DNA of 64,000 nucleotides, from assembly GCA_019686135.1 (NCBI GenBank), contig JADGHL010000011.1, forward strand, positions 1 through 64,000, given 5' to 3'. The notes below the pieces were generated by a model, which saw only the letters and a list, made by a program, of their open reading frames with translations, had not been told where the DNA came from and did no database searches. Made by a program: the position numbers and the translations under genes. The DNA is from Myxococcaceae bacterium (GTDB lineage Bacteria > Myxococcota > Myxococcia > Myxococcales > Myxococcaceae). Positions 1 through 64,000 of this stretch are shown here, piece after piece (within the stretch, counting starts at the first letter, position 1; each line of letters begins with the position of its first letter).

Positions 1-923
1 GGCTGGCGGTGGGCGGCGGGCTGGTGGGGCTCACCTTCAGCGCGCTCACCGAATACGACCCGGGCGTCTCCTCGCGGCACCAGTACCAGGCGTACTACCT
101 GTTTGACGCGGCCACCGGCGCGCCGCGGACCTATTTCGGTTCCTGTTCGCACTCGTTCCAGCAGCGCCTCGTCTGGGACGGCGCGCGGTTCGTGGGTCTG
201 TGCCTGGGGGATGCCGGCCCGCGCGGGATCGGCGTAACGGCAGTCAGCCGGCAGGGCGAGGCCACCACCCGCATCGCGTTTGCGATCAAAGGCGGCGACG
301 ACAGCACCGGCGGCGCGTACCAAAACACCTTCAGCCGGGTGGGCGCGATCCTCCCCGGCGGGCTGGGCTATGCGCTGTTGTTCTCCACCGAGAACAGCCC
401 CGTCTACGACGTCGACAACGTGAATGCGCCGCGCGACCTCGTGTTTATGCACATCCGGCCCGACTTCGAGAAGTCGAAGCCGGCGTCGACCTACGACGTG
501 GCGATCGCCGACACCGCCGATCACAACTTCCGCGCCACCGGGCTGGAGGTGGAGATCCACGACTACTTCGGCGGCAGCTACACCGGGAAGAACCACGGGC
601 TCATCTGGCTCACGCAGTTCGCCGACACCTCGCAGAACGCAGAGAGCCCGAAGCTGGTGCGGCTCGCGAGCGGTCACTTCATCGCGCTCTGGGAGGAGTG
701 GACGCTGACCGCGTACACCGCCACGTACGGGATGGTGATCGACGAGTACGGCAACGTGCAGGTGCCGCGCACGAAGCTTGGCGACATGCGGCTGTCCCGC
801 GGCGATGACGCATTCGCCCTGGGCGATGGGGCCGCGTGGGTGGTGGGGGACGCCACCGTGCCCGCGCTCGTGCTCTACACCGTCGACGAGGCGCTGACGG
901 TGACGCGGTACGAGCTTCGCTGA
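1..923 (+). CDS. C-terminal part of a surface/secreted repeat protein (5' end outside window)
   Basis: The reading frame is already open at base 1, so only the C-terminal portion of about 306 residues is present. The GTG at position 9 need not be the start. I do not recognise a named family. A motif of the type LVWDGARFVGLCL and repeated short beta-type stretches rich in Gly, Asp and aromatic residues resemble the WDG-x-x-F repeats of myxobacterial secreted or lipoprotein beta-propeller-like proteins. No catalytic motif or membrane segment is visible. It ends 11 bases before the convergent sdhB stop, and no clear terminator lies between them. Surface location is inferred from composition only. 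Confidence 0.55.
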   Translation, partial: LAVGGGLVGLTFSALTEYDPGVSSRHQYQAYYLFDAATGAPRTYFGSCSHSFQQRLVWDGARFVGLCLGDAGPRGIGVTAVSRQGEATTRIAFAIKGGDDSTGGAYQNTFSRVGAILPGGLGYALLFSTENSPVYDVDNVNAPRDLVFMHIRPDFEKSKPASTYDVAIADTADHNFRATGLEVEIHDYFGGSYTGKNHGLIWLTQFADTSQNAESPKLVRLASGHFIALWEEWTLTAYTATYGMVIDEYGNVQVPRTKLGDMRLSRGDDAFALGDGAAWVVGDATVPALVLYTVDEALTVTRYELR

Positions 924-934
924 CCGCGGCGACC

Positions 935-1726
935 TTACGCCGGTCCGGAGTGCCCGGCCTCTTCGCCCTCGTCCTTCATGAAGAGGTCCTTCACCGTCTG
1001 CACGGTGACCGCGCGGTTCATCCGCATGATCGACGTCGTGAGCGGGATCTCCTTCGGGCAGACGCGCACGCAGTTCTGGGCCTTGCCGCAGTCCTGGATG
1101 CCGCCCTCCCCCATCAACGCGTGGTTGCGGTCCGCCGCGTTGAAGGCGCCGGTGGGGTGCGAGTTGAAGAGCCGGACCTGGCTGATGGCGAACGCGCCGA
1201 CGAAGTCGTTGTCCCGCGTGTACTGCGGGCAGGCCTCCAGGCAGCAGCCGCAGGTCATGCACGTGGAGAGCACGTAGCGCTCGGCCTGGACCTTCGGGCT
1301 GTAGCGCGGCCCCGGCCCCAGGTTGTGGGTGCCGTCCAGCGCGATCCACGCCTTCACCTTCTTCAGGTCCTCGAACATCCGGTTGCGGTCGACCGCCAGA
1401 TCGCGCGTCACCGGGAACTTCTTCAGAGGCTCGAGGGTGATCGGCTGCTCCAGCTTGTCGATCAGCGCCGAGCACGCCATCCGCACCCGGCCGTTGATGT
1501 TCATCGCGCAGCTGCCGCACACTTCTTCGAGGCAGTTCGAGTCCCAGTTCACGGGCGTGGTCTTCTGCCCCTGCGCGTTCACCGGGTTGCGCTGGATCTC
1601 CATCAGGCAGGAGATGACGTTGGCGCCTTTCTTGTAGGGAACCTTGAACTCCTCGAAGTAGCCCGCCTGGGTGGGCGACTCCTGACGCCAGATCTTCAGG
1701 TGGACGAAGCGATCGTTCGTGCTCAT
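935..1726 (-). CDS. sdhB: Succinate dehydrogenase/fumarate reductase iron-sulfur subunit
   Basis: This 263-residue protein carries electrons from the flavoprotein to the quinone in complex II. The N-terminal ferredoxin domain has the [2Fe-2S] cysteines C65, C70, C73 and C85. The C-terminal domain has the CMTCGCCLEACP cluster near 156-167 and a second C-x6-C-x3-CP cluster (CGKAQNCVRVCP), as expected for the [4Fe-4S] and [3Fe-4S] centres. The start at 1726 (MSTNDRF) was chosen over an upstream in-frame start because the latter would run into sdhA. It lies 29 bases downstream of the sdhA stop, so the two form an operon. The menaquinone made by the nearby men genes is a plausible electron acceptor or donor. 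Confidence 0.95.
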   Translation of the reverse strand: MSTNDRFVHLKIWRQESPTQAGYFEEFKVPYKKGANVISCLMEIQRNPVNAQGQKTTPVNWDSNCLEEVCGSCAMNINGRVRMACSALIDKLEQPITLEPLKKFPVTRDLAVDRNRMFEDLKKVKAWIALDGTHNLGPGPRYSPKVQAERYVLSTCMTCGCCLEACPQYTRDNDFVGAFAISQVRLFNSHPTGAFNAADRNHALMGEGGIQDCGKAQNCVRVCPKEIPLTTSIMRMNRAVTVQTVKDLFMKDEGEEAGHSGPA

Positions 1727-1755
1727 GGGTGCGCTCGGTTCCTGGAGAGAGTTCG

Positions 1756-3630
1756 TTACGCGTACCAGCGGGGCTCGGGTTCCATCACCGGAGTCGGGAT
1801 CGGCTCGTAGGTGATGTCCGGTCCATTCTCGGTGAAGCGGGCCATGGTGAGCTTGGCCCACTTCTCGTTGCGCTCACGCCACAGCTTCATCCACTCCGGA
1901 TCCTGGTTCGGATCGCGGGTCTTCGGCTCGGGGAGCTTGAAGTCCGGCTTGTAGTGCGCGCCGCGGCACTCGTCGCGCAGGAGCGCGCCCTTGGTGATCA
2001 CCTCCGCCAGCGCCAGCATGTTCCACAGCTGGTTCACGAACGACAGCGGGCGGTTGTTGGAGTTGGACGTGTCCAGCACGTTGATGCGGTGCCAGCGGTC
2101 CCGGAACTCGGCGATCTTGTTCAGGGTGGCCTTGAGCTTGTCGTTGTAACGGACCACCGTCACGTTCTCGGTCATCACGTCCCCGAGCTCGCGGGCGATC
2201 ACGTACGGGTTCTCCGTCCCGTTCATCTTCCGGATCTGCTCGAAGCGCTCGGTCCAGTACTTCTTCGCGTCGTCGAAGTACTTCTGCGACACCGCGCCGG
2301 CGCTCTTCGCGTTGTTCTTCGCGTAGCTGATCATCGCCGGGCCGCCGATGGTGCCGGCGTAGATGCAGGAGACCAGCGAGTTGGCGCCCAGGCGGTTGGC
2401 GCCGTGGATCGAGTAGTCGGCCTCGCCGCCGGCGAACAGGCCCGGGATGGTGGTGGCCTGGTTCTTCGGGCTGCCGTCCGCCGGGGTGAGCGTGCGCGGA
2501 TCCGGGTCGAAGGTGACGTAGAGCCCACCCATCGAGTAGTGCATCCCGGGGAAGATCTTCATCGGCGTGACGCGCGGGTCGTCGCCGACGAACTTCTCGT
2601 AGATCTCCATCACCCCCTTGATCTTCCGGTCGAGCTCCTCCGCCGGGATGTGGGTGACGTCGAGGTACACCGCATCCCCGCCGTCGATGCCCATGCCGAG
2701 GTTGCGGCACACGTCGAAGATCTCGCGGGTGGCCACGTCGCGCGGGACAAGGTTCTTGTACTTGGGGTAGCGCTCCTCGAGGAAGTACCAGCGCTCGGAC
2801 TCGGGGATGTCGCGCGGGTGGCGCTTGTCGCCCTTCTTCTTCGGCACCCAGACCCTTCCGCCCTCGCCGCGAACGGATTCGCTCATCAGCCGGAGTTTGT
2901 CCTCGCCCGGGATGGAGGTCGGGTGGACCTGGATGAACTCGCCGTTGCAGTAGATCGCGCCCTCGATGTAGGCGCGCCCCGCGGCGGTGCCGGTGTTGAT
3001 CACCGAGTTGGTGGAGCGCCCGAAGATGATCCCCGGGCCGCCGGTGGCGAGCATCACCGCCTCGGCGGGGAAGGTGCGGATCTCCATGGTACGCAGGTCC
3101 ATCGCCACGGAGCCGACGCAGCGGCCGGCCTCGTCGCGCACCATCCCCAGCCACTCCCAGTACTCGTACTTGGTGACCAGCCCCTCCGCCTCGTAGCGGC
3201 GCACCTGCTCGTCCAGCGCGTAGAGCAACTGCTGGCCGGTGGTGGCACCCGCGAACGCGGTGCGGTGGTGGAGCGTGCCGCCGAAGCGGCGGAAGTCCAG
3301 GTTGCCCTCGGGCGTGCGGTTGAACGGCACGCCCATCCGGTCGAGCATGTAGATGATGCCCGGCGCCGCGTAGCACATCCCCTTGACCGAGGTCTGCTCG
3401 GCGAGGAAGTCGCCACCGCGGAGCGTGTCTCTCACGTGGATGTCGGGATGATCGCCCTCACCTTTGGTGTTCACGGCGCCGTTGATCCCGCCCTGCGCGC
3501 ACACCGAGTGGCTGCGCTTCACCGGAACGATCGAAAGCAGATCGACGTGCTGTCCGGCCTCTGCCAGCTTGATGGTCGTCATCAGGCCTGCCAGGCCGCC
3601 GCCCACCACAGTGAAACGTGCATTCGCCAT
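1756..3630 (-). CDS. sdhA: Succinate dehydrogenase/fumarate reductase flavoprotein subunit
   Basis: This 624-residue flavoprotein interconverts succinate and fumarate. The N-terminal Rossmann motif VVGGGLAGL is followed by SHSVCAQGGI, with His41 in the place of the covalent FAD histidine. The later HPTSI and MGGLYV segments and the REL-type helices of the catalytic domain are present, and the length is normal. sdhB follows. Upstream, where many deltaproteobacterial operons carry sdhC, there are only 119 bases and then a divergent hemerythrin gene, so no cytochrome b subunit is encoded here. A possible promoter lies at 3668-3695. Confidence 0.95.
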   Translation of the reverse strand: MANARFTVVGGGLAGLMTTIKLAEAGQHVDLLSIVPVKRSHSVCAQGGINGAVNTKGEGDHPDIHVRDTLRGGDFLAEQTSVKGMCYAAPGIIYMLDRMGVPFNRTPEGNLDFRRFGGTLHHRTAFAGATTGQQLLYALDEQVRRYEAEGLVTKYEYWEWLGMVRDEAGRCVGSVAMDLRTMEIRTFPAEAVMLATGGPGIIFGRSTNSVINTGTAAGRAYIEGAIYCNGEFIQVHPTSIPGEDKLRLMSESVRGEGGRVWVPKKKGDKRHPRDIPESERWYFLEERYPKYKNLVPRDVATREIFDVCRNLGMGIDGGDAVYLDVTHIPAEELDRKIKGVMEIYEKFVGDDPRVTPMKIFPGMHYSMGGLYVTFDPDPRTLTPADGSPKNQATTIPGLFAGGEADYSIHGANRLGANSLVSCIYAGTIGGPAMISYAKNNAKSAGAVSQKYFDDAKKYWTERFEQIRKMNGTENPYVIARELGDVMTENVTVVRYNDKLKATLNKIAEFRDRWHRINVLDTSNSNNRPLSFVNQLWNMLALAEVITKGALLRDECRGAHYKPDFKLPEPKTRDPNQDPEWMKLWRERNEKWAKLTMARFTENGPDITYEPIPTPVMEPEPRWYA

Positions 3631-3667
3631 GTTCGAGTGACTCCGAGAGGACAGACTCAGGGTGTGG

Positions 3668-3695
3668 CTCTTAACCCGCTGATCTTTCGGGTCAA
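3668..3695 (-). promoter_or_regulatory. Putative sdhAB promoter
   Basis: On the minus strand a TTGACC box (3690-3695) is followed after 16 bases by TAAGAG (3668-3673), about 38 bases upstream of the sdhA ATG. The match to the -35 consensus is good and to the -10 only moderate. It sits in the divergent spacer shared with the hemerythrin gene. Confidence 0.35.
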
Positions 3696-3749
3696 AGGAA
3701 CTTTCAAGCGCGCCAATAAGGACGCGCCATCCGGGGCATTACGGAACCG

Positions 3750-4262
3750 ATGAGCACCGGATTGAAAAGGGACGCGGGACCCATCTTCGAGCTGCTCGAG
3801 GCGGATCACCAACGGCTGGATGGGCTCCTCGCCCGCGCCGTGGCGGATCCCTCCCGCATCGACCGCGAGGCGTGCGACGCGTTCCGCCATGGGCTCCTAC
3901 GGCACATCGCCATGGAGGAGAAGGTGCTCCTGCCCGAGGCGATGCGCCGTTCGGGAAAGAGCCTGCCCGTCGCCCGCATCCTGCGCCTGGATCACGCGGC
4001 GCTCGCGGCGCTCCTCGTTCCCACGCCGACGCCGGAGGGCATCTCCACGATCGGCCGTATCCTCTCCGAGCACAACCCGCTGGAGGAGGGGCCCGAGGGG
4101 CTGTACGCCACCTGCGAGCGGCTCGTGGGCGCACAGGCCGACGCGCTGGTGGAACGGATGCGCGCGCTCCCGCCGGTGAAGGTGGCCGCGCACTTCGACG
4201 GGCCGCGGATCCACCAGCACATCGAGCAGCTCCTGCGCGCAAGAGACCAAGGCCGCCGATGA
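3750..4262 (+). CDS. Hemerythrin HHE-domain protein
   Basis: This 170-residue protein is predicted to be a four-helix bundle of the hemerythrin/HHE class that binds a non-haem di-iron centre. Candidate ligands are H20 (ADHQRLD), H47, H52 and E56 (the HGLLRHIAMEE stretch), H82 (LDHAAL), and H108 and E112 (SEHNPLEE). The spacing fits the HHE cation-binding family. The cytosolic role could be oxygen, nitric oxide or iron handling; sequence alone does not decide. It is divergent from sdhA and convergent with mdh, and ends right at the terminator used by the mdh operon. Confidence 0.8.
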   Translation: MSTGLKRDAGPIFELLEADHQRLDGLLARAVADPSRIDREACDAFRHGLLRHIAMEEKVLLPEAMRRSGKSLPVARILRLDHAALAALLVPTPTPEGISTIGRILSEHNPLEEGPEGLYATCERLVGAQADALVERMRALPPVKVAAHFDGPRIHQHIEQLLRARDQGRR

Positions 4263-4295
4263 AAAAAGGCCGGACGCCCCAATGGCGCCCGGCCT
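4262..4295 (-). terminator. Rho-independent terminator of the icd-mdh operon
   Basis: Arms 4267-4278 and 4284-4295 form a 12-bp stem with one A-C mismatch and a 5-base loop. On the minus strand it is followed by a run of six T (complement of 4262-4267). It lies about 28 bases past the mdh stop and abuts the end of the convergent hemerythrin gene. Confidence 0.85.
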
Positions 4296-4323
4296 GGCCA
4301 TGGACATCCGGAGCGGCCCGGAC

Positions 4324-5280
<957 letters not shown>

Positions 5281-5308
5281 TCACCACTGACCACGCACCA
5301 GTCACCAC

Positions 5309-6604
<1,296 letters not shown>

Positions 6605-6641
6605 GGTGCATCTTCTCCTGAGGATGTGCGGAAAGGCGGCC

Positions 6642-6670
6642 CTTATAGGGAACGACCTTTGACGCATCAA
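6642..6670 (-). promoter_or_regulatory. Promoter of icd-mdh
   Basis: On the minus strand TTGATG (6665-6670) and TATAAG (6642-6647) are separated by exactly 17 bases, close to the housekeeping sigma consensus. It lies about 38 bases upstream of the icd ATG, leaving room for the AGGAG ribosome site. Confidence 0.7.
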
Positions 6671-6700
6671 GGAGCAATGGTTCGCCGCGGCCGGAAGCGG

Positions 6701-7273
6701 TCACCGCTCGCGGAACACCCCGAACATCCCGCCCACGTCCAGGCGCGCGGTCTTCACGAACATCCGCAGCGCGCGCTCGGTGGCGTCGGCGAGCTGGGTC
6801 ATCCGCCGCAGCCGCTCCAGCCGGGACTTGTCCACCCGCCCCGCCGCCTGCGCCAGCCGCATCGCCTCGCCGAGGTCCGCCCGGATGCGGGCGATGAACT
6901 CGCCCTCGCGCTGTTCGATCACCTTGCGCACCATCTTGAGCAGCTCGGTCTCGGCGCGGTAGCGCCAGGCGCCGGTGCCCGGTTCGCGGACGCGGAGGAT
7001 GACGCCCCAGCGTTCGAGATCACGAAGCAGCATCGACACGCCGCCCTTGGAGAGCTGGAGCGTCTTCTCCAGCTCGCCCGCGGTCATCGCGGCGTCGCGC
7101 AGGTACAGCAGCGCCCACACGCGGCCCTGGTTGCGCTTGAAGCCCCAGAATTCGATCACGTGGCCGACCGCATCGACGGCGATCGCCTCCCAGCGTTCGA
7201 GCGGGGCCGCCTCGTCGCTAGAGGGCCTGCTCCGGCTGCGCGATCCGCCCTGCGTCCACAGGATTCCCTTCAT
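6701..7273 (-). CDS. GbsR/MarR-type winged-helix transcriptional regulator
   Basis: This protein of about 190 residues has a central winged helix. The segment VIEFWGFKRNQGRVWALLYL followed by TAGELEKTLQLSKGGVSMLL and DLERWGVI is typical of the COG1510 GbsR/MarR branch; a long C-terminal helical part probably dimerises. The ATG at 7273 overlaps the end of the prenyl synthase gene by 56 bases. No better start is seen, and the regulator domain begins about 30 residues later. It is the last gene of the men operon, so its level tracks that operon. I infer that it is the local regulator acting at the GTTCA-N8-TGAAC sites at 8281 and 15595. The ligand is unknown. Confidence 0.85.
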   Translation of the reverse strand: MKGILWTQGGSRSRSRPSSDEAAPLERWEAIAVDAVGHVIEFWGFKRNQGRVWALLYLRDAAMTAGELEKTLQLSKGGVSMLLRDLERWGVILRVREPGTGAWRYRAETELLKMVRKVIEQREGEFIARIRADLGEAMRLAQAAGRVDKSRLERLRRMTQLADATERALRMFVKTARLDVGGMFGVFRER

Positions 7274-8267
7274 CCGCGCCTCCCACGTCGTCGAAGGCGG
7301 TGGCGAGCTTGTGGGCGTACCCGACGAGCTCCACGCCGCCCGGCCGTTGAGCATAGGGGCTGAACACCTCCAGCGCCGCGTGCACCTCGGCCTTGATCCT
7401 CCGGACCGACTCCTGGATGGCCCCGGTGGCCCGCACCGCCGCGCCCAGCTCACGCAGGCGCTCCGGGGTCATCGCCCCGAAGCCCCACGCGTCCTTGATC
7501 CGCTTCTTCACCGCCGGGTCCTTCTGCGCGGCGACGAGGATGGGCAACGACGGCGTCTTCGAGGCGAGGTCGGCGAACGGCGTCTTGCCCTCATCTCCAC
7601 CGAGCAGGTCCTTCACGTCGTCCGCGATCTGGAAGGCGATGCCGAGGCGCCGGCCGAACTCGTCGAAGCGGGGGCGGGCCTCGTCGTTCCCGGCGAACCG
7701 CGCGGCGGCGATGCCGCAGAAGCCGAACAGCGCGCCGGTCTTCGCCTCGGCGATGAAGCGCATCCGTTCCAACGGCAGGTCGAGATCGCCGCGAGCCTCC
7801 AGCTCCGCGATGGTGCCGCGGGTCATCTCGGCCACGCACTCGAGCGCGTCGTGCATCACCTTCGGCTCCATCGACAGAAGCCGCTGCAGCCCGAGGGTGA
7901 GGACCATGTCGCCGGTCATCACCGCCATCACGTTGCCCCACAGCGCGTTCACCGTGGGCCGGCCGCGGCGGTACATCCCGGCGTCGACCACGTCGTCGTG
8001 CAACAGGCTCGCCGAGTGGATCAGCTCGGCCGCCACGCCCGCGTGGACGAAGCGCTCGTCGTCTAGGGGCATCCCGAGCGCGCGCGCGAAGTAGAGCACC
8101 AGCAACGGGCGCAGCCGCTTGGCGCCACCGCCCACGCACAGGTGGCGCGCGGCCTGCTTCATCATGTCGCCCTCCGGCTGGCCGGCCGGCGTCCCGTCCG
8201 CCAGCGCCGCCTTCAGCACCTCCTCCACGTTCCCCAGGTAGCCGGTCGTCTCAAGTGCGTTGGTCAT
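7218..8267 (-). CDS. Trans-polyprenyl diphosphate synthase (menaquinone side chain)
   Basis: This 349-residue protein condenses isopentenyl units into an allylic polyprenyl diphosphate. It has GGGAKRLRPLL near the N-terminus, the first Asp-rich motif LLHDDVVD, RRGRPTVN, and the second motif FQIADDVKD (DDxxD type). Its position after menE and in the same operon as menA strongly suggests that it makes the tail that MenA attaches to dihydroxynaphthoate. Chain length cannot be read reliably. Its start overlaps the menE end by 17 bases, and a GTTCA palindrome lies 13 bases upstream of the ATG. Confidence 0.9.
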   Translation of the reverse strand: MTNALETTGYLGNVEEVLKAALADGTPAGQPEGDMMKQAARHLCVGGGAKRLRPLLVLYFARALGMPLDDERFVHAGVAAELIHSASLLHDDVVDAGMYRRGRPTVNALWGNVMAVMTGDMVLTLGLQRLLSMEPKVMHDALECVAEMTRGTIAELEARGDLDLPLERMRFIAEAKTGALFGFCGIAAARFAGNDEARPRFDEFGRRLGIAFQIADDVKDLLGGDEGKTPFADLASKTPSLPILVAAQKDPAVKKRIKDAWGFGAMTPERLRELGAAVRATGAIQESVRRIKAEVHAALEVFSPYAQRPGGVELVGYAHKLATAFDDVGGADEGNPVDAGRIAQPEQAL

Positions 8268-9672
8268 GTTCGTTCACCAGGTTCAGGACTTCATGAACTT
8301 CGGGCACTGCGAAGTGCGCGGCGATCGCCTTGCGATCGAGCTTCCCGTTCGCGGTTCGCGGGAGCGCGGGCACCTGCGCGAACCGCCGCGGGACCTTGAA
8401 GCCGGCGAGGTGGGCGCGGCAGAAGGCGATGAGCGACGCCTCGGTCGGAAGGGGTTCCATCGCCGGGCGCGCGACCCACAGCGCGGCAGGGACCTGCCCC
8501 CACGTCGGATCGGGCAGCGCGGTGACCGCGGCCTCGGCGATGGCCGGGTGCCTCGCCAGCACCGCTTCGATCTCCGCCGGGTACACGTTCTCGCCGCCGG
8601 AGACGATCAGATCGCTCCGCCGCGCGTGGACCTTCAGCCGGCCACGTTCATCGAGCTCACCGAGGTCTCCGGTCTTCAGCCACCCGTCTTCCGTGAAAAC
8701 GTTCGCGGTGGCGGTTGCGTCCTCGAAGTAGCCGCGCATCACCGTGGGGCCGCGGACCTGGATTCCGCCGTCGCGATCGATCCGGACCTCGACTCCGTCC
8801 AGCGGGCGTCCGGAGGTGGTGCCGTCCGCCTCCGCAAGGCGCTCGGTGGCCACCTGCGAACAGGCCTCGGTGAGCCCATACGTGTGCAACACCGGGAAGC
8901 CGCGCTCCCTCGCGCGGGCCAACAGATCAGCGGACGCGGCGGCACCACCCACCAGGACCGCACGCAGGTGCGGCGGCGCCCGTCTCCCGTCGGCGTCAAG
9001 CAGCCACTTGAGCTGCGTGGGCACCACGCTCAGGTGGGTGATGTCGTCCTCGTGGAGGCTGCGCAGCACCGCGTGGGCATCGAAGCGCTCGTGGAGGACC
9101 ACCGAGGCGCCGTAGACCGCGCACCGGTGCACCAGGGCGAGGCCGCCGATGTGGAACATCGGCATGCACAGGAGCCAGCGCTGCGCCGGATCCGCACCAA
9201 GGTTCGCGCCCGAGGCCCGCGCGAGCGCGTCGAAGTTCCCGAAGGTGAGCTCCGCGCCCCGGGGCGTCCCGGTGGTCCCGGAGGTGAAGAGGATCGCCCG
9301 CGGCGCTTCGCCGTCCGTCCCCATGTCCGCGTCGACCTGTCGCGCGATGTCCCCTTCGCCCAGAACCAGCGCCGGGCGGATCCGATGCAGGAGCGCATCG
9401 CGCTCGGGCACCGCGAGCCGCGCGTTGAGCGGCACCCACGTCGCGCCCACCCGCGCCGCGGCGTGGAAGTCGCAGATCTTCTGCACGCTGTTCCAGCCCA
9501 GCACGGCGATCCGGCTTTTGAGCCGGGCGCCCAAAGCGCGCAGCGCCTCTTCTTTGCGGGTCACCTCGAGGTCGAGGTCGCGGTAACGCCACACGCGCCC
9601 CTCGCCGATGACCGCGATCGCTTCGGGAGTTCTTTCCGCCCAGTGGCGGATGGGACAGACGCGCGCGCTCAC
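8251..9672 (-). CDS. menE: o-Succinylbenzoate-CoA ligase
   Basis: This 473-residue adenylate-forming enzyme activates o-succinylbenzoate to its CoA thioester. It has the P-loop-like ILFTSGTTGTPRG, the HTYGLTEA motif, GWLKTGDLGELD, the hinge RRSDLIVSGGENVYP, and the late catalytic lysine in TANGKLDRK. The GTG start at 9672 gives a GTGA overlap with the menC stop; the in-frame extension further upstream is only the shadow of menC. The downstream step (menB, naphthoate synthase) is not in this window. Confidence 0.93.
   Translation of the reverse strand: MSARVCPIRHWAERTPEAIAVIGEGRVWRYRDLDLEVTRKEEALRALGARLKSRIAVLGWNSVQKICDFHAAARVGATWVPLNARLAVPERDALLHRIRPALVLGEGDIARQVDADMGTDGEAPRAILFTSGTTGTPRGAELTFGNFDALARASGANLGADPAQRWLLCMPMFHIGGLALVHRCAVYGASVVLHERFDAHAVLRSLHEDDITHLSVVPTQLKWLLDADGRRAPPHLRAVLVGGAAASADLLARARERGFPVLHTYGLTEACSQVATERLAEADGTTSGRPLDGVEVRIDRDGGIQVRGPTVMRGYFEDATATANVFTEDGWLKTGDLGELDERGRLKVHARRSDLIVSGGENVYPAEIEAVLARHPAIAEAAVTALPDPTWGQVPAALWVARPAMEPLPTEASLIAFCRAHLAGFKVPRRFAQVPALPRTANGKLDRKAIAAHFAVPEVHEVLNLVNEHDQRT
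8281..8298. promoter_or_regulatory. GTTCA-N8-TGAAC palindrome upstream of prenyl synthase and regulator
   Basis: The 18-base element GTTCAGGACTTCATGAAC has 5-bp perfect arms. It lies inside the 3' end of menE, 13 bases upstream of the prenyl synthase ATG. It matches the element at 15595-15612 at 14 of 18 positions, and the match continues into the next nine bases (21 of 27 overall). It may be an internal operator allowing separate control of the prenyl synthase/regulator pair. The coding constraint on menE is a confounder. Confidence 0.45.
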
Positions 9673-10745
9673 GCCGCCCTCCCCTCCTCGGACCCGAGCC
9701 CACCGCCATCGTCGAAGCGGATCTCGCCCCGGACGGGCGTCAGCCACGAAGGCGGTTCGTCCAGGAACAACGCGCCGGTGGCAAGGCCGTGCGCGAGCCC
9801 ACAGTCCGGCAGCGCCGCCGCCGCGTGCGCCGCAGCCGCGCGCCCCACCGGCCCTTCGAGGCTGCTGGCCACGAACACGCGGAGCCCCGAACGCTGCGCC
9901 TCCCATCCCAGGCGCACCGTCCGCAACAGGCCGCCCAACACCATCGGGCGCAGCACCAGCACGTCGGCCTTCGTGGTGGGAAGCATCAACCCGCCCGTCA
10001 CGAGCGCCTCGTCCGCCGCGATGGGGCAGATCCCTGCCCGGCGCACCGCCTCCAGCGCATCGAGGTCCGCCGCCGGCACCGGCTGTTCGCACAGCTCGAG
10101 GCCGACCGGAGCAAGCGCGCGCAGGTGCATCATGGCCTCGTTCGCGGACCAGGCGCCGTTGGCGTCCACGCGGATCCGGAGGTCCGGGCCGACCGCGGCG
10201 CGCAGCGCGCCGAGCCGCTCCACGTCCAGTTCCAGCGGCCCCACGCCGACCTTCACCTTCACCGTCGTGAAGCCTGCCGCCAGCGCCGCGCGCCCCTCGG
10301 TGGCGAGCTCCGCCGCGGACTGCGCAGTGAGCAGCGCGTTCACCGGCACGGTCGTTCGGGGCTGTTCGCCCAGGATCCGCCGCAGCGGCACGCCCTCTGC
10401 CTGCGCGATGAGATCGAGCAGCGCGCACTCCACCGCGTGACGCGACGCCGGGCGCTCGTGCAACGCCTCGCACTCATCCAGCCAGCGTTCGAGCGCCGCG
10501 ACTGGCTCGGGGACGCTCTGCTCCATCAGCCAGGCGCAGGCCGCCTTGAGCGCCTGCTGCGCGGACGCCACGTCCTCGGGCCCACCGAATTCCACAAGCG
10601 GCGTGCACTCGCCCACGCCCACGCAGTCGCCCGCGCGCAGGGTGAGCAGCCACCCTTCGCGCACACGGAACTCGGCCGCGGCGGTGCGCCATGGGCGCCG
10701 AAACCCGAGCGAGATCTTCTGGAGCTGGTAGTCCGTGACGATCAC
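9669..10745 (-). CDS. menC: o-Succinylbenzoate synthase (enolase superfamily)
   Basis: This 358-residue protein dehydrates SHCHC to o-succinylbenzoate. The barrel residues visible are the KxK motif K163/K165 (TVKVKVG), metal ligands D194 (VDANGAW), E220 (ELCEQP) and D245 (ADEAL). The second active-site lysine of the family usually sits in an IKPxxxGG context; here the equivalent VLVLRPMVLGG carries Arg266. This may change activity or reflect a lineage variant. The GTG start at 10745 makes a GTGA overlap with menA, and its stop makes the same overlap with menE. Operon context makes the assignment firm. Confidence 0.9.
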   Translation of the reverse strand: MIVTDYQLQKISLGFRRPWRTAAAEFRVREGWLLTLRAGDCVGVGECTPLVEFGGPEDVASAQQALKAACAWLMEQSVPEPVAALERWLDECEALHERPASRHAVECALLDLIAQAEGVPLRRILGEQPRTTVPVNALLTAQSAAELATEGRAALAAGFTTVKVKVGVGPLELDVERLGALRAAVGPDLRIRVDANGAWSANEAMMHLRALAPVGLELCEQPVPAADLDALEAVRRAGICPIAADEALVTGGLMLPTTKADVLVLRPMVLGGLLRTVRLGWEAQRSGLRVFVASSLEGPVGRAAAAHAAAALPDCGLAHGLATGALFLDEPPSWLTPVRGEIRFDDGGGLGSEEGRAA

Positions 10746-11758
10746 GCACCGGCTCCGAAGTAGAGGCCCACCGCGAACAGCAGCCCGAACACGACGATCA
10801 CCCGCGCGGTTCCGCCGAGCGCCCGGTTGAGCACGGCGCCGGATTCTTTTGCCACCAGGCGCAACGGCCCCACCGCGAGAGGCGCGGCGAGTAGCGCGAT
10901 CAGCACCGGCCAGCGCACGAACCCCGTAGCGAGGAGCAGGACCGGCGTGGCGAAGGCGATCCCGTACATCACGAAGCACTCGGCGCGGCCGAACGCGGTC
11001 CCGAAGCGGACGACGAGCGTGCGCTTGTTCGCTTTCGCGTCGGTCACCGCGTCGCGCAGGTTGTTCACGGCCAGGAGCGCGGTGGCCAGCGCGCCCACCG
11101 GCACACCCGCCCAGATCGCCAGCGGCGTCACCGTCTGCGCCTGCACGAAGAAGGTGCCCGCCACCGCGACGAGGCCGAAGAAGACGATCACGAAGAGGTC
11201 GCCGAGGCCGTGGTACGCGAGCGGAAAGGGACCGCCGGTGTACGCGTACCCGGCGATGAGCGAGACGATGCCGACGACGAGGATCGGCCAGCCGCTCACG
11301 GCGACCAGATACATCCCGACCGCGAACGCGCACCCGAACGAGACGAGCGCGCCGGCGAGCACCGCGCGTGGCGGCAACAATCCGGCCTGCGCTGCGCGCA
11401 GCGGTCCCAACCGGTCCGCGGTGTCCGCGCCCTTCTTGAAGTCGTAGTAGTCGTTGGTGAGGTTGGTGCCGACCTGGATCAGCAACGCGCCGATCAGCGC
11501 GGCGATCGCGGGGCCCACGCGGCCCATCCCGCAGCCGAACGCCAGCGCCGTCCCCACCGCGACCGGGATCGCGCCCGCCGCGAGCGTCTTCGGACGAGTG
11601 GCCAGAAGCCACGCCCCGACGGAACGAGGGGCCACTCCGGCGCCTCCCGACCACCCCACCCCGGTAGGCGCGACCTGGGAGGACGCCGGAGCGGCTCGCC
11701 CTGCGGCCATGGAAACGCCGACCTCGGAAATTGATTCCCGGTGGGAGTTCGGATTCAT
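10742..11758 (-). CDS. menA: 1,4-Dihydroxy-2-naphthoate polyprenyltransferase (UbiA family)
   Basis: This 338-residue integral membrane enzyme attaches the prenyl tail to dihydroxynaphthoate. The two Asp-rich prenyl-diphosphate motifs are NDYYDFKKGAD and NNLRDAVTDAKANKRTL. Eight to nine hydrophobic helices follow a polar N-terminus of about 45 residues. The RPKTL segment before the first helix is typical. The ATG at 11758 overlaps the menH stop as ATGA. It lies directly between menH and menC and shares the operon with a prenyl synthase, its substrate supplier. Confidence 0.94.
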   Translation of the reverse strand: MNPNSHRESISEVGVSMAAGRAAPASSQVAPTGVGWSGGAGVAPRSVGAWLLATRPKTLAAGAIPVAVGTALAFGCGMGRVGPAIAALIGALLIQVGTNLTNDYYDFKKGADTADRLGPLRAAQAGLLPPRAVLAGALVSFGCAFAVGMYLVAVSGWPILVVGIVSLIAGYAYTGGPFPLAYHGLGDLFVIVFFGLVAVAGTFFVQAQTVTPLAIWAGVPVGALATALLAVNNLRDAVTDAKANKRTLVVRFGTAFGRAECFVMYGIAFATPVLLLATGFVRWPVLIALLAAPLAVGPLRLVAKESGAVLNRALGGTARVIVVFGLLFAVGLYFGAGA

Positions 11759-12579
11759 GCGTCGCTCCCGGGCTGTCCGCTCACAGCGGGAAACTCGAAC
11801 CAGGGCGTTTGCAGAAAGCCCGTCACCTCGGCCAGCCAGGCGCCCGGACACTCGAGGTGCGGCGCGTGTCCCACCCCGGCGAAGGCGTGGCCCCACACCG
11901 TCGGCAGCTCCGCGGCCATCCGGCGCGCCAGCTCGGTGAACTTCAGATCCAGCGCGCCGGTCAGAAGCAGCACCGGCCGGCGCAGGTTCCACAACCGCGG
12001 CCACAGATCCGGCTGTTCGCCGAGGCCGAGGGTGCGCAGCGCGCGCGCAAGCCCTTCGGCGGTGTGGGCGGTGCGGCGCGCGCGCAGAGCGGCCTGCTGT
12101 GCCGGCGGGAGCCGGCGGAGTCCCTCGAAGAGCGGGAGCTGCTCCCACTCCGTCACGAAGGCCTCCACGCCGTCGCGGAGGATGCGGTCCGCCAGCGCGT
12201 GATCGCTCGCCCGCCGCGCGAGCCGTTCGCGCCGATGCCGAAGGCCCGGCGTGCCGCTCTCGAGCACGAGCCGCCGCACCCGCGTTGGATGCTGCACCGC
12301 GAACGTCAGCGCCACGCGCGCGCCCTGCGAGTACCCGTAGACGTCCGCGTCCGGAACCCCGGCTTCATCCAGCACGCCGGCGAGCGCGTCCACCACCTCG
12401 AGGAAGGTCCCCGCCTCATCGGCGGAGGCGCCGTGCCCGGGGAGATCCACCCGGATGAGGGTGAACGCATCGACGAGCGCCGGCTCGAGGTGCACGAAGC
12501 TATCCCGGCTGCCGGTGAAGCCGTGCAGAAGCAGAAGCGGGTTGGGCCCACGGCCCTGGACGTCGAAGGCGAGCTTCAT
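11755..12579 (-). CDS. menH: Alpha/beta hydrolase, SHCHC synthase-like
   Basis: This 274-residue alpha/beta-fold protein has the oxyanion HGFTGS motif, the nucleophile elbow GYSQGAR, an acid in GALDLKF and the catalytic His in GVGHAPHLE. In menaquinone synthesis MenH removes pyruvate from SEPHCHC. The ATG at 12579 overlaps the menD stop (ATGA), exactly where menH sits in classical men operons. The assignment rests on this context plus the fold; other hydrolases of the fold look similar. Confidence 0.88.
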   Translation of the reverse strand: MKLAFDVQGRGPNPLLLLHGFTGSRDSFVHLEPALVDAFTLIRVDLPGHGASADEAGTFLEVVDALAGVLDEAGVPDADVYGYSQGARVALTFAVQHPTRVRRLVLESGTPGLRHRRERLARRASDHALADRILRDGVEAFVTEWEQLPLFEGLRRLPPAQQAALRARRTAHTAEGLARALRTLGLGEQPDLWPRLWNLRRPVLLLTGALDLKFTELARRMAAELPTVWGHAFAGVGHAPHLECPGAWLAEVTGFLQTPWFEFPAVSGQPGSDA

Positions 12580-14300
12580 GGCGTCCTCCGCCCTTCGCGC
12601 ACCTTTGCCGCCAACGCCCGATGCAGCGGCGGGTTCTCCTCGCGGCGCGTGCGCACTTCGATGAGGTGGAGCCCGCCTTCGACCGCCGCACCGACCGCGT
12701 CGCGCAGGTCGGCCGCGTTCTTCGGCAGGTGGTGACGGGCGCCGAACAGGGCGGCGGCGTGCGCCAGCTCCAGCCCGTGCGGGGTGCCGAAGAGCGCCTC
12801 GAAGTGCGGCGTGGTCCCGGCGATCGGCAGGAAGGAGAAGATGCCTCCGCCATCGTTGTTGACGACCACGACGGTCAGCGAAAGGCCTGCGCGTGCGGCG
12901 GTGAGGAGGCCGCCGAGATCGTGGAGGAAGGCGACATCGCCAATCAGCACGACGGTCGGGCGGTGGCTGGATGCGGCCGCGCCGAGCGCGGTGGAGACGA
13001 TCCCGTCGATCCCGTTCGCCCCGCGGTTGCAGAGCACGCGCAAGGGGCCACGCTCCGGCGACGCGTACGCGTCCAGCTCGCGGATTGGCATGCTGCTGGA
13101 GACGAAGAGCGTGGCCCCGTCCGGCAGATGCGCGGCGACCTCGCGCGCAAGCCGCGGTTCGCTCAAAGGGTGCGATCCGGACAGCTCCTTCCCGAGCACC
13201 GCGCGGGCGTGGCGCTCCGCCGCCTCCCACTGATGGCGGTAGTTCCCGTTCCCTTCGGCGACCGCGTCCGCCCAGGCCCGGCAGAGGTCCGGCGCATCGG
13301 CCGCGATCACCCGCTCACATCGGTGCGCGGGATCGATCGCCGCACCGTCGTCGTGGACGGCGACGATCCGTGCGCCGGAAGCGTCCAGCCACTGCTGCAG
13401 CCGCTTCGAGGTCAACCCGCCGCCGAACCGGATCACCGCCTCCGGGCGCATCGCCCCAGCGAACGCCGCGTCCTCGAGCAGCACATCCGCGTGCGCGACG
13501 ACGTCCGTGCCGAAGCCGAACCGCGCCTGTGACGCCGCCTCGGCGATCACCGGCCACTTCAGTCGACGCGCGAGCGCGTGCACGGCCTCGCCGAAGCCGT
13601 CGTCGTCCGATCTCGGGCCGCAGACCAGAAGCCCGCGTTGGATGCCATCGAAAGGGAATGCCTCCTGCGGTGCACCGGCCCCACGCCCGATCTCCACGAA
13701 GGGCCGCCCCGCCCGCCCGTCGAGCGCCAGCGGCGAGAGCGGCGCGTACGGCTGCGGCGTCGGCGCCAGCGGCTCGCGGAACGGGACGTTGAGATGCACC
13801 GGCCCGCGCGGCGCCTGACCGGAACGCTGGATGAGCCGCGACACCGCGGCGCGCAGGTGCAGAAAGCACGCATCCTCTGCCTCGGGGACGGGGAGCTCCT
13901 CCGTCGCCACCGCGAAACGGCCGAACAACGAAGCCTGCGGGATCGTCTGTGGGGCGCCGAAGCCCTGCAGCTCCCACGGACGATCCGCGGTGATCAGCAC
14001 CAGCGGCACGTGGCTCATCGCCGCTTCGATCGCCGCCGGGAGGAAGTGCGCGCCCGCGGTCCCCGAGGTCGCGACGACTGCTGCGGGGTGACCCGATTCG
14101 CGACCCACGCCGAGGGCGAAGAACGCGGCGCTCCGCTCGTCGATCACCGACCAGGTCGTGAGCCCCTCGGCCTCGGCCGCAGCCAGCGCGAGCGGCGAGG
14201 ACCGCGATCCGGGACAGACCACCACGTGGCGCACACCGGCACGCTGAAGCTCCTGGAAGATCGCCCGCGACCAGGCGTAGTTCAGGTTCGGCGCGCTCAC
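12576..14300 (-). CDS. menD: SEPHCHC synthase, ThDP-dependent
   Basis: This 574-residue enzyme joins 2-oxoglutarate to isochorismate. N-terminal motifs are VVVCPGSRSSPLALA, VIDERSAAFFALG and SGTAGAHFLPA. ADRPWELQGFGAPQTI is the diagnostic MenD segment. The C-terminal ThDP domain has NRGANGIDGIVSTALG, GDVAFLHDLGGL and VVVNNDGGGIFSFLP. The GTG start at 14300 overlaps the menF stop as GTGA. Its 2-oxoglutarate substrate comes from the reaction of the nearby icd product. Confidence 0.96.
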   Translation of the reverse strand: MSAPNLNYAWSRAIFQELQRAGVRHVVVCPGSRSSPLALAAAEAEGLTTWSVIDERSAAFFALGVGRESGHPAAVVATSGTAGAHFLPAAIEAAMSHVPLVLITADRPWELQGFGAPQTIPQASLFGRFAVATEELPVPEAEDACFLHLRAAVSRLIQRSGQAPRGPVHLNVPFREPLAPTPQPYAPLSPLALDGRAGRPFVEIGRGAGAPQEAFPFDGIQRGLLVCGPRSDDDGFGEAVHALARRLKWPVIAEAASQARFGFGTDVVAHADVLLEDAAFAGAMRPEAVIRFGGGLTSKRLQQWLDASGARIVAVHDDGAAIDPAHRCERVIAADAPDLCRAWADAVAEGNGNYRHQWEAAERHARAVLGKELSGSHPLSEPRLAREVAAHLPDGATLFVSSSMPIRELDAYASPERGPLRVLCNRGANGIDGIVSTALGAAASSHRPTVVLIGDVAFLHDLGGLLTAARAGLSLTVVVVNNDGGGIFSFLPIAGTTPHFEALFGTPHGLELAHAAALFGARHHLPKNAADLRDAVGAAVEGGLHLIEVRTRREENPPLHRALAAKVREGRRTP

Positions 14301-15550
14301 GGCCGGCCCCCCAGCGCGTCGAGCACCGCCGACGCCTTGCGCGTGGTCTCGTCCCACTCTCCCGCCGCGGTCGACCCGGGCACCAGCCCAGCGCCGACGA
14401 ACAACCGCGCGCGGCGGTCGTCAAAGAGCGCGGAGCGGAGCGCGACGCACAGGTGCGCGTCGCTCTCGTCGACCCAGCCGACCGCGCCCGCATACCACCC
14501 CCGATCGAAGCCCTCGTGCTCACGGATCCACGAACAGGCAGCGTCCCGGGGCGTCCCGCACACGGCCGGCGTGGGGTGAAGCGCGGCCACCAGCGCGTGC
14601 AGGCCCACCGTTGGATCCAGCCGCGCCCGCACCGGGGTGTGGAGGTGGACGAGGTTCCGCAGCGGAATCAGCGCGGGCTCCGGCGCCACTTCGAGGTGCT
14701 GCGTCAGCGGCCGGAGCGCGTCGACGATGGCGTCGACGACGAACCGGTGCTCGCGCAACTCCTTGTCGCCCGGCGAGGTACCCGGCGGCACGGTCCCGGC
14801 GAGCGCGTCGATCGCCACCTCGCCGCGTTCGATCCGCACCAGCGTCTCCGGCGTGGCTCCGGCGAAGAGCGCGTTGCCCACCGCCACCGCGAACGTGGAG
14901 CACCCGGCGTGCATCGCCGCGAGCGACTTCGTGAGCGCGATCGCCTCCACCTTCCCGTCGAGCGCGACGTCGATGGGCCGCGCCGCCACGACCTTGGACA
15001 ACCCGCCCGCCGCGAACGCCGCGTTGGCCTGGTCCACGAGCCCAGTCCACCGATCGCGCGACTCCTCCACTTCGCGCACCGTGGGCAGCGGGGAACCGGC
15101 CGGCGCCTCGGAACCGCTGCAGCGCTGGACCGCCACCTCGAGCCGCCGCAGAGGATCTTCGGGCGACGCTCCGGTGGCCAGAAGCCACCGCCGGTCCCTC
15201 TGCTCCACGAAGGAGAGCGCAGGAAGGATCCACCGCGCCGCGCCGAACGGGCGCCAGGCCGCATCGCGGGGCGCGGCCGCATCGAAGGCGAAGCCGCCCC
15301 ACCAGAGACCGGGAACGGCCGGACGCGGCGTCTGCCACTGCACCGCCGATGCGCCGACCTCGCACAGGCCCAGCGGGTCCCGGTGCGGATCGCCTTCCAC
15401 GATCGCGACCTCGCCGAAGGCGGTGACGTGGAGTCCTTCGTTGGGGCGGCGCCAGACGAACGCCGGCGGCCCGGGCGCGACGGGCACCTCCTCCGAAGAG
15501 AGCTCGCGCGCGGCGGCGAACCACCGGATTTGTCGTGCTGGGCCGGACAT
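14297..15550 (-). CDS. menF: Isochorismate synthase
   Basis: This 417-residue chorismate-using enzyme makes isochorismate for menaquinone. The C-terminal chorismate-binding domain shows [30 protein letters not shown], the [12 protein letters not shown] helix, [11 protein letters not shown], and WYAGAVGWV followed by [19 protein letters not shown]. The N-terminal half is variable, as usual. It is the first gene of the leftward men operon, facing the aro operon across 83 bases of control DNA, and it consumes the chorismate that the divergent operon produces. Confidence 0.94.
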
Positions 15551-15555
15551 CCGCG

Positions 15556-15583
15556 TTGTCTTTTAAGGCATTCCGGCTATACA
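15556..15583 (+). promoter_or_regulatory. Promoter of the aro-menG operon
   Basis: TTGTCT (15556-15561) and TATACA (15578-15583) are 16 bases apart, placing the transcript start near 15590. The GTTCA palindrome begins a few bases after that point, where a bound protein would block initiation. A leftward promoter for menF should overlap the same 80 bases, but its boxes are less clear. Confidence 0.55.
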
Positions 15584-15594
15584 TGCATCAACGA

Positions 15595-15612
15595 GTTCAA
15601 AACCTCTTGAAC
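15595..15612. promoter_or_regulatory. GTTCA-N8-TGAAC operator between menF and the aro operon
   Basis: The 18-base element GTTCAAAACCTCTTGAAC has perfect 6-bp arms (GTTCAA/TTGAAC) with a 6-base spacer. It sits in the non-coding divergent region just downstream of the rightward promoter and upstream of menF. It closely matches the element at 8281-8298. The adjacent TTCGTGAAC adds a further half-site. I infer binding by the GbsR-type regulator of the same locus. Confidence 0.55.
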
Positions 15613-15633
15613 TTCGTGAACATGGAGACACCG

Positions 15634-16530
15634 ATGGGAGACTTCCCAGCGGGACCCCAACCGGAAGCGGATCCCCTCGTGGCGCGCAGGGCGCTCCGCT
15701 CGGCGGTTCCCGGCGGAACCCGGGTTCGGGTCGGCGGCGTGGAGATCGGCGGGTCCGGCTTCGTGGTGATGGCCGGCCCCTGCGCGGTGGAGGGCCAGGA
15801 GCAGACCGAGGCGATCGCCTCCGCGGTGGCCCAGGCCGGCGCGCACATGCTCCGCGGAGGCGTGTTCAAGCCGCGCACCAGTCCGTACGCGTTCCAGGGG
15901 ATGGGCGAACCGGGCGTGCACGTACTCGCCGAGGCAGGTCGCCGCCACCAGCTGCCGGTCGTCGCCGAGGTGATGGACGCCTCGCAGATCCCGCTGATGT
16001 CCGAGCACGTGGACATCCTGCAGGTCGGCGCACGGAACATGCAGAACTTCGCGCTGCTCCGCGCGCTGGGCCGCGTGCGCCGGCCGGTGCTCCTCAAGCG
16101 TGGGCTCAGCGGCACGGTGCAGGAGTGGCTGCTCGCCGCCGAGTACCTGCTCGACGGTGGCAACGAGGAGGTCATCCTCTGCGAGCGGGGGATCCGCACC
16201 TTCGAGACCGCCACGCGCAACACGCTCGACCTCGGGGCGGTGGCGCTGGTGAAGCAGCGGTCGCACCTGCCGGTGATCGTGGATCCGTCGCACGCCACGG
16301 GCGATCGGGATCTGGTGATCCCGATGGCCCTGGCCGCGGCGGCGGCGGGAGCGGACGGGCTCCTGGTCGAAGTGCACACCCGGCCCGAGGCGGCGCTGTG
16401 TGACGGCGCGCAGGCGCTCACGCCTGCGCAGTTCAACGACTTGATGACCCGGCTTCGCCCCGTGCTGCACGCGGTGGGACGGGATCTGTGGCGGCCCGCC
16501 CGGGTGGCGACGGCCGCGGGGGTTCCATGA
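15634..16530 (+). CDS. aroF: 3-Deoxy-7-phosphoheptulonate (DAHP) synthase, type I-beta
   Basis: This protein of about 298 residues condenses PEP and erythrose 4-phosphate, the first shikimate step. It has [28 protein letters not shown], the VGARNMQNF and LKRGLSGT segments, and VDPSHATG with the metal His. These place it with the KDO8P-synthase-like I-beta enzymes. The start at 15634 was chosen for its GGAG site 6 bases upstream; ATG 15622 is the alternative. Only about 40 residues precede the barrel, too few for the ferredoxin-like regulatory domain of feedback-controlled relatives. The stop overlaps menG as ATGA. Confidence 0.92.
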
Positions 16531-17216
16531 GCACCGAAGTCCGGCAGATGTTCTCGACGATCGCGCGGCGCTACGACGTCACCAACGAGGTGTTGTCGTT
16601 CGGCATCCACCGGCTGTGGCGCCAAAGCGCGGTGAAGCTCTCCGGCGCGATTCCGGGGATGACCGTCCTCGACTGCGCCACCGGGACCGGCGACCTCGCG
16701 CTCGCGTTCAAGCGGCGCGTGGGCGACACCGGGCGCGTGGTGGGCACCGACTTCTGCCCGGAGATGCTGGAGTCCGCGCCCGCGAAGGCGGCGAAGGCGG
16801 GCCTCAAGGTCGAGTTCGAAGTCGCAGATGCGATGGCCCTGCCCTACCGTTCGGACAGCTTCGACGTGGCCTCCATCTCCTTCGGCATCCGGAACGTGGA
16901 CGATCCGGTGAAGTGCCTGAAGGAGCTGGCGCGGGTGGTGAAGCCGGGCGGGCGCGTGGTGGTGCTCGAGTTTGGCCAGCCCAGGGGCATGTTCGGGGCG
17001 CTCTTCCGCTTCTACAGCCGGGTGGTGATGCCGAACATCGGCGCGCTGCTGACCGGCAACCGCGATGCGTACGAGTACCTGCCGCGCACCGCTGCCGCGT
17101 TCCCGGCCGGGGACCGCTTCCTGGAGCTGATGGACGCCTCGGGTGCCTACGTCCAGCGCACCGCCCACCCTCTCACCTTCGGGACCGCCTATGTCTACGT
17201 CGGCGTGGTTGGGTGA
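16527..17216 (+). CDS. menG: Demethylmenaquinone methyltransferase (UbiE/MenG)
   Basis: This 229-residue SAM-dependent enzyme makes the last methylation of menaquinone. The N-terminal [20 protein letters not shown] matches the UbiE/COQ5 signature. The SAM site is [12 protein letters not shown], followed by [14 protein letters not shown] and [11 protein letters not shown], and [15 protein letters not shown]. The ATG at 16527 overlaps the DAHP synthase stop (ATGA). Its place among shikimate genes, opposite the men operon, links chorismate supply to the final quinone step. Confidence 0.95.
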
Positions 17217-17817
17217 GCCCGAGGCGCGCGCGGCGCCGATGAGCGCGTCCGCGGCGCTGAACACGGTGCTGAAGGCGATCGACGAGCGCGCGCACGGGCG
17301 GGTGATCGCCGACTACGAGGCCGCGCCCCGGGGTGCGTCGCTGCCGCTGGATGGCGCGCGGCAGGTGGTGCTCGTGGGGCACCGCGCGGCGGGGAAGTCC
17401 CGCGTGCTGCCGATCCTCGCGGAGCTGATCGGCCGCGAGGCCATCGACCTCGATCGCGAGCTCGGGCGCATGCACCGGCGCGATCTGCGCGAGTGGGTCG
17501 CCTCCGATCCGGCGTCCTTCCGCGCGGCCGAGCGCGCCGCGTTCGCAGCGTTGCCGCCGGGACGGATCGTCGCGGTCGGTGGCGGGTTCTGGTTCCACAA
17601 CCCGGACGCCCTCGAGGGGCATGTCGTGGTGCAGGTCCCGGTGAGCTTCCGGACTTACCGCGAGCGGCTGCTCGCCGACACCTCGCGCCCGCGGCTCGTT
17701 TCGGACGTATCGCTCGAAGAGGAGATCCGCACCGTCTACCGGGCGCGGGAGATCGCGTACCGCACACTGCCGCACCGGACGCTGGGCGCGTTCGTCGCCG
17801 CGGTGGAGCGGCGCTGA
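17191..17817 (+). CDS. aroK: Shikimate kinase-like protein
   Basis: This protein of about 208 residues should phosphorylate shikimate. It has the P-loop VLVGHRAAGKSR, the AIDLDREL segment with the substrate Asp pair, VAVGGGFWFH equivalent to the kinase GGG loop, and SRPRLVSD in the lid. An N-terminal extension of about 55 residues precedes the P-loop, longer than in classical AroK. The ATG at 17191 overlaps menG by 26 bases and has a weak GGGA site; ATG 17239 is an alternative. It lies between menG and the aroDE fusion in an all-overlapping operon. Confidence 0.85.
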   Translation: MSTSAWLGEPEARAAPMSASAALNTVLKAIDERAHGRVIADYEAAPRGASLPLDGARQVVLVGHRAAGKSRVLPILAELIGREAIDLDRELGRMHRRDLREWVASDPASFRAAERAAFAALPPGRIVAVGGGFWFHNPDALEGHVVVQVPVSFRTYRERLLADTSRPRLVSDVSLEEEIRTVYRAREIAYRTLPHRTLGAFVAAVERR

Positions 17818-19412
17818 TGCCACGCCGGGTCGTCACCCTGCCGCCGGCGCAGACAGGTGCGGCGGCCCTCGCCTTTGCGGAGCGGGCGCGCCGCGTGGGC
17901 GCGGACCTTCTGGAGGTGCGAACCGACCTGCACGACCCGGCGACGCTGTCGATCGACGACCTCGCGCAACAAATTCCACTCCTCGTCGCCGAGCGCGGCC
18001 GCCCGGCACCCGCATCCTGGCGCGCGGTCGCAGCGCTCCTGGATGGGCCGGATGGGACGATCGTCTCCGAACACTTCCTCGCTCCACTCCGGCCAGCGGA
18101 GGCGCTGACCGCGTGGCTCGCGCGTGCGGCTCCAGCGGGCGCGCAGATCAAGCACGTCGAACCGCTGGGTGCCCTGTCCGAAGCGGGGCGGCTGTTCGAG
18201 ACGCAGCGCTTTCTGGTTGAGCGCTTCGGGTTCGACCGGGTGACCGTGCTCGCCACCGGGCCGCTGGCACTCCCCTTCCGCGCAGTGCTCGCCGAACGCA
18301 ACGCGCTGGACTACTGCGCGCTCGATGCAGACTGGACCGCCGCCGAAGGGCAACGCCTGCTCGCGGACGCGGTGCGCTCGGCCGACGGCCGCGCGCGCGC
18401 AGCAAGAACGGGGGCGCGTGCCGGCACCCGTGGACCTCACGTGGTGCTTGAGCGCGCCCTCGCGACAGACGGCGACGCCCGTGTCGCCGGCACCCGATCG
18501 GGCGCTTTGACCCACCTGGCGCGCGCCGCTGACGCTGGATCGACCCTGACGGCGGACGAGCCGGGCCCGAGTGACGGCGACACGCGGACCATCGCCGGTG
18601 GCGCCTCAGAGGCTCCGACCGCCGCAGCGAACGCAGCTCACGCTTTACGGAATGAAGGTGGGGCGAGCTCCGCCGTGCTCGCCCAATCAGACTCGGACGC
18701 CACGTCGGACGATGGCGCCGACCGCCTGCGCCACCGGGCGAACGCGGGCGCGGCTGTCGTCGCTTCCGGTTCAGACGGTGCGATCGCTCGCGCGCGCGGC
18801 CGGCTCGGCATCCTCGGCAGCGGGATCGCCGGATCGCGTTCGCCCCGGATTCACGATCAGCCGTTCGATCGGATCGATCTGCCGGCGGACACGGACATCG
18901 GCGCGCTGCTGGACGCGCTTTTGCCGTACTACCGCGGGCTCGCGATTACCGCGCCGTTCAAGCGCGCGGCCGCTCGCCACGTTCGCGCCGACACGGAGGC
19001 CGTGAACACGCTGATCCGTCGTGACGGGCGGTGGACCGCTGCGAACACGGACGTGGAGGGTGCGCGCGCCGTGCTCGAGGCGCTTCCCCGCGGTGAAGTG
19101 ATCGCGCTCGGCGATGGCGGCGCCACGGTGGCGCTCCGGGCGGTGTGTCCCGAACTTCGCGTCGTCACGCGCGCGCAGGTTCCGGAGACGATCCGCGGAC
19201 CAGCGGTATGGACCTGGCCGGCGCACGTCGGACCGCCTCCCGGGCTCCGCTTCCACCGGGACAGCGAGGTAGCCGTGATCGCCTACGGTGCGCCCGCCCG
19301 GCGGATCGCAGCCGAGATCCGCGCGCGGGGCGGCAGGCCGCGGATGCTCGGGCCGAAGTGGTTCATCGCGCAGGCCCGCGCCCAACGGGCCCTGTGGAGG
19401 TCGGCATCATGA
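17817..19412 (+). CDS. aroDE: Fused 3-dehydroquinate dehydratase-like / shikimate dehydrogenase
   Basis: This 531-residue protein appears bifunctional. Residues 1-185 resemble a divergent type I dehydroquinate dehydratase: LLEVRTD (E33, R35), IVSEHFLAPLRPAEAL (H86 in the SxH..TP position), IKHVEPL with K112 as the candidate Schiff-base lysine, and an AAEGQ ending. Residues 190-325 are Ala/Arg/Asp/Gly-rich low-complexity linker. Residues 328-531 are an AroE domain: SGIAGSRSPRIHD (substrate serines), ITAPFKRAA (K382), EAVNTL and NTDVEG (D412), then ALGDGGAT of the nucleotide fold. The ATG at 17817 overlaps the kinase stop by one base. Activity of the first domain is inferred. Confidence 0.8.
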   Translation: MPRRVVTLPPAQTGAAALAFAERARRVGADLLEVRTDLHDPATLSIDDLAQQIPLLVAERGRPAPASWRAVAALLDGPDGTIVSEHFLAPLRPAEALTAWLARAAPAGAQIKHVEPLGALSEAGRLFETQRFLVERFGFDRVTVLATGPLALPFRAVLAERNALDYCALDADWTAAEGQRLLADAVRSADGRARAARTGARAGTRGPHVVLERALATDGDARVAGTRSGALTHLARAADAGSTLTADEPGPSDGDTRTIAGGASEAPTAAANAAHALRNEGGASSAVLAQSDSDATSDDGADRLRHRANAGAAVVASGSDGAIARARGRLGILGSGIAGSRSPRIHDQPFDRIDLPADTDIGALLDALLPYYRGLAITAPFKRAAARHVRADTEAVNTLIRRDGRWTAANTDVEGARAVLEALPRGEVIALGDGGATVALRAVCPELRVVTRAQVPETIRGPAVWTWPAHVGPPPGLRFHRDSEVAVIAYGAPARRIAAEIRARGGRPRMLGPKWFIAQARAQRALWRSAS

Positions 19413-20431
19413 ACACGTTCGGAACCCTTTTCCGCCTCACCACCTTCGGCGAGAGCCACGGCCCGGCGATGGGCGCGGTGGTCGACGGGTGCCCCGCCGG
19501 CGTTCCGCTCACGACCGCCGACATCCAGCGCGCGCTCGACCGGAGGCGCCCGGGCCAGAGCGAGCTCACCACCTCGCGGGACGAAGCCGACCGCGTGGAG
19601 ATCCTCTCAGGCGTCTTCGAAGACCGCACGCTGGGCACGCCGATCGCCGCAATCGTACGCAACACGCGGCAGCGGCCGGAGGACTACGAGCGGCTGCGCC
19701 ACGAGGACCGGCCGGGCCACGCGGACGCGGTGTGGCGCGAACGTTTCCAGCACCGCGATCACCGCGGCGGCGGGCGAACCAGCGGGCGCGAGACGCTGTC
19801 GAGGGTCATCGGCGGCGCGATCGCCGAGGCGCTCCTGGCCCGGGACGTCCCGGACGCGAGGATCGTCGCGTGGGTGTCGCGCGTCGGCCCGCTCTCCTGC
19901 CCCGCACCGGGGCCGGCGCTCTCGCGGTCGGACGTGGACGCGCACCCGGTGCGCTGCCCGGACGCGGCCACCGCCTCGCAGATGGCCGAACTCATCCGCG
20001 ACGCGAAATCGCGCGGCGACAGCTACGGCGGCTGCATCGACGTCCGGGTGACCGGGCTGCCCATCGGCCTGGGAGAGCCGGTCTTCGGAAAGCTGAAGTC
20101 GCGCCTGGCCGACGCGTTCGCGACGATCGGCGCCGTCACCGGCGTCACCTGGGGCCTGCCGGATCTCGAGGCGTCGCTCCAACGTCCGGGCCTGGAATTC
20201 CACGCCGGCGACAAGCGCGTGTACGGCGGGATCCAGGGCGGGCTCTCCAACGGCGAACCGACCGAGCTGCGCGTGTACTTCAAGCCGCCCGCAACGCTCG
20301 GCGCGCACGCGAAGAACGGACGCCACGACCCGTGCATCCTCCCGCGCGCGGTCCCGGTCATCGAGGCGATGACGGCACTCGTCATCGCCGACCTCTGGCT
20401 GCTCCACGAGGCACGGAAGCACACGAAATGA
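19409..20431 (+). CDS. aroC: Chorismate synthase
   Basis: This 340-residue FMN-dependent enzyme makes chorismate from EPSP. It has TFGESHGPAMGAVVDG at the N-terminus, DRRRPGQSELTTSRDE, RPGHADAVW, HRDHRGGGRTSGRE (family GGRSSARE) and a C-terminal half with KSRLADAF and GGLSNGEP, then RHDPCILPRAVPV. It is slightly shorter than many homologues. The ATG at 19409 overlaps the aroDE stop (ATGA) and is preceded by GGAGG. Its product feeds menF across the divergent control region. Confidence 0.96.
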   Translation: MNTFGTLFRLTTFGESHGPAMGAVVDGCPAGVPLTTADIQRALDRRRPGQSELTTSRDEADRVEILSGVFEDRTLGTPIAAIVRNTRQRPEDYERLRHEDRPGHADAVWRERFQHRDHRGGGRTSGRETLSRVIGGAIAEALLARDVPDARIVAWVSRVGPLSCPAPGPALSRSDVDAHPVRCPDAATASQMAELIRDAKSRGDSYGGCIDVRVTGLPIGLGEPVFGKLKSRLADAFATIGAVTGVTWGLPDLEASLQRPGLEFHAGDKRVYGGIQGGLSNGEPTELRVYFKPPATLGAHAKNGRHDPCILPRAVPVIEAMTALVIADLWLLHEARKHTK

Positions 20432-21567
20432 CCACGACGCCCAGGCGGAGCCGGCGGATGGCAAAGAGCCCGGGGCGCGCGTCCCGCGCGGTCGCTGTCC
20501 GTCCGCGCGCAGAAAGCGCGGCGCCCGGATCCTTTCTCCCGCTCCGCGATCGCTGGGGCCACTTCGACACGCTCGCGTCGACGCTTCCTCCCGGGGCGAT
20601 CGCGCTCGTCGATCGCCGCGTGGCGCGCGCGCATCCGCACGTCACCCTCGCGCTTCGCCGGACGGAGCCAGCCCTTCTGCGCACGCTTCTGGGCGGCGAA
20701 CGGATCAAGACGCTCGCCACCGCAGAGCGGATCCTCGCCGCGGCGGTGAAGGTGCGGCGCGGGACCACGGTGATTGCCGTCGGCGGCGGCACTCTGGGCG
20801 ATCTGGCGGCGGTGGTGGCCCATCTGCACAAGCGCGGTGCGCGGCTGGTGCAGGTCCCCACGACCGTCCTGGCCGCGGTCGACAGCAGCGTCGGTGGCAA
20901 GGGCGCGGTGGATCTGGCCGGGACGAAGAACGCGGTCGGCGTCTTCCACTACCCGGTTGAAGGGTGGATCTGCCCGGAGCTCTTCACGTCGCTGTCGCCA
21001 GCGCAGGTCCGCGAGGGCACCATCGAGGCCTGGAAGATGGCGGTCTGCCTCTCGCCGGGGCTGTGGCGCCAATGGACCCGGACGGCGCCCGACCTGCACG
21101 CGTTGATCCGCGCCTCGCGCCGGATGAAGGCGCAGGTCTGCCGGGTGGATCCCTACGAGCGGCTCGGCCAACGCCGCGTCCTCAACTTCGGTCACACCTT
21201 CGGGCACGTGCTCGAATCGCTCAGCGGGTTCCGGATTCGCCATGGCGACGCGGTCGGGATCGGGATGCTCTGCGCGCTGGATCTCGGCCGCGCCGTGGGC
21301 GTGACTCCGGACGGCGTCGCTTCGGAGGTGGAGGACGCGCTGTGCGCCGGCCCGCTTGCGCTGGGGCGCCCTGCGCTGGCGCGGGTCCTGTCACGGAGCA
21401 CGCCCGCACGGATCGAGGCGATCCTCCGCGCGGACAAAAAGCGCCAATCCGACGCGTCGGTCACCATGGTCCTGCTCGAGCGGATCGGCGTGACGCAGAT
21501 CCAGGAGATCGAACCATCCTTGTGGCGGAAGCTCCTCCCTGCCTGGCGCGACGGAGTACGGCCGTGA
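20428..21567 (+). CDS. aroB: 3-Dehydroquinate synthase
   Basis: This 379-residue NAD- and metal-dependent enzyme makes 3-dehydroquinate from DAHP. Motifs are VGGGTLGDLAAVVAHLHKRG, QVPTTVLAAVDSSVGGKGAVDL, KNAVGVFHYP, and the metal His pair region VLNFGHTFGHVLE followed by RHGDAVGIGM. About 40 Arg-rich residues precede the domain, so the true start could be later, although the ATG at 20428 gives the ATGA overlap typical of this operon. Confidence 0.94.
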   Translation: MTTTPRRSRRMAKSPGRASRAVAVRPRAESAAPGSFLPLRDRWGHFDTLASTLPPGAIALVDRRVARAHPHVTLALRRTEPALLRTLLGGERIKTLATAERILAAAVKVRRGTTVIAVGGGTLGDLAAVVAHLHKRGARLVQVPTTVLAAVDSSVGGKGAVDLAGTKNAVGVFHYPVEGWICPELFTSLSPAQVREGTIEAWKMAVCLSPGLWRQWTRTAPDLHALIRASRRMKAQVCRVDPYERLGQRRVLNFGHTFGHVLESLSGFRIRHGDAVGIGMLCALDLGRAVGVTPDGVASEVEDALCAGPLALGRPALARVLSRSTPARIEAILRADKKRQSDASVTMVLLERIGVTQIQEIEPSLWRKLLPAWRDGVRP

Positions 21568-22883
21568 TCGTCGAGGTCGATCCACGCGCGATCGCGCCCA
21601 CGGTGCTGCGCCCGCCGATCTCCAAATCGGATGCGCTGCGCGCGCTGGCCGCCGCGCACATCTTCGGGCTCCCGCCGCCCGAGCTCGGGCCAACCGACGA
21701 GCTCCCGGAGGACGTCACCCGCTTCGTCGATGGCCTCGCCACGTTGAGGTCCCGAAGCGACGCGCCGATCGACTGCGGCGATGGGGGCGCGCCGTTCCGT
21801 TTCCTCCTCGCGCTCGCTGCCGCGCCGAACGGAGCGATGGTCCCCTCCCCGCTCGCGGGCGCCACCGGTCCCGTCACCGCCGGGGACGAGGCGCTGGCGC
21901 CACCTGGCCCTGCGTCCGCGACGACGGTGCTCACCGGTTCGCCCCGGCTGGGGGCGCGCCCTCGCGACGCATTGATCGAGGCCCTCCGGGAGGGACTGGG
22001 CTCTGCGATCGACACCGGCGATCCCTGGCCGGTCCGGGTCACACGAGCGGCCCTCCCGCCGCGCCACAGGACCATCGCCATCCGCGCGCACCAGAGCAGC
22101 CAGTTCGCCAGCGCCGCCCTCTTCGCCGCGGCGGCGGCGTCCCGGTCGGAGCACGCTCCCTGGCGGGTCGAGCTCCGCGGCCCGGTGGCGAGCGCCGGCT
22201 ACCTCGATCTCACGCTGCAGTGGCTCCGGGCGGCCGGGGCGCAGGTGATGGAGAGCGGCCAGAACGTCCTGACTGTCGACGCAACCGGGCAGCGCCCTGC
22301 GGCGTTGCCGGCCGTGCCGCGCGATTGGTCGTCGGCGGCGTACCTGCTCCTCATCGGGTGGAAGCTGAACCGGCCGGTGGAGGATCTCCCCTGGGCGGCG
22401 CCCCACCCTGATCGCGCGATCGTCGCTCACCTCGAGTGGGTCCAAGCGCACCCGGACGCCGGGCTGGACGTGGACGTCGCCGGTGCGCCCGACGTGGCCC
22501 CGACGCTGGCGGCGCTGGCCTGTGTCGTTCGCGCGCCCTCCACCCTGCGCCGTGTTTCCATCCTCCGGGACAAGGAGAGCGACCGGGTGGAGGGCATCTG
22601 CGCGCTGGTAGAGGCGTTCGGCGGAGCGTGCCAGGTGGACGATGGGTCGGACGCCATCCGGATCGAACCGCCCGCCCGGTTGCCTGCGCACGTCCAATTC
22701 CACACCCGCGGCGATCACCGGCTGGCGCTGAGCGCGACCACGCTGGCCATCCTCACTGGCACCCCGACGACGGTCGCGGGGGCGGAGGTGGTGCGGAAAT
22801 CATTCCCGGGGTTCTTCGCGCAGCTGGGCCTTACGCCTGCAGAGGCGCCCGCCGGTGGCCCGGCAGCCCCGCCGGACCCGTGA
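21564..22883 (+). CDS. aroA: 3-Phosphoshikimate 1-carboxyvinyltransferase (EPSP synthase), divergent
   Basis: This 439-residue enzyme joins PEP to shikimate 3-phosphate. The start PPISKSDALRA has K21, S22 and R26. SSQFASAAL, RDWSSAAYLL, APDVAPT (catalytic Asp), LRDKESDRVEG and GDHRLALSA are present. The PEP loop, GNAGTAMRP in E. coli, reads GDGGAPFRF (72-80): Asn, Thr and Pro are replaced, while Gly75 and Arg79 remain. This is an unusual variant. The GTG start at 21564 overlaps aroB (GTGA) and has GGAG upstream. It is the last gene of the operon. Confidence 0.9.
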   Translation: MIVEVDPRAIAPTVLRPPISKSDALRALAAAHIFGLPPPELGPTDELPEDVTRFVDGLATLRSRSDAPIDCGDGGAPFRFLLALAAAPNGAMVPSPLAGATGPVTAGDEALAPPGPASATTVLTGSPRLGARPRDALIEALREGLGSAIDTGDPWPVRVTRAALPPRHRTIAIRAHQSSQFASAALFAAAAASRSEHAPWRVELRGPVASAGYLDLTLQWLRAAGAQVMESGQNVLTVDATGQRPAALPAVPRDWSSAAYLLLIGWKLNRPVEDLPWAAPHPDRAIVAHLEWVQAHPDAGLDVDVAGAPDVAPTLAALACVVRAPSTLRRVSILRDKESDRVEGICALVEAFGGACQVDDGSDAIRIEPPARLPAHVQFHTRGDHRLALSATTLAILTGTPTTVAGAEVVRKSFPGFFAQLGLTPAEAPAGGPAAPPDP

Positions 22884-22995
22884 ACCTTCCGGCCCTTTCT
22901 GGACTCTGGCGAACGGAAGGCGAACACATTAGAGAGGGATGCCCTCCGAACCATTTTCAGTTGAAGCCAACCCTCCTCCGTGAAAAGTGCGCGCC

Positions 22996-24294
22996 ATGCC
23001 CAAGGACTCGCTGACGATCACTGACAACCGAACCGGCAAGACGTACGAAATCCCGATCGAGAACGGGTGCATCCGAACGGACGCCCTGCGTCAGATCAAG
23101 GTCGATGAGAAGGACTTCGGGTTGATGGGCTACGACCCGGCGTTCCTCAACACTGCGAACACCAAGAGCGCCATCACCTTCATCGACGGCGATCGCGGCA
23201 TCCTCGAATACCGCGGCTACCCGATCGAGCAGCTCGCCGAGAAGTCGACCTTCCTCGAGGTCGCGTACCTGCTTCTGAACGGCGAGCTTCCGACGAAGGA
23301 GGAGCTCGACGAGTTCACGCACACCATCACGCACCACACCTACGTGCACGAGAACGTGAAGCGATTCATGGAGGGCTTCCGTTACGACGCGCACCCGATG
23401 TCGATGGTGGCCTCCACGGTGGCGGCGCTGAGCGCCTTCTACCCGGAGGCGAAGAACATCAAGGACGCGAAGATCCGCCGGATCCAGATGATGCGGCTCA
23501 TCGCCAAGATGCCGACCATCGCCGCCTTCGCCTACCGGCACAGCGTGGGCCAGCCGTATGTCTACCCGGACAACGAACTGAGCTACGTCGGCAACTTCCT
23601 GGCGATGCTCAAGAAGATCGGCACCAACACCTACAAGCCGCACCCGGTGCTGGAGCGGGCGCTGGACGTCCTGTTCATCCTGCACGCGGATCACGAGCAG
23701 AACTGCTCGACCACCTCGGTGCGCACCGTCGGGTCGTCGCAGGTGGATCCGTACTCGGCGGTGTCCGCGGGCGTGGACGCGCTCTACGGCCCGCTGCACG
23801 GCGGCGCCAACGAGGCGGTGCTCCGGATGCTTCGGGAGATCGGCCACGTCTCGAAGGTCCCGGAGTTCATCGCGAAGGTGAAGAGCGGCGAGGCGGGATC
23901 GCGCCTGATGGGCTTCGGGCACCGCGTCTACAAGAGCTATGACCCGCGCGCGAAGGTCATCAAGCGGATCGCGGACGAGGTGTTCGAGGTGACGGGGAAG
24001 AACCCGCTGCTCGACATCGCGCTCGAACTGGAGCGGATCGCGCTCTCCGACGACTACTTCGTGAAGCGCAAGCTCTACCCGAACGTCGACTTCTACTCGG
24101 GCCTCATCTACGAAGCGATGGGCTTCTCGGCGGACTTCTTCACCGTGCTCTTCGCCATCCCGCGGACCGTCGGCTGGGTCGCGCAGTGGGAAGAGATGGT
24201 CCTCGATCCGGAACAGAAAATCGCCCGCCCGCGGCAAATCTACATCGGCCCGAAGCGCCGCGACTTCGTCCCGCTCGAACAACGGAAGAAGTAG
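22996..24294 (+). CDS. gltA: Citrate synthase
   Basis: This 432-residue enzyme condenses acetyl-CoA and oxaloacetate. It belongs to the hexameric/type II-like group, with an N-terminal beta segment before GILEYRGYPIEQLAE. The catalytic His regions are ILHADHEQNCSTTSVR and GPLHGGANEAVLRML, and the active-site Asp lies in VDFYSGLIYEAMG. GFGHRVYKSYDPRA is present. The ATG at 22996 is preferred; a GTG lies three codons earlier. It is separated from aroA by 112 bases and followed by a clear terminator. Confidence 0.97.
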   Translation: MPKDSLTITDNRTGKTYEIPIENGCIRTDALRQIKVDEKDFGLMGYDPAFLNTANTKSAITFIDGDRGILEYRGYPIEQLAEKSTFLEVAYLLLNGELPTKEELDEFTHTITHHTYVHENVKRFMEGFRYDAHPMSMVASTVAALSAFYPEAKNIKDAKIRRIQMMRLIAKMPTIAAFAYRHSVGQPYVYPDNELSYVGNFLAMLKKIGTNTYKPHPVLERALDVLFILHADHEQNCSTTSVRTVGSSQVDPYSAVSAGVDALYGPLHGGANEAVLRMLREIGHVSKVPEFIAKVKSGEAGSRLMGFGHRVYKSYDPRAKVIKRIADEVFEVTGKNPLLDIALELERIALSDDYFVKRKLYPNVDFYSGLIYEAMGFSADFFTVLFAIPRTVGWVAQWEEMVLDPEQKIARPRQIYIGPKRRDFVPLEQRKK

Positions 24295-24299
24295 GGCTG

Positions 24300-24329
24300 A
24301 CGGCCGCCTTGGGGCGGCCGTTGCTTTTG
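24300..24329 (+). terminator. Rho-independent terminator after citrate synthase
   Basis: Perfect 9-bp arms (24300-24308 and 24313-24321, ACGGCCGCC and its complement) enclose a 4-base loop. A T-rich tract TTGCTTTT follows. The hairpin ends just before the convergent acyl-CoA synthetase stop and could serve both genes. Confidence 0.85.
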
Positions 24330-24335
24330 CGGGCT

Positions 24336-26162
24336 TCAGGCGGTCACGGCCTTCTGCGCGTAGAGGGCCTCGATCCGGTCGGCGTATTTCTGCTCCACGA
24401 AGCTGCGGCGCACCTTCAACGTCGGCGTCAGCTCGCCGCCTTCGGTGGTGAAGTCGTGCGGCAGGACGGCGAACCGCCGGATGTGCTCGAAACGCGCGAG
24501 GTGCCGGTTCACGTCCTGCTCGATGCGCTCCTCGAGGTAGCGGAGAAAGCGCTCGTCATGGGCGAGCACTTCGGGCTCATCAGGCCAGCCGCGCGCCTTC
24601 GCGAACGCGGGCACCTTCTCCGGATCCAGCGGCAACAGCGCGACCAGGTAGTTGCGCCGCTCGCCCACCACCATCGCGTTCCCCACCGGGTCGATCGCCT
24701 TCAGGTATCCCTCGATGTTCGCGGGCGCGGTCTTCTTTCCAGCCGAAGTGATGACGATCTCCTTCTTGCGGCCGGTGATCCGCAGGTACCCCTCGGCGTC
24801 CAGCTCGCCCAGGTCGCCGGAGTGGAGCCAGCCGCCTTCCAGAAGCTCGCGCGTGGCCACTTCATCCCTGAAGTAGCCCATGCAGACGTTCCCGCCGCGG
24901 ACCAGGATCTCCCCGTCGTCCGCGATCCGGACCTCCACGCCGATCATCGGCCGGCCCACGGTGCCCAGCCGCGTGTGCTCCGGCGTGGAGACGCTGGTCG
25001 GCCCGGTGACCTCCGACTGCCCGTAGACCTCGCGGATGACGATGTCCAGCGAGAGGAAGAACTCGATCACGTCCCGGCCGATCGGCGCGGCGGAGCTGGC
25101 GAAGATCCGCGCGCGGTCCAGGCCAATCTTCGCCTTCAGCCGCGAGAAGACCAGGCGCTGCGCGAGCGCGTATTCGGCCTCCAACGTCAGCGGCGGCCGC
25201 TCGCCGCGGAGAATCCGCCCGTGGTAGTCCGACGCCACCTGCCGCGCCCACGCCACCAGCCGCTGACGCTGCGGGCTCTGCGCGCGGATGCCCTCCTCCG
25301 CCTTCGCCTTGAACTTCTCCCAGACGCGCGGCACGCCGAAGAACGCGGTGGGCCGCACCTCCTTCAGCGCCTGGCCGATCTGATCGATCGACTCGGCGAA
25401 GTAGACCTGAATTCCGTTGAGGATCGGCCCGAAGATGCTGCAGGTCTGCTCGGCGACGTGCGAGAGCGGCAGGTAGCTCACCACCACGTCGTCCGCGCCC
25501 ACCTGCGCCGCCTGCGACAGCCGCGCCGCGGTCCAGCAGATGTTGTGGTGCGAGAGCATCACGCCCTTCGGGTTCCCCGTCGTCCCCGACGTGTAGATCA
25601 GCGTGGCGAGCGACGACGGATCGAGCGCGTCGATCCGCCGGTCCAGCCAGGCGGGATCCGCGTCCTCCCCCATGCGGAGGACCTCGTCGAAGCGGCGCAC
25701 GCCCTCGTCCGGGATCGGATCGCCTTCCACGAGGAGCAGGTGCTGAAGCTTCGGGAGCTGGCCGCGCAGCGCCCGCATGGTGCCCAGGTACTCTGGGTTC
25801 TCCACCACCAGAAAGCGCGCGCCGCTGTGGCCGACCACCCAGGCGAGCTGTTCGGGGCTGGCGGTCGTATACAGGCCCACCGCCACGCCGCCCAGCGCCA
25901 TCGCCGCGAGATCGGCGATGAGCCACTCCTCCCGGTTGAAGGAGAGGATGGCGAGCACATCGCCCTGCCCGAAGCCCAGCCGCTCCAGCCCACAGGCCAG
26001 CTTGCGCACGCGCGCGAAGTAGTCCCGCCACGAGGTCGCGCGGTAGCGGCCGCCGCGGCGGGTCCACAGCGCCGGCCGGTCGCCGATCGTGTTGGCCCGC
26101 TCGCGCAACGCGTGGAGCATCGTGCGGGGAGTGTCACGCGTCGCGATCATGCGCGCCTGCAT
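24336..26162 (-). CDS. Long-chain acyl-CoA synthetase (AMP-forming)
   Basis: This protein of about 608 residues activates fatty acids with ATP and CoA. Motifs in order are TLIYTSGTTGNPKGVMLSH (P-loop), YLPLSHVAEQ, FFGVPRVWEK, REVYGQSEVTGP, GWLHSGDLGELD, GRKKEIVITSAGKK and a C-terminal LTPTLKVRR with the adenylation lysine. It resembles the FadD/AAE15-type long-chain branch, to which the FFGVPRVWEKF segment points. ATG 26162 was chosen; 26150 is also possible. It is divergent from the Zn-ribbon gene. Lipid degradation or uptake is the expected role, but the substrate is not readable. Confidence 0.9.
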   Translation of the reverse strand: MQARMIATRDTPRTMLHALRERANTIGDRPALWTRRGGRYRATSWRDYFARVRKLACGLERLGFGQGDVLAILSFNREEWLIADLAAMALGGVAVGLYTTASPEQLAWVVGHSGARFLVVENPEYLGTMRALRGQLPKLQHLLLVEGDPIPDEGVRRFDEVLRMGEDADPAWLDRRIDALDPSSLATLIYTSGTTGNPKGVMLSHHNICWTAARLSQAAQVGADDVVVSYLPLSHVAEQTCSIFGPILNGIQVYFAESIDQIGQALKEVRPTAFFGVPRVWEKFKAKAEEGIRAQSPQRQRLVAWARQVASDYHGRILRGERPPLTLEAEYALAQRLVFSRLKAKIGLDRARIFASSAAPIGRDVIEFFLSLDIVIREVYGQSEVTGPTSVSTPEHTRLGTVGRPMIGVEVRIADDGEILVRGGNVCMGYFRDEVATRELLEGGWLHSGDLGELDAEGYLRITGRKKEIVITSAGKKTAPANIEGYLKAIDPVGNAMVVGERRNYLVALLPLDPEKVPAFAKARGWPDEPEVLAHDERFLRYLEERIEQDVNRHLARFEHIRRFAVLPHDFTTEGGELTPTLKVRRSFVEQKYADRIEALYAQKAVTA

Positions 26163-26213
26163 ACCGCGCCATTCCGTTGACACGCAAAACCCGGATGCCT
26201 AAGAGCGCGCGCC

Positions 26214-26558
26214 ATGACTCTCGATTTCACCTGCCAGAAGTGCGAGGGGACCTTCGAGCTCGAAGCGGATGATCTCATCGATGGGACCGAGAAGCTCGTC
26301 TGCCCTCACTGCGACAACACGGCGAGCGCCGCGATGGTGGACGACTTCACCAGCGCGATCACCGAACTCCGCACGCAGATCGCCAAGCTCGCCAAGAAGT
26401 TCCAGGTGAGCATGACCATCGAGACCGAGGACGTCGAAGAGGAGCTCGAGGACGAGGACGAGGAGGACGACGAGGACGAGGATGATCTCGACCTCGACGA
26501 CGAGGACGAGGACGAGGAAGACGACTACGAGGACGAGGACCTCGAAGACGATCGCTGA
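26214..26558 (+). CDS. Small zinc-ribbon protein with coiled coil and polyacidic tail
   Basis: This 114-residue protein has three parts. The zinc-ribbon head has CQKC and CPHC pairs (residues 7-10 and about 30-33). A helical stretch of about 30 residues (ITELRTQIAKLAKKF) follows. The tail, from about residue 72, is almost entirely Asp/Glu. It has no enzyme motif. Such a head-plus-acid-tail layout suggests protein-protein binding or charge mimicry of nucleic acid, but this is inference. It stands alone between divergent and co-directional genes. Confidence 0.75.
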   Translation: MTLDFTCQKCEGTFELEADDLIDGTEKLVCPHCDNTASAAMVDDFTSAITELRTQIAKLAKKFQVSMTIETEDVEEELEDEDEEDDEDEDDLDLDDEDEDEEDDYEDEDLEDDR

Positions 26559-26673
26559 CGTCTCCCGTCCGTGGGCCGAAGGGCGCCTCGTCCTTTCGGG
26601 CTGGGCGGCCCTGCAGCCGAGCGGTCCCTGCGCATCCCCGGGCCCGGCCGAATCCGGTGCCTAAGTTTGGGAT

Positions 26674-27411
26674 GTGAAAACTCCAATCAAGGCCGGGTTC
26701 TTCGTTGCGCCGCTCGCGGCGGTGGCCGTGGCGACGGGGACGCTGCTGTGGTTCCCCGGAGCGGGTGGCGCGCATTCCTCCACGCTCTTTCCCGCCGGGC
26801 CCCTGCGCTCCGGCGACGTGTACGTCGCGCCCGCGAAGGTCGATCCTGCCGATACGCCGATCGAGCTCGAGGTGAAGGACGTCATCCCGATCGAGGAGGC
26901 GGACACCCACGCGGTGGTGCTGGTCTCCAAGGACCAGCAGGTGATGCTGCCCATCTTCGTCACCGAGGAGGCGGCGGTGTCGATCGCCTTCCGCCTGGCG
27001 CAGCGGACCTCGCCGCACCCGCTCGCCGCGGACCTGATGGACGATCTGGTCGCCAAGCTGGGTGGCAAGGTCACCGAGGTCCGGATCGAGGACGTGCAGA
27101 ACGACATCTACACGTCGCACGTGGTGGTGCATCAGGGCAACCGCGATCTGGCCATCGAGGCGCGGCCGTCCGATGCGATCGCCATGGCGCTCACCGGGAA
27201 GGCGAAGATCCTCACCAACCAGAAGGTGCTGGACGCGGCGGGGATCACCCGCGAGGAGATCGACTCGCTCCGCAAGGACCTGGGCGTGGGCGGGGGCGGC
27301 GGCGCCGGCATCGGCGACGAGGACGAGGACAGCCCCGCGCTCCCGCACCCGAGCGAACCCGGCGGAAAGTCCATCCCCACGACCCCGGACGACTCCAACA
27401 TCCGGCTGTAG
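26674..27411 (+). CDS. DUF151 bifunctional-nuclease-domain protein, exported or membrane-anchored
   Basis: This 245-residue protein has an N-terminal hydrophobic segment (residues 7-26) like a signal peptide or anchor. It is followed by a BFN/DUF151 domain with LEVKDVIPI, VMLPIFVTEEAA, SPHPLAADLMDDL and EARPSDAIAMAL. The tail is Gly- and acid-rich. DUF151 proteins are conserved in many bacteria, with nuclease activity shown for some plant members. An exported version is unusual and suggests a different role. The start is GTG 26674. A hairpin follows the stop. Confidence 0.78.
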   Translation: MKTPIKAGFFVAPLAAVAVATGTLLWFPGAGGAHSSTLFPAGPLRSGDVYVAPAKVDPADTPIELEVKDVIPIEEADTHAVVLVSKDQQVMLPIFVTEEAAVSIAFRLAQRTSPHPLAADLMDDLVAKLGGKVTEVRIEDVQNDIYTSHVVVHQGNRDLAIEARPSDAIAMALTGKAKILTNQKVLDAAGITREEIDSLRKDLGVGGGGGAGIGDEDEDSPALPHPSEPGGKSIPTTPDDSNIRL

Positions 27412-27414
27412 CCG

Positions 27415-27451
27415 AAAGCCCGGCCCCCCCTCCCAAGGGACGCCGGGCTTT
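27415..27451. terminator. Terminator hairpin between DUF151 and DUF4870 genes
   Basis: Perfect 10-bp arms AAAGCCCGGC (27415-27424) and GCCGGGCTTT (27442-27451) enclose a 17-base loop. A/T runs at both stem ends make it usable in either direction for the two convergent genes. Confidence 0.7.
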
Positions 27452-27474
27452 CCGGTACCTGCGCTGCGGGACCG

Positions 27475-27849
27475 CTAGAGCTTCTCTGCGAAGTCGGTGA
27501 AGACTGGGATGCGCCAGCGCACGCTGCTCAGCGCCTTCACCATGGCGAGGATGTCCACGACCAGGAAGGCGAGGACGAGCGCGCAGCTGAACAGCCACCC
27601 GATGAACGGGATCCACCCGAAGAGTGCGCTGAGTACCGGAAGCCCCACCATCCCCGCGATGCCGAACACCAGCCCGTTCTTCGCGTGCCACTGCACGTAG
27701 GGCGAGTCCTTCACCGTCAACAGCGGGATCAACGCGAGGATCCCGAGGTACGCGAGGACGAGGTGGATCTTGTCCTGATCGCGGACCGCCTCGACGGGCG
27801 GTTCCACGGTCTTGATGGCCTGCGACTCCAGCTGATTGTCCGGGCTCAT
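27475..27849 (-). CDS. DUF4870-like small membrane protein
   Basis: This 124-residue protein has a polar N-terminus of about 35 residues and then three hydrophobic helices (around 37-52, 64-84 and 88-110). The pattern LAYLGILALIPLL, then VQWHAKNGLVFGI, then GWLFSCALVLAF matches the DUF4870/TIC20-like family of unknown function. ATG 27849 was chosen because a GGAGG site lies just upstream. It is convergent with the DUF151 gene and divergent from pyruvate kinase. Confidence 0.8.
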   Translation of the reverse strand: MSPDNQLESQAIKTVEPPVEAVRDQDKIHLVLAYLGILALIPLLTVKDSPYVQWHAKNGLVFGIAGMVGLPVLSALFGWIPFIGWLFSCALVLAFLVVDILAMVKALSSVRWRIPVFTDFAEKL

Positions 27850-27962
27850 GTGCCTCCGACGCGCTGAACGAACGCCGAGCAGATGAGCGTTGTCGTATTC
27901 CGTGCCCGAGCGACCTGTCAAGGCGACTACAATTCCGCGCACGCCACCGAAAGTGAGGGTGA

Positions 27963-29366
27963 ATGCGGAAGGCGAAGATCGTCTGCACGCTCGGGCCGGC
28001 GTCCGAAAAGCCGGAGGTCATCGAAGGGTTGATCCGCGCGGGGATGGACGTCGCGCGCTTCAACTTCTCGCATGGGACCCACGAGGATCACCGGCGCCGG
28101 CTGCGGGTGTTGCAGCGCGCCGCGCAGAAGGTGGGCCGGCCCGTCGCGGTGCTCCAGGACATCCAGGGGCCGAAGATCCGGCTGGGGCGATTCTTGGGCG
28201 GGCAGCTCCTGGTCGCCGCCGGGAGCACCGTGACGGTGACCACGCGCAACGTGCTCGGGCAGGGAGACATCATCCCCACCCCGGTGCGCACGCTCCCGAA
28301 GGACGTGAAGAAGGGCGATTCGATCCTCCTGGACGACGGACGCGTGCGGTTGGAGGTGATCAAGGTCGGCAAGCACGACGTCACCGCGAAGGTGCTCGTG
28401 GGCGGCCTTCTGAAGGATCACAAGGGGCTCAACCTCCCCGGCGCGGCGGTGAGCGTGCCCACCCTCACCAAGAAGGACGAAGAGGACCTCGCCTTCGGGC
28501 AGGAGCTCGGGGTGGACTACGTGGCGCTCTCCTTCGTGCGCACGGCCGACGACATCCGGCGGGCGCGGGCGCACGTGGCGCGGCGGCGGACACCGATCAT
28601 CGCCAAGATCGAAAAGCCCCAGGCGGTGGAGAACCTCGAGGAGATCGCCCACGTCGCGGACGGGGTGATGGTGGCGCGCGGCGATCTCGGCGTGGAGATG
28701 CCGCTGGAGATGCTGCCTTCGATCCAGAAGCGGATCGTCGAGACGGTGAACCGCAACGGCGGCATCGCCATCGTCGCCACCGAGATGCTGGAGAGCATGA
28801 TCGTCAACGCGCGGCCCACGCGCGCGGAGGTGACGGACGTCGCGAACGCCGTGTTGGACGGGGCGGACGCGGTGATGCTCTCGGGCGAGACGGCCAGCGG
28901 GGCGCACCCGGTGGCGGCGGCGGAGACGATGAGCCGGATCGTCGAGGAGACCGAGCGCGCGGGGAAGCTGCGCATCCGCCACACCGTCCCCTTCGAGAGC
29001 GCCCGGGACATCTCCACCGGCGTGGCGGCGGCGGCGGTGGCGGCGGCGCATCAGGTGGGCGCGGAGTTGATCGTCGCCTACACCGAGAGCGGCAACACCG
29101 CGCGGTTGATCTCCGAGTTCCGGCCGAGCGCGCCGATCCTGGGGCTGACGCCCAACGAGGAGACGCGGCGTCGGATGGCGCTGTACTGGGGCGTCCTCCC
29201 GCGGGTGGTGGGGCGGCTGCACTCCACGGACGCGATGGTCCGCCAGGTGAAACGGCTGTGCGCCGAGGAGCGGCTGTGTCCGCGTGGCGCCACGGTGGTG
29301 GTGGTGGCGGGAGTGCCGCTGAACACGCCCGGCAAGACCAACATGATGAGCGTCCACCGGATCTGA
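27963..29366 (+). CDS. pyk: Pyruvate kinase
   Basis: This 467-residue glycolytic enzyme makes ATP and pyruvate from PEP. It shows KIVCTLGPAS, ARFNFSHGTHEDH, LQDIQGPKIR, the catalytic lysine in IIAKIEKPQAVEN, MVARGDLGVEM, and VATEMLESMI followed by ARPTRAEVTDVANAVLDGAD. The C-terminal domain is complete and length is typical. Its stop overlaps the next gene by one base (TGATG), so the PilZ gene is translationally coupled. Confidence 0.97.
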   Translation: MRKAKIVCTLGPASEKPEVIEGLIRAGMDVARFNFSHGTHEDHRRRLRVLQRAAQKVGRPVAVLQDIQGPKIRLGRFLGGQLLVAAGSTVTVTTRNVLGQGDIIPTPVRTLPKDVKKGDSILLDDGRVRLEVIKVGKHDVTAKVLVGGLLKDHKGLNLPGAAVSVPTLTKKDEEDLAFGQELGVDYVALSFVRTADDIRRARAHVARRRTPIIAKIEKPQAVENLEEIAHVADGVMVARGDLGVEMPLEMLPSIQKRIVETVNRNGGIAIVATEMLESMIVNARPTRAEVTDVANAVLDGADAVMLSGETASGAHPVAAAETMSRIVEETERAGKLRIRHTVPFESARDISTGVAAAAVAAAHQVGAELIVAYTESGNTARLISEFRPSAPILGLTPNEETRRRMALYWGVLPRVVGRLHSTDAMVRQVKRLCAEERLCPRGATVVVVAGVPLNTPGKTNMMSVHRI

Positions 29367-29728
29367 TGCACCGTTCGGATCAGCGACCGCTGCGCTACCG
29401 GTGCGACCTTTTGGGACGGTTCGAGATCTCCGGTGGCCGCCTCGACGTGCGCATCCTCGATCTCTCCGAGGTGGGCGCGTTCGTGGAGACGTCGCTCGAT
29501 CTCAAGGTCGGCGATCGCGGCGTCCTCGCGCTGCCGCTGCCGGGAGGCGACCCCTGGTACGCGGAGGTCACGGTCGTGCGGTTCGGGACGGCGCAGCGGG
29601 AGCTCCGCCACGCGCGCCTGAGCCATCTTCTGGTCTCGTGCCCGGGCGTGGACGTCACCTTCGATCGCATCCCGGACGACGAGATCGAACGGCTCCGCGG
29701 GTTCCTCGAGCTGCTCGACGAACGCTGA
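29366..29728 (+). CDS. PilZ-domain protein
   Basis: This 120-residue protein consists of a single PilZ-like beta barrel. An arginine-rich start (RPLRYRCDLLGRF) corresponds to the RxxxR part of the cyclic-di-GMP motif, and DLSEVGAFVET corresponds to the (D/N)xSxxG part. Whether it binds the nucleotide is inferred. It is coupled to pyk by a TGATG overlap, an unusual partner. It ends 3 bases before the convergent 217-residue gene. Confidence 0.78.
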   Translation: MHRSDQRPLRYRCDLLGRFEISGGRLDVRILDLSEVGAFVETSLDLKVGDRGVLALPLPGGDPWYAEVTVVRFGTAQRELRHARLSHLLVSCPGVDVTFDRIPDDEIERLRGFLELLDER

Positions 29729-29731
29729 GGC

Positions 29732-30385
29732 TCAGAGCTTCTTCTGCTCGAAGTCGTAGATCTTCTCGACGGCGATCTGGCGGTAGCGATCGACCTTGAG
29801 CGCCATCCGCGAGGTCTCCCAGATGAGCTCGCGAAGATCGCGTTCGGGTTCCTTCTTCTTCCGCCGCTTCACCTCTTTGAGGATCGCCCGCGTGCTCTCC
29901 CTGGGGTGGAAGAGGAACGCGGAGGAGAACAGCAGGTGCCCCTCATGGGGGATGAGCCGCGCCTCGATGATGTCCCCCTTCTGCAGGCCCGCCACGGTGC
30001 GCCGCTCGGTGACGTCGTAGTCCTTGTTGGTGAGCAGATCCCTCAGCCGCAGTTGCCCCTTCTTGATCTTCCGGACCTCGAAGAGGCCGTGCCGCGTCTC
30101 GGTGAAGTCGCGGAAGGCCGCCGCCTCCTGCGGCGAGAACTGCGCGGCGAACCGGTGGAAGAACTCCTGCGCCGGTGTCTGCCCGGTCCCGTTCGCCGGA
30201 CGGTCGAACAGGTACCAGTCGAAGAACGACGCCATCCGCATCTCGAAGCTCTTGTCGTCCTCGTGGACCTCGCCGGTCAGCTTGAAGTACTCGGCGCGTG
30301 CGGCGAGGAGGTCCTGCTTCCGGTCGTCCGACGAGGCAAAGGCAATCAGCTTGTCGAGATACGGCTGGTAGTTCAGGGACTCCAT
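29732..30385 (-). CDS. Conserved hypothetical protein, 217 residues
   Basis: I do not recognise a family. The protein is soluble and charged. The N-terminus contains FDWYLFDRP followed by TPAQEFFHRF, the middle has HGLFEVRKIKKGQLRLRDLL, LQKGDIIEARLIPHEGHLLF looks like a small beta barrel, and a basic helix (VKRRKKKEPERDLREL) precedes the C-terminus. No signal or membrane segment is seen. It starts 15 bases after carA on the same strand and is probably the last gene of the lepA-pyr-car run. Confidence 0.65.
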   Translation of the reverse strand: MESLNYQPYLDKLIAFASSDDRKQDLLAARAEYFKLTGEVHEDDKSFEMRMASFFDWYLFDRPANGTGQTPAQEFFHRFAAQFSPQEAAAFRDFTETRHGLFEVRKIKKGQLRLRDLLTNKDYDVTERRTVAGLQKGDIIEARLIPHEGHLLFSSAFLFHPRESTRAILKEVKRRKKKEPERDLRELIWETSRMALKVDRYRQIAVEKIYDFEQKKL

Positions 30386-30400
30386 GGAGCGCGCCGGATA

Positions 30401-31516
30401 CTACCGCGACATCAACAGGGCGAAGCGACGGAAGAGATAGCGTGCGTCGTGCGGTCCGGGCGAAGACTCGGGGTGGTATTGCACGCTGAACGCGCGCGCG
30501 TCCGGCACCGCCAGGCCCTCCACCGTTCCGTCGTTCAGGTTGATGTGGGTCACCTTCGCCTTCCCTTCCAGGGACTTCGCGTCCACGGCGAAGCCGTGGT
30601 TGTGGGAGGTGATCTCCACCTTGCCGGTGGAGAGATCCTTCACCGGCTGGTTCGCCCCGCGGTGTCCGAACTTCATCTTGTAGGTCCGTCCGCCCACCGC
30701 GCGCGCCAGGATCTGGTGCCCGAGGCAGATCCCGAAGATGGGCAATTTGCCCAACAGCCCCGCCACGGTCCGGTCCGCCCCCGCCACCGCCGCCGGATCG
30801 CCGGGCCCGTTGGTGAGGAACACGCCGTCCGGCTTCATCGCCAGGATCTGCTCTGCGCTGGTGGAGGACGGGACCACCGTCACCACGCAGCCCTCGTCCA
30901 CGAGGTACGAGAGCATCGACTTCTTGAGGCCGTAGTCGATCGCCACCACCCGGAAGCGCGGCTCCGGCACCGTGCGGGCGCGCGGATCGCGGAGGAAGTT
31001 GGGCGTGGGCGTCCGCCACTCGTAGGGCGTCTTCGTGGAGATGGGCGTGGCAAGGTCCAGCCCCTCCATTCCGTGCGCCGCCCGCGCCTTCTCCACCAGC
31101 GCCTGCGCCGAGGCTCCGGAGGTGGAGACGACGCCCATCTGGGCCCCGTGCGTGCGCAGGTGCCGGACCAGCTTGCGCGTGTCCACGCCGGCGATCCCAC
31201 CGATCCCGTGGCGTGCCAGGTACGCGGACAGCGTCTCCTGCGCCCGCCAGTTGGACGGTTCGGAGAAGTTGCGCACCACCATGCCCACCGCGTGCGGCTT
31301 GTGCGACTCCTCGTCCTCCGGGTTGGCGCCCACGTTCCCCATCTCGGGGTACGCCATGGTGACGATCTGCCCGACGTAGGAGGGGTCGGTGAGGATCTCC
31401 TGGTAGCCGAACATGGAGGTGTTGAAGACCACCTCGCCGACGGTGTCGGTGACGGCGCCGAAGGACGTCCCCTCGAAGACCGTGCCGTCCGCCAGCGCGA
31501 GCATCGCGCGCTTCAT
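30401..31516 (-). CDS. carA: Carbamoyl-phosphate synthase small subunit
   Basis: This 371-residue subunit hydrolyses glutamine and passes ammonia to CarB. The N-terminal CPSase small-chain domain has LADGTVFEGTSFGA and FNTSMFGYQEILTDPSY. The C-terminal class I amidotransferase domain has the nucleophile in FGICLGHQ and the His/Glu pair in QYHPESSPG. The ATG at 31516 overlaps the pyrC stop (ATGA). carB is not adjacent and not in the window, so the large subunit must be encoded elsewhere. Confidence 0.96.
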   Translation of the reverse strand: MKRAMLALADGTVFEGTSFGAVTDTVGEVVFNTSMFGYQEILTDPSYVGQIVTMAYPEMGNVGANPEDEESHKPHAVGMVVRNFSEPSNWRAQETLSAYLARHGIGGIAGVDTRKLVRHLRTHGAQMGVVSTSGASAQALVEKARAAHGMEGLDLATPISTKTPYEWRTPTPNFLRDPRARTVPEPRFRVVAIDYGLKKSMLSYLVDEGCVVTVVPSSTSAEQILAMKPDGVFLTNGPGDPAAVAGADRTVAGLLGKLPIFGICLGHQILARAVGGRTYKMKFGHRGANQPVKDLSTGKVEITSHNHGFAVDAKSLEGKAKVTHINLNDGTVEGLAVPDARAFSVQYHPESSPGPHDARYLFRRFALLMSR

Positions 31517-32820
31517 CCGTTCTCCTTCACGTCGCCGTTCTCGAACACCACCCGGCCGCCCACCACCGTCACCTGCACCCTGCCCTTCACCCGGCGGCCG
31601 TCGAACGGCGAGTTGCGGCCCTTCGAATAGAACCGCGATGCGTCGATCGTCCACTCCTCGTTCGGGTCCACGATCGTCACGTCCGCAGGCCTTCCGGCCG
31701 ACAGCTCGCCACCCGGAAGGCCGAGCACCCGCGCGGGCCCCACCGTCAAAAGCTCCACCGCACGCCGGACGCTCAGCCGCCCGGCGTGCACCAGCTCCAG
31801 CGTCAACGGCAGCGCCGTCTCCAGGCCGACGATCCCGTTCGCCGAACAGTCGAACTCGCAGGCCTTGTCCGCCACGCTGTGGGGCGCGTGATCGGTGGCG
31901 ATGGCGTCGATGGTGCCGTCCGCCAGCCCTTCGCAGAGCGCCTCCACGTCCTCTCTCGCGCGGAGCGGCGGGTTCATCCGCGCGTGGGTGTTCCAGCCCT
32001 CCACCGCTTCGTCGGTGAGGGTGAAGTGGTGCGGGGCCGCTTCCGCGGTCACCCGGAGCCCGCGCCGCTTCGCGTCGCGGATCAGCCGCACGCTCGCGGC
32101 GCAGGAGACGTGCGCGAAGTGCACCCGCCCGCCGGTGTCCTCCGCCAGCACGAGGTCGCGAGCCACCATGGCCACCTCGGCCGAAGCGGGGATGGGCAAC
32201 AGCCCCAGCCGCGCCGCCACCGGCCCCTCGTTCATCCAGCCGCCCGCAGACAGCTCCATGTCCTCTTCGTGGACCATCAAGGGCAGCCCCAACGGCAGCG
32301 CCCACTGCAGCGCCCGCCGCATCAGCGCCGAGCTCATCACCGGCCGCCCGTCGTCCGTGAGGCAGACGCAGCCCGCATCGCGCAGCTCGGCCATGTCGGT
32401 GAGCTGTTCGCCCTTCTGCCCGCGGGTGATCGCCCCGGAGGGATAGACGCGGCACAGCTTCGCCTCCCGTCCGCGTTCGGCCACGAACTTCACCAGAAGC
32501 CCGGTGTCGATCGGCGGGACGGTGTTGGGCATCGCCACGATCGACGTGAAGCCGCCTGCCACCGCGGACCGGCAGCCGGTGGCGATCGTCTCCTTCCCCT
32601 CCTGCCCCGGCTCCCGGAGGTGGACGTGGAGATCGATGAACCCCGGGAGCACCCACTTCCCAGCCGCGGCGATCACCCGCGCCCCGGGGGGCGGGACGAT
32701 CGGCCCCTCGGAGGCGAGCTCCACCACGCCGTCGCGCAGAAGCAGGTGGCGCACGCCGTCGATCCCGTTCGCCGGGTCGATCAACCGGCCGCCTTCGATC
32801 ACCAGAGCCTGCACGCTCAC
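31513..32820 (-). CDS. pyrC: Dihydroorotase
   Basis: This 435-residue amidohydrolase closes carbamoyl-aspartate to dihydroorotate. It has the metal motif DLHVHLREPGQEGKET, GGFTSIVAMPNT, FAHVSCAASV, EAAPHHFTLTD, NPPLRARED and DAIATDHAPHS. The N- and C-terminal beta parts of the barrel family are present. GTG 32820 was chosen because it overlaps the pyrB stop (GTGA); a GTG three codons earlier would also work. Confidence 0.95.
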   Translation of the reverse strand: MSVQALVIEGGRLIDPANGIDGVRHLLLRDGVVELASEGPIVPPPGARVIAAAGKWVLPGFIDLHVHLREPGQEGKETIATGCRSAVAGGFTSIVAMPNTVPPIDTGLLVKFVAERGREAKLCRVYPSGAITRGQKGEQLTDMAELRDAGCVCLTDDGRPVMSSALMRRALQWALPLGLPLMVHEEDMELSAGGWMNEGPVAARLGLLPIPASAEVAMVARDLVLAEDTGGRVHFAHVSCAASVRLIRDAKRRGLRVTAEAAPHHFTLTDEAVEGWNTHARMNPPLRAREDVEALCEGLADGTIDAIATDHAPHSVADKACEFDCSANGIVGLETALPLTLELVHAGRLSVRRAVELLTVGPARVLGLPGGELSAGRPADVTIVDPNEEWTIDASRFYSKGRNSPFDGRRVKGRVQVTVVGGRVVFENGDVKENG

Positions 32821-33725
32821 GCGGCGCACCTCTCGAGGATGGCCCGGCGGACGAACACCCCGTTCTGCACCTGGTCCAGGATCGCGCTCTGCAGGCCGTC
32901 CGCCACGTCGTTGGCGATCTCCACGCCGCGGTTCATCGGCCCGGGGTGCAGGATGACGGCGTGCTTTTGCAGCCGGGCGGCGCGATGGGCGTTGAGGCCG
33001 TACAGCCGGGCGTACTCCCGCGGGCTCGGGAACAGGCCGGCCTGCTGCCGCTCGAGCTGGATGCGCAGCATCATCACCGCGTCGGCGTCCGGGAGCAGCG
33101 CGTCGAGATCGTGCGCGACCTCGGCGCCGAGCGCTTCGATCCCCCGGGGCATCATGGTCAAAGGTCCGCAGAGGACCACCTGCGCGCCGAGCAGCCGCAG
33201 ACAGTGCGCGTTCGACCGCGCCACCCGGCTGTGGAGGATGTCGCCGACGATGACCACCCGCTTCCCTTCCAGCGTCCCCAGCTTCTCGCGCAGCGTGAAG
33301 GCGTCCAGAAGCGCCTGCGAAGGGTGCTCGTGGGTGCCGTCGCCGGCGTTCACCACCGACGCGCGGACGTGCCGGGAGACGAGCGCCGCCGCCCCGGAAG
33401 ACGAGTGGCGGATCACCATCACGGACGGCCCCATCGCGTCGATGTTGCGGACGGTGTCGAGCAGCGTCTCGCCCTTGGCCATCGACGAGCCTCTGGCGGT
33501 CCAGTTGAGGACGTCCGCGCCCAGAGAGCGCGCGGCGATCTCGAACGACGACCGGGTCCGGGTGGAGTCCTCGAAGAAGAGGTTGGCGACGACGCGACGC
33601 CGAAGCGGCTGAAGGGTCCGCCCCTCGAGGTGGGCGCGCTTGTGCGCTTCGGCCAGCTCCAGGAAGGACTCCACGTCCGCCCGGTCAAGGCCGCGGATCT
33701 GCAGCAGATGGCGACCGGCGCTCAT
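32817..33725 (-). CDS. pyrB: Aspartate carbamoyltransferase catalytic subunit
   Basis: This 302-residue transferase makes carbamoyl-aspartate. The carbamoyl-phosphate site is FFEDSTRTRSSFE, followed by SSMAKGETLLDT with the active-site Ser/Lys loop, VIRHSSSGAA, NAGDGTHEHPSQALLD, and the aspartate-binding MMLRIQLERQ and LHPGPMNRGVEI. No regulatory pyrI is adjacent. The ATG at 33725 overlaps the stop of the upstream membrane-protein gene (ATGA), tying pyrimidine genes to the lepA-lepB run. Confidence 0.96.
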   Translation of the reverse strand: MSAGRHLLQIRGLDRADVESFLELAEAHKRAHLEGRTLQPLRRRVVANLFFEDSTRTRSSFEIAARSLGADVLNWTARGSSMAKGETLLDTVRNIDAMGPSVMVIRHSSSGAAALVSRHVRASVVNAGDGTHEHPSQALLDAFTLREKLGTLEGKRVVIVGDILHSRVARSNAHCLRLLGAQVVLCGPLTMMPRGIEALGAEVAHDLDALLPDADAVMMLRIQLERQQAGLFPSPREYARLYGLNAHRAARLQKHAVILHPGPMNRGVEIANDVADGLQSAILDQVQNGVFVRRAILERCAA

Positions 33726-34162
33726 TTCCGGATCGGCCCGTCCTTCTGGGTCTCGAAGTTCAAGATGACGCGGTACGCGGTGGGCCTGAGGACCACCACC
33801 CGCCGGTACGGCACCCGGATGGTGATGTGGTCCACGACCGTATTGCGGTCGATCACGATGTCGTCATTGGTCAACCCCAGCCCGCCCACCACGCGGTCCT
33901 CGCCGGTCACCGGGTCGGTCTCGAAGTGCCACCCCACGCTCCGCTTGTTGAGCTTGGCCAGAATGCTCGCGCGGAGGATGTCGTCGCTGAGGTTGGAGTT
34001 GTTGATGGCCTCGGCCAACGCGTCCCTCACGTCGAAGTCGTCGGCGTAGACCGGCACGAACATCCACAGGCAGTAGACGACAACGGAAAGGATCAGGATC
34101 CAGAAGACGGTGCCGAGGCTGACCTTTCCGCGGGCGTTCAAGGCGGAGGCTCGATAGCACAT
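33722..34162 (-). CDS. DUF4845-like single-pass membrane protein
   Basis: This 146-residue protein has one membrane helix (about residues 14-35) in the context GKVSLGTVFWILI...VPVYADDFDVRDAL. This matches the pattern GxSL-helix-LVPVYxxxFxVxxAL of DUF4845 proteins. The rest is a small outward-facing domain. In proteobacteria DUF4845 genes often follow lepB, as here (28 bases after lepB), which supports the call. Function is unknown. Its stop overlaps the pyrB start. Confidence 0.7.
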   Translation of the reverse strand: MCYRASALNARGKVSLGTVFWILILSVVVYCLWMFVPVYADDFDVRDALAEAINNSNLSDDILRASILAKLNKRSVGWHFETDPVTGEDRVVGGLGLTNDDIVIDRNTVVDHITIRVPYRRVVVLRPTAYRVILNFETQKDGPIRK

Positions 34163-34190
34163 CCGGTCGAGCGCGGACCACCATTCACGG

Positions 34191-35456
34191 TCAGCGAACC
34201 GGGAGGAACAGGCGATCGGTGCGCAGCCCGGTGCCGCCGGTCAGCCCGCTGCCCAGCCCGTCGTGGCCGAGGGCCAGCCAGATCACCATCGCTTTGCCCT
34301 TGATGTTCCCGTAGGGGACGAACGCCACGCCCGGGCGGACCCCGAAGCCGAAGCGGCTGTCCGCCGAGTTGTCGCGGTTGTCGCCCATCACGAACACGTG
34401 CCCTTCGGGCACCTTGAACGGCCCCGCACCGTCGCGCCGCGGGCCGCTCAGCGCCTCCCCGGCGAGGTGCACGTGCCCATCCAGGTTCTCGCGGTACAGG
34501 GCGATCTCGTTGGAGATCCAGTGCGTGTTGCCCCGCATGTCCTCCGGCGCGTCCCAGTAGACGTAGTCCGCCTGGACCAGCTCGCGCGGCTGCGCCACGC
34601 CGTTGATGTAGACGACCCCGTCCCGAAGCTCGACCGTGTCGCCCGGCACGCCGATGACGCGCTTGATGAAGTCCCTCGACTCGTCGAGCGGGTTGTTGAA
34701 GACGATCACGTCCCCGCGTTCGGGCCGGCGGACGATGACGAACGGCACCTCGTTGATGAAGGGGATCCGCACCCCGTAGATGAACTTGTTGACGAAGATC
34801 TGATCGCCGATCTGCAGGGTCGGGATCATCGACCCCGACGGGATTCGGAACGGTTCGATAAAGATGGTGCGGATGACCATCGCGATGGCGAACGCCTTCA
34901 CGAAGCCCATCCCGAAGTCGAAGATCGACTGCTTGCGCCACGCGGCGAGGTGCTTGTCGGCGGCCGCCTCCGCGGCCTTGAGCTCTTCCTCCAGCCGCGC
35001 GTCCCTCGTGGCCAGCGCCCCGGCGAGCGTCACCGCGTGCTCGAGCAGATCGTCGTTCGGGCGGCCGGTCACCTTGTCGCGGTGCTTGTCCACCAGATCC
35101 GAAATCTCGCCCAGAAACTCGAAGGTCTGATGTCGCAGCTTGCGCAGGCGCGCGAACGGCCGCATCGCGGTGCGGGCCACCGCCAGGGCGACGAACGCAA
35201 TCAGCATCAACAGCCCGAAGCCCTTGAGCGCCGGCCGGGCCCAGGCCGCGCTCGGGGTGTGGAGCTCGACGATGAAGAGGTAGAGGACGAACACCCCGCC
35301 GAAGAGCGTGACCGGGGCCCACAGCGAGGTAAGCCGGTTCTCCCAATGCACCCGCCTGAGCTTCGCGCGGAGCTCCGGGCTCAGCCGCGCGGCGATCGCA
35401 TCGTCGAAGCGGTCCTTCTTCTTCGGCTTCGGAGCGCTCGAGTTTCCGTCCGCCAC
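34191..35456 (-). CDS. lepB: Signal peptidase I with long N-terminal extension
   Basis: This 421-residue protein cleaves signal peptides at the outer face of the inner membrane. The catalytic Ser209 is in FRIPSGSMIPTLQIGD and the general base Lys265 in DFIKRVIGVPGD; GHVFVMGDNRDNSADSR is the late conserved box. Before the peptidase domain lie two hydrophobic helices (about 47-64 and 79-95), then a charged helical stretch of about 80 residues, and a third helix at 182-200. Many homologues are 250-325 residues, so this extension is large. GTG 35456 overlaps the lepA stop (TAGTG) after a GGAGG site. Confidence 0.93.
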   Translation of the reverse strand: MADGNSSAPKPKKKDRFDDAIAARLSPELRAKLRRVHWENRLTSLWAPVTLFGGVFVLYLFIVELHTPSAAWARPALKGFGLLMLIAFVALAVARTAMRPFARLRKLRHQTFEFLGEISDLVDKHRDKVTGRPNDDLLEHAVTLAGALATRDARLEEELKAAEAAADKHLAAWRKQSIFDFGMGFVKAFAIAMVIRTIFIEPFRIPSGSMIPTLQIGDQIFVNKFIYGVRIPFINEVPFVIVRRPERGDVIVFNNPLDESRDFIKRVIGVPGDTVELRDGVVYINGVAQPRELVQADYVYWDAPEDMRGNTHWISNEIALYRENLDGHVHLAGEALSGPRRDGAGPFKVPEGHVFVMGDNRDNSADSRFGFGVRPGVAFVPYGNIKGKAMVIWLALGHDGLGSGLTGGTGLRTDRLFLPVR

Positions 35457-37267
35457 TACTCCTCCGACTTGAGGACCGCGAGGAACGCTTCCTGGGGGAT
35501 CTCCACCACGCCCACCTGTTTCATGCGCTTCTTCCCCTCTTTCTGCTTCTCGAGGAGCTTGCGCTTGCGGGAGATATCGCCGCCGTAGCACTTGGCGAGC
35601 ACGTTCTTGCGCATCGCCGACACCGTCTCGCGGGAGATCACCCGGCTGCCGATGGCCGCCTGGATCGCGACCTCGAACATCTGCCGGGGGATCACCTCCT
35701 TGAGCTTGGCGCAGATCTCCCGGCCCCGCTGGTACGCGCGGTCGCGGTGGACGATCACGCTGAGCGCGTCGACCACGTCGCCGTTGATGAGGATGTCCAG
35801 CTTCACCAGGTCGGATGGGACGAAGCCGGCGAGCTCATAATCCATCGATGCGTAGCCGCGGCTGACGCTCTTGAGCTTGTCGAAGAAGTCGAACACGACC
35901 TCGGCCAACGGGAGGTCGTAGGTCACCTGCACGCGCTTGCCGGAGGTGCCCAGGTACCGGATGTCCTTCTGCACCCCGCGCCGGTCCTGGCAGAGCTTGA
36001 GGATGGCGCCGAGGTGATCGTTCGGCACGTGGATGTGGCAGGTGAGGAACGGCTCCTCCATGTGCTCGATGTTCTGGGTGGGAGGGAGCTTGGCCGGGTT
36101 GTCCACGACGATGACGTTGCCGGCGTTGTCGAAGACCCTGTAGACCACGCTCGGGGCGGTGGTGATGAGCGACAGCCCGTACTCGCGCTCCAGCCGCTCC
36201 TGGACGATCTCCATGTGGAGCAACCCGAGATATCCGCAGCGGAACCCGAACCCCAGCGCGGTGGAGGTCTCCGGCTCGAAGGTGAAGGCGGAGTCGTTCA
36301 GGTTGAGCTTGTGCAGCGCATCGCGCAGGTCCTCGTAGTCCGCCGAGTCGATCGGGAACACGCCCGAAAAAACCATCGGCTTGACTTCCTTGAACCCGGG
36401 GAACGGCGTGGCGGTGGGACGCAGCTCCTCGGTGACGGTGTCGCCCACTTTCGCGTCCGCCAGCTCCTTGACGTTGGCGATGAGCACGCCCACTTCCCCG
36501 GCGATGAGCTGCGGCACCGGGCGCGCCTTCGGAGAGAAGACGCCGAGCTCCTGGACCTCAAACTTCTTCTTGTTGCTGAACAGCATGATCTTCTGCTTCA
36601 GCGACAAGGTGCCCTGCAGCACCCGCACCAGCATGACCACGCCGCGGTAGTTGTCGTACCAGCTGTCGAAGACCAGCGCCTCCAGCGGCGCGGTGGGATC
36701 GCCCTTCGGCGGCGGGATGCGCTGCACCACCGCCTCGAGGATGTCTTCGATCCCGATGCCCTCCTTGGCGGAGGCCGGCACCGCGCCCGACGCGTCGATG
36801 CCGATCACGTCTTCGATCTCCGCGCGCACGCCGTCCGGGTTGGCGCTGGGGAGATCGATCTTGTTGATGACCGGTATGATCTCCAGGTTGTGGTCGATGG
36901 CCATGTAGACGTTGGCCAGCGTCTGCGCCTCCACCCCCTGGGTGGCGTCGACGACCAAAAGCGCCCCTTCGCACGCGGCGAGCGAGCGGGAGACCTCGTA
37001 GGCGAAGTCGACGTGTCCCGGCGTGTCGATCAGGTTGAGGACGTAATTCTTCCCGTCCTTCGCCTTGTAGTTCATCCGGACCGACTGGGCCTTGATGGTG
37101 ATCCCGCGTTCGCGCTCCAGCTCCATGTTGTCGAGGAACTGGTCCTGCGCCTCGCGGGCAGAGACCGTGCCGGTGAACTCGAGCAGACGATCCGCCAGCG
37201 TCGACTTTCCGTGGTCGATGTGGGCGATGATGCTGAAGTTTCGGATGTGGGAATTTTCGGCGGCCAT
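35456..37267 (-). CDS. lepA: Elongation factor 4
   Basis: This 603-residue translational GTPase back-translocates or rescues stalled ribosomes. G motifs are [26 protein letters not shown] and NKIDLP. The EF-G-like domains and the LepA-specific C-terminal part with [25 protein letters not shown] are complete. The gene leads into lepB with a one-base overlap, a pairing common in proteobacteria. It starts 102 bases downstream of the TolC-like gene and may have its own promoter there. Confidence 0.97.
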
Positions 37268-37369
37268 GCCTTTGGGGGCGCACTAACACAACGGCGACGC
37301 CATTCCAGCGGCGTCGTTGCATTCACGTGACAACGCCCGTCGCGCCCCGGAAAGTTCGCCGCCGATGCC

Positions 37370-38653
37370 TCACAGCCCGAGCGGGAGCCCGGCGCTCAGA
37401 CGGAGCGTGATGTGCGAGGAGGCCAGCTCCGCGCGGGCGGTGATCTCGTTCACCTCAGCGGCGAAGAAATCGCGCTCGGTGGTGATGACGTCCAGCTGGG
37501 TGGCCGCGCCGAGCTCGTAGCGTTCCCGCGAGAGCTGGGCGGCCCGCCGGGCAGCCTCCACCTGGGCTCTGGCCGCGCTCACCTTCTGGATGGCCGCGGT
37601 CAGCCGCTGATAGTCGTTGTGGACCTGGTCGCGCACCTGCAGCTTCGCCCTCTCTATCGTTAGTTGGGCGATCGAGCTCTGGGTCGCGGCGGCGTCGGCG
37701 TTGAACCAGGTGGCGCCGTCCAGCCGCCACACCAGCCCCACCCCGGCCGTGTACTGGTGGTCCTTCCCGCTGAAGCCGCTGTAGTTGCTGGCCCGCTCGC
37801 TGAAGTTGGCGGAGATCATGGGCACCAGCGCCAGACGCGCAGCGGTCGACAGGCGCTCGGCCGCCTTCGCGTCGGCCTCTGCGGCCTTCACCGCGGGCAG
37901 GTCCAGCGCCCGCTGCTCCAGATCCTCCAGCGTGCCCTCCGGGCGGAGGTCGTCCGCCGGCAGGTCCGCCACGTCACCCGGATCCAGCCCGGTGAGCGTC
38001 AAGAGCGCACGGCGGGCGTTGGCCACCTGCATGTTGGCATCGGAGATCCGCTGGTTGGCGAGCTCGACCTCGGCGCGGGCGCGCAACACCTCGAGCTCGG
38101 TCACCACGCCCGTCTGGTGGCGCACCTCTTGGAGCTTGAGCTGCGCTTCCGCCACCGACAACGAGCGCTTCGCCGATTCGCGCACCGCGAGCGCGGCGGC
38201 GTACGCATAGTACGTGGTGGCAACCTGACGGCGGATCGCATCGCGCGTCATCTCCACCCGGTTCTCGGCCGCGTCCACCGCAGCGCTGGCCGCCGCGGCG
38301 CGGAACCAGCGGGTCGTGTCGACGAGCGGCAACTCCACCCGCACCAGCCCGTCCAGCTGATCGTACGGGGTGATGACGATCTCCTGTCCCCCGGTGAGCG
38401 GGCTCGCCGGGATCTTCGCCTCGTACTCATTACGGGTGTAGCCCGCCTGCGCGGTGATCGACGGCGCCAACGACAGGGAGGCGGCGGTGAGCTCCTGCGC
38501 CGCCTTCACCCGCATTTCGCGGGAGATCTCCTGATCGACGTTGCGCTGATCCGCCGCGTCCATCAGCTCCTTCAGGGTGGCCGCGCGCGCAGCGCCTCCA
38601 CCCCAGAGCGCCACCGACGCCACCGCCACCGTCACTGCTTCCAGGACCTTCAT
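37370..38653 (-). CDS. TolC-family outer-membrane efflux channel
   Basis: This 427-residue protein has a cleavable signal peptide (hydrophobic to about residue 24, ending AARA-AT). Two duplicated outer-membrane-factor halves have long helices of the form VAEAQLKLQEVRHQTG and AQLSRERYELGAATQLDV. It should form the trimeric exit duct for the adjacent RND pump. The ATG at 38653 overlaps the pump gene stop (ATGA), so it is the last gene of the tetR-adaptor-pump-channel operon. Confidence 0.92.
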   Translation of the reverse strand: MKVLEAVTVAVASVALWGGGAARAATLKELMDAADQRNVDQEISREMRVKAAQELTAASLSLAPSITAQAGYTRNEYEAKIPASPLTGGQEIVITPYDQLDGLVRVELPLVDTTRWFRAAAASAAVDAAENRVEMTRDAIRRQVATTYYAYAAALAVRESAKRSLSVAEAQLKLQEVRHQTGVVTELEVLRARAEVELANQRISDANMQVANARRALLTLTGLDPGDVADLPADDLRPEGTLEDLEQRALDLPAVKAAEADAKAAERLSTAARLALVPMISANFSERASNYSGFSGKDHQYTAGVGLVWRLDGATWFNADAAATQSSIAQLTIERAKLQVRDQVHNDYQRLTAAIQKVSAARAQVEAARRAAQLSRERYELGAATQLDVITTERDFFAAEVNEITARAELASSHITLRLSAGLPLGL

Positions 38654-41600
38654 TCCGCTGCCTCACTGCCCCGCGCGATCGCCGGGGTGGGAAGAACATG
38701 ATCGAGCGCGGGCACCGGCTCCGGCTGCTCCTCATCCTTCGGGAAGAGCCGGCGCCAGATTCGCCAGAACACGCGCGAGATGTCGTCGAAGTACGAATAG
38801 GCCACCGGCACCGCCAGCAAAGTCAGAAGGAGCGAGAACAACTGCCCGCCCACGACCACGCCCGCGGTGGCCTTGTTGAACCCGGAGCCCACGCCCTTCG
38901 CGGTCACCAGGGGGACCATGCCTGCCACGAACGCGAACGTGGTCATCAGGATGGGCCGCAGCCGGTCCCGGTTGGCGTGGAGGATGGCGCGCGTGCGCAC
39001 CGCCTTCTCCAGGCACTCCCGCACCCGGTCCGCCCGGCCCTCGTCCCGCTTCCGCCGGAACGCATGCTCGAGCCCCTTCCTGTCCAGCAGCCCCTCCAGC
39101 GCCACCTCCAGCTGCGGGATCAGCGTCGCGAACGGAGCGGACAGATCGATCCCGTGCAGCGCGGCTCTGAGCATGGGGTCGTACTTCTCCCTCAGCCCGT
39201 TGGTGTGATCGATCTGGAGGATGGCGTTCTTCTTGATGACGCCGAAGAGGACGAAGATCCCGAGGAAGCTGTACAGGTCCAGCGCCTGGTCGAAGACGAT
39301 GATCGACAGGATCGCGAACGGGAGCGTCAGCGGCAGCGAGATCAGGATCGTCACCGGGTGGAGCCAGCTCTCGAACTGCGCGGCGAGGATGAGGTACATG
39401 AACACCATCGACGCCAACAGGCCGAGGATGAAGGACAGCCCGGTCTCCTTCATCAGCTTGGTGGTGCCCTGCGGCTTGATGGAGAAGCCCTCGGGCAAAT
39501 GCTCGTCCTCGATCGCTTTGGTCAACGCCTCGGCGATGGCCCCCTCGTTGGCGCCGGGCTTCCCGTTGGCCATGAAGGTCACCTGGCGCTCGCGCATGTA
39601 GCGGTTGATGGTGGTGGGACTGGAGGTGTGGACCACCTTCACCACGTCCGCCAGCGAGACCAACCCGACCTTGCGCGACGGCACGGTCAGCAGCTGCAGC
39701 ATGTCCTCGTTGGTGCGGTACTCCTCGGTGGCGCGGATGCGGATGTCGTACTGCTCCCCGCCCTCCGAGTAGTTGGACACCTTCTGGCCGGCGACCAGGA
39801 ACTGCAGCGCCTGGGCGATATCCATCACCTGCACGCCGAGATCCGCGGCCCGGTCACGGTCGATCACCACGGACAGCTCCGGCTTACCGGTGACGAGGCT
39901 CGAGTCCACGTCCACGACGTCGGGGATCTTCCGGATGCGTTCGAGGATGTGCTCGTTGGCTTCGGTGAGACGCTCGAGGTCCGGACCGGCGAGCAACATC
40001 TGGATCCGCTGCGTGGCCTGACCGCCGCCGAACTCGCTCACGTCCGCCACGTTCACGCGCCAGTCCTTCGGCAGCGTGGGGATGATCTGCTGGCGGATGA
40101 CGTCCTTGAACTCGTTCTGGGAGATCTTCCGCTGATCCGGCGGGACCATCTTCACGTAGATCCGCGCCTGGTTGGGGGTCTTGGCGGGATCGTCCCCGAC
40201 CGTGAGCAGCGTGCCGATGACCTCGGGGTAGGCGCGGATCGTCCGGGCCACCCGCTGACCCACCAGCTCGGTGGCGGCCACGCTGCGGCCCTCCGGCAGG
40301 CGGATGATGACCTCGAACTGCGCGCGGTCGTCGATGGGGAGGAAGCCCTTGCGCGCCTTCGCCGCCAGCGGACCCATGGAGACCAGCGCCAGCACCGAGA
40401 GCACCACCACCGCCCACCGGTGCCGCATGGCCAGGCCCAGCAGCTTCACGTAGCCACGCTCCACCGGGCGGTAGCCCAGATCGACGATCCGCTCGAGGAT
40501 GCTCTTGCGGTGGTCGCCGGCCTTCTTCTTCTTGAGCCAGTGGGCCGCCAGCATCGGCGTCAGCGTGAAGCTGACCCACAGCGACACCGCGATGGACATG
40601 CTCATCGTGATGCCGAAGCTGGCGAGGAAGCGCCCGGGGATGCCCGCGACGAAGGCGATGGGGAGGAACACCGCGATCAGCGAGAGCGTGGTGGCCATGA
40701 CCGCGGTGCCGATCTCCCGGGTCCCCGCGATCGCCGCCTCCTTCGGATCCAACCCCTTCTCGTCGATGTGCTTGAAGATGTTCTCCAGCACGACGATGGC
40801 ATCGTCAATCACGATGCCCACGGCCAGAGCCAGCGCCAGCAGCGTGATGCTGTTGAGCGTGTAGCCGGCCAGCTTCATCGCCGCGAAGGTGCCGACGATG
40901 GAGGTGGGAATGGCCAGCGCGGCGATCACCGTGGACCGCACGTTCCCGAGGAACAAGAGCACGATGATCGCGGCGAAGAGCGCACCCAGCACCAGGTGTT
41001 CGGTCACCGCGTGGGTGCCCGTGCGGATCACCTCCGACCCGTCGCGCTGCACCACCAGCGAATAGCCCGGCGGGAGCTCCTTCTGGACCTCCGCCATGCG
41101 CTCCTTGACCGCGTCCACCACCGCCACGGTGTTGGTGCCGGACTGCTTGCGGATCGCCAACAGCACGGTGCGGTCGTCATTCCACATCGCGGAGGTGTCG
41201 AAGTCTTCGACCCCGTCCTCCACCGTGGCGATCTCCGAGAGGCGGATCGCGCGGCCGTTCTGCTCGCGGACGATGATGTCCTTGAGCGCGTCCACCGACT
41301 CCACCCGCCCCTGCACCTCGAGCGAGAGGTACTCTCGGCTGGTGTCCACGCGGCCGCCCGGCAGGGTGATGTTCTGGGCGTTGATCGCCGCGGCCACCTC
41401 GCCGGCGGACATGTTCAGCGAGCGGAGCTTGACCGGATCCACCAGGACGTTGATCTGCCGCCTGCGCCCGCCGATCAGCGTGACCTGCCCCACCCCGCTC
41501 ACCGACTCGAGCCGGCGGCGCACCACGCGGTCGGCGAGGTCGGTGATCTCCCGGATGTCCACCTGCTTGCGGACGCCGTCCACCTCGCCGTCACTGCCGG

Positions 41601-42045
41601 CCGCCTTCGCGTTCAGCGCGACGTAGAGGATGGGCGCCGCGTCCGGGTCGAACTTCTGGACCATGGGCGGGTCGATGCCCTTGGGAAGCTGCGGGAGGAC
41701 CGAGTTGACCTTCTGCTGGACCTCCTGGGTCGCAACGTCGGGATCCTTCTCCAGCTGGAACATAATCACGACCTGCGACACGCCCTCCGAGGAGTTCGAT
41801 CGCAGCTCGTCGATCCCGCTGATGGTGTTGACCGCGCCTTCGATCTTGTCGGTGATCTCCCGCTCGATGTCCTCCGGCGAGGAGCCCGGCTGCGTGGTCA
41901 TCACCACCACCGCGGGCAGGTCGACCTTGGGGAACTGGTCGACCCCGAGCTGGGTGTAGAAGACGCCGCCCACCACGAGGATCACGAGCGAGAGCACCGT
42001 CGCGAAGACGGGCCGGCGCACACACAATTCGGCTAGCCACTGCAT
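38650..42045 (-). CDS. RND-family efflux pump inner-membrane transporter (HAE1-like)
   Basis: This 1131-residue proton-driven pump has twelve membrane helices in two halves. The proton-relay Asp pair is in VGIVIDDAIVVLENI, and the matching Lys of TM10 is in FGVIKKNAILQIDHTN. The start (VRRPVFATVLSLVI, then GVDQFPKVDLPAVVV) is typical of hydrophobe/amphiphile exporters. An extra segment of roughly 60 residues lies between TM10 and TM11 (residues about 955-1020, nucleotides 38986-39183), where relatives have a short loop of about 15 residues. Substrate cannot be read. The adaptor gene lies 36 bases upstream. Confidence 0.93.
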   Translation of the reverse strand: MQWLAELCVRRPVFATVLSLVILVVGGVFYTQLGVDQFPKVDLPAVVVMTTQPGSSPEDIEREITDKIEGAVNTISGIDELRSNSSEGVSQVVIMFQLEKDPDVATQEVQQKVNSVLPQLPKGIDPPMVQKFDPDAAPILYVALNAKAAGSDGEVDGVRKQVDIREITDLADRVVRRRLESVSGVGQVTLIGGRRRQINVLVDPVKLRSLNMSAGEVAAAINAQNITLPGGRVDTSREYLSLEVQGRVESVDALKDIIVREQNGRAIRLSEIATVEDGVEDFDTSAMWNDDRTVLLAIRKQSGTNTVAVVDAVKERMAEVQKELPPGYSLVVQRDGSEVIRTGTHAVTEHLVLGALFAAIIVLLFLGNVRSTVIAALAIPTSIVGTFAAMKLAGYTLNSITLLALALAVGIVIDDAIVVLENIFKHIDEKGLDPKEAAIAGTREIGTAVMATTLSLIAVFLPIAFVAGIPGRFLASFGITMSMSIAVSLWVSFTLTPMLAAHWLKKKKAGDHRKSILERIVDLGYRPVERGYVKLLGLAMRHRWAVVVLSVLALVSMGPLAAKARKGFLPIDDRAQFEVIIRLPEGRSVAATELVGQRVARTIRAYPEVIGTLLTVGDDPAKTPNQARIYVKMVPPDQRKISQNEFKDVIRQQIIPTLPKDWRVNVADVSEFGGGQATQRIQMLLAGPDLERLTEANEHILERIRKIPDVVDVDSSLVTGKPELSVVIDRDRAADLGVQVMDIAQALQFLVAGQKVSNYSEGGEQYDIRIRATEEYRTNEDMLQLLTVPSRKVGLVSLADVVKVVHTSSPTTINRYMRERQVTFMANGKPGANEGAIAEALTKAIEDEHLPEGFSIKPQGTTKLMKETGLSFILGLLASMVFMYLILAAQFESWLHPVTILISLPLTLPFAILSIIVFDQALDLYSFLGIFVLFGVIKKNAILQIDHTNGLREKYDPMLRAALHGIDLSAPFATLIPQLEVALEGLLDRKGLEHAFRRKRDEGRADRVRECLEKAVRTRAILHANRDRLRPILMTTFAFVAGMVPLVTAKGVGSGFNKATAGVVVGGQLFSLLLTLLAVPVAYSYFDDISRVFWRIWRRLFPKDEEQPEPVPALDHVLPTPAIARGSEAAE

Positions 42046-42081
42046 GGGAGAGTTCTCCTGGGCCTCAAAGGGGCTGAAGGG

Positions 42082-43158
42082 TCACTGCAGGCGCGCGCCG
42101 TCGCGCAGGCCCGGGGGCGGGGCGACCACCACCTGGTCCCCGTTCTGCAAAGTCTCGAGCACGGCGATCCGTCCGTCCTTCTTCACTCCGGTGCGCACCA
42201 CCATCTCCTGCGCGGTGCCGTTCTTCGCCAGGAACAGGCGCCGCACCGTCCCGTCGACCTGGATCGCCTCGACCGGTACCGTGGGGACTTCCTCCTCGCC
42301 GGTGAGCAGAAGCACCGTGGCGAACATCCCCGGCCGCAGGGCGCCGTCTGGGTTCGCCGCGGTGGCCTCCACGATCAGATCGCGCGTGTTGGGCCGGAGC
42401 GCGGGGCTGACGTACTTGACCACCGCGGGGAACTTCCGGTCCGGGTAGGCGGAGACCTCCACCTCCAGCGTCTGGCCGTCGTGGACCTGCCCCACCACCG
42501 GTTCGGGGACGCTGATGCTCACCCGCACCGGGTCGATGGCGTAGACGCTCGCTACCCGGGAGTTGGGCATCACGTACTCACCGACGTTGACGTAGCGCTC
42601 GCCGATGATGCCGTCGATGGGCGCGCGGATGATGGTGTCGCCCGCCAGCTTCCCGGCGAGGTCCGCCTGGGCGCGCGCGGCGTTCGCCTGGTACAGCTGC
42701 GCGGTGCAAGCGGTCTTCTGGCGTTCGTACTCGGCTTTGGTGATCGCGCCGTTGGCGAAGAGCTGATCGGCGCGGGCGCAGTCCTGACGCGCCTGCTCCA
42801 CCTGGGTGTTGGCGGCCCGCGCGGACGCGTCCGCCGCCTGCGCCTGGAAGGAGGCGGCCTTGGAGTCGACGCGGGCGATCACCTGGCCCACCTTCACCGG
42901 CTGGCCGCGCTCCACGTAGGTGGCGGTCACGCGGCCGGACACGTTCGCGGCGACCTCGGATTGGCGGTCGGCGAGAACGCTGCCGGTGAGGGTGAGGTAA
43001 CGGGGCATCTTCTGGATCTGCACCTCGGCGGTCTCCACCTTCACCGGACGCGTGGCTTCCGGGGCGGTGGGGGCGGGCGCGGCCTGCGCGGTGGCGGCAC
43101 CGCCGCGGCTACAGGCACACAGCAGTGCAAATGCGACCAACGGGATGATGCGATTCAT
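42082..43158 (-). CDS. RND periplasmic adaptor (membrane fusion protein)
   Basis: This 358-residue adaptor bridges pump and channel. The N-terminal signal ends ALLCACSR, compatible with a lipid-modified Cys. The order is then beta-barrel strand, lipoyl half (SGRVTATYVERGQPVKVGQVIARVDS), an alpha-helical hairpin with LFANGAITKAEYERQKTA, the second lipoyl half (IIRAPIDGIIGERYVNVGEYV) and barrel (VRVSISVPE...). ATG 43158 follows AGAGG. The tetR stop is only 7 bases upstream. Confidence 0.93.
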   Translation of the reverse strand: MNRIIPLVAFALLCACSRGGAATAQAAPAPTAPEATRPVKVETAEVQIQKMPRYLTLTGSVLADRQSEVAANVSGRVTATYVERGQPVKVGQVIARVDSKAASFQAQAADASARAANTQVEQARQDCARADQLFANGAITKAEYERQKTACTAQLYQANAARAQADLAGKLAGDTIIRAPIDGIIGERYVNVGEYVMPNSRVASVYAIDPVRVSISVPEPVVGQVHDGQTLEVEVSAYPDRKFPAVVKYVSPALRPNTRDLIVEATAANPDGALRPGMFATVLLLTGEEEVPTVPVEAIQVDGTVRRLFLAKNGTAQEMVVRTGVKKDGRIAVLETLQNGDQVVVAPPPGLRDGARLQ

Positions 43159-43165
43159 GGGGCCT

Positions 43166-43792
43166 CTAGACGGCGGGAGCGGCTCTCTCCGGACGACCTC
43201 GCCGGCGCCGGGGCGTCCGGGTGGACAGAGCACGGGTGAACAGCTGCGCGAGCTGGCTGGCATAGGCCTGCTGCTCGCTGGGTGGAAACGGAACCTTGTT
43301 GAAGTACGAATAGAACGACCGTCCCTGGACCGTCCCCAGGATGGAGAAGGCTGCGGTCTCGATCTCGGGGGCAAAGATGAGGCCCTTTCGGCGGGCGCGG
43401 CGGAGCCAGCCCTGCATCGCCTCCACCGCCTTTCCGGGAGCCGGTTTGGTGGTGTACAGGCGCGGAGAGATCCCGCTCTCCCGGAGCGCGATCATGCAGG
43501 GGATGTACTCGGCGAAGAAGTCGAGCATCGCCGTGAACAGCTCCAGAAGCTGCGCGTGCAGCGGGCGGTCGTCGGGACCGCGTTCCAGCAATTCCAGCCA
43601 GGGCGGATACGGCGGCTTGAGCGCCGCCAGCATGAGCGCCTGACGCGTGGAGAACCGCTTGAGCAGCGCGGGCACGGTGACGCCCAGTTCGGCGGCAACG
43701 CCGTTGAGCGACACGTTCGGACCCTCTGCGCGCACCTTGCGCCGCATGGTGGAGAGGATCTGCTCGTCGCTGATCTGACGGGGGCGTCCCAT
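43166..43792 (-). CDS. TetR-type repressor of the RND efflux operon
   Basis: This 208-residue protein has an N-terminal helix-turn-helix (GPNVSLNGVAAELGVTVPALLKRFSTRQALM) and a helical ligand domain, then an Arg-rich tail. It is the first gene of the efflux operon, and a perfect 12-bp inverted repeat overlaps its promoter. I infer that it represses itself together with the three pump genes and releases on ligand binding. The ATG at 43792 lies only about 10 bases after the predicted transcript start, so the message may be nearly leaderless. Confidence 0.9.
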   Translation of the reverse strand: MGRPRQISDEQILSTMRRKVRAEGPNVSLNGVAAELGVTVPALLKRFSTRQALMLAALKPPYPPWLELLERGPDDRPLHAQLLELFTAMLDFFAEYIPCMIALRESGISPRLYTTKPAPGKAVEAMQGWLRRARRKGLIFAPEIETAAFSILGTVQGRSFYSYFNKVPFPPSEQQAYASQLAQLFTRALSTRTPRRRRGRPERAAPAV

Positions 43793-43796
43793 GGAG

Positions 43797-43828
43797 GCGT
43801 TGGTTAGTAACGGACAACTAACCAACGC
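43797..43828. promoter_or_regulatory. TetR-type operator: perfect 12-bp inverted repeat
   Basis: Arms GCGTTGGTTAGT (43797-43808) and ACTAACCAACGC (43817-43828) are perfectly complementary around an 8-base spacer. It begins 5 bases upstream of the tetR ATG and overlaps both promoter boxes. The TTAGT core is notably AT-rich for this genome. Confidence 0.8.
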
Positions 43829-43832
43829 GCAA
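43804..43832 (-). promoter_or_regulatory. Promoter of the tetR-efflux operon
   Basis: On the minus strand TTGCGC (43827-43832) and TACTAA (43804-43809) are separated by exactly 17 bases. The -10 lies inside the left operator arm and the -35 touches the right one, so a bound repressor would exclude RNA polymerase. Confidence 0.65.
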
Positions 43833-44021
43833 CCGGGTTCTTTGCTACCCGCGACCCCGCTTCGCCGCCATTCGAACGACACGGCATCCGGGCAGGCGAG
43901 CAACCTTCGGACTGATGCGTCCGATGAGTCGCGCTGATCGTCTGGCGGTACGTGGCAGGGCGCCTGCATGAGCGCGCGGCCTGCTTGCAGGGGGTGGCGT
44001 GGCTTTCTACGGTCCGCGCCC

Positions 44022-45032
44022 ATGTCCCGATATTTCGTCACCGGCGGGAGCGGCTTTCTGGGCCGCGAGCTGATCCGCGCGCTGTGCGAGGCCGGACATG
44101 CAGTGGTGGTGCTGGCGCGTTCGCCGAAGTCCGAGGCGGCCGTGCGCGCCCTAGGAGCGGAACCCGTGAAGGGCGACCTCGACGACGTCGGCGCGATGAC
44201 CGCCGGGATGCGCGGGTGCGGCGTCGTCATCCACGCCGCCGCGCATACGGAGGAATGGGACACGGACGAGGCCTTCTGGCGGGTCAACGTCGTCGGCACG
44301 AAGAACGTGATCGAGGCGGCGCGCGCGGCGGGCGTGCGGAGGCTGGTGCTCATCTCCAGCGAGGCGGTGCTCGCGGATGGACGCCCGCTCATCCGCGTGG
44401 ACGAGACGCACCCCTACCCCCAAAAGCCGGTCCGCGGTTACCCCGCCAGCAAGGGCGAGGTGGAGCGTGCGGTGCTGGCCGCCAACGGCGACGGCCTGGA
44501 GACGGTGGTGGTGCGGCCGCGCTTCATCTGGGGACGCGGCGACACCGCCAACCTGGTGAAGTTCGCGCGCGCGGTCCGCGACGGCCGCTTCGCCTGGGTC
44601 GACCACGGGCGCCATCTGACCTCCAGCTGCCACGTCGCCAACGTGTGCGAGGGGACGCTGCTCGCCGCCGAGCGCGGCCGCCCCAAAGAGATCTACTTCC
44701 TCACCGACGGCGAACCGGTGGAGTTCCGGTGGCTGCTCACCGAGATCCTGAAGACCCAGGGCATCCCCCTCCCTTCCCGCAGCGTCCCGCGCAGGTTGGC
44801 GTGGATCGCTGCCGGCGTGGCCGAGGCGCTCTGGCGCACCTTCCGGTTGAGCGGCGTGCCCTTCGCCACGCGCGTGCCTTTGGCGCTAATGGGCGTGGAG
44901 GTGACGGTGAACGACGCGAAGGCGCGGCGCGAGCTCGGGTACGCCGGGCGGATGACGATCGCCGAGGGGCTCGCCGAGATGGCGCGGCTGCCGAAGGTGG
45001 TGCCGGAGGGTGTGGCCGGGCGCGCGGCGTGA
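44022..45032 (+). CDS. NAD-dependent epimerase/3-beta-hydroxysteroid dehydrogenase-like SDR
   Basis: This 336-residue extended short-chain dehydrogenase has the Rossmann motif FVTGGSGFLGREL, an acid-containing VKGDLDD segment and VIHAAA. The catalytic YxxxK occurs as GYPASKGEVE, with an upstream Ser in LISSEAVL. The C-terminal region resembles sterol/3-beta-HSD-like members rather than sugar epimerases (FIWGRGDTANLVKFA). ATG 44022 was chosen over 43968 because the Rossmann strand should be near the N-terminus. It lies alone, convergent with the sugar epimerase gene. Substrate is unknown. Confidence 0.83.
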   Translation: MSRYFVTGGSGFLGRELIRALCEAGHAVVVLARSPKSEAAVRALGAEPVKGDLDDVGAMTAGMRGCGVVIHAAAHTEEWDTDEAFWRVNVVGTKNVIEAARAAGVRRLVLISSEAVLADGRPLIRVDETHPYPQKPVRGYPASKGEVERAVLAANGDGLETVVVRPRFIWGRGDTANLVKFARAVRDGRFAWVDHGRHLTSSCHVANVCEGTLLAAERGRPKEIYFLTDGEPVEFRWLLTEILKTQGIPLPSRSVPRRLAWIAAGVAEALWRTFRLSGVPFATRVPLALMGVEVTVNDAKARRELGYAGRMTIAEGLAEMARLPKVVPEGVAGRAA

Positions 45033-45061
45033 AGCGACGCCGTCGGTCTGCCGTCTGCCGT

Positions 45062-46012
45062 CTAGCTGGCGGCGGATCGTGCGGGGGTGCCCTGCGCCTT
45101 GGCGCGGAAGAAGGCGATCGTCCGGCGCAGGCCCTCCTCGAGCGGCACCGTCGGCTCCCAGCCGAGGACCTTCTTCGCCAGCGACGGATCCACCACCGAG
45201 CGGCGCTGTTCGCCGGGCTTTCCGGGCGCATACTGCGGAGGCAGCTTCGTGCCGGCGGCGTCTGCCAGACCCTGGTAGAGCGCGTTGACCGACGTCTCGA
45301 TCCCGGTGCCGATGTTGACGGCCCCCACGTAGTCCTTCTCGAACGCGAGATAGTTCGCCCGCGCCACCTCAGGGCCGAAGACGAAGTCCCGCGTCTGCCC
45401 TCCGTCGCCGAAGATGGTGCAGGGCTGGCCGGCGACGAGCCGCTTCGAGAAGATCGCCACCACGCCCGCCTCGCCGTGCGGGTTCTGCCTGGGGCCGTAG
45501 ACGTTGGCGTAGCGCAGGGCGACGTAGCTGAGCCCGTACTGCGCGCGGTAGTAGCCGAGGTACAGCTCGCCCGCCGCCTTGGAGACGCCATACGGCGAGA
45601 CCGGGCGCGTGGGGTGGGTCTCGGGCGCCGGGAAGACGTCCTGCTCGCCGTAGATCGCCCCGCCGGTGGAGCTGAAGATCACCTTCTTCACGCCGCTTCG
45701 GCGCGCGGCCTCGAGCAGGTTGAGGAAGCCGAGGATGTTGGTGTCCGCGTCGAACCGCGGATCCTCGACCGAACGGCGCACGTCCATCTGCGCAGCGAGG
45801 TGACAGATCACCTCCGGCCGCTCGCGCTCGATGAGCGCTGCCGCCTCCGGGCTGCGGATGTCCAATTCGATCAGGCGGACCTTCGGATCGAGGTTCTCCT
45901 TCCGCCCGCTGGAGAGATTGTCGAGCGCCAGAACCTCATGCCCCTTCTCGAGGAAGGCGTCGCACACGTGCGAGCCGATGAAGCCAGCACCTCCGGTAAC
46001 CAGAATCTTCAC
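45062..46012 (-). CDS. UDP-hexose 4-epimerase-like NAD-dependent epimerase
   Basis: This 316-residue extended SDR has ILVTGGAGFIGSHVCDAFL, the cofactor acid in ALDNLSSG, and LAAQMDVRRSVEDP. The active site comprises FSSTGGAIYGEQ and YGVSKAAGELY, followed by LRYANVYGPRQNP. It is close to GalE and UDP-GlcNAc 4-epimerases used for envelope or exopolysaccharide sugars. It lies 39 bases downstream of the UDP-glucuronate decarboxylase-like gene, so the pair is likely one nucleotide-sugar operon. Confidence 0.88.
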   Translation of the reverse strand: MKILVTGGAGFIGSHVCDAFLEKGHEVLALDNLSSGRKENLDPKVRLIELDIRSPEAAALIERERPEVICHLAAQMDVRRSVEDPRFDADTNILGFLNLLEAARRSGVKKVIFSSTGGAIYGEQDVFPAPETHPTRPVSPYGVSKAAGELYLGYYRAQYGLSYVALRYANVYGPRQNPHGEAGVVAIFSKRLVAGQPCTIFGDGGQTRDFVFGPEVARANYLAFEKDYVGAVNIGTGIETSVNALYQGLADAAGTKLPPQYAPGKPGEQRRSVVDPSLAKKVLGWEPTVPLEEGLRRTIAFFRAKAQGTPARSAAS

Positions 46013-46051
46013 AGGTGTTCCTTTCGCTGCGCCGCGTGGCGCGCGCCAGAT

Positions 46052-47023
<972 letters not shown>

Positions 47024-47027
47024 GATC

Positions 47028-47207
47028 CTACAGTCCCGGGATGGTGGCCTGACCGGGCAGCTGCTCCTTGTACTTCTCCAGCACCAGGTCGATGCCCTGC
47101 CGGATGTACTCGGCCACCGGGACCTTCGTCTTCTGGTTCAGGAGCTTGAGCAGCTCGTTCTGCTCCGGCGTGATGTAGATGGTCGTGCTGATCTTCTTCC
47201 GCGCCAT
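47028..47207 (-). CDS. Ribbon-helix-helix DNA-binding protein, 59 residues
   Basis: This small gene encodes 59 residues: [20 protein letters not shown] (1-20), a helical middle with [16 protein letters not shown] (30-45), and QATIPGL at the end. The beta strand KISTTIYI followed by two amphipathic helices is the layout of CopG/Arc-type repressors. It lies immediately before the UDP-xylose synthase-like gene, and an AT-rich control region lies in front of it. I infer an autoregulated local repressor of the nucleotide-sugar operon. The reading frame is supported by the ATG, the clean stop and the 4-base gap. Confidence 0.82.
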
Positions 47208-47208
47208 G

Positions 47209-47247
47209 GATGTATGTGACGGTATATCGACATATGTATCCCGTCAA
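47209..47247 (-). promoter_or_regulatory. AT-rich promoter/operator of the ribbon-helix-helix sugar operon
   Basis: On the minus strand TTGACG (47242-47247) is followed after 15 bases by TATACC (47221-47226). Between the boxes and the ATG lie repeated ATACAT/GTATAT-type words (ATGTATGTGA, CATATGTAT) in an otherwise GC-rich genome. These short A/T words are plausible binding sites for the ribbon-helix-helix protein. Confidence 0.45.
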
Positions 47248-47292
47248 AAACGGAGCGCACGACGCCGAAGCTCACGATAAAAGGCGGGTGTG

Positions 47293-47940
47293 ATGACGTC
47301 TCCCCTCTGGCAAGCGGTTCGCGGCGCGCTGGCGCTGACGATGCTCCTCCTTCTTGCCGCATGCGGCGGCAACAAGGACGTGAAGAAGGATCAACCCGCC
47401 GCAGGCGCTGGCGACCAGAGCGAGGGCGAACAGCTCGCGGAGAACATCCGGCAGGCCCGCCAGGGCAACGAGGAGGTCACCGAGTACGACCTCAACCACG
47501 ACAAGCGCCCGGACGTCTGGTCCTACACCGTCAAGGCGAAGGACGAGCAGGGCCGCACGTTCGACAAGCTCATCCGCAAGGAGCTGGACATCAACTGGGA
47601 CGGCAAGGTCGACATCACCCGGAACTACGACGACAACGAGCAGGTCGCCCGCGAGGCGCTGGACCTGGACTTCGATGGCAAGGTCGACCAGGTGAACTTC
47701 TACGAGAAGGGGCAGATCGTCCGGAAGGAACGCGACCTCGACTACAACGGCAAGCCGGACCTGTGGCTCTACTTCGAGAAGGGGAAGATCGTCCGCAAAG
47801 AGCGCGACACCGACTCCAACTCGAAGGTCGACTACTGGGAGTACTGGGAGGGCGACCGGGTCGACCGCGTGGGCGAGGACCTCGACGGCGACGGCACGGT
47901 CGATCGCTGGACCAAGAACCCGAGCTCCAGCGAGGAGTGA
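47293..47940 (+). CDS. Lipoprotein with EF-hand-like Asp repeats
   Basis: This 215-residue protein has a lipoprotein signal (LLLLAAC, lipidated Cys24). After a polar linker it carries at least five tandem units of about 22-24 residues of the form (L)DxNxDxxxD with YEKG/REKG-like turns: YDLNHDKRPDV, LDINWDGKVDI, LDLDFDGKVDQ, LDYNGKPDL, and DLDGDGTVDR. These resemble the calcium loops of EF-hand or dockerin-like repeats. Calcium binding at the outer membrane is inferred. ATG 47293 was taken; GTG 47290 is next to it. Confidence 0.75.
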   Translation: MTSPLWQAVRGALALTMLLLLAACGGNKDVKKDQPAAGAGDQSEGEQLAENIRQARQGNEEVTEYDLNHDKRPDVWSYTVKAKDEQGRTFDKLIRKELDINWDGKVDITRNYDDNEQVAREALDLDFDGKVDQVNFYEKGQIVRKERDLDYNGKPDLWLYFEKGKIVRKERDTDSNSKVDYWEYWEGDRVDRVGEDLDGDGTVDRWTKNPSSSEE

Positions 47941-47998
47941 CGCGCCCGGCGTCGGACGCGTCGGCTTCGATCGGCTCCCGGCTCTTCCGGCGTCCCGC

Positions 47999-48769
47999 TC
48001 AGTTCGCGGTGGCCACGAACGCTTCGATCTGCGTCTCGCGCTTGAAGTCGTTCAGGTAGCGCGTCGCCGCGTCCCGCGTGGGGAAGCTGCCCATCCGGAC
48101 GCGGTACCACGTGCCGCGCCCGGGGACCTCGGCCTTGATGACGAACGGGGCGTAGCCGCGGTCGCGCAGGCGCGCGGCGAAGCGGTCCGCCTCCTCGCGG
48201 CTCTGGGACGCGGACAGCTGCAGCGTGTACGCGCCGCCGGTCTTCGCCTCCGCGGGCGGCTTCGCCGTCTTCGGCGACGTCGCACGCGCGAACGCGTCCT
48301 TGAGGCCGCCGTCGTGCGTCGCGGTCAGCGTGGCCGCCTCCGCGTCGACACCGGCGGGCTCTTCGTCCTTCGGCCCGGCCTTCGCCTCGGCGACGGGCGC
48401 CGGCGCTTCGGCCGCAGGCTGGGGCTTCGCCTCCGCCACGGCCTCCTGCGGCGGCGGGGGCGCGGGCTTCGGAGCGGGCGGCGGTGCTTTCGGCGCCGGC
48501 TCCGGCGCGGCGGCCACCTCGAGAGGCGGCGACTTCTGGGTCAGCACGTCCTGGAAGGTGAGCGGGACGTCCTCGGCCTTGCGGTCGAGCGCGGTGAGCA
48601 GATCCGGCGCCTGTGCGGTGGTCTGGTTCCCGGCGAGCTTCTTGCCCACCACCACTCCGAGCACGAACACCGCGCCCAGGACCACCAGCCCGCCGATCAA
48701 CAGGCTCACGATCTGCCGGTTGTCGAGCGACAGATCGAACTTCTCCTTCATCCGGTGCGCGTCACGCAT
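47999..48769 (-). CDS. SPOR-domain membrane protein
   Basis: This 256-residue protein has a short cytosolic start, one membrane helix (about residues 20-43), a Pro/Ala-rich periplasmic spacer of about 110 residues, and a C-terminal SPOR domain (YTLQLSASQSREEADRFAARL then WYRVRMGSFPTRDAATRYL). SPOR domains bind denuded peptidoglycan, so a role in septal or wall remodelling is likely. It is convergent with the EF-hand-like lipoprotein gene. Confidence 0.88.
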   Translation of the reverse strand: MRDAHRMKEKFDLSLDNRQIVSLLIGGLVVLGAVFVLGVVVGKKLAGNQTTAQAPDLLTALDRKAEDVPLTFQDVLTQKSPPLEVAAAPEPAPKAPPPAPKPAPPPPQEAVAEAKPQPAAEAPAPVAEAKAGPKDEEPAGVDAEAATLTATHDGGLKDAFARATSPKTAKPPAEAKTGGAYTLQLSASQSREEADRFAARLRDRGYAPFVIKAEVPGRGTWYRVRMGSFPTRDAATRYLNDFKRETQIEAFVATAN

Positions 48770-48865
48770 GATGTGCTGTTGCCTTCTGTAGCAGCTCGCG
48801 CGTCACCGTACGGCCGGGGGGATCGACGGTCAAATTCGTGTGCGCGCCTCACACCCGTGGCGACG

Positions 48866-50098
48866 TCACACCACCGCGCCCGGCCCACCGCCGGCCGTGG
48901 CCTCCGTTTCCCGGGCCGCCGGGCGGCTGCCTCCGGGCAGCGCCGTGAGGTTCGGCTCCGCGCGACGCACCGTCCCCCACGCCTCGCACGACGGACAGCG
49001 GAAGGCGTGCTCGGGGAGTTTCTGCCGGCACGCGGTGCAGGCGAACGCCATCGCCGGAGTGCCGAGCGGATCGAGGATCCCCGGCCACTGCCCTGCTCCG
49101 CCCTCCTCGCCTCGGGGGCCGGCGCTGGACAGAAGCCTCAGCTCGCGGCGCGCCTCGTCGAACCAGGGCCGCCGCTCGAGGATCCGCTCGAGCTGCGCGC
49201 GCGCAGCCTCGATGTCGCCGCGCTCCTTGAGCGCGAGCGCCAGCGCGAACCCATAGGGGCCGGAAGGATCGCCCCGGGCGGCGATCTGCGCGCGCAGTAC
49301 GCGCTCCACGTCGTCCGCAGAAGAGGCGGCGCGCATCAGCGCCACCGCGCGGGGAGCCAGCTCGGGCTCGAGCGTCACCGCGCGCTCCAGCCGCAGGGCC
49401 GCCTCCGCCCGGCGGCCCTGCGCGAGGAGGATCTGCGCCAGCGCCGCCTGCGCGTCGGCGTTCTGTGGCGAAAGCTCCACCGCGCGCGCGGCCACCTCCA
49501 GCGCCTCGTCCGGCGCCTTCTGGGCGATGGCGCGCGCGTGCGCCGCGAGCAGATGCGCGACCACGCCCGTTCCCGCTCCACCCTCCAGCCGCACCAGCCG
49601 CGCCTGGATCTCCGCCGCGCGCGACCACTCCTGCGCATCCTCGAGCAGCTGCCGGTAGCGCACCAGCGCCTCGCGGTGCGTGGGCTCCTCGGCGAGGATT
49701 TTCTCGAAGGCCTCCTCCGCCTTGTCCCGAAGGCCGCTGCGCCGGTGGTCGAGCGCCAGCGCCAGTAGGGCCCGGCGCTTCACCTCCGGCCCGAGCCCCG
49801 GCCGAAGCAGGATGTTCTGGTGCAGCCGGATCGCCCGCTCCAGATCGCCCTTGCGCCGGAACAGCGCCCCCAGCGCGAAGTACGTCTCGAGCGTCTCGGT
49901 GGACAGCTGCGCCGCGCGCGAGAGCTCGGCGATCGCCGCGTCCGGATCGTCGGAGAGGACGTAGGTGACGCCGGCGAGGTAGGCGCGGGCGCGGTCCTCG
50001 GTACGGCCCTTGCGCGAGAGCACGAGGATGAGCGCCGTGACCGCCGCCAGAGCGGCGATCCCGAAGAGCGCGAGCAGCGCGGACGCCGAACCGAGCAC
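48866..50098 (-). CDS. lapB: LapB/YciM-like TPR protein with C-terminal rubredoxin-type metal site
   Basis: This protein of about 410 residues has one N-terminal membrane helix and then at least six tetratricopeptide-like repeats (for example LGALFRRKGDLERAIRLHQ). The C-terminal CTACRQKLPEHAFRCPSCEAWG has the CxxC...CxxC of the LapB rubredoxin domain. In E. coli LapB controls lipopolysaccharide synthesis through LpxC turnover. The gene follows ihfB by 11 bases, the same neighbourhood as E. coli ihfB-lapA-lapB; no separate lapA is present. GTG 50098 is the likely start, with poor ribosome site. Confidence 0.85.
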   Translation of the reverse strand: MLGSASALLALFGIAALAAVTALILVLSRKGRTEDRARAYLAGVTYVLSDDPDAAIAELSRAAQLSTETLETYFALGALFRRKGDLERAIRLHQNILLRPGLGPEVKRRALLALALDHRRSGLRDKAEEAFEKILAEEPTHREALVRYRQLLEDAQEWSRAAEIQARLVRLEGGAGTGVVAHLLAAHARAIAQKAPDEALEVAARAVELSPQNADAQAALAQILLAQGRRAEAALRLERAVTLEPELAPRAVALMRAASSADDVERVLRAQIAARGDPSGPYGFALALALKERGDIEAARAQLERILERRPWFDEARRELRLLSSAGPRGEEGGAGQWPGILDPLGTPAMAFACTACRQKLPEHAFRCPSCEAWGTVRRAEPNLTALPGGSRPAARETEATAGGGPGAVV

Positions 50099-50109
50099 GA
50101 CGGAAGCGG

Positions 50110-50559
50110 CTACTGCAGGAAGGCGGCGCGGCCGCGCGCCTCTTCCGGAGGCGGCGGGCACGCCGGAGCGGGCGCGGTGGGCGAAAGGACCGACGGCGCG
50201 TCCAGCTCGTGGGCGGTGGGCGTGGCGGCGCGCACGGGCTCGCCGCGCGGATCGGTGATCTCCGAGTCGCCACCGGGTCGCTGGGGGTTGAGGCGGTCGC
50301 GCAGCTCCTTGCCGACGGTGAAGTACGGGGTGAGGCGCCGGGGCACGTGCACCTTCGCGCCGGTCCTGGGGTTGCGCGCCTCCCGCGCCTTGCGGACCTT
50401 CACGGCGAAGCTGCCGAAGCCGCGGATCTCGATCCGGTCCTCGCGCTTGAGCGCCTCCACCATCGAGTCGAAGACCGTGTTGACGATCCGCTCCACCTCA
50501 CATCGCGGTACGTGGGGGAGCTTCCGCGAGATCCGTTCGATCAGCTGGCTCTTCGTCAT
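50110..50559 (-). CDS. ihfB: Integration host factor beta-like DNA-bending protein with C-terminal extension
   Basis: This 149-residue protein begins MTKSQLIERISRKLPHVPRC and has RIEIRGFGSFAVKVRKAREARNP and a TGAKVHVP arm, then YFTVGKELRDRLN. This is the complete HU/IHF fold, ending near residue 94. A Pro/Ala-rich tail of about 55 residues follows, absent from ordinary IHF-beta. ATG 50559 has a strong GGAGG site. It is probably co-transcribed with lapB. Confidence 0.9.
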   Translation of the reverse strand: MTKSQLIERISRKLPHVPRCEVERIVNTVFDSMVEALKREDRIEIRGFGSFAVKVRKAREARNPRTGAKVHVPRRLTPYFTVGKELRDRLNPQRPGGDSEITDPRGEPVRAATPTAHELDAPSVLSPTAPAPACPPPPEEARGRAAFLQ

Positions 50560-50660
50560 TTCCCCCCTCCGGTCCGCGAAGTCCGTTGCGACGGAGAGCG
50601 ACCATAGCGACTCGCAGGGGTGATGCAAGCCGGGGCCGGTAAATCGGCTTTCTGCGGGCT

Positions 50661-51425
50661 TCAGCGCAGCCGCAGATCGAGCGGTCCTTCGAGCTTCAGC
50701 TGGCGGCCATCCGTCGTGGCAAGGGTCGCCTCCGCGTCTTCGGGCAACATGAGCCGCCGCGTGCGCCCGAGCGCGTACGCCTGTCCCTCGGGGAGCACCG
50801 CGGTGGCCAGATCGTCCGACTCGGCGACGACGAATCCGTCATCCACCACCAGCTCTGCGCCTCCTTCGCCCAGCTCTCCGGCGTGCACGTGCGGCACCTT
50901 CGGCCGGTGCGGCGGCGGCGGCAGCGGCTTGCGCGGACCTTCGGGCATCGGCGCGTTCTGGAGGCGCTCGATCCCATTGGGCGTGAAGAAGGCGCGCAGG
51001 TAGTCGGAGGTGCCGAGCGCGTTGGAGGCGATCTGCGGCGTGAACTCCACCGAGTGGTACCGCGCGGCGATGATCCGCGGGGCGGACGCCGACGGGGTGA
51101 TCACCCCGTCGCGCAGCACGCTCTCCGGGAGCGTGGGACCGATCCGCTTCGCCTCCTCCGCCTCGCCGATCTCCAGGCCGTCGCCGTCTTCGAGGAACAG
51201 CGTGGCCCCGCCGAAGTACTCGATCGCCGCCGGGCCGCTGGCGCTCACGCGGTCGGAGGGCCGAAGCTCCGAACCGACGGCGATCGGCCGGCGTCCGTCG
51301 CGGGTCTCCATGTACAGCGGCGCGCCCGCCGCGAGCAGCCCGGCGACCGGCTTGTCCGGCGTCTTCTTGCAGCCCGCGCCGGCCGCGAGGATGACGGCAA
51401 CAGGGACGAGGAGAAGCCGGGTCAC
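50661..51425 (-). CDS. Lipoprotein with FecR-like beta domain
   Basis: This 254-residue protein has a lipoprotein signal ending AAGAGCKK. The segment GAPLYMETRDGRRPIAVGSELRPSD...VSASGPAAIEYFGGATLFL resembles the beta-sheet FecR domain found in many myxobacterial envelope proteins. A Pro-rich middle (RKPLPPPPHRPKVP) is followed by a second short beta region. The GTG start at 51425 overlaps the mnmA stop (GTGA), so it is coupled to a tRNA-modification gene, although functional linkage is not evident. Confidence 0.7.
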   Translation of the reverse strand: MTRLLLVPVAVILAAGAGCKKTPDKPVAGLLAAGAPLYMETRDGRRPIAVGSELRPSDRVSASGPAAIEYFGGATLFLEDGDGLEIGEAEEAKRIGPTLPESVLRDGVITPSASAPRIIAARYHSVEFTPQIASNALGTSDYLRAFFTPNGIERLQNAPMPEGPRKPLPPPPHRPKVPHVHAGELGEGGAELVVDDGFVVAESDDLATAVLPEGQAYALGRTRRLMLPEDAEATLATTDGRQLKLEGPLDLRLR

Positions 51426-52468
51426 GAGATCCAACCGCCTCCGAGGACGCGGTCGCCATCGTAGAACACCGCGGCCTGTCCAGGCGCGACCGCGCGCGCG
51501 GGCTCCACCAGCTTCACGCGCGTGCGCTCGCCGTCGCGGATCACCTGCGCCTTCGCGCCGCCGTGCCGGTGGCGGATCTTCACGTGGAGGACCTGATCCT
51601 CCGGCGGCGGCACCTCGTCCACCCAATGCGGCTGAAGGAGCGTGAACGAGTCCCGCAACGTCTCCTCCGCGGGGCCCACTACCACCCGCCGCGTCTCGGG
51701 CTCCAGCCGCTGCACGTACAAGGGGAGCGGGAAGGAGACGCCCAGCCCCTTGCGCTGTCCGACGGTGAAGTGGTGCACGCCCGGGTGGTGGCCCACCACC
51801 TGGCCGTCGCGCGTGACGATCTCCCCGCCGGGCTGCGGGCCGGCGACCTTCTCCACGAAGCGCGCGTAGTCGCCGTCCGGCACGAAGCAGATCTCCATGC
51901 TCTCCGGCTTCTGGGAGGTGGGCAGCTCGTATCGTTCGGCCACCGCGCGCACCTCGGCCTTGGTCAGCCCGCCCACCGGGAAGATCAGATCGCGCAACGC
52001 CGCCTGCCCGAGCGTGAAGAGGAAGTAGCTCTGATCCTTCGCGGCATCGACCGCGCGGCACAGCCGGTAACGCCCGCCCTCCTCTTCGATCCGCGCGTAG
52101 TGGCCGGTGGCCAGCTTCGCGCCGATCTGGCGCGCGCGCTTGAGCAGAAAGTCGAACTTCACGTCCTTGTTGCAGCCCACGCACGGGATGGGCGTTCTGC
52201 CCGCGAGGTAGGACTGCACGAACGGGTTCACCACCCGCTCCTTGAAGATCTCCTCCGCGTTCGCGACGTAGAACGGGATCCCCAGCTTCTGGGCGACCGC
52301 CCGCGCGTCGTCGATGTCCTCGGGGCTGCAGCATGACCCGCATTTCGCCGCGCCCTCGTAGCTCCACACCCGGAGGGTGATGCCGATGACCTCGTGTCCC
52401 TGCTCCTTCAGCAGGGCGGCGGCAGCGGAAGAATCCACTCCTCCGCTCATGGCAACGACGACGCGCAT
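51422..52468 (-). CDS. mnmA: tRNA-specific 2-thiouridylase
   Basis: This 348-residue enzyme thiolates U34 of Lys, Glu and Gln tRNAs. The PP-loop is VAMSGGVDSSAAAALL. Catalytic cysteines lie in IPCVGCNKDVKF and MEICFVPDGDY. GHYAR, KDQSYFL and VGQRKGLG are further family marks. The CGSCCSPEDIDDA stretch near residue 45 matches enzymes with an extra Cys cluster. It starts at 52468, downstream of a spacer with DnaA-box-like words. Confidence 0.95.
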   Translation of the reverse strand: MRVVVAMSGGVDSSAAAALLKEQGHEVIGITLRVWSYEGAAKCGSCCSPEDIDDARAVAQKLGIPFYVANAEEIFKERVVNPFVQSYLAGRTPIPCVGCNKDVKFDFLLKRARQIGAKLATGHYARIEEEGGRYRLCRAVDAAKDQSYFLFTLGQAALRDLIFPVGGLTKAEVRAVAERYELPTSQKPESMEICFVPDGDYARFVEKVAGPQPGGEIVTRDGQVVGHHPGVHHFTVGQRKGLGVSFPLPLYVQRLEPETRRVVVGPAEETLRDSFTLLQPHWVDEVPPPEDQVLHVKIRHRHGGAKAQVIRDGERTRVKLVEPARAVAPGQAAVFYDGDRVLGGGWIS

Positions 52469-52497
52469 GGGCCCTCAGCTATCCGCATCCCCACAGG

Positions 52498-52699
52498 TTG
52501 TCCACAGCCCCACCCGGGTCCGCTCCGGTCGTGAACTCCGCCGTTCTCCACAGGTCAGAGCCCGGCCGCCGGACACCTCAACCCATCGGATTCCGGGGAA
52601 AATGTACTCACGGCTCGTGAAGTCGCCGGGCCCGCTCCGAAGAGTTCCGGGTAATCCGCAGACCCGGGACTGGCACCCTGTGGAAAAAGCTGTGGGAAA
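52498..52699. promoter_or_regulatory. Cluster of DnaA-box-like sites upstream of mnmA
   Basis: In the 233-base spacer 52469-52701 I see TTGTCCACA (52498-52506), TTCTCCACA (52544-52552), and on the other strand TTTTCCACA (52679-52687) and TTTCCCACA (52691-52699). The first three differ by one base from TTATCCACA. No gene is seen in the spacer, and the mnmA promoter must also lie here. Function as a DnaA-regulated promoter or titration site is inferred. Confidence 0.4.
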
Positions 52700-52701
52700 G
52701 C

Positions 52702-54042
52702 TCAAAGCCCCTTCTCGCGCGCCCAGCTGCGAAGCGCCTTCGTGAGGGCGGGCTCGGTGTTGAGGGTCGGGTCCTCGAGCACCTGCTCGAGCAGAAAGCG
52801 GGTCGCCTCCCCCACCGCCGGCGAAGGGCCGATCCCCAGCACCTTCATGATCTGCGTGCCGTTGAGGGCCAGCGCCTTCGCGTTCAGTGGAGGCCGTTGC
52901 GCGAGCAAATCCTCGATCCGCGCGTAGAGCGCCTTCACCTTCGCGCGGCGCTCCTTGCCGTCGACGCGCGTCGAGCGATCGGCCTCGAGGTAGGCGAAGA
53001 ACGGCTCGAGCATGGGCTCGCCCATCCGCGCCACGAAGCGCCGGAGCGCCGCGTCCGTCCAGCGGGCGGACTCGTCCAGCAAATGCTCGCGGACCAGGTG
53101 CGCGGTGGCGTCGATGACTTTGGTCGGGAACTTGAGCCGCATGAGTATTTCCCGCGTCAGCTGTTCGCCGAGGCGGTCGTGCCCTTCGAACGAGGGCGCG
53201 GTGCGCGGCTTGGCCACGTCGTGCAGCAGCGCGCAGAGCCGCACCTCCAGCACCGGCGGGCTGGCGCCGACCGTGGCCACCACATGCGAGAAAACGTCGC
53301 CGCCGTAGGTCGGATTCTGGGCGACGCCCACGCAGCGCTCGATCTCCGGAAGAAATGCGCCCAGAAGCCCCGTGCGCTGCAACAGCTCCAGCCCGACCAC
53401 CGGCCGGTCCGAGAGGAGAAGCCGGGTGAACTCCTCGCGGACGCGCTCGAGCGCGATGCGCCGGAACGACGGCAACGTGGGCGGGATGGCGGCCTCGGTC
53501 GCAGGGTCGATCTCGAACCCCAGCACGGCGGCGAAGCGGACCGCACGCAGCGCGCGCAGCCCGTCCTCGGCGAAGCGGAGCTCCGGAGCGCCCACGCAGC
53601 GGATGAGCCGGCGCCCGATGTCCGCCTCGCCGCCGAACGGATCGACCAGCTTCGACGACACCGGATCCCACGCCATCGCGTTGATGGTGAAGTCGCGGCG
53701 GGAGAGGTCCTCCTCGATGTTGGTGTGGAACGACACCGTCGACGGGCGGCGGGCGTCCAGGTAGGCGCCTTCGGTGCGGAAGGTGGTGACCTCCACCGGC
53801 GTGCCCTGGGAGAGCACCGTCACCGTGCCGTGCTCCACCCCGGTGGGGATGGTCTTCGGGAACGAACGCTGGACCTCCTCCGGCCGCGCGCTGGTGGCGA
53901 TGTCGAAGTCCTTCGGGGTGGCGCCGCGGACCATGTCGCGCACGCAGCCGCCGACGAGGTACGCCTCGAAGCCGCGCTCCTTGAGCCGAGCGAGCACGCG
54001 AAAGACGCTCTCGGGGATCTTCACGTCTGCGAGCGTCGCCAT
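52702..54042 (-). CDS. CCA tRNA nucleotidyltransferase / poly(A) polymerase family with HD domain
   Basis: This 446-residue class II nucleotidyltransferase has LVGGCVRDMVRGATPKDFDIAT (metal Asp pair), VEVTTFRTEGAY, and RRDFTINAMAWDP, then EDGLRALRAVRFAAVLGF. The C-terminal part has an HD phosphohydrolase segment (LLHDVAKP, EGHDRLGEQL). No CCA is encoded at the 3' ends of the two tRNAs in this window, consistent with a need for such an enzyme. It lies between the DnaA-box-like region and tRNA-Arg, all on the minus strand. Confidence 0.92.
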   Translation of the reverse strand: MATLADVKIPESVFRVLARLKERGFEAYLVGGCVRDMVRGATPKDFDIATSARPEEVQRSFPKTIPTGVEHGTVTVLSQGTPVEVTTFRTEGAYLDARRPSTVSFHTNIEEDLSRRDFTINAMAWDPVSSKLVDPFGGEADIGRRLIRCVGAPELRFAEDGLRALRAVRFAAVLGFEIDPATEAAIPPTLPSFRRIALERVREEFTRLLLSDRPVVGLELLQRTGLLGAFLPEIERCVGVAQNPTYGGDVFSHVVATVGASPPVLEVRLCALLHDVAKPRTAPSFEGHDRLGEQLTREILMRLKFPTKVIDATAHLVREHLLDESARWTDAALRRFVARMGEPMLEPFFAYLEADRSTRVDGKERRAKVKALYARIEDLLAQRPPLNAKALALNGTQIMKVLGIGPSPAVGEATRFLLEQVLEDPTLNTEPALTKALRSWAREKGL

Positions 54043-54088
54043 CGATTCGAGCCGGCCCCCCGCGTGCGCGCCGCGCGAACGAGAGAAA

Positions 54089-54162
54089 TGCCCCCGGCAG
54101 GGATCGAACCTGCGGCCTGCGGTTTAGGAAACCGCCGCTCTATCCAACTGAGCTACGGGAGC
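54089..54162 (-). tRNA. tRNA-Arg (anticodon CCT)
   Basis: A 74-base cloverleaf on the minus strand begins GCTCCCGTAGCTC and has the loop TTCCTAA with anticodon CCT on a stem of GCGGT-type pairs. The T-arm is GGTTCGATCC, and the acceptor has one G-T pair. The discriminator is A; CCA is not encoded. It reads AGG codons, rare in this GC-rich coding style. Confidence 0.95.
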
Positions 54163-54306
54163 GCGTATGCGGCGCCTTGTAACCACCGCGTCGGCGGTGG
54201 AGCAAGCACGACGACACGCACGGCCGCACGCTGACCAGGAACAACGGGACTTCCTTCCGGTTTCCATGCTGTTTCTGGCAAGGTCCGCGCCCCCAAGGAG
54301 GCAGGT

Positions 54307-55131
54307 TTGATCCCCTACATCCGTCCGCCGGCGATCCCGCTCGGCTTCACCCACCTGGAACCCTTCGGGATCATGACCGCCGCCGGCCTGCTGGTAGGCA
54401 CGTACCTGATCGTCAAGGCGGCCCGGCGCGACGGGATCGATCCGCGGCCGGTGCAGGACTTCGTGCTCGCCGCGCTGCTCGGCGGGGTCATCGCCGGGCA
54501 CCTGATGCACATCTTCCTCTACCACCCGGAGGAGATCCGGGAGAAGGGCTGGCTGCAGGTCCTGCGGATCTGGGACGGCTTATCCTCCACCGGCGGGATG
54601 CTCGGCGGCGCGCTCGCCGTGTACCTCTTCCTCCGGTGGAAGGGCCTTCGACTGCGCGACTACACAGATGCGATCGCGCTCGGCATCACCCCGGGCTGGG
54701 CGATCGCGCGGATCGGCTGCTTCCTCGTGCACGACCACCCCGGCGTGCCGTCCCACTTCTTCCTCGCGGTGGACTTCCCCGCGGGCTCGCTGCCCGGGCA
54801 GATCTTCGCCACGCCCCGGCATGACCTGGGGCTCTACGACGCGATCGCGCTCTTCGTGTACGCCGCGATCCTCTGGACGCTCCGCAGTCGGAACATCCTG
54901 CGCGGCAGCTACCTTGCGCTGGTGATGCTGATGTACGGGATCTCGAGGTTCTTCTTCGACTTCCTCCGCGCGCGCGACTTGAGCTACGTCGACGCGCGGT
55001 ACTTCGGCCTCACGCCGGCGCAGTACGTGGCGATCGGCTTCGTCCTCTACGGCGCGACGATGCTGATCCTGCGCGCAAGGCGCGGTGCCCCTTCGCCGGC
55101 GGACGGATCGAAGCACTCCGCTCCCGCCTGA
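54307..55131 (+). CDS. lgt: Prolipoprotein diacylglyceryl transferase-like protein, divergent
   Basis: This 274-residue integral membrane protein has about seven helices and the Lgt fold pattern. Key family positions are altered: the HGGL loop reads STGGMLGG (His to Thr95), and GRxGNFxNGE reads ARIGCFLVHDHPG (Arg135 kept, Asn to Cys138, Glu region changed). A late ISRFFFDFLRARD keeps an Arg/acid pair. It may be a paralogue with a different acceptor or donor. The start is TTG 54307, supported by AGGAGG 5 bases upstream. Lipoprotein genes are abundant nearby, but a canonical Lgt is not in the window. Confidence 0.8.
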   Translation: MIPYIRPPAIPLGFTHLEPFGIMTAAGLLVGTYLIVKAARRDGIDPRPVQDFVLAALLGGVIAGHLMHIFLYHPEEIREKGWLQVLRIWDGLSSTGGMLGGALAVYLFLRWKGLRLRDYTDAIALGITPGWAIARIGCFLVHDHPGVPSHFFLAVDFPAGSLPGQIFATPRHDLGLYDAIALFVYAAILWTLRSRNILRGSYLALVMLMYGISRFFFDFLRARDLSYVDARYFGLTPAQYVAIGFVLYGATMLILRARRGAPSPADGSKHSAPA

Positions 55132-55147
55132 TCGTCGCGGGTCCGGC

Positions 55148-56032
55148 TCAGGAGGCTTTCCGGGCCGCGGCGAGCTCCCGGTAGAAGTCCGCCAGGTGGT
55201 GCGTGCCGTGCGGCGGCGCCACCGCCTCCAGATCCACCATCCGGCAGATGGCGCGCATCAGGTCGGCGATGAACGGATTGAAGGGGGCGACGACCGCGGC
55301 CGCAGCGCCCATCACGCCGGGCGAGATGGAGCGAAGGCGCGGCGGCTTGCTCAGCGCCTGGAACGCCAGCTCGAGGATCTCCCGGTACGTGAGCGCGTCC
55401 GGGCCGCCCACGTCGAAGGCCTTCATCCGCGCCGAAGGATCGTCGATGCAGCGGACGACCTCGGCCGCCAAATCGGCGCCGTGGATCGGGCTCATCCGGA
55501 AGCTGCCGTCGCCCACCAGCCAGCCGGTGCCCCGCTCCGCCATCCGGAAGAGATCCCGCATCTCGTTGAAGAAGCCGCTGGGGCGCAGCACCGTCCACGG
55601 GATGCGCGACGCCTTCAGCGCGTCCACCACCGCCTCGCGCGCCTCCGCGACCTTCGAACCTTGCGCGCGGAGGCGCTCGCCGTGCAGGACCGAGACGAAG
55701 ACGAAGTCCTCCACGCCCGCCGCCTCCGCTTCGCGGAGCAAGTTCAGGTTCGCGTCGCGGTCGACCTCCAGCGCGCTCGGGCGGCGCTTGAAGTCGTGCT
55801 TGCCGATCGAGCTGAACACCACCCGCGCATCGCCGATCACCCCGCGCAGCGTCTCGGGCTTCGTCGCCTCCCCGACGAAGACCTCGTCGCAGAGTGGGCG
55901 CACGTCGCCCAGGCGTGCCTGGTTCCGCGCGAGCGCCCGGATTGGGTGCCCGGCCGCGTGGAGCGCGCGGACGACATGGCCTCCGAGGTAGCCGGTCGCG
56001 CCGGCGACGAGGACCTTCGAGCGACGGGAAAC
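55148..56032 (-). CDS. NAD(P)H-binding (NmrA/SDR-like) protein without an obvious start codon
   Basis: The protein, about 295 residues, has a Rossmann start KVLVAGATGYLGGHVVRAL, then IRALARN, VFSSIGKHD, and a body like the atypical SDR a5/NmrA group (WTVLRPSGFFNEM). The C-terminus has a membrane-like patch. In-frame codons between the tRNA-Val terminator and the Rossmann motif contain no ATG, GTG or TTG; the first GTG downstream (DVRP) would remove the nucleotide fold. The 5' end given (56032, GTT) is only the edge of the plausible region. A non-standard start, a base error or recent decay are possible. Confidence 0.6.
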   Translation of the reverse strand, partial: VSRRSKVLVAGATGYLGGHVVRALHAAGHPIRALARNQARLGDVRPLCDEVFVGEATKPETLRGVIGDARVVFSSIGKHDFKRRPSALEVDRDANLNLLREAEAAGVEDFVFVSVLHGERLRAQGSKVAEAREAVVDALKASRIPWTVLRPSGFFNEMRDLFRMAERGTGWLVGDGSFRMSPIHGADLAAEVVRCIDDPSARMKAFDVGGPDALTYREILELAFQALSKPPRLRSISPGVMGAAAAVVAPFNPFIADLMRAICRMVDLEAVAPPHGTHHLADFYRELAAARKAS

Positions 56033-56077
56033 GAAAGGCCCCGGACCGGGAGCCTGGACGCTCCGGTGGCCGGGGCC
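56029..56077 (-). terminator. Terminator after tRNA-Val
   Basis: On the minus strand 56077-56037 folds into a long GC hairpin (GGCCCCGG...CCGGGGCC with an inner ACCGGAGC/GCTCCCGGT stem), followed by TTTCGTTT. It lies between the tRNA-Val 3' end and the NAD(P)H-binding gene, so read-through from the tRNA should be poor. Confidence 0.75.
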
Positions 56078-56085
56078 ATTCGGTG

Positions 56086-56157
56086 TGGGCGCACCAGGGA
56101 TCGAACCTGGGACACCTGCCGTGTGAAGGCAGTGCTCTACCGCTGAGCTATGCGCCC
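56086..56157 (-). tRNA. tRNA-Val (anticodon CAC)
   Basis: A 72-base cloverleaf on the minus strand begins GGGCGCATAGCTCAGCGG and has the anticodon stem CTGCC/GGCAG around loop TTCACAC (anticodon CAC). The T-arm is GGTTCGATCC and the acceptor pairs GGGCGCA with TGCGCCC. Discriminator A; CCA not encoded. It reads GTG, a common codon here. Confidence 0.95.
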
Positions 56158-56247
56158 TTATTCTCCTGTCCTCCGACGCGCCAGATGGGCCGCGTCTGAA
56201 AGGGGCCGCGAGATAACCGCGCGCCCCCGTTGCCGTCAAGCGCGGAG

Positions 56248-56532
56248 TCACGGCTTCCGCGCGGGGATCGCCTCCAGCTTCTCGTCGAGCTCGCGCAGCC
56301 GACGCTTGAGCGAGCTCATCCGCTTCCCCAGCGCCTTGAAGTCACCGCGGGCGGCGAAGTTCAACTGCCGGAGCGCGGCGTCCTGCGCCTTGTCGAAGGT
56401 CTGCTTGCCCTTCTGGACCTTGCCGATCGCCGCGGCCAGCTGCATGGCGCGCTTCTCGTCCGCCATCAGCTTCTCCAGCGCCTTCTGCGACAACCCGAGC
56501 GCCCGCTTCGTCAGATCGTCCTTGATCCCCAC
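56248..56532 (-). CDS. Small basic coiled-coil protein
   Basis: This protein of about 94 residues is almost wholly helical, with heptad-like Leu/Ala and many Lys/Arg (LTKRALGLSQKALEKLMADE, then a basic helix SSLKRRLRELDEKLEAI). I do not recognise a family. GTG 56532 has a GGAGGGG site; GTG 56553, which would overlap the SCP2 stop as GTGA, is the alternative. It lies at the 3' end of the dnaK-like/SCP2 run. Confidence 0.65.
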   Translation of the reverse strand: MGIKDDLTKRALGLSQKALEKLMADEKRAMQLAAAIGKVQKGKQTFDKAQDAALRQLNFAARGDFKALGKRMSSLKRRLRELDEKLEAIPARKP

Positions 56533-56549
56533 GTCCCCTCCACCGGACG

Positions 56550-56975
56550 TCACAGCTCGTCCGCGAACCTGGTCTCCAGCCTCGCCATCACCCGGTCGGC
56601 GATGCCCTTGTACTTGAGCCGCTCCATCAGCGGCTGGATGTCCCCCTTGAGGTCGATCTTCCGCTTCAGCACCGCCTCCACCGGATCGAGCGTCCCCTGG
56701 ATGAGGCCCTTCCAGACGCTGAACGGCGCGCGGGCCACATACGCCGGGTCGATCTCCTCCAGGTCATCCGGGTCGGCGAGCACCTTGAACTTCACGATCC
56801 GCCCGCCCTGCGGAACCAGGTGCGCGACGAAGGCCTTCGCCAGCTTCCCGGGTTCGGCGAGCACGATCGCGCCGAAGTCACCCTCCCAGCCTGCTCCGGC
56901 GAGCTCGGCTTCGGGGTCCGTGTTCAACAGTCGAATGGCCTCTTCGGCCCACTCCTTCGATGGAAAGGTCGGCAT
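56550..56975 (-). CDS. SCP2 sterol-binding-domain protein
   Basis: This 141-residue protein matches the SCP2-like lipid-binding fold, with EWAEEAIRLLNTDPEAE at the start, a central sheet (RIVKFKVLADPD), ARAPFSVWKGLIQGTLDPVEAVLKRK and LKGDIQPLMERL. It has no signal peptide. It probably binds or carries a hydrophobic acyl or sterol ligand in the cytosol. ATG 56975 has a GAGGAA site and lies 13 bases after the dnaK-like stop, so the two genes are likely co-transcribed. Confidence 0.8.
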   Translation of the reverse strand: MPTFPSKEWAEEAIRLLNTDPEAELAGAGWEGDFGAIVLAEPGKLAKAFVAHLVPQGGRIVKFKVLADPDDLEEIDPAYVARAPFSVWKGLIQGTLDPVEAVLKRKIDLKGDIQPLMERLKYKGIADRVMARLETRFADEL

Positions 56976-56988
56976 GTCCGTCGGTTCC

Positions 56989-58614
56989 TCAGCGCCCGAG
57001 GATGCGCTTGAGGCTGGAGAAGAGCCCACCGGCCTCGGTGGCGGATGACCCGGCGCCGCGCATGGCCGCGGCCTGGCCACGCCGGGCGCGATCCTCCTCG
57101 AGCGCCTGTTTCAGTGGAGCGGGCAGCTCGCGCGCGCTCAGCGGCATCTCGCGCATCACCCCGCCCGGGCCCTCCACCATCACCTGCAAAAGCGTCTCCT
57201 CGGTGAGGCGGAAGTCGATCTTGGAGCCCGCCGCCGACGCCGGCACGCGCACCGACCCGAGGTATTCGTTGTCCACTACCTGGTCGCTGTCGCCCTGGAA
57301 GATGTCCAGCTCGATCAGCGAGGCGCCGGGTTCGGCGGGCGGCGGGAGCCGGAAGCTCCGGGTCATCGGCGACAGGGCGTTCTTCTCGATGACCCTCCGG
57401 AACCGCCCGTTGGGGAGCGCGTAGCCGATCGGCATCGACAGCGCATCGAGCAGGGTCACCGCGTCGATGTTGCCGAGCGAGTCCCCGAGCAGCGCCGCGC
57501 CCAGCGCCACGCACTCGTCGGGGTGCACGCCCTTGCGCGGCGGCCGGCCGAAGAACTGCTGGATCTTCTGCTGCACCAGCGGCATCCGGCTCTGGCCGCC
57601 CACGAGGATCACCTCGTCGATGTCCGAGCGCCGGATCCCCTTCTCCTCGAGCACCTGCTCGCAGATGGCGAAGGTGCGGTCCACCAAATCGCTGGTCAGC
57701 GCGTTGAGCTGGTCGCGCGAGAGCGGCACACGAAGATCGATGAACTTTCCCTTGCGCTCCTCGATCGCCGGCAGCTCGATGACGACGTTGGCGATGAGCG
57801 TGAGGTCGATCTTCGCGGCCTCGGCGGCGTTCTTGATCCGCTGCATCGCCACCGGGTTCTGGGAGAGATCGATCTTCGTCTCCGCCTTGAAGCGCTCCAG
57901 CACGTAGTCGATGACCCGGTTGTCGAAGTCCACGCCGCCGAGGAAGGTGTCACCGCCGGTGGCCAGCACCTCGAAGACGTTGCCGGCCACGTGCAGGACC
58001 GAGACGTCAAAGGTCCCGCCGCCCATGTCGTAGACGAGGATCTTCTGGTCCAGGCCACGGTTGAAGCCGTAGGCCAGCGCCGCCGCGGTGGGCTCATTGA
58101 CGATGCGCTTGACGTCGAAACCAGCCAGCCGGCCGGCCTCCTTCACCGCCTGGCGCTGGTTGTCGTTGTAGTAGGCAGGGACGGAGATCACCGCCGCGTC
58201 GATTCCGCCGCCGAGGAACTGTTCGGCGATGGTCTTCACCTGCTGGAGCACGAAGCTGGAGATCTGCGGCAGCGTGTACGTCTTCGTGCCCAGCGTCACC
58301 GCCGCGTCGCCGTTCGCCCCCTCCACGATCTCGTAGCTGAAGTAGTTCTTCAGCTCCTGCACCACGCGCGAGTGGTACTTGCGGCCGATGAGCCGCTTGG
58401 CCCCGTAGATGGTGTTCTTCGGGTTGGTGACCATCTGATCCTTGGCCACCCCGCCGACAATCAGATCGCCCCGGGCGTTGAGCGCCACCACCGAGGGGAG
58501 GATGAGGTTCCCCCGGTCGGTGGGGACCACCTTGGGGATTTTGTTGCGCACCGACGCCACGCACGTGTTGGTGGTGCCGAGGTCGATACCGACAATGCGG
58601 GTTCTCTCTGCCAT
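56989..58614 (-). CDS. Hsp70/DnaK-family paralogue lacking the lid
   Basis: This 541-residue protein has a complete Hsp70 ATPase domain: [41 protein letters not shown] and [14 protein letters not shown] beta-sandwich substrate region follows ([17 protein letters not shown]...). It ends around residue 540 in an Arg-rich [11 protein letters not shown] instead of the roughly 100-residue helical lid of DnaK. No dnaJ or grpE is adjacent. Myxobacteria carry several DnaK homologues, some (SglK) needed for social motility; assignment to one of them is not possible here. Confidence 0.85.
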
Positions 58615-58664
58615 TGGCGAAGCTGACCGACTTGTACTCTATCCGTGCGAAGGTCGGAGAAAAG

Positions 58665-60365
58665 TTACGGGGGATCGACGCGGGCCTGGGGGATCGCCGA
58701 GGCGATCTGACGGATCTCGAAGGACGGATCCATTTCTCTTGCGCGCATCAACACGACTTCCGCCGCCGGCCCCCCACGACGGCTCAATGCACGCAGCGCG
58801 TTTGCCCGCTCCTTGACCGACGCGGCGATCCGGTCCTCCACGCGGCGGTCGTCACAGGTGTGCGCGTTGGGGTTCTGGGTGCGCAGCGCCAGCTCGGCGT
58901 CCTTGAGCCGCGCGTCGGCGAGCCGCGAGGCGTCGAGTGCCTGCAGCTCGTACTGGGCGAGGTCCTCGGGGAAGTCCTTCGTCCTGCCCTGAGACTCGCG
59001 GATCGCCGCGAGCGCGAACCGGGCATAGGTGGACGCCGCGCACAGCTCCCGCACGTCGGGGACCGGGATCCGCTGGCCGGCCGGAGGGAGCTGCGATGCT
59101 TCGGCGACGCCTTTCGCCCACAGCGCGAGTTGCCGCGCCGCCACCGCCGCGGAGTAGTGCTGGTTCCGCGCGCGCCGGATGTCGACCCAGCGGCGGAGGA
59201 TCACGGGATCCGGGAGGTTCGGATCCCACGAGCGCTGATATTCGGCGGCGGCGGCGGGCAGATCGCCCGCGGCGTCCTCCAGCGCAGCCACCACCACGAA
59301 GGTCTCCGGGCTGCTCGCGCGGTCGCGCAGCGCCTCGAGCCGGGTGGCGATCTCGTACTGCGCGATGTCCGTCGGGAGCGCGGCCACCACGCTGCGGATC
59401 GAATCGAACGCGTGCTGGCGGATGAGCGGGTTGCGCGCCGAGCGGAAGGCGTCGATCAACGGATCGAGCACGTCGGCGGTGACGTACTGGCCCAGCTCCT
59501 CCGCCGCCTGCCAACGGTCGAGCGGGTCCGGCGCGGAGAGCGACTTGATGAGGTCCGGGATCGACCGGAGGTAGTTCCCCGCCTGCGCGGCGCGCACGAG
59601 CGGATCCGTCGAGGCCAGCACCTTCTGCCGTTCGGCGGCGTCCGCGATCGCCTGCTCCAGTCCGTGGACCTTGGGCGCCAGCGGCGATTGGGCGACCGCG
59701 GCCCGCGCCTCCTCCACCCGGCCGGAGACGAGCAGCGAGCGGATGTGCAGACCAAACAGTTCCGCTTGTGCCTGTTCGCGGTGCGCGCCCGCGGGGAACC
59801 TACGGAGGTAGTCGTAGAACGCGAACGCTCCGGACTTCTCCGCCGCCTCGAACGCCTGATCATCCAGCCGCGCCTCGATCTCGGCGCGCCGCGGATCATC
59901 CGGGTGCTCTCGGAGAAGCCGCGTCAGCGCGTCGACGCTCGAGGCGGACCCCGCTTCGCGGAATTCGGCTTCGGCGAGCGCGCGCTCCGCTTCGGCGCGG
60001 TGCGCTCCGTCCGGGTGATCGCTCAGAAACAACCGCCACGCCTGGGCGGTGTTCGTCGCCTGAGCCGCGTTGAAGCGCAGACCTTCCAGAAGCGCACGGG
60101 CGGCGGATGCCTTCGGCGAGTCGGGGAACTCCTCGAGGAACCGCTTGTACGCGAGCACCGTGTGCTGCGCGGAGGCGGCCTCGAACTCCTTCTCGGACAG
60201 GAGCATCCGCGCGGTCTCGGCGTTCTCGTCGTTGGGATAGTCGCGGAGGAACGCGCGGTAGGCCTCGGCGGTGTCCGCCTCGCGCGTCGCCGCCCACCTG
60301 GAGGAGGCACACGCGAACGAGAGGACGAAAACGGCGGCGAAGGCGACGCGAAGCGACACGGGCAC
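58665..60365 (-). CDS. Lipoprotein with TPR/HEAT-like helical repeats
   Basis: This protein of about 566 residues starts with a lipoprotein signal (VFVLSFACASS). The first half has several 40-residue units of the form YRAFLRDYPNDENAETARML, similar to outer-membrane TPR repeats of BamD/YbgF-like proteins. The middle has HEAT-like units (SAPDPLDRWQAAEELGQYV). GTG 60365 or 60359 is the start; upstream codons would enter the divergent promoter region. Likely an outer-membrane scaffold facing the periplasm; no enzyme motif is seen. Confidence 0.72.
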   Translation of the reverse strand: MPVSLRVAFAAVFVLSFACASSRWAATREADTAEAYRAFLRDYPNDENAETARMLLSEKEFEAASAQHTVLAYKRFLEEFPDSPKASAARALLEGLRFNAAQATNTAQAWRLFLSDHPDGAHRAEAERALAEAEFREAGSASSVDALTRLLREHPDDPRRAEIEARLDDQAFEAAEKSGAFAFYDYLRRFPAGAHREQAQAELFGLHIRSLLVSGRVEEARAAVAQSPLAPKVHGLEQAIADAAERQKVLASTDPLVRAAQAGNYLRSIPDLIKSLSAPDPLDRWQAAEELGQYVTADVLDPLIDAFRSARNPLIRQHAFDSIRSVVAALPTDIAQYEIATRLEALRDRASSPETFVVVAALEDAAGDLPAAAAEYQRSWDPNLPDPVILRRWVDIRRARNQHYSAAVAARQLALWAKGVAEASQLPPAGQRIPVPDVRELCAASTYARFALAAIRESQGRTKDFPEDLAQYELQALDASRLADARLKDAELALRTQNPNAHTCDDRRVEDRIAASVKERANALRALSRRGGPAAEVVLMRAREMDPSFEIRQIASAIPQARVDPP

Positions 60366-60493
60366 CCAAGGTAACACGCACCTGCCGGACGATATGGTTC
60401 CTTCGGAATCGCCTCCGCACTGGACAGGCAGGCGTGTCCATCTCGCCAGTCCTGGATTTTGACTACATCCCCACACAGGCCGACCATGCCGAC

Positions 60494-61255
60494 ATGACCC
60501 GTGCTCTGCTCGCAGCGTTCGTGCTGGGTTCGGCGCTCGCAGGCTGCGCCACCGGCGCGCCCACCGGCGCACGCACCGGCCTTCTGACGGCCTCCTATGG
60601 ATCGTTCTCGCGCGCCGCCGCGCCCCGGACGATCCCGGCGACGGTCGATGCCTCCGAGTCCGCCACGCCGCCCGTGCGGCTGACGGTGGCGGACCGCCGC
60701 CGCGCAGTGGCGCTGGCTTCGAAGCTGGTGGGCAAGCGCAACGTGGAGCTGGGCGGACGCCACTATCGCGACGACTGCACCGGGCTCGTGATGGGCGTCT
60801 TCGACCAGCTCGGGATGCGGGTCCTGGAAGAAGCCGAGCCGGGCGACAACGCGGTGACGGCGATCTACCGGTTCGCTCAGAAGCACGGACGCATCTTCGA
60901 CGGCGGCCGTCCCCTCCCGGGCGATCTGGTGTTCTTCCGCGAGACCTACGATCTCAACCGCGACGGTCGGACGAATGACGGGCTCACGCACGTCGGGATC
61001 GTCGAAGATGTGGACGCGGCGGGCACCGTCACCGTCATCCACCGGGTCAGCCGCGGCGTGGTCCGCTACCGCATGAACCTCGCCAACCCGGACATCCGCC
61101 GCGACGGGAAGACGGGCCGCATCCTCAACGACTACCTCCGCAACGCCGCGCCGGGTCACCGCGAACAACTCACCGGGCAACTCTTCGCCGGCTATGCCAC
61201 CGTCCTTCCGACGGGCAACGCGGTGGCGCGCGCCGAAGGCGGGCGCCGTGAGTAG
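60494..61255 (+). CDS. NlpC/P60-type cell-wall peptidase lipoprotein
   Basis: This 253-residue protein has a lipoprotein signal (LGSALAGC, Cys18). The catalytic domain has Cys95 in YRDDCTGLVMGVFD, His166 in GLTHVGIVEDV and the LPGDLVFFRE strand between them, the usual NlpC/P60 order. A third polar residue probably lies in VIHRVSRG. The role is cutting peptide cross-links of peptidoglycan from the outer membrane. ATG 60494 was chosen because the signal peptide starts there. It is divergent from the repeat lipoprotein. Confidence 0.85.
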   Translation: MTRALLAAFVLGSALAGCATGAPTGARTGLLTASYGSFSRAAAPRTIPATVDASESATPPVRLTVADRRRAVALASKLVGKRNVELGGRHYRDDCTGLVMGVFDQLGMRVLEEAEPGDNAVTAIYRFAQKHGRIFDGGRPLPGDLVFFRETYDLNRDGRTNDGLTHVGIVEDVDAAGTVTVIHRVSRGVVRYRMNLANPDIRRDGKTGRILNDYLRNAAPGHREQLTGQLFAGYATVLPTGNAVARAEGGRRE

Positions 61256-61601
61256 TGCGTCGTGAGTCGTGCGGCCCTCGGGCGCAGCATCTGTGGAGGA
61301 AATCGACGGCTCGCAGCGAACGCTCAACTTCAGTCCACGCAGAGGTCGCACGCCACAACGGTCCGGAGAGGCCGACCGCAAATCGGTAGCGGTGCGGGGC
61401 AGAACGATTCTGTCGCTGGGCCACCGGGCGCGAGCGACCCAGCACGCACAGCCGACGACGGACTCGTCACCGCCACGGTCATCGATCCGCGGCAACGCCT
61501 TCCCGCGCCCAGGAACCCACAGCGACGACGGCCGTCCCGTCAGCACGACCGCCGATGTGCAACGCCTGGCCCTCGGCGCGGGCGCCCGGCCTACGACAGG
61601 C
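61256..61601. other. Gene-free spacer between convergent genes
   Basis: I see no supported gene, tRNA or clear terminator in these 346 bases. The start of the spacer has a small direct repeat of the type CGTGAGTNGTGCG (two copies around 61249-61274). Reading frames here look like random GC-rich sequence. Confidence 0.6.
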
Positions 61602-64000
61602 TCAGCGAATGCGCCGGCGGCGCATCACGAACGCCCCGAGCCCACCGGCGACGAGGTACAGGAGCGCGGGATCGGCGCTGGTTCCGGCCGCACAGCCGCA
61701 GCCGCCTCCGCGGTAGCTCAGCGAGCCCTCGTCTCCACCGTCGGTGACGACGCCTCCGTCAGCGCTCGTACCGCCGTCGGCGTTCATGCCGCCGTCGGTC
61801 ATGCCGCCATCGACCGTTCCACCGTCACCCATTCCTCCGTCACCCATTCCTCCATCACCTATTCCTCCATCGCCCATTCCGCCATCGCCCATGCCGCCGT
61901 CGGTCGTCAGCGTGATCGTGAAGTCGATCTCCTGCGACGCCGGGCCGGTGTTGCCGGCCTCGTCCGTTGCGGTCGCGGAGACGGTGTGATTGCCCTCCCC
62001 CAGCGCCTGATCGGGCGTCAGCGTGTACGACCAGTCGCCGTTGGTGTCCGCAGTCACCGTGCCGACCACGACGCCATCGACGGTGATCTCCACCGTGGCG
62101 CCGGGTTCGGCGGTGCCACTCACGGTGGGCGTCGGCGTGGTCTCTGTCGCCATCTCCGCAGGCGTCAGGACCACCGGCGCCGCCGGCGGCACCGTGTCGA
62201 TCGTGACATCGATCGACGTCTCGGGCCCGACGTTCCCTGCGGGGTCGACGGCCTCCACGGTGATGGTGTGGTCGCCATCGCTCTGCATCGGGAGCGGCAG
62301 CGACCAGTTGCCGTTCATGTCCACCTGTGCGGTCCCGACCAGCGTCCCGTCGACGTAGACGTTCACGGTGGCGCCGGGCTCGCCGGTGCCGGTCACGGTC
62401 GGGCTGGAGGTGTTGACCTGGTCTCCGTCCGCGGGATCGGTCACCGCGGGGGCCGGCGGAGCGGTGAGGTCCACCTCGAAGGTGTTCGCCGGTCCGGCGG
62501 TCGCGTTGTTCGCCGCGTCTCGGGCGGTCGCGGAGACGGTGTGGCTCCCCTCGGAGAGCGAACCGGTCGCAGGCAACGTCCAACTCCCGGTGGAATCCGC
62601 GGTCACGGTTCCAACGAGCACCCCATCGACGTACACGTCCACGGTCACGTCCGGGTCCGCCGTTCCGGTCACCGCCGGCGTGGGATTGTGGGTCGCGCTG
62701 CCGTCGGCGGGAGCGACCACGATCGGCGCGCCGGGCGCGGTGAGATCGACGGTGAAGGTCACGGTCGCACTCGGCGTGGCGTTCTGCGCGGCATCCCGCG
62801 AGATGGCGTCCGCGGTGTGCGGCCCTTCGAAGAGCGAGGCCGGCGCCGTGATCGACCAGGTGCCGGTCATTGATGCGGTCACGGTGCCGATCGACACGCT
62901 GTCGATGAAGACCTCGACGCTCGAGCCGGCCTCGGCGGTCCCGCTCACTACGGGCATGGCGGTGGCGATGGTCGCGCCATCCGCGGGCGTCACGATCACC
63001 GGCGCCACCGGCGGAACGGTGTCGACCGTAAAGGACGTATTGCCCGGCAGGCCGGTGTTGCCGGCGCCATCCGTCGCCACCGCGGAGGCGGTGTGTGGAC
63101 CGTCGCCCAGGGTCTGACCCGGCGTCAGCGTGTAGCTCCAGGCGCCACTGCCATCCGCGGTGACCGTACCGACCACCACGCCGTCCACCGTGATCTCCAC
63201 CGTGGCGTTCGGCTCGGTGGTCCCAGAGATGGTCGGGGTCCCGGTGTTCACCGCGCTGTTCTCCGCGGGGCTGGCGATGACCGGCGCGGCCGGCGCCTGC
63301 ACGTCGGTCATGAAGTGGCGCGTGACCGGGGCGCTCGGGTTTCCGGCCGCATCCGTCGCCACCACCGACGCGGTGTGCGCGCCGTCCATGAGCGCCTGCG
63401 CGGTATCGAGCGTGTAGCTCCAGTCTCCGTTGGTGTCCGCGGTCACGGTCGCCACCACCACGCCGTCCACGGTCACCTCGACGGTGGCACCGGGCTCGGC
63501 CGTGCCGGCGACGACCGGCGTGGCATACGCCAGCGTGGCGTTCTCGACCGGGCTGGTCACCGCCACAGCCGGCGGCGTGGTGTCGATCTTGAAGGGCGTC
63601 GACACGGGCGCGCTGGCGTTGCCGATCGCGTCGGTGGCCACGGCTTCGGCGGTGTGCGCCCCGTCGGCGAGCGCCTGCGCCTGGGTCAGCGTGTACGACC
63701 AGACGCCGCCGGTGGCGGTGACGGTCCCCACCACCACGCCGTCGACCGAGACCTCCACGGTCGCGTCCGCCTCGGCAGTGCCGGAGATCGTCGGCGTCGC
63801 GGTGGCGATCAGCCCACCGGAATTAGGCGCGGTGATGGCGACCGGCGGCGGGGTCGTGTCGATGTTGAAGCTGCGCGAAACCGGAGCGCTGGAGTTTCCG
63901 GCTCCGTCGATCGCCACGACCGAGACGGTGTGCGCGCCGTCCGCGAGCGCCTGTCCGGACGTCAGCGTATACGACCACGTCCCGCCGGCCGCGGTGACGC
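61602..64000 (-). CDS. MYXO-CTERM surface protein with tandem Ig-like repeats (5' end outside window)
   Basis: At least 799 residues are present, and the frame stays open to the window edge. Seven full and one partial unit of about 87-90 residues repeat the pattern DTTPP..P...[21 protein letters not shown]...WSYTL...L.DG.HT...A.D.AGN, a bacterial Ig-like fold. Then follow GDGGM-type pentapeptides (about 61770-61905) as a stalk, and a C-terminal [10 protein letters not shown] motif, hydrophobic helix ([15 protein letters not shown]) and RRRRIR tail. That ending is the MYXO-CTERM sorting signal, so cell-surface anchoring after cleavage is expected. Adhesion is inferred. Confidence 0.9.
61810..61905 (-). 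repeat. 15-base tandem repeat encoding GDGGM units
   Basis: Five or more imperfect 15-base units (of the type CCCATTCCTCCGTCA on the plus strand) encode Gly-Asp-Gly-Gly-Met/Ile in the stalk of the MYXO-CTERM protein. Length variation between strains would be expected for such an array. Confidence 0.8.
62000..64000 (-). repeat. Tandem array of Ig-like domain units of about 260-270 bases
   Basis: Seven complete units with recurring words such as [11 protein letters not shown] and SGTAE line up head to tail on the minus strand and continue past the edge. Units are clearly related but diverged, so the array is not a very recent amplification. Confidence 0.85.

Follow-up and report, generated by a model that had tools for sequence, protein, structure and literature searches.

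The stretch of DNA analyzed here (hereafter the window, 64,000 nucleotides in length) contains a tripartite RND efflux set of adaptor, permease and TolC-type channel arranged as one gene run on the minus strand behind a gene for a TetR-type repressor. The repressor gene (tetR; 43166-43792, minus strand, 208 aa) was assigned from its TetR_N match and its relatives. It is followed by an RND adaptor (membrane fusion) gene (42082-43158, minus strand; TIGR01730 (RND_mfp), 250.1 bits against a cut-off of 94.9), an RND permease gene of 1131 aa (38650-42045, minus strand; ACR_tran, 873.1 bits, cut-off 28) and a TolC-like outer-membrane channel gene (37370-38653, minus strand; OEP, 162.6 bits, cut-off 22). 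With NCBIfam models, the permease and the channel both fall below the curated cut-offs. The adaptor gene starts 7 nt past the tetR stop and the channel ATG overlaps the permease stop by 4 nt (ATGA), and from this spacing all four genes are presumably co-transcribed. In 7/7 relatives fetched, the permease is likewise followed by the channel and preceded by the adaptor. The permease of the window also carries an insertion of ~60 residues (about 955-1018) between KNAILQIDHTN and RLRPILMTT; insertions of other lengths occur in three of the same seven relatives (L099, L100 and L103), and the other four have none.

Immediately ahead of tetR, which reads leftwards from its ATG at 43792, lies a perfect inverted repeat (43797-43828, assigned to neither strand) separated from the start codon by 4 bp. 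On the plus strand, the left arm GCGTTGGTTAGT (43797-43808) is followed by the spacer AACGGACA and then by the right arm ACTAACCAACGC (43817-43828), an exact reverse complement of the left one; the bases just outside the arms are unpaired on both sides. The 12-bp arms and 8-base spacer described in the initial annotation are thus present, as is the proposed start of the feature, but the palindrome stops at 43828 rather than 43832, the last four bases being the rest of a putative -35 hexamer. Counting arms from 12 bp upwards and spacers up to 20 nt, the window (69% GC) has two perfect repeats, the second one at 49392-49422 with a 7-nt spacer. A 12-bp palindrome somewhere within 64 kb is unremarkable, since 40 dinucleotide shuffles of the window also yield such repeats (mean 0.35, maximum 4). 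Within the 229-bp stretch between tetR and the divergent SDR gene, a comparable repeat arose in 10/20,000 shuffles. The initial annotation had suggested looking for the same word elsewhere in the genome, and at a tolerance of 3 mismatches the 32-bp pattern indeed has a single place in the 5.5-Mb assembly (97% complete). The central portion of the repeat, GTTAGT-N8-ACTAAC (43803-43822, no strand), hereafter the core, has six places in the same genome at up to 2 mismatches, one perfect and five with 2 mismatches; the five were set aside because the reversed control is more frequent (37 places).

Predicted promoter and leader of the tetR message

A putative -35 hexamer (TTGCGC, 43827-43832, minus strand) and a putative -10 hexamer (TACTAA, 43804-43809, minus strand) lie 17 nt apart, with a predicted transcription start region at 43796-43798 on the same strand, 6-8 nt past the -10. 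Each hexamer matches only three of the six consensus bases, and a generic sigma-70 scan at a strict threshold found no promoter at this site. The promoter prediction is based on the conservation of TTG-N17-TACTAA in relatives. When 19 relatives were aligned on the core, conservation peaked in the TTG (T in 17, T in 16 and G in 16 of 19) and the following C/G, in GTTAGT and in TTACTAAC; the flanking GTT and AAC are weaker, and the inner spacer is mostly free. Counting the window, 17 of 20 loci have the TTG 17 nt from TACTAA; in L004 the distance is 18 nt, and the TTG is absent in L012 and in L007, which lacks a usual promoter (TACGCA at 19 nt, with GACTAA as the -10). In this alignment, what the relatives mainly conserve is a promoter plus operator, in the form of TTG-N17-TACTAA with the -10 in the right half-site. 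The putative -10 is therefore part of the right half-site, and the -35 abuts the left arm. The earlier proposal that the repeat covers both hexamers holds for the -10, which lies wholly within the right half-site, but not for the -35, which shares only two bases with the palindrome.

The distance from the end of the -10 to the start codon (ATG at these loci, GTG in L062) is 8-12 nt in 14 of the 20 loci, L007 and L012 among them, and 38-88 nt in the remaining six. By eye, no Shine-Dalgarno stretch is found between the -10 and the start codon in the 14 short-spaced loci. Since the start codon follows the -10 so closely in these 14, the tetR message is probably nearly leaderless. For the window, the same spacing places the predicted start site ~4-6 nt ahead of the ATG, which agrees with the nearly leaderless message that had been suggested initially, but not with the accompanying estimate of about 10 bases between transcript start and start codon. 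In genus g5, L006 and L037 have a second core with one mismatch (GTTAGG for GTTAGT) in a longer gap ahead of tetR, and L007, also of this genus, has the GTTAGG core only.

The core and the TetR group

A homologue of the TetR protein is present in 25/60 relatives and 59/96 genomes of the family. Upstream regions were compared for 38 homologues, a count that leaves out seven weak ones (L022-L026, L030 and L031, with no such repeat in L022 and L023) and three distant loci from a contig scan. Of the family homologues lacking a locus, only G092 (L096) and the second copy in G065 (L062) were read. The core with at most one mismatch was found within 250 bp upstream of 30 of the 38, and was absent at this threshold from the other eight (L017, L018, L020, L021, L027, L028, L029 and L047), all of which are 34.4% identical or less. 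A gene-blind search of the 96 family genomes for the exact core returned 26 sites in 25 genomes and 10 genera, of which 16 lie ahead of tetR and 10 ahead of an adaptor-permease pair of the same type (reversed control, 17 places). At the tetR-linked sites the adaptor gene comes next in 15, and in L060 the contig ends first. None of 49 further genomes of the order contained the exact core. Outside this order, G157, which belongs to another family of the same phylum, encodes a TetR protein (46%), adaptor (65%) and permease (69% over 1-954) of this type and has TTGACA as the -35 and TACTAA as the -10, spaced by 17 nt, together with the exact core upstream of the ATG. For contrast, the adaptor regions of eight genomes with a related adaptor (38-57%) and either another tetR or none nearby showed no core within one mismatch, with one of them (L082) having a single 2-mismatch place. 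These counts are not independent, since aligned rows and genomes within a genus share ancestry.

The TetR protein of the window scores just below the 24-bit cut-off of Pfam TetR_N (22.3 bits, E 1.1e-4), matches nothing else in that Pfam comparison and has no match among NCBIfam models, and its single-sequence structure model is all-helical and poor (pLDDT 46). In the alignment of 33 members (A1), the TetR_N helix-turn-helix was detected at E <= 0.001 in 27, and the A1 profile matched 51 distinct PDB sequences (best E 3.4e-10), most of which carry the names of TetR-family proteins or of established TetR-type regulators, among them AefR, MphR(A) and RamR. In the putative recognition helix, the stretch PAL[LIF]KRF occurs in 27 of the 33 rows, and all 27 have the core within one mismatch upstream. 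Among the other six, L019 (AALFKRV) also has such a core and five (TTLFNRF or AALLHRV) lack it. A profile search outside the order (E <= 1e-30) returned six genomes, among which the exact core is found only in G157 (L087, PALLKRF); L088 (PALFKRF) and L092 (PALVKRC) have a core with one mismatch, L090 and L091 have 2-mismatch places, and L089 (PVLFKRF) has no core. Other palindromes were also encountered, including TTTCTTTCCNGAAAGAAA upstream of the ATG in a related tetR group (TTLFNRF; L017, L047 and L096) and, upstream of tetR in L092, which is a homologue from another family, ATAGTAAGTTAGTACTTACTAACTTACTAT with perfect 14-bp arms and a 2-nt center.

Sites apart from the operon

In genera g8 and g12 (10 genomes), tetR (34-37% identical) is located apart from the pump. 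The exact core lies 51-63 bp upstream of the adaptor ATG in these genomes, and a one-mismatch variant, GTTAGT-N8-GCTAAC, which was picked after seeing the g8 and g12 upstream sequences, lies upstream of the separate tetR in 10/10. With 21 candidates scored per genome, only the operator-linked adaptor reached E <= 1e-40 in each of the 10. The pump of these genera has diverged further (37-39% for the adaptor, and 52% for the permease in the two compared over their full length) and may therefore be a paralogue. The presence of sites at both the separate tetR and the pump is, within this comparative evidence, the strongest indication that regulator and site belong together.

The variant GTTAGT-N8-GCTAAC has three further places in the g8 and g12 genomes (control, 0), all in g8 (three of six genomes; L093:1824, L094:1877 and L095:1888) and each just ahead of a gene. 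In the two genomes tested, the product of this gene scores 42.7 and 47.1 bits against Pfam PAP2_3 (cut-off 27), and alignment of the two upstream regions with two separate tetR promoters revealed likeness across the -35 region, the operator and the first codons. For example, the gene in G063 begins MGRPQQVLDEE, compared with MGRPRQVLDED for tetR in that genome. The likeness of the first codons to tetR is clear in L095 and weaker in G007. Apparently, a copy of the tetR promoter with its first codons has been captured by a PAP2-superfamily gene.

Many sites also carry outer half-sites at a 4-bp offset from the core. GTT is found at offset -4 in 9 of 19 tetR-linked sites (window included), 4/6 pump-only sites and 6/6 separate-tetR sites (for each of the latter two types, six sites out of 10 were taken), and AAC is found at +21 in 12 of the 19 tetR-linked sites and 0/12 of the others. 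Other offsets gave few exact matches: GTT at -11 in six linked sites, which is the -35, and AAC at +24 in one linked site and at +25 in two separate-tetR sites. The consensus of the tetR-linked sites is accordingly the 28-bp GTTnGTTAGT-N8-ACTAACnAAC, which in the window corresponds to GTTGGTTAGT-N8-ACTAACCAAC (43799-43826, no strand) with a predicted second dimer site. Binding of two repressor dimers to overlapping sites offset by 4 bp is suggested by this pattern with roughly even chances.

A predicted autoregulatory switch and its alternatives

Taken together, the placement of the core argues that the palindrome very probably serves as operator for the TetR-type protein whose gene starts 4 bp further downstream. 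One might alternatively suppose that transcription starts further upstream and that the palindrome acts as an RNA element, its transcript folding into a hairpin in which the tetR start codon is masked. The single strand of the window does fold well (-19.5 kcal/mol, z -6.48; z -3.44 to -4.20 in three relatives), and its pairing register surpasses all six slid versions (75.9% of cells paired vs at most 48.7%), as is expected of any palindrome. However, across 19 sites (window included) five of the six inner pairs are invariant and each outer pair is lost in 4 to 16 of the 19, and covariation does not exceed that of shuffles, 179/500 of which reach the score and 277/500 the paired cells. It is sequence, rather than pairing, that is conserved. 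Furthermore, the start codon lies anywhere from 8 to 88 nt past the -10, which argues against a start-codon hairpin, and the conservation of TTG-N17-TACTAA places the predicted transcript start downstream of most of the hairpin stem, such that an RNA element is very improbable.

Equally slim are the chances that the site serves a different regulator acting on the operon or belongs to the divergent SDR gene. The site does sit in a divergent intergenic region, and its binding by the TetR protein is a prediction. Nevertheless, wherever the exact core turned up in the searched genomes, it accompanied either this TetR or an RND pump of the kind described here, its close variant recurs at the separate tetR, most homologues with another recognition helix have different upstream sequences, and the contrast adaptor regions lacked the core within one mismatch. 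As for the SDR gene, among 43 loci (L035-L077), many with flanks of at most 1.5 kb, it was found beside the site in the window's own locus only. A functionless chance palindrome is the most remote of these explanations: a 12-bp repeat is not rare in a GC-rich window of this size, but conservation of the core across 10 family genera, and in one genome of another family, argues against chance.

For the operator reading, the circuit that we infer, with its binding, repression, co-transcription, start site and inducer, would operate as follows. Without inducer, the repressor would bind GTTAGT-N8-ACTAAC, and with the -10 hexamer inside the bound right half-site, RNA polymerase would be kept off the promoter. 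The tetR-adaptor-permease-channel operon would consequently be shut off, tetR included. Release of the repressor would come when a small molecule, which is probably one of the substrates of the pump, binds the C-terminal domain, making the net circuit a negative feedback loop. The initial annotation had envisaged an operator on the operon promoter and simple self-repression of the whole operon. The conserved placement of the core before tetR and the pump genes is consistent with both the operator and self-repression, whereas "simple" may be inaccurate, given the 4-bp offset of the outer half-sites and the split of tetR and pump, each with a copy of the site, in two genera. A more elaborate reading, which we offer tentatively, is that the 28-bp element is part promoter and part double operator, with the -10 as a half-site, two dimers on palindromes that are shifted by 4 bp and a leaderless mRNA, and that this element is portable: it occurs both at tetR and at the pump in genomes that separate the two, and capture of the tetR promoter and first codons would have brought the PAP2-superfamily gene into the regulon. 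Under a double operator, the repressor would cover the -10 along with what becomes the 5' end, because the -10 is itself a half-site and the mRNA leaderless.

In kind, an autoregulated TetR-RND operon is a known mechanism and an ordinary type of switch. AcrR, MexL and NalD are TetR-family local repressors of RND pumps, and the present system resembles theirs in its TetR-type protein, RND operon and palindromic site on the promoter. It differs in that tetR is the first gene of the pump operon and its message is probably nearly leaderless. MexL and NalD are named in PMC6018408, as is the QacR operator, a 28-bp inverted repeat for two dimers with a 6-bp center. Compared with that description, the element studied here is similar in being an inverted repeat of ~28 bp with a longer center and potential room for two dimers, but its center is 8 bp rather than 6 and the pump is of the RND rather than the MFS type. 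AefR-like TetR proteins (TetR_C_7) offer a further parallel, as this C-terminal model is matched at E <= 0.001 by 22 of the 33 A1 members, although the window protein is not among them. In the open-access literature searched, with few subscription journals covered, GTTAGT-N8-ACTAAC had no match as an operator, and the matches examined were primers. The new details are the operator motif, as far as the open-access literature shows, the split regulon and the copied promoter ahead of a PAP2-superfamily gene.

An operator is now predicted for a TetR group whose member in the window has no NCBIfam match, and with the operator of this group so defined, its regulon should be readable from genomes. 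The tetR start provides a simple test case for leaderless translation in this group. Moreover, the split arrangement of two genera and the copied promoter would constitute natural experiments on how a local repressor gains targets.
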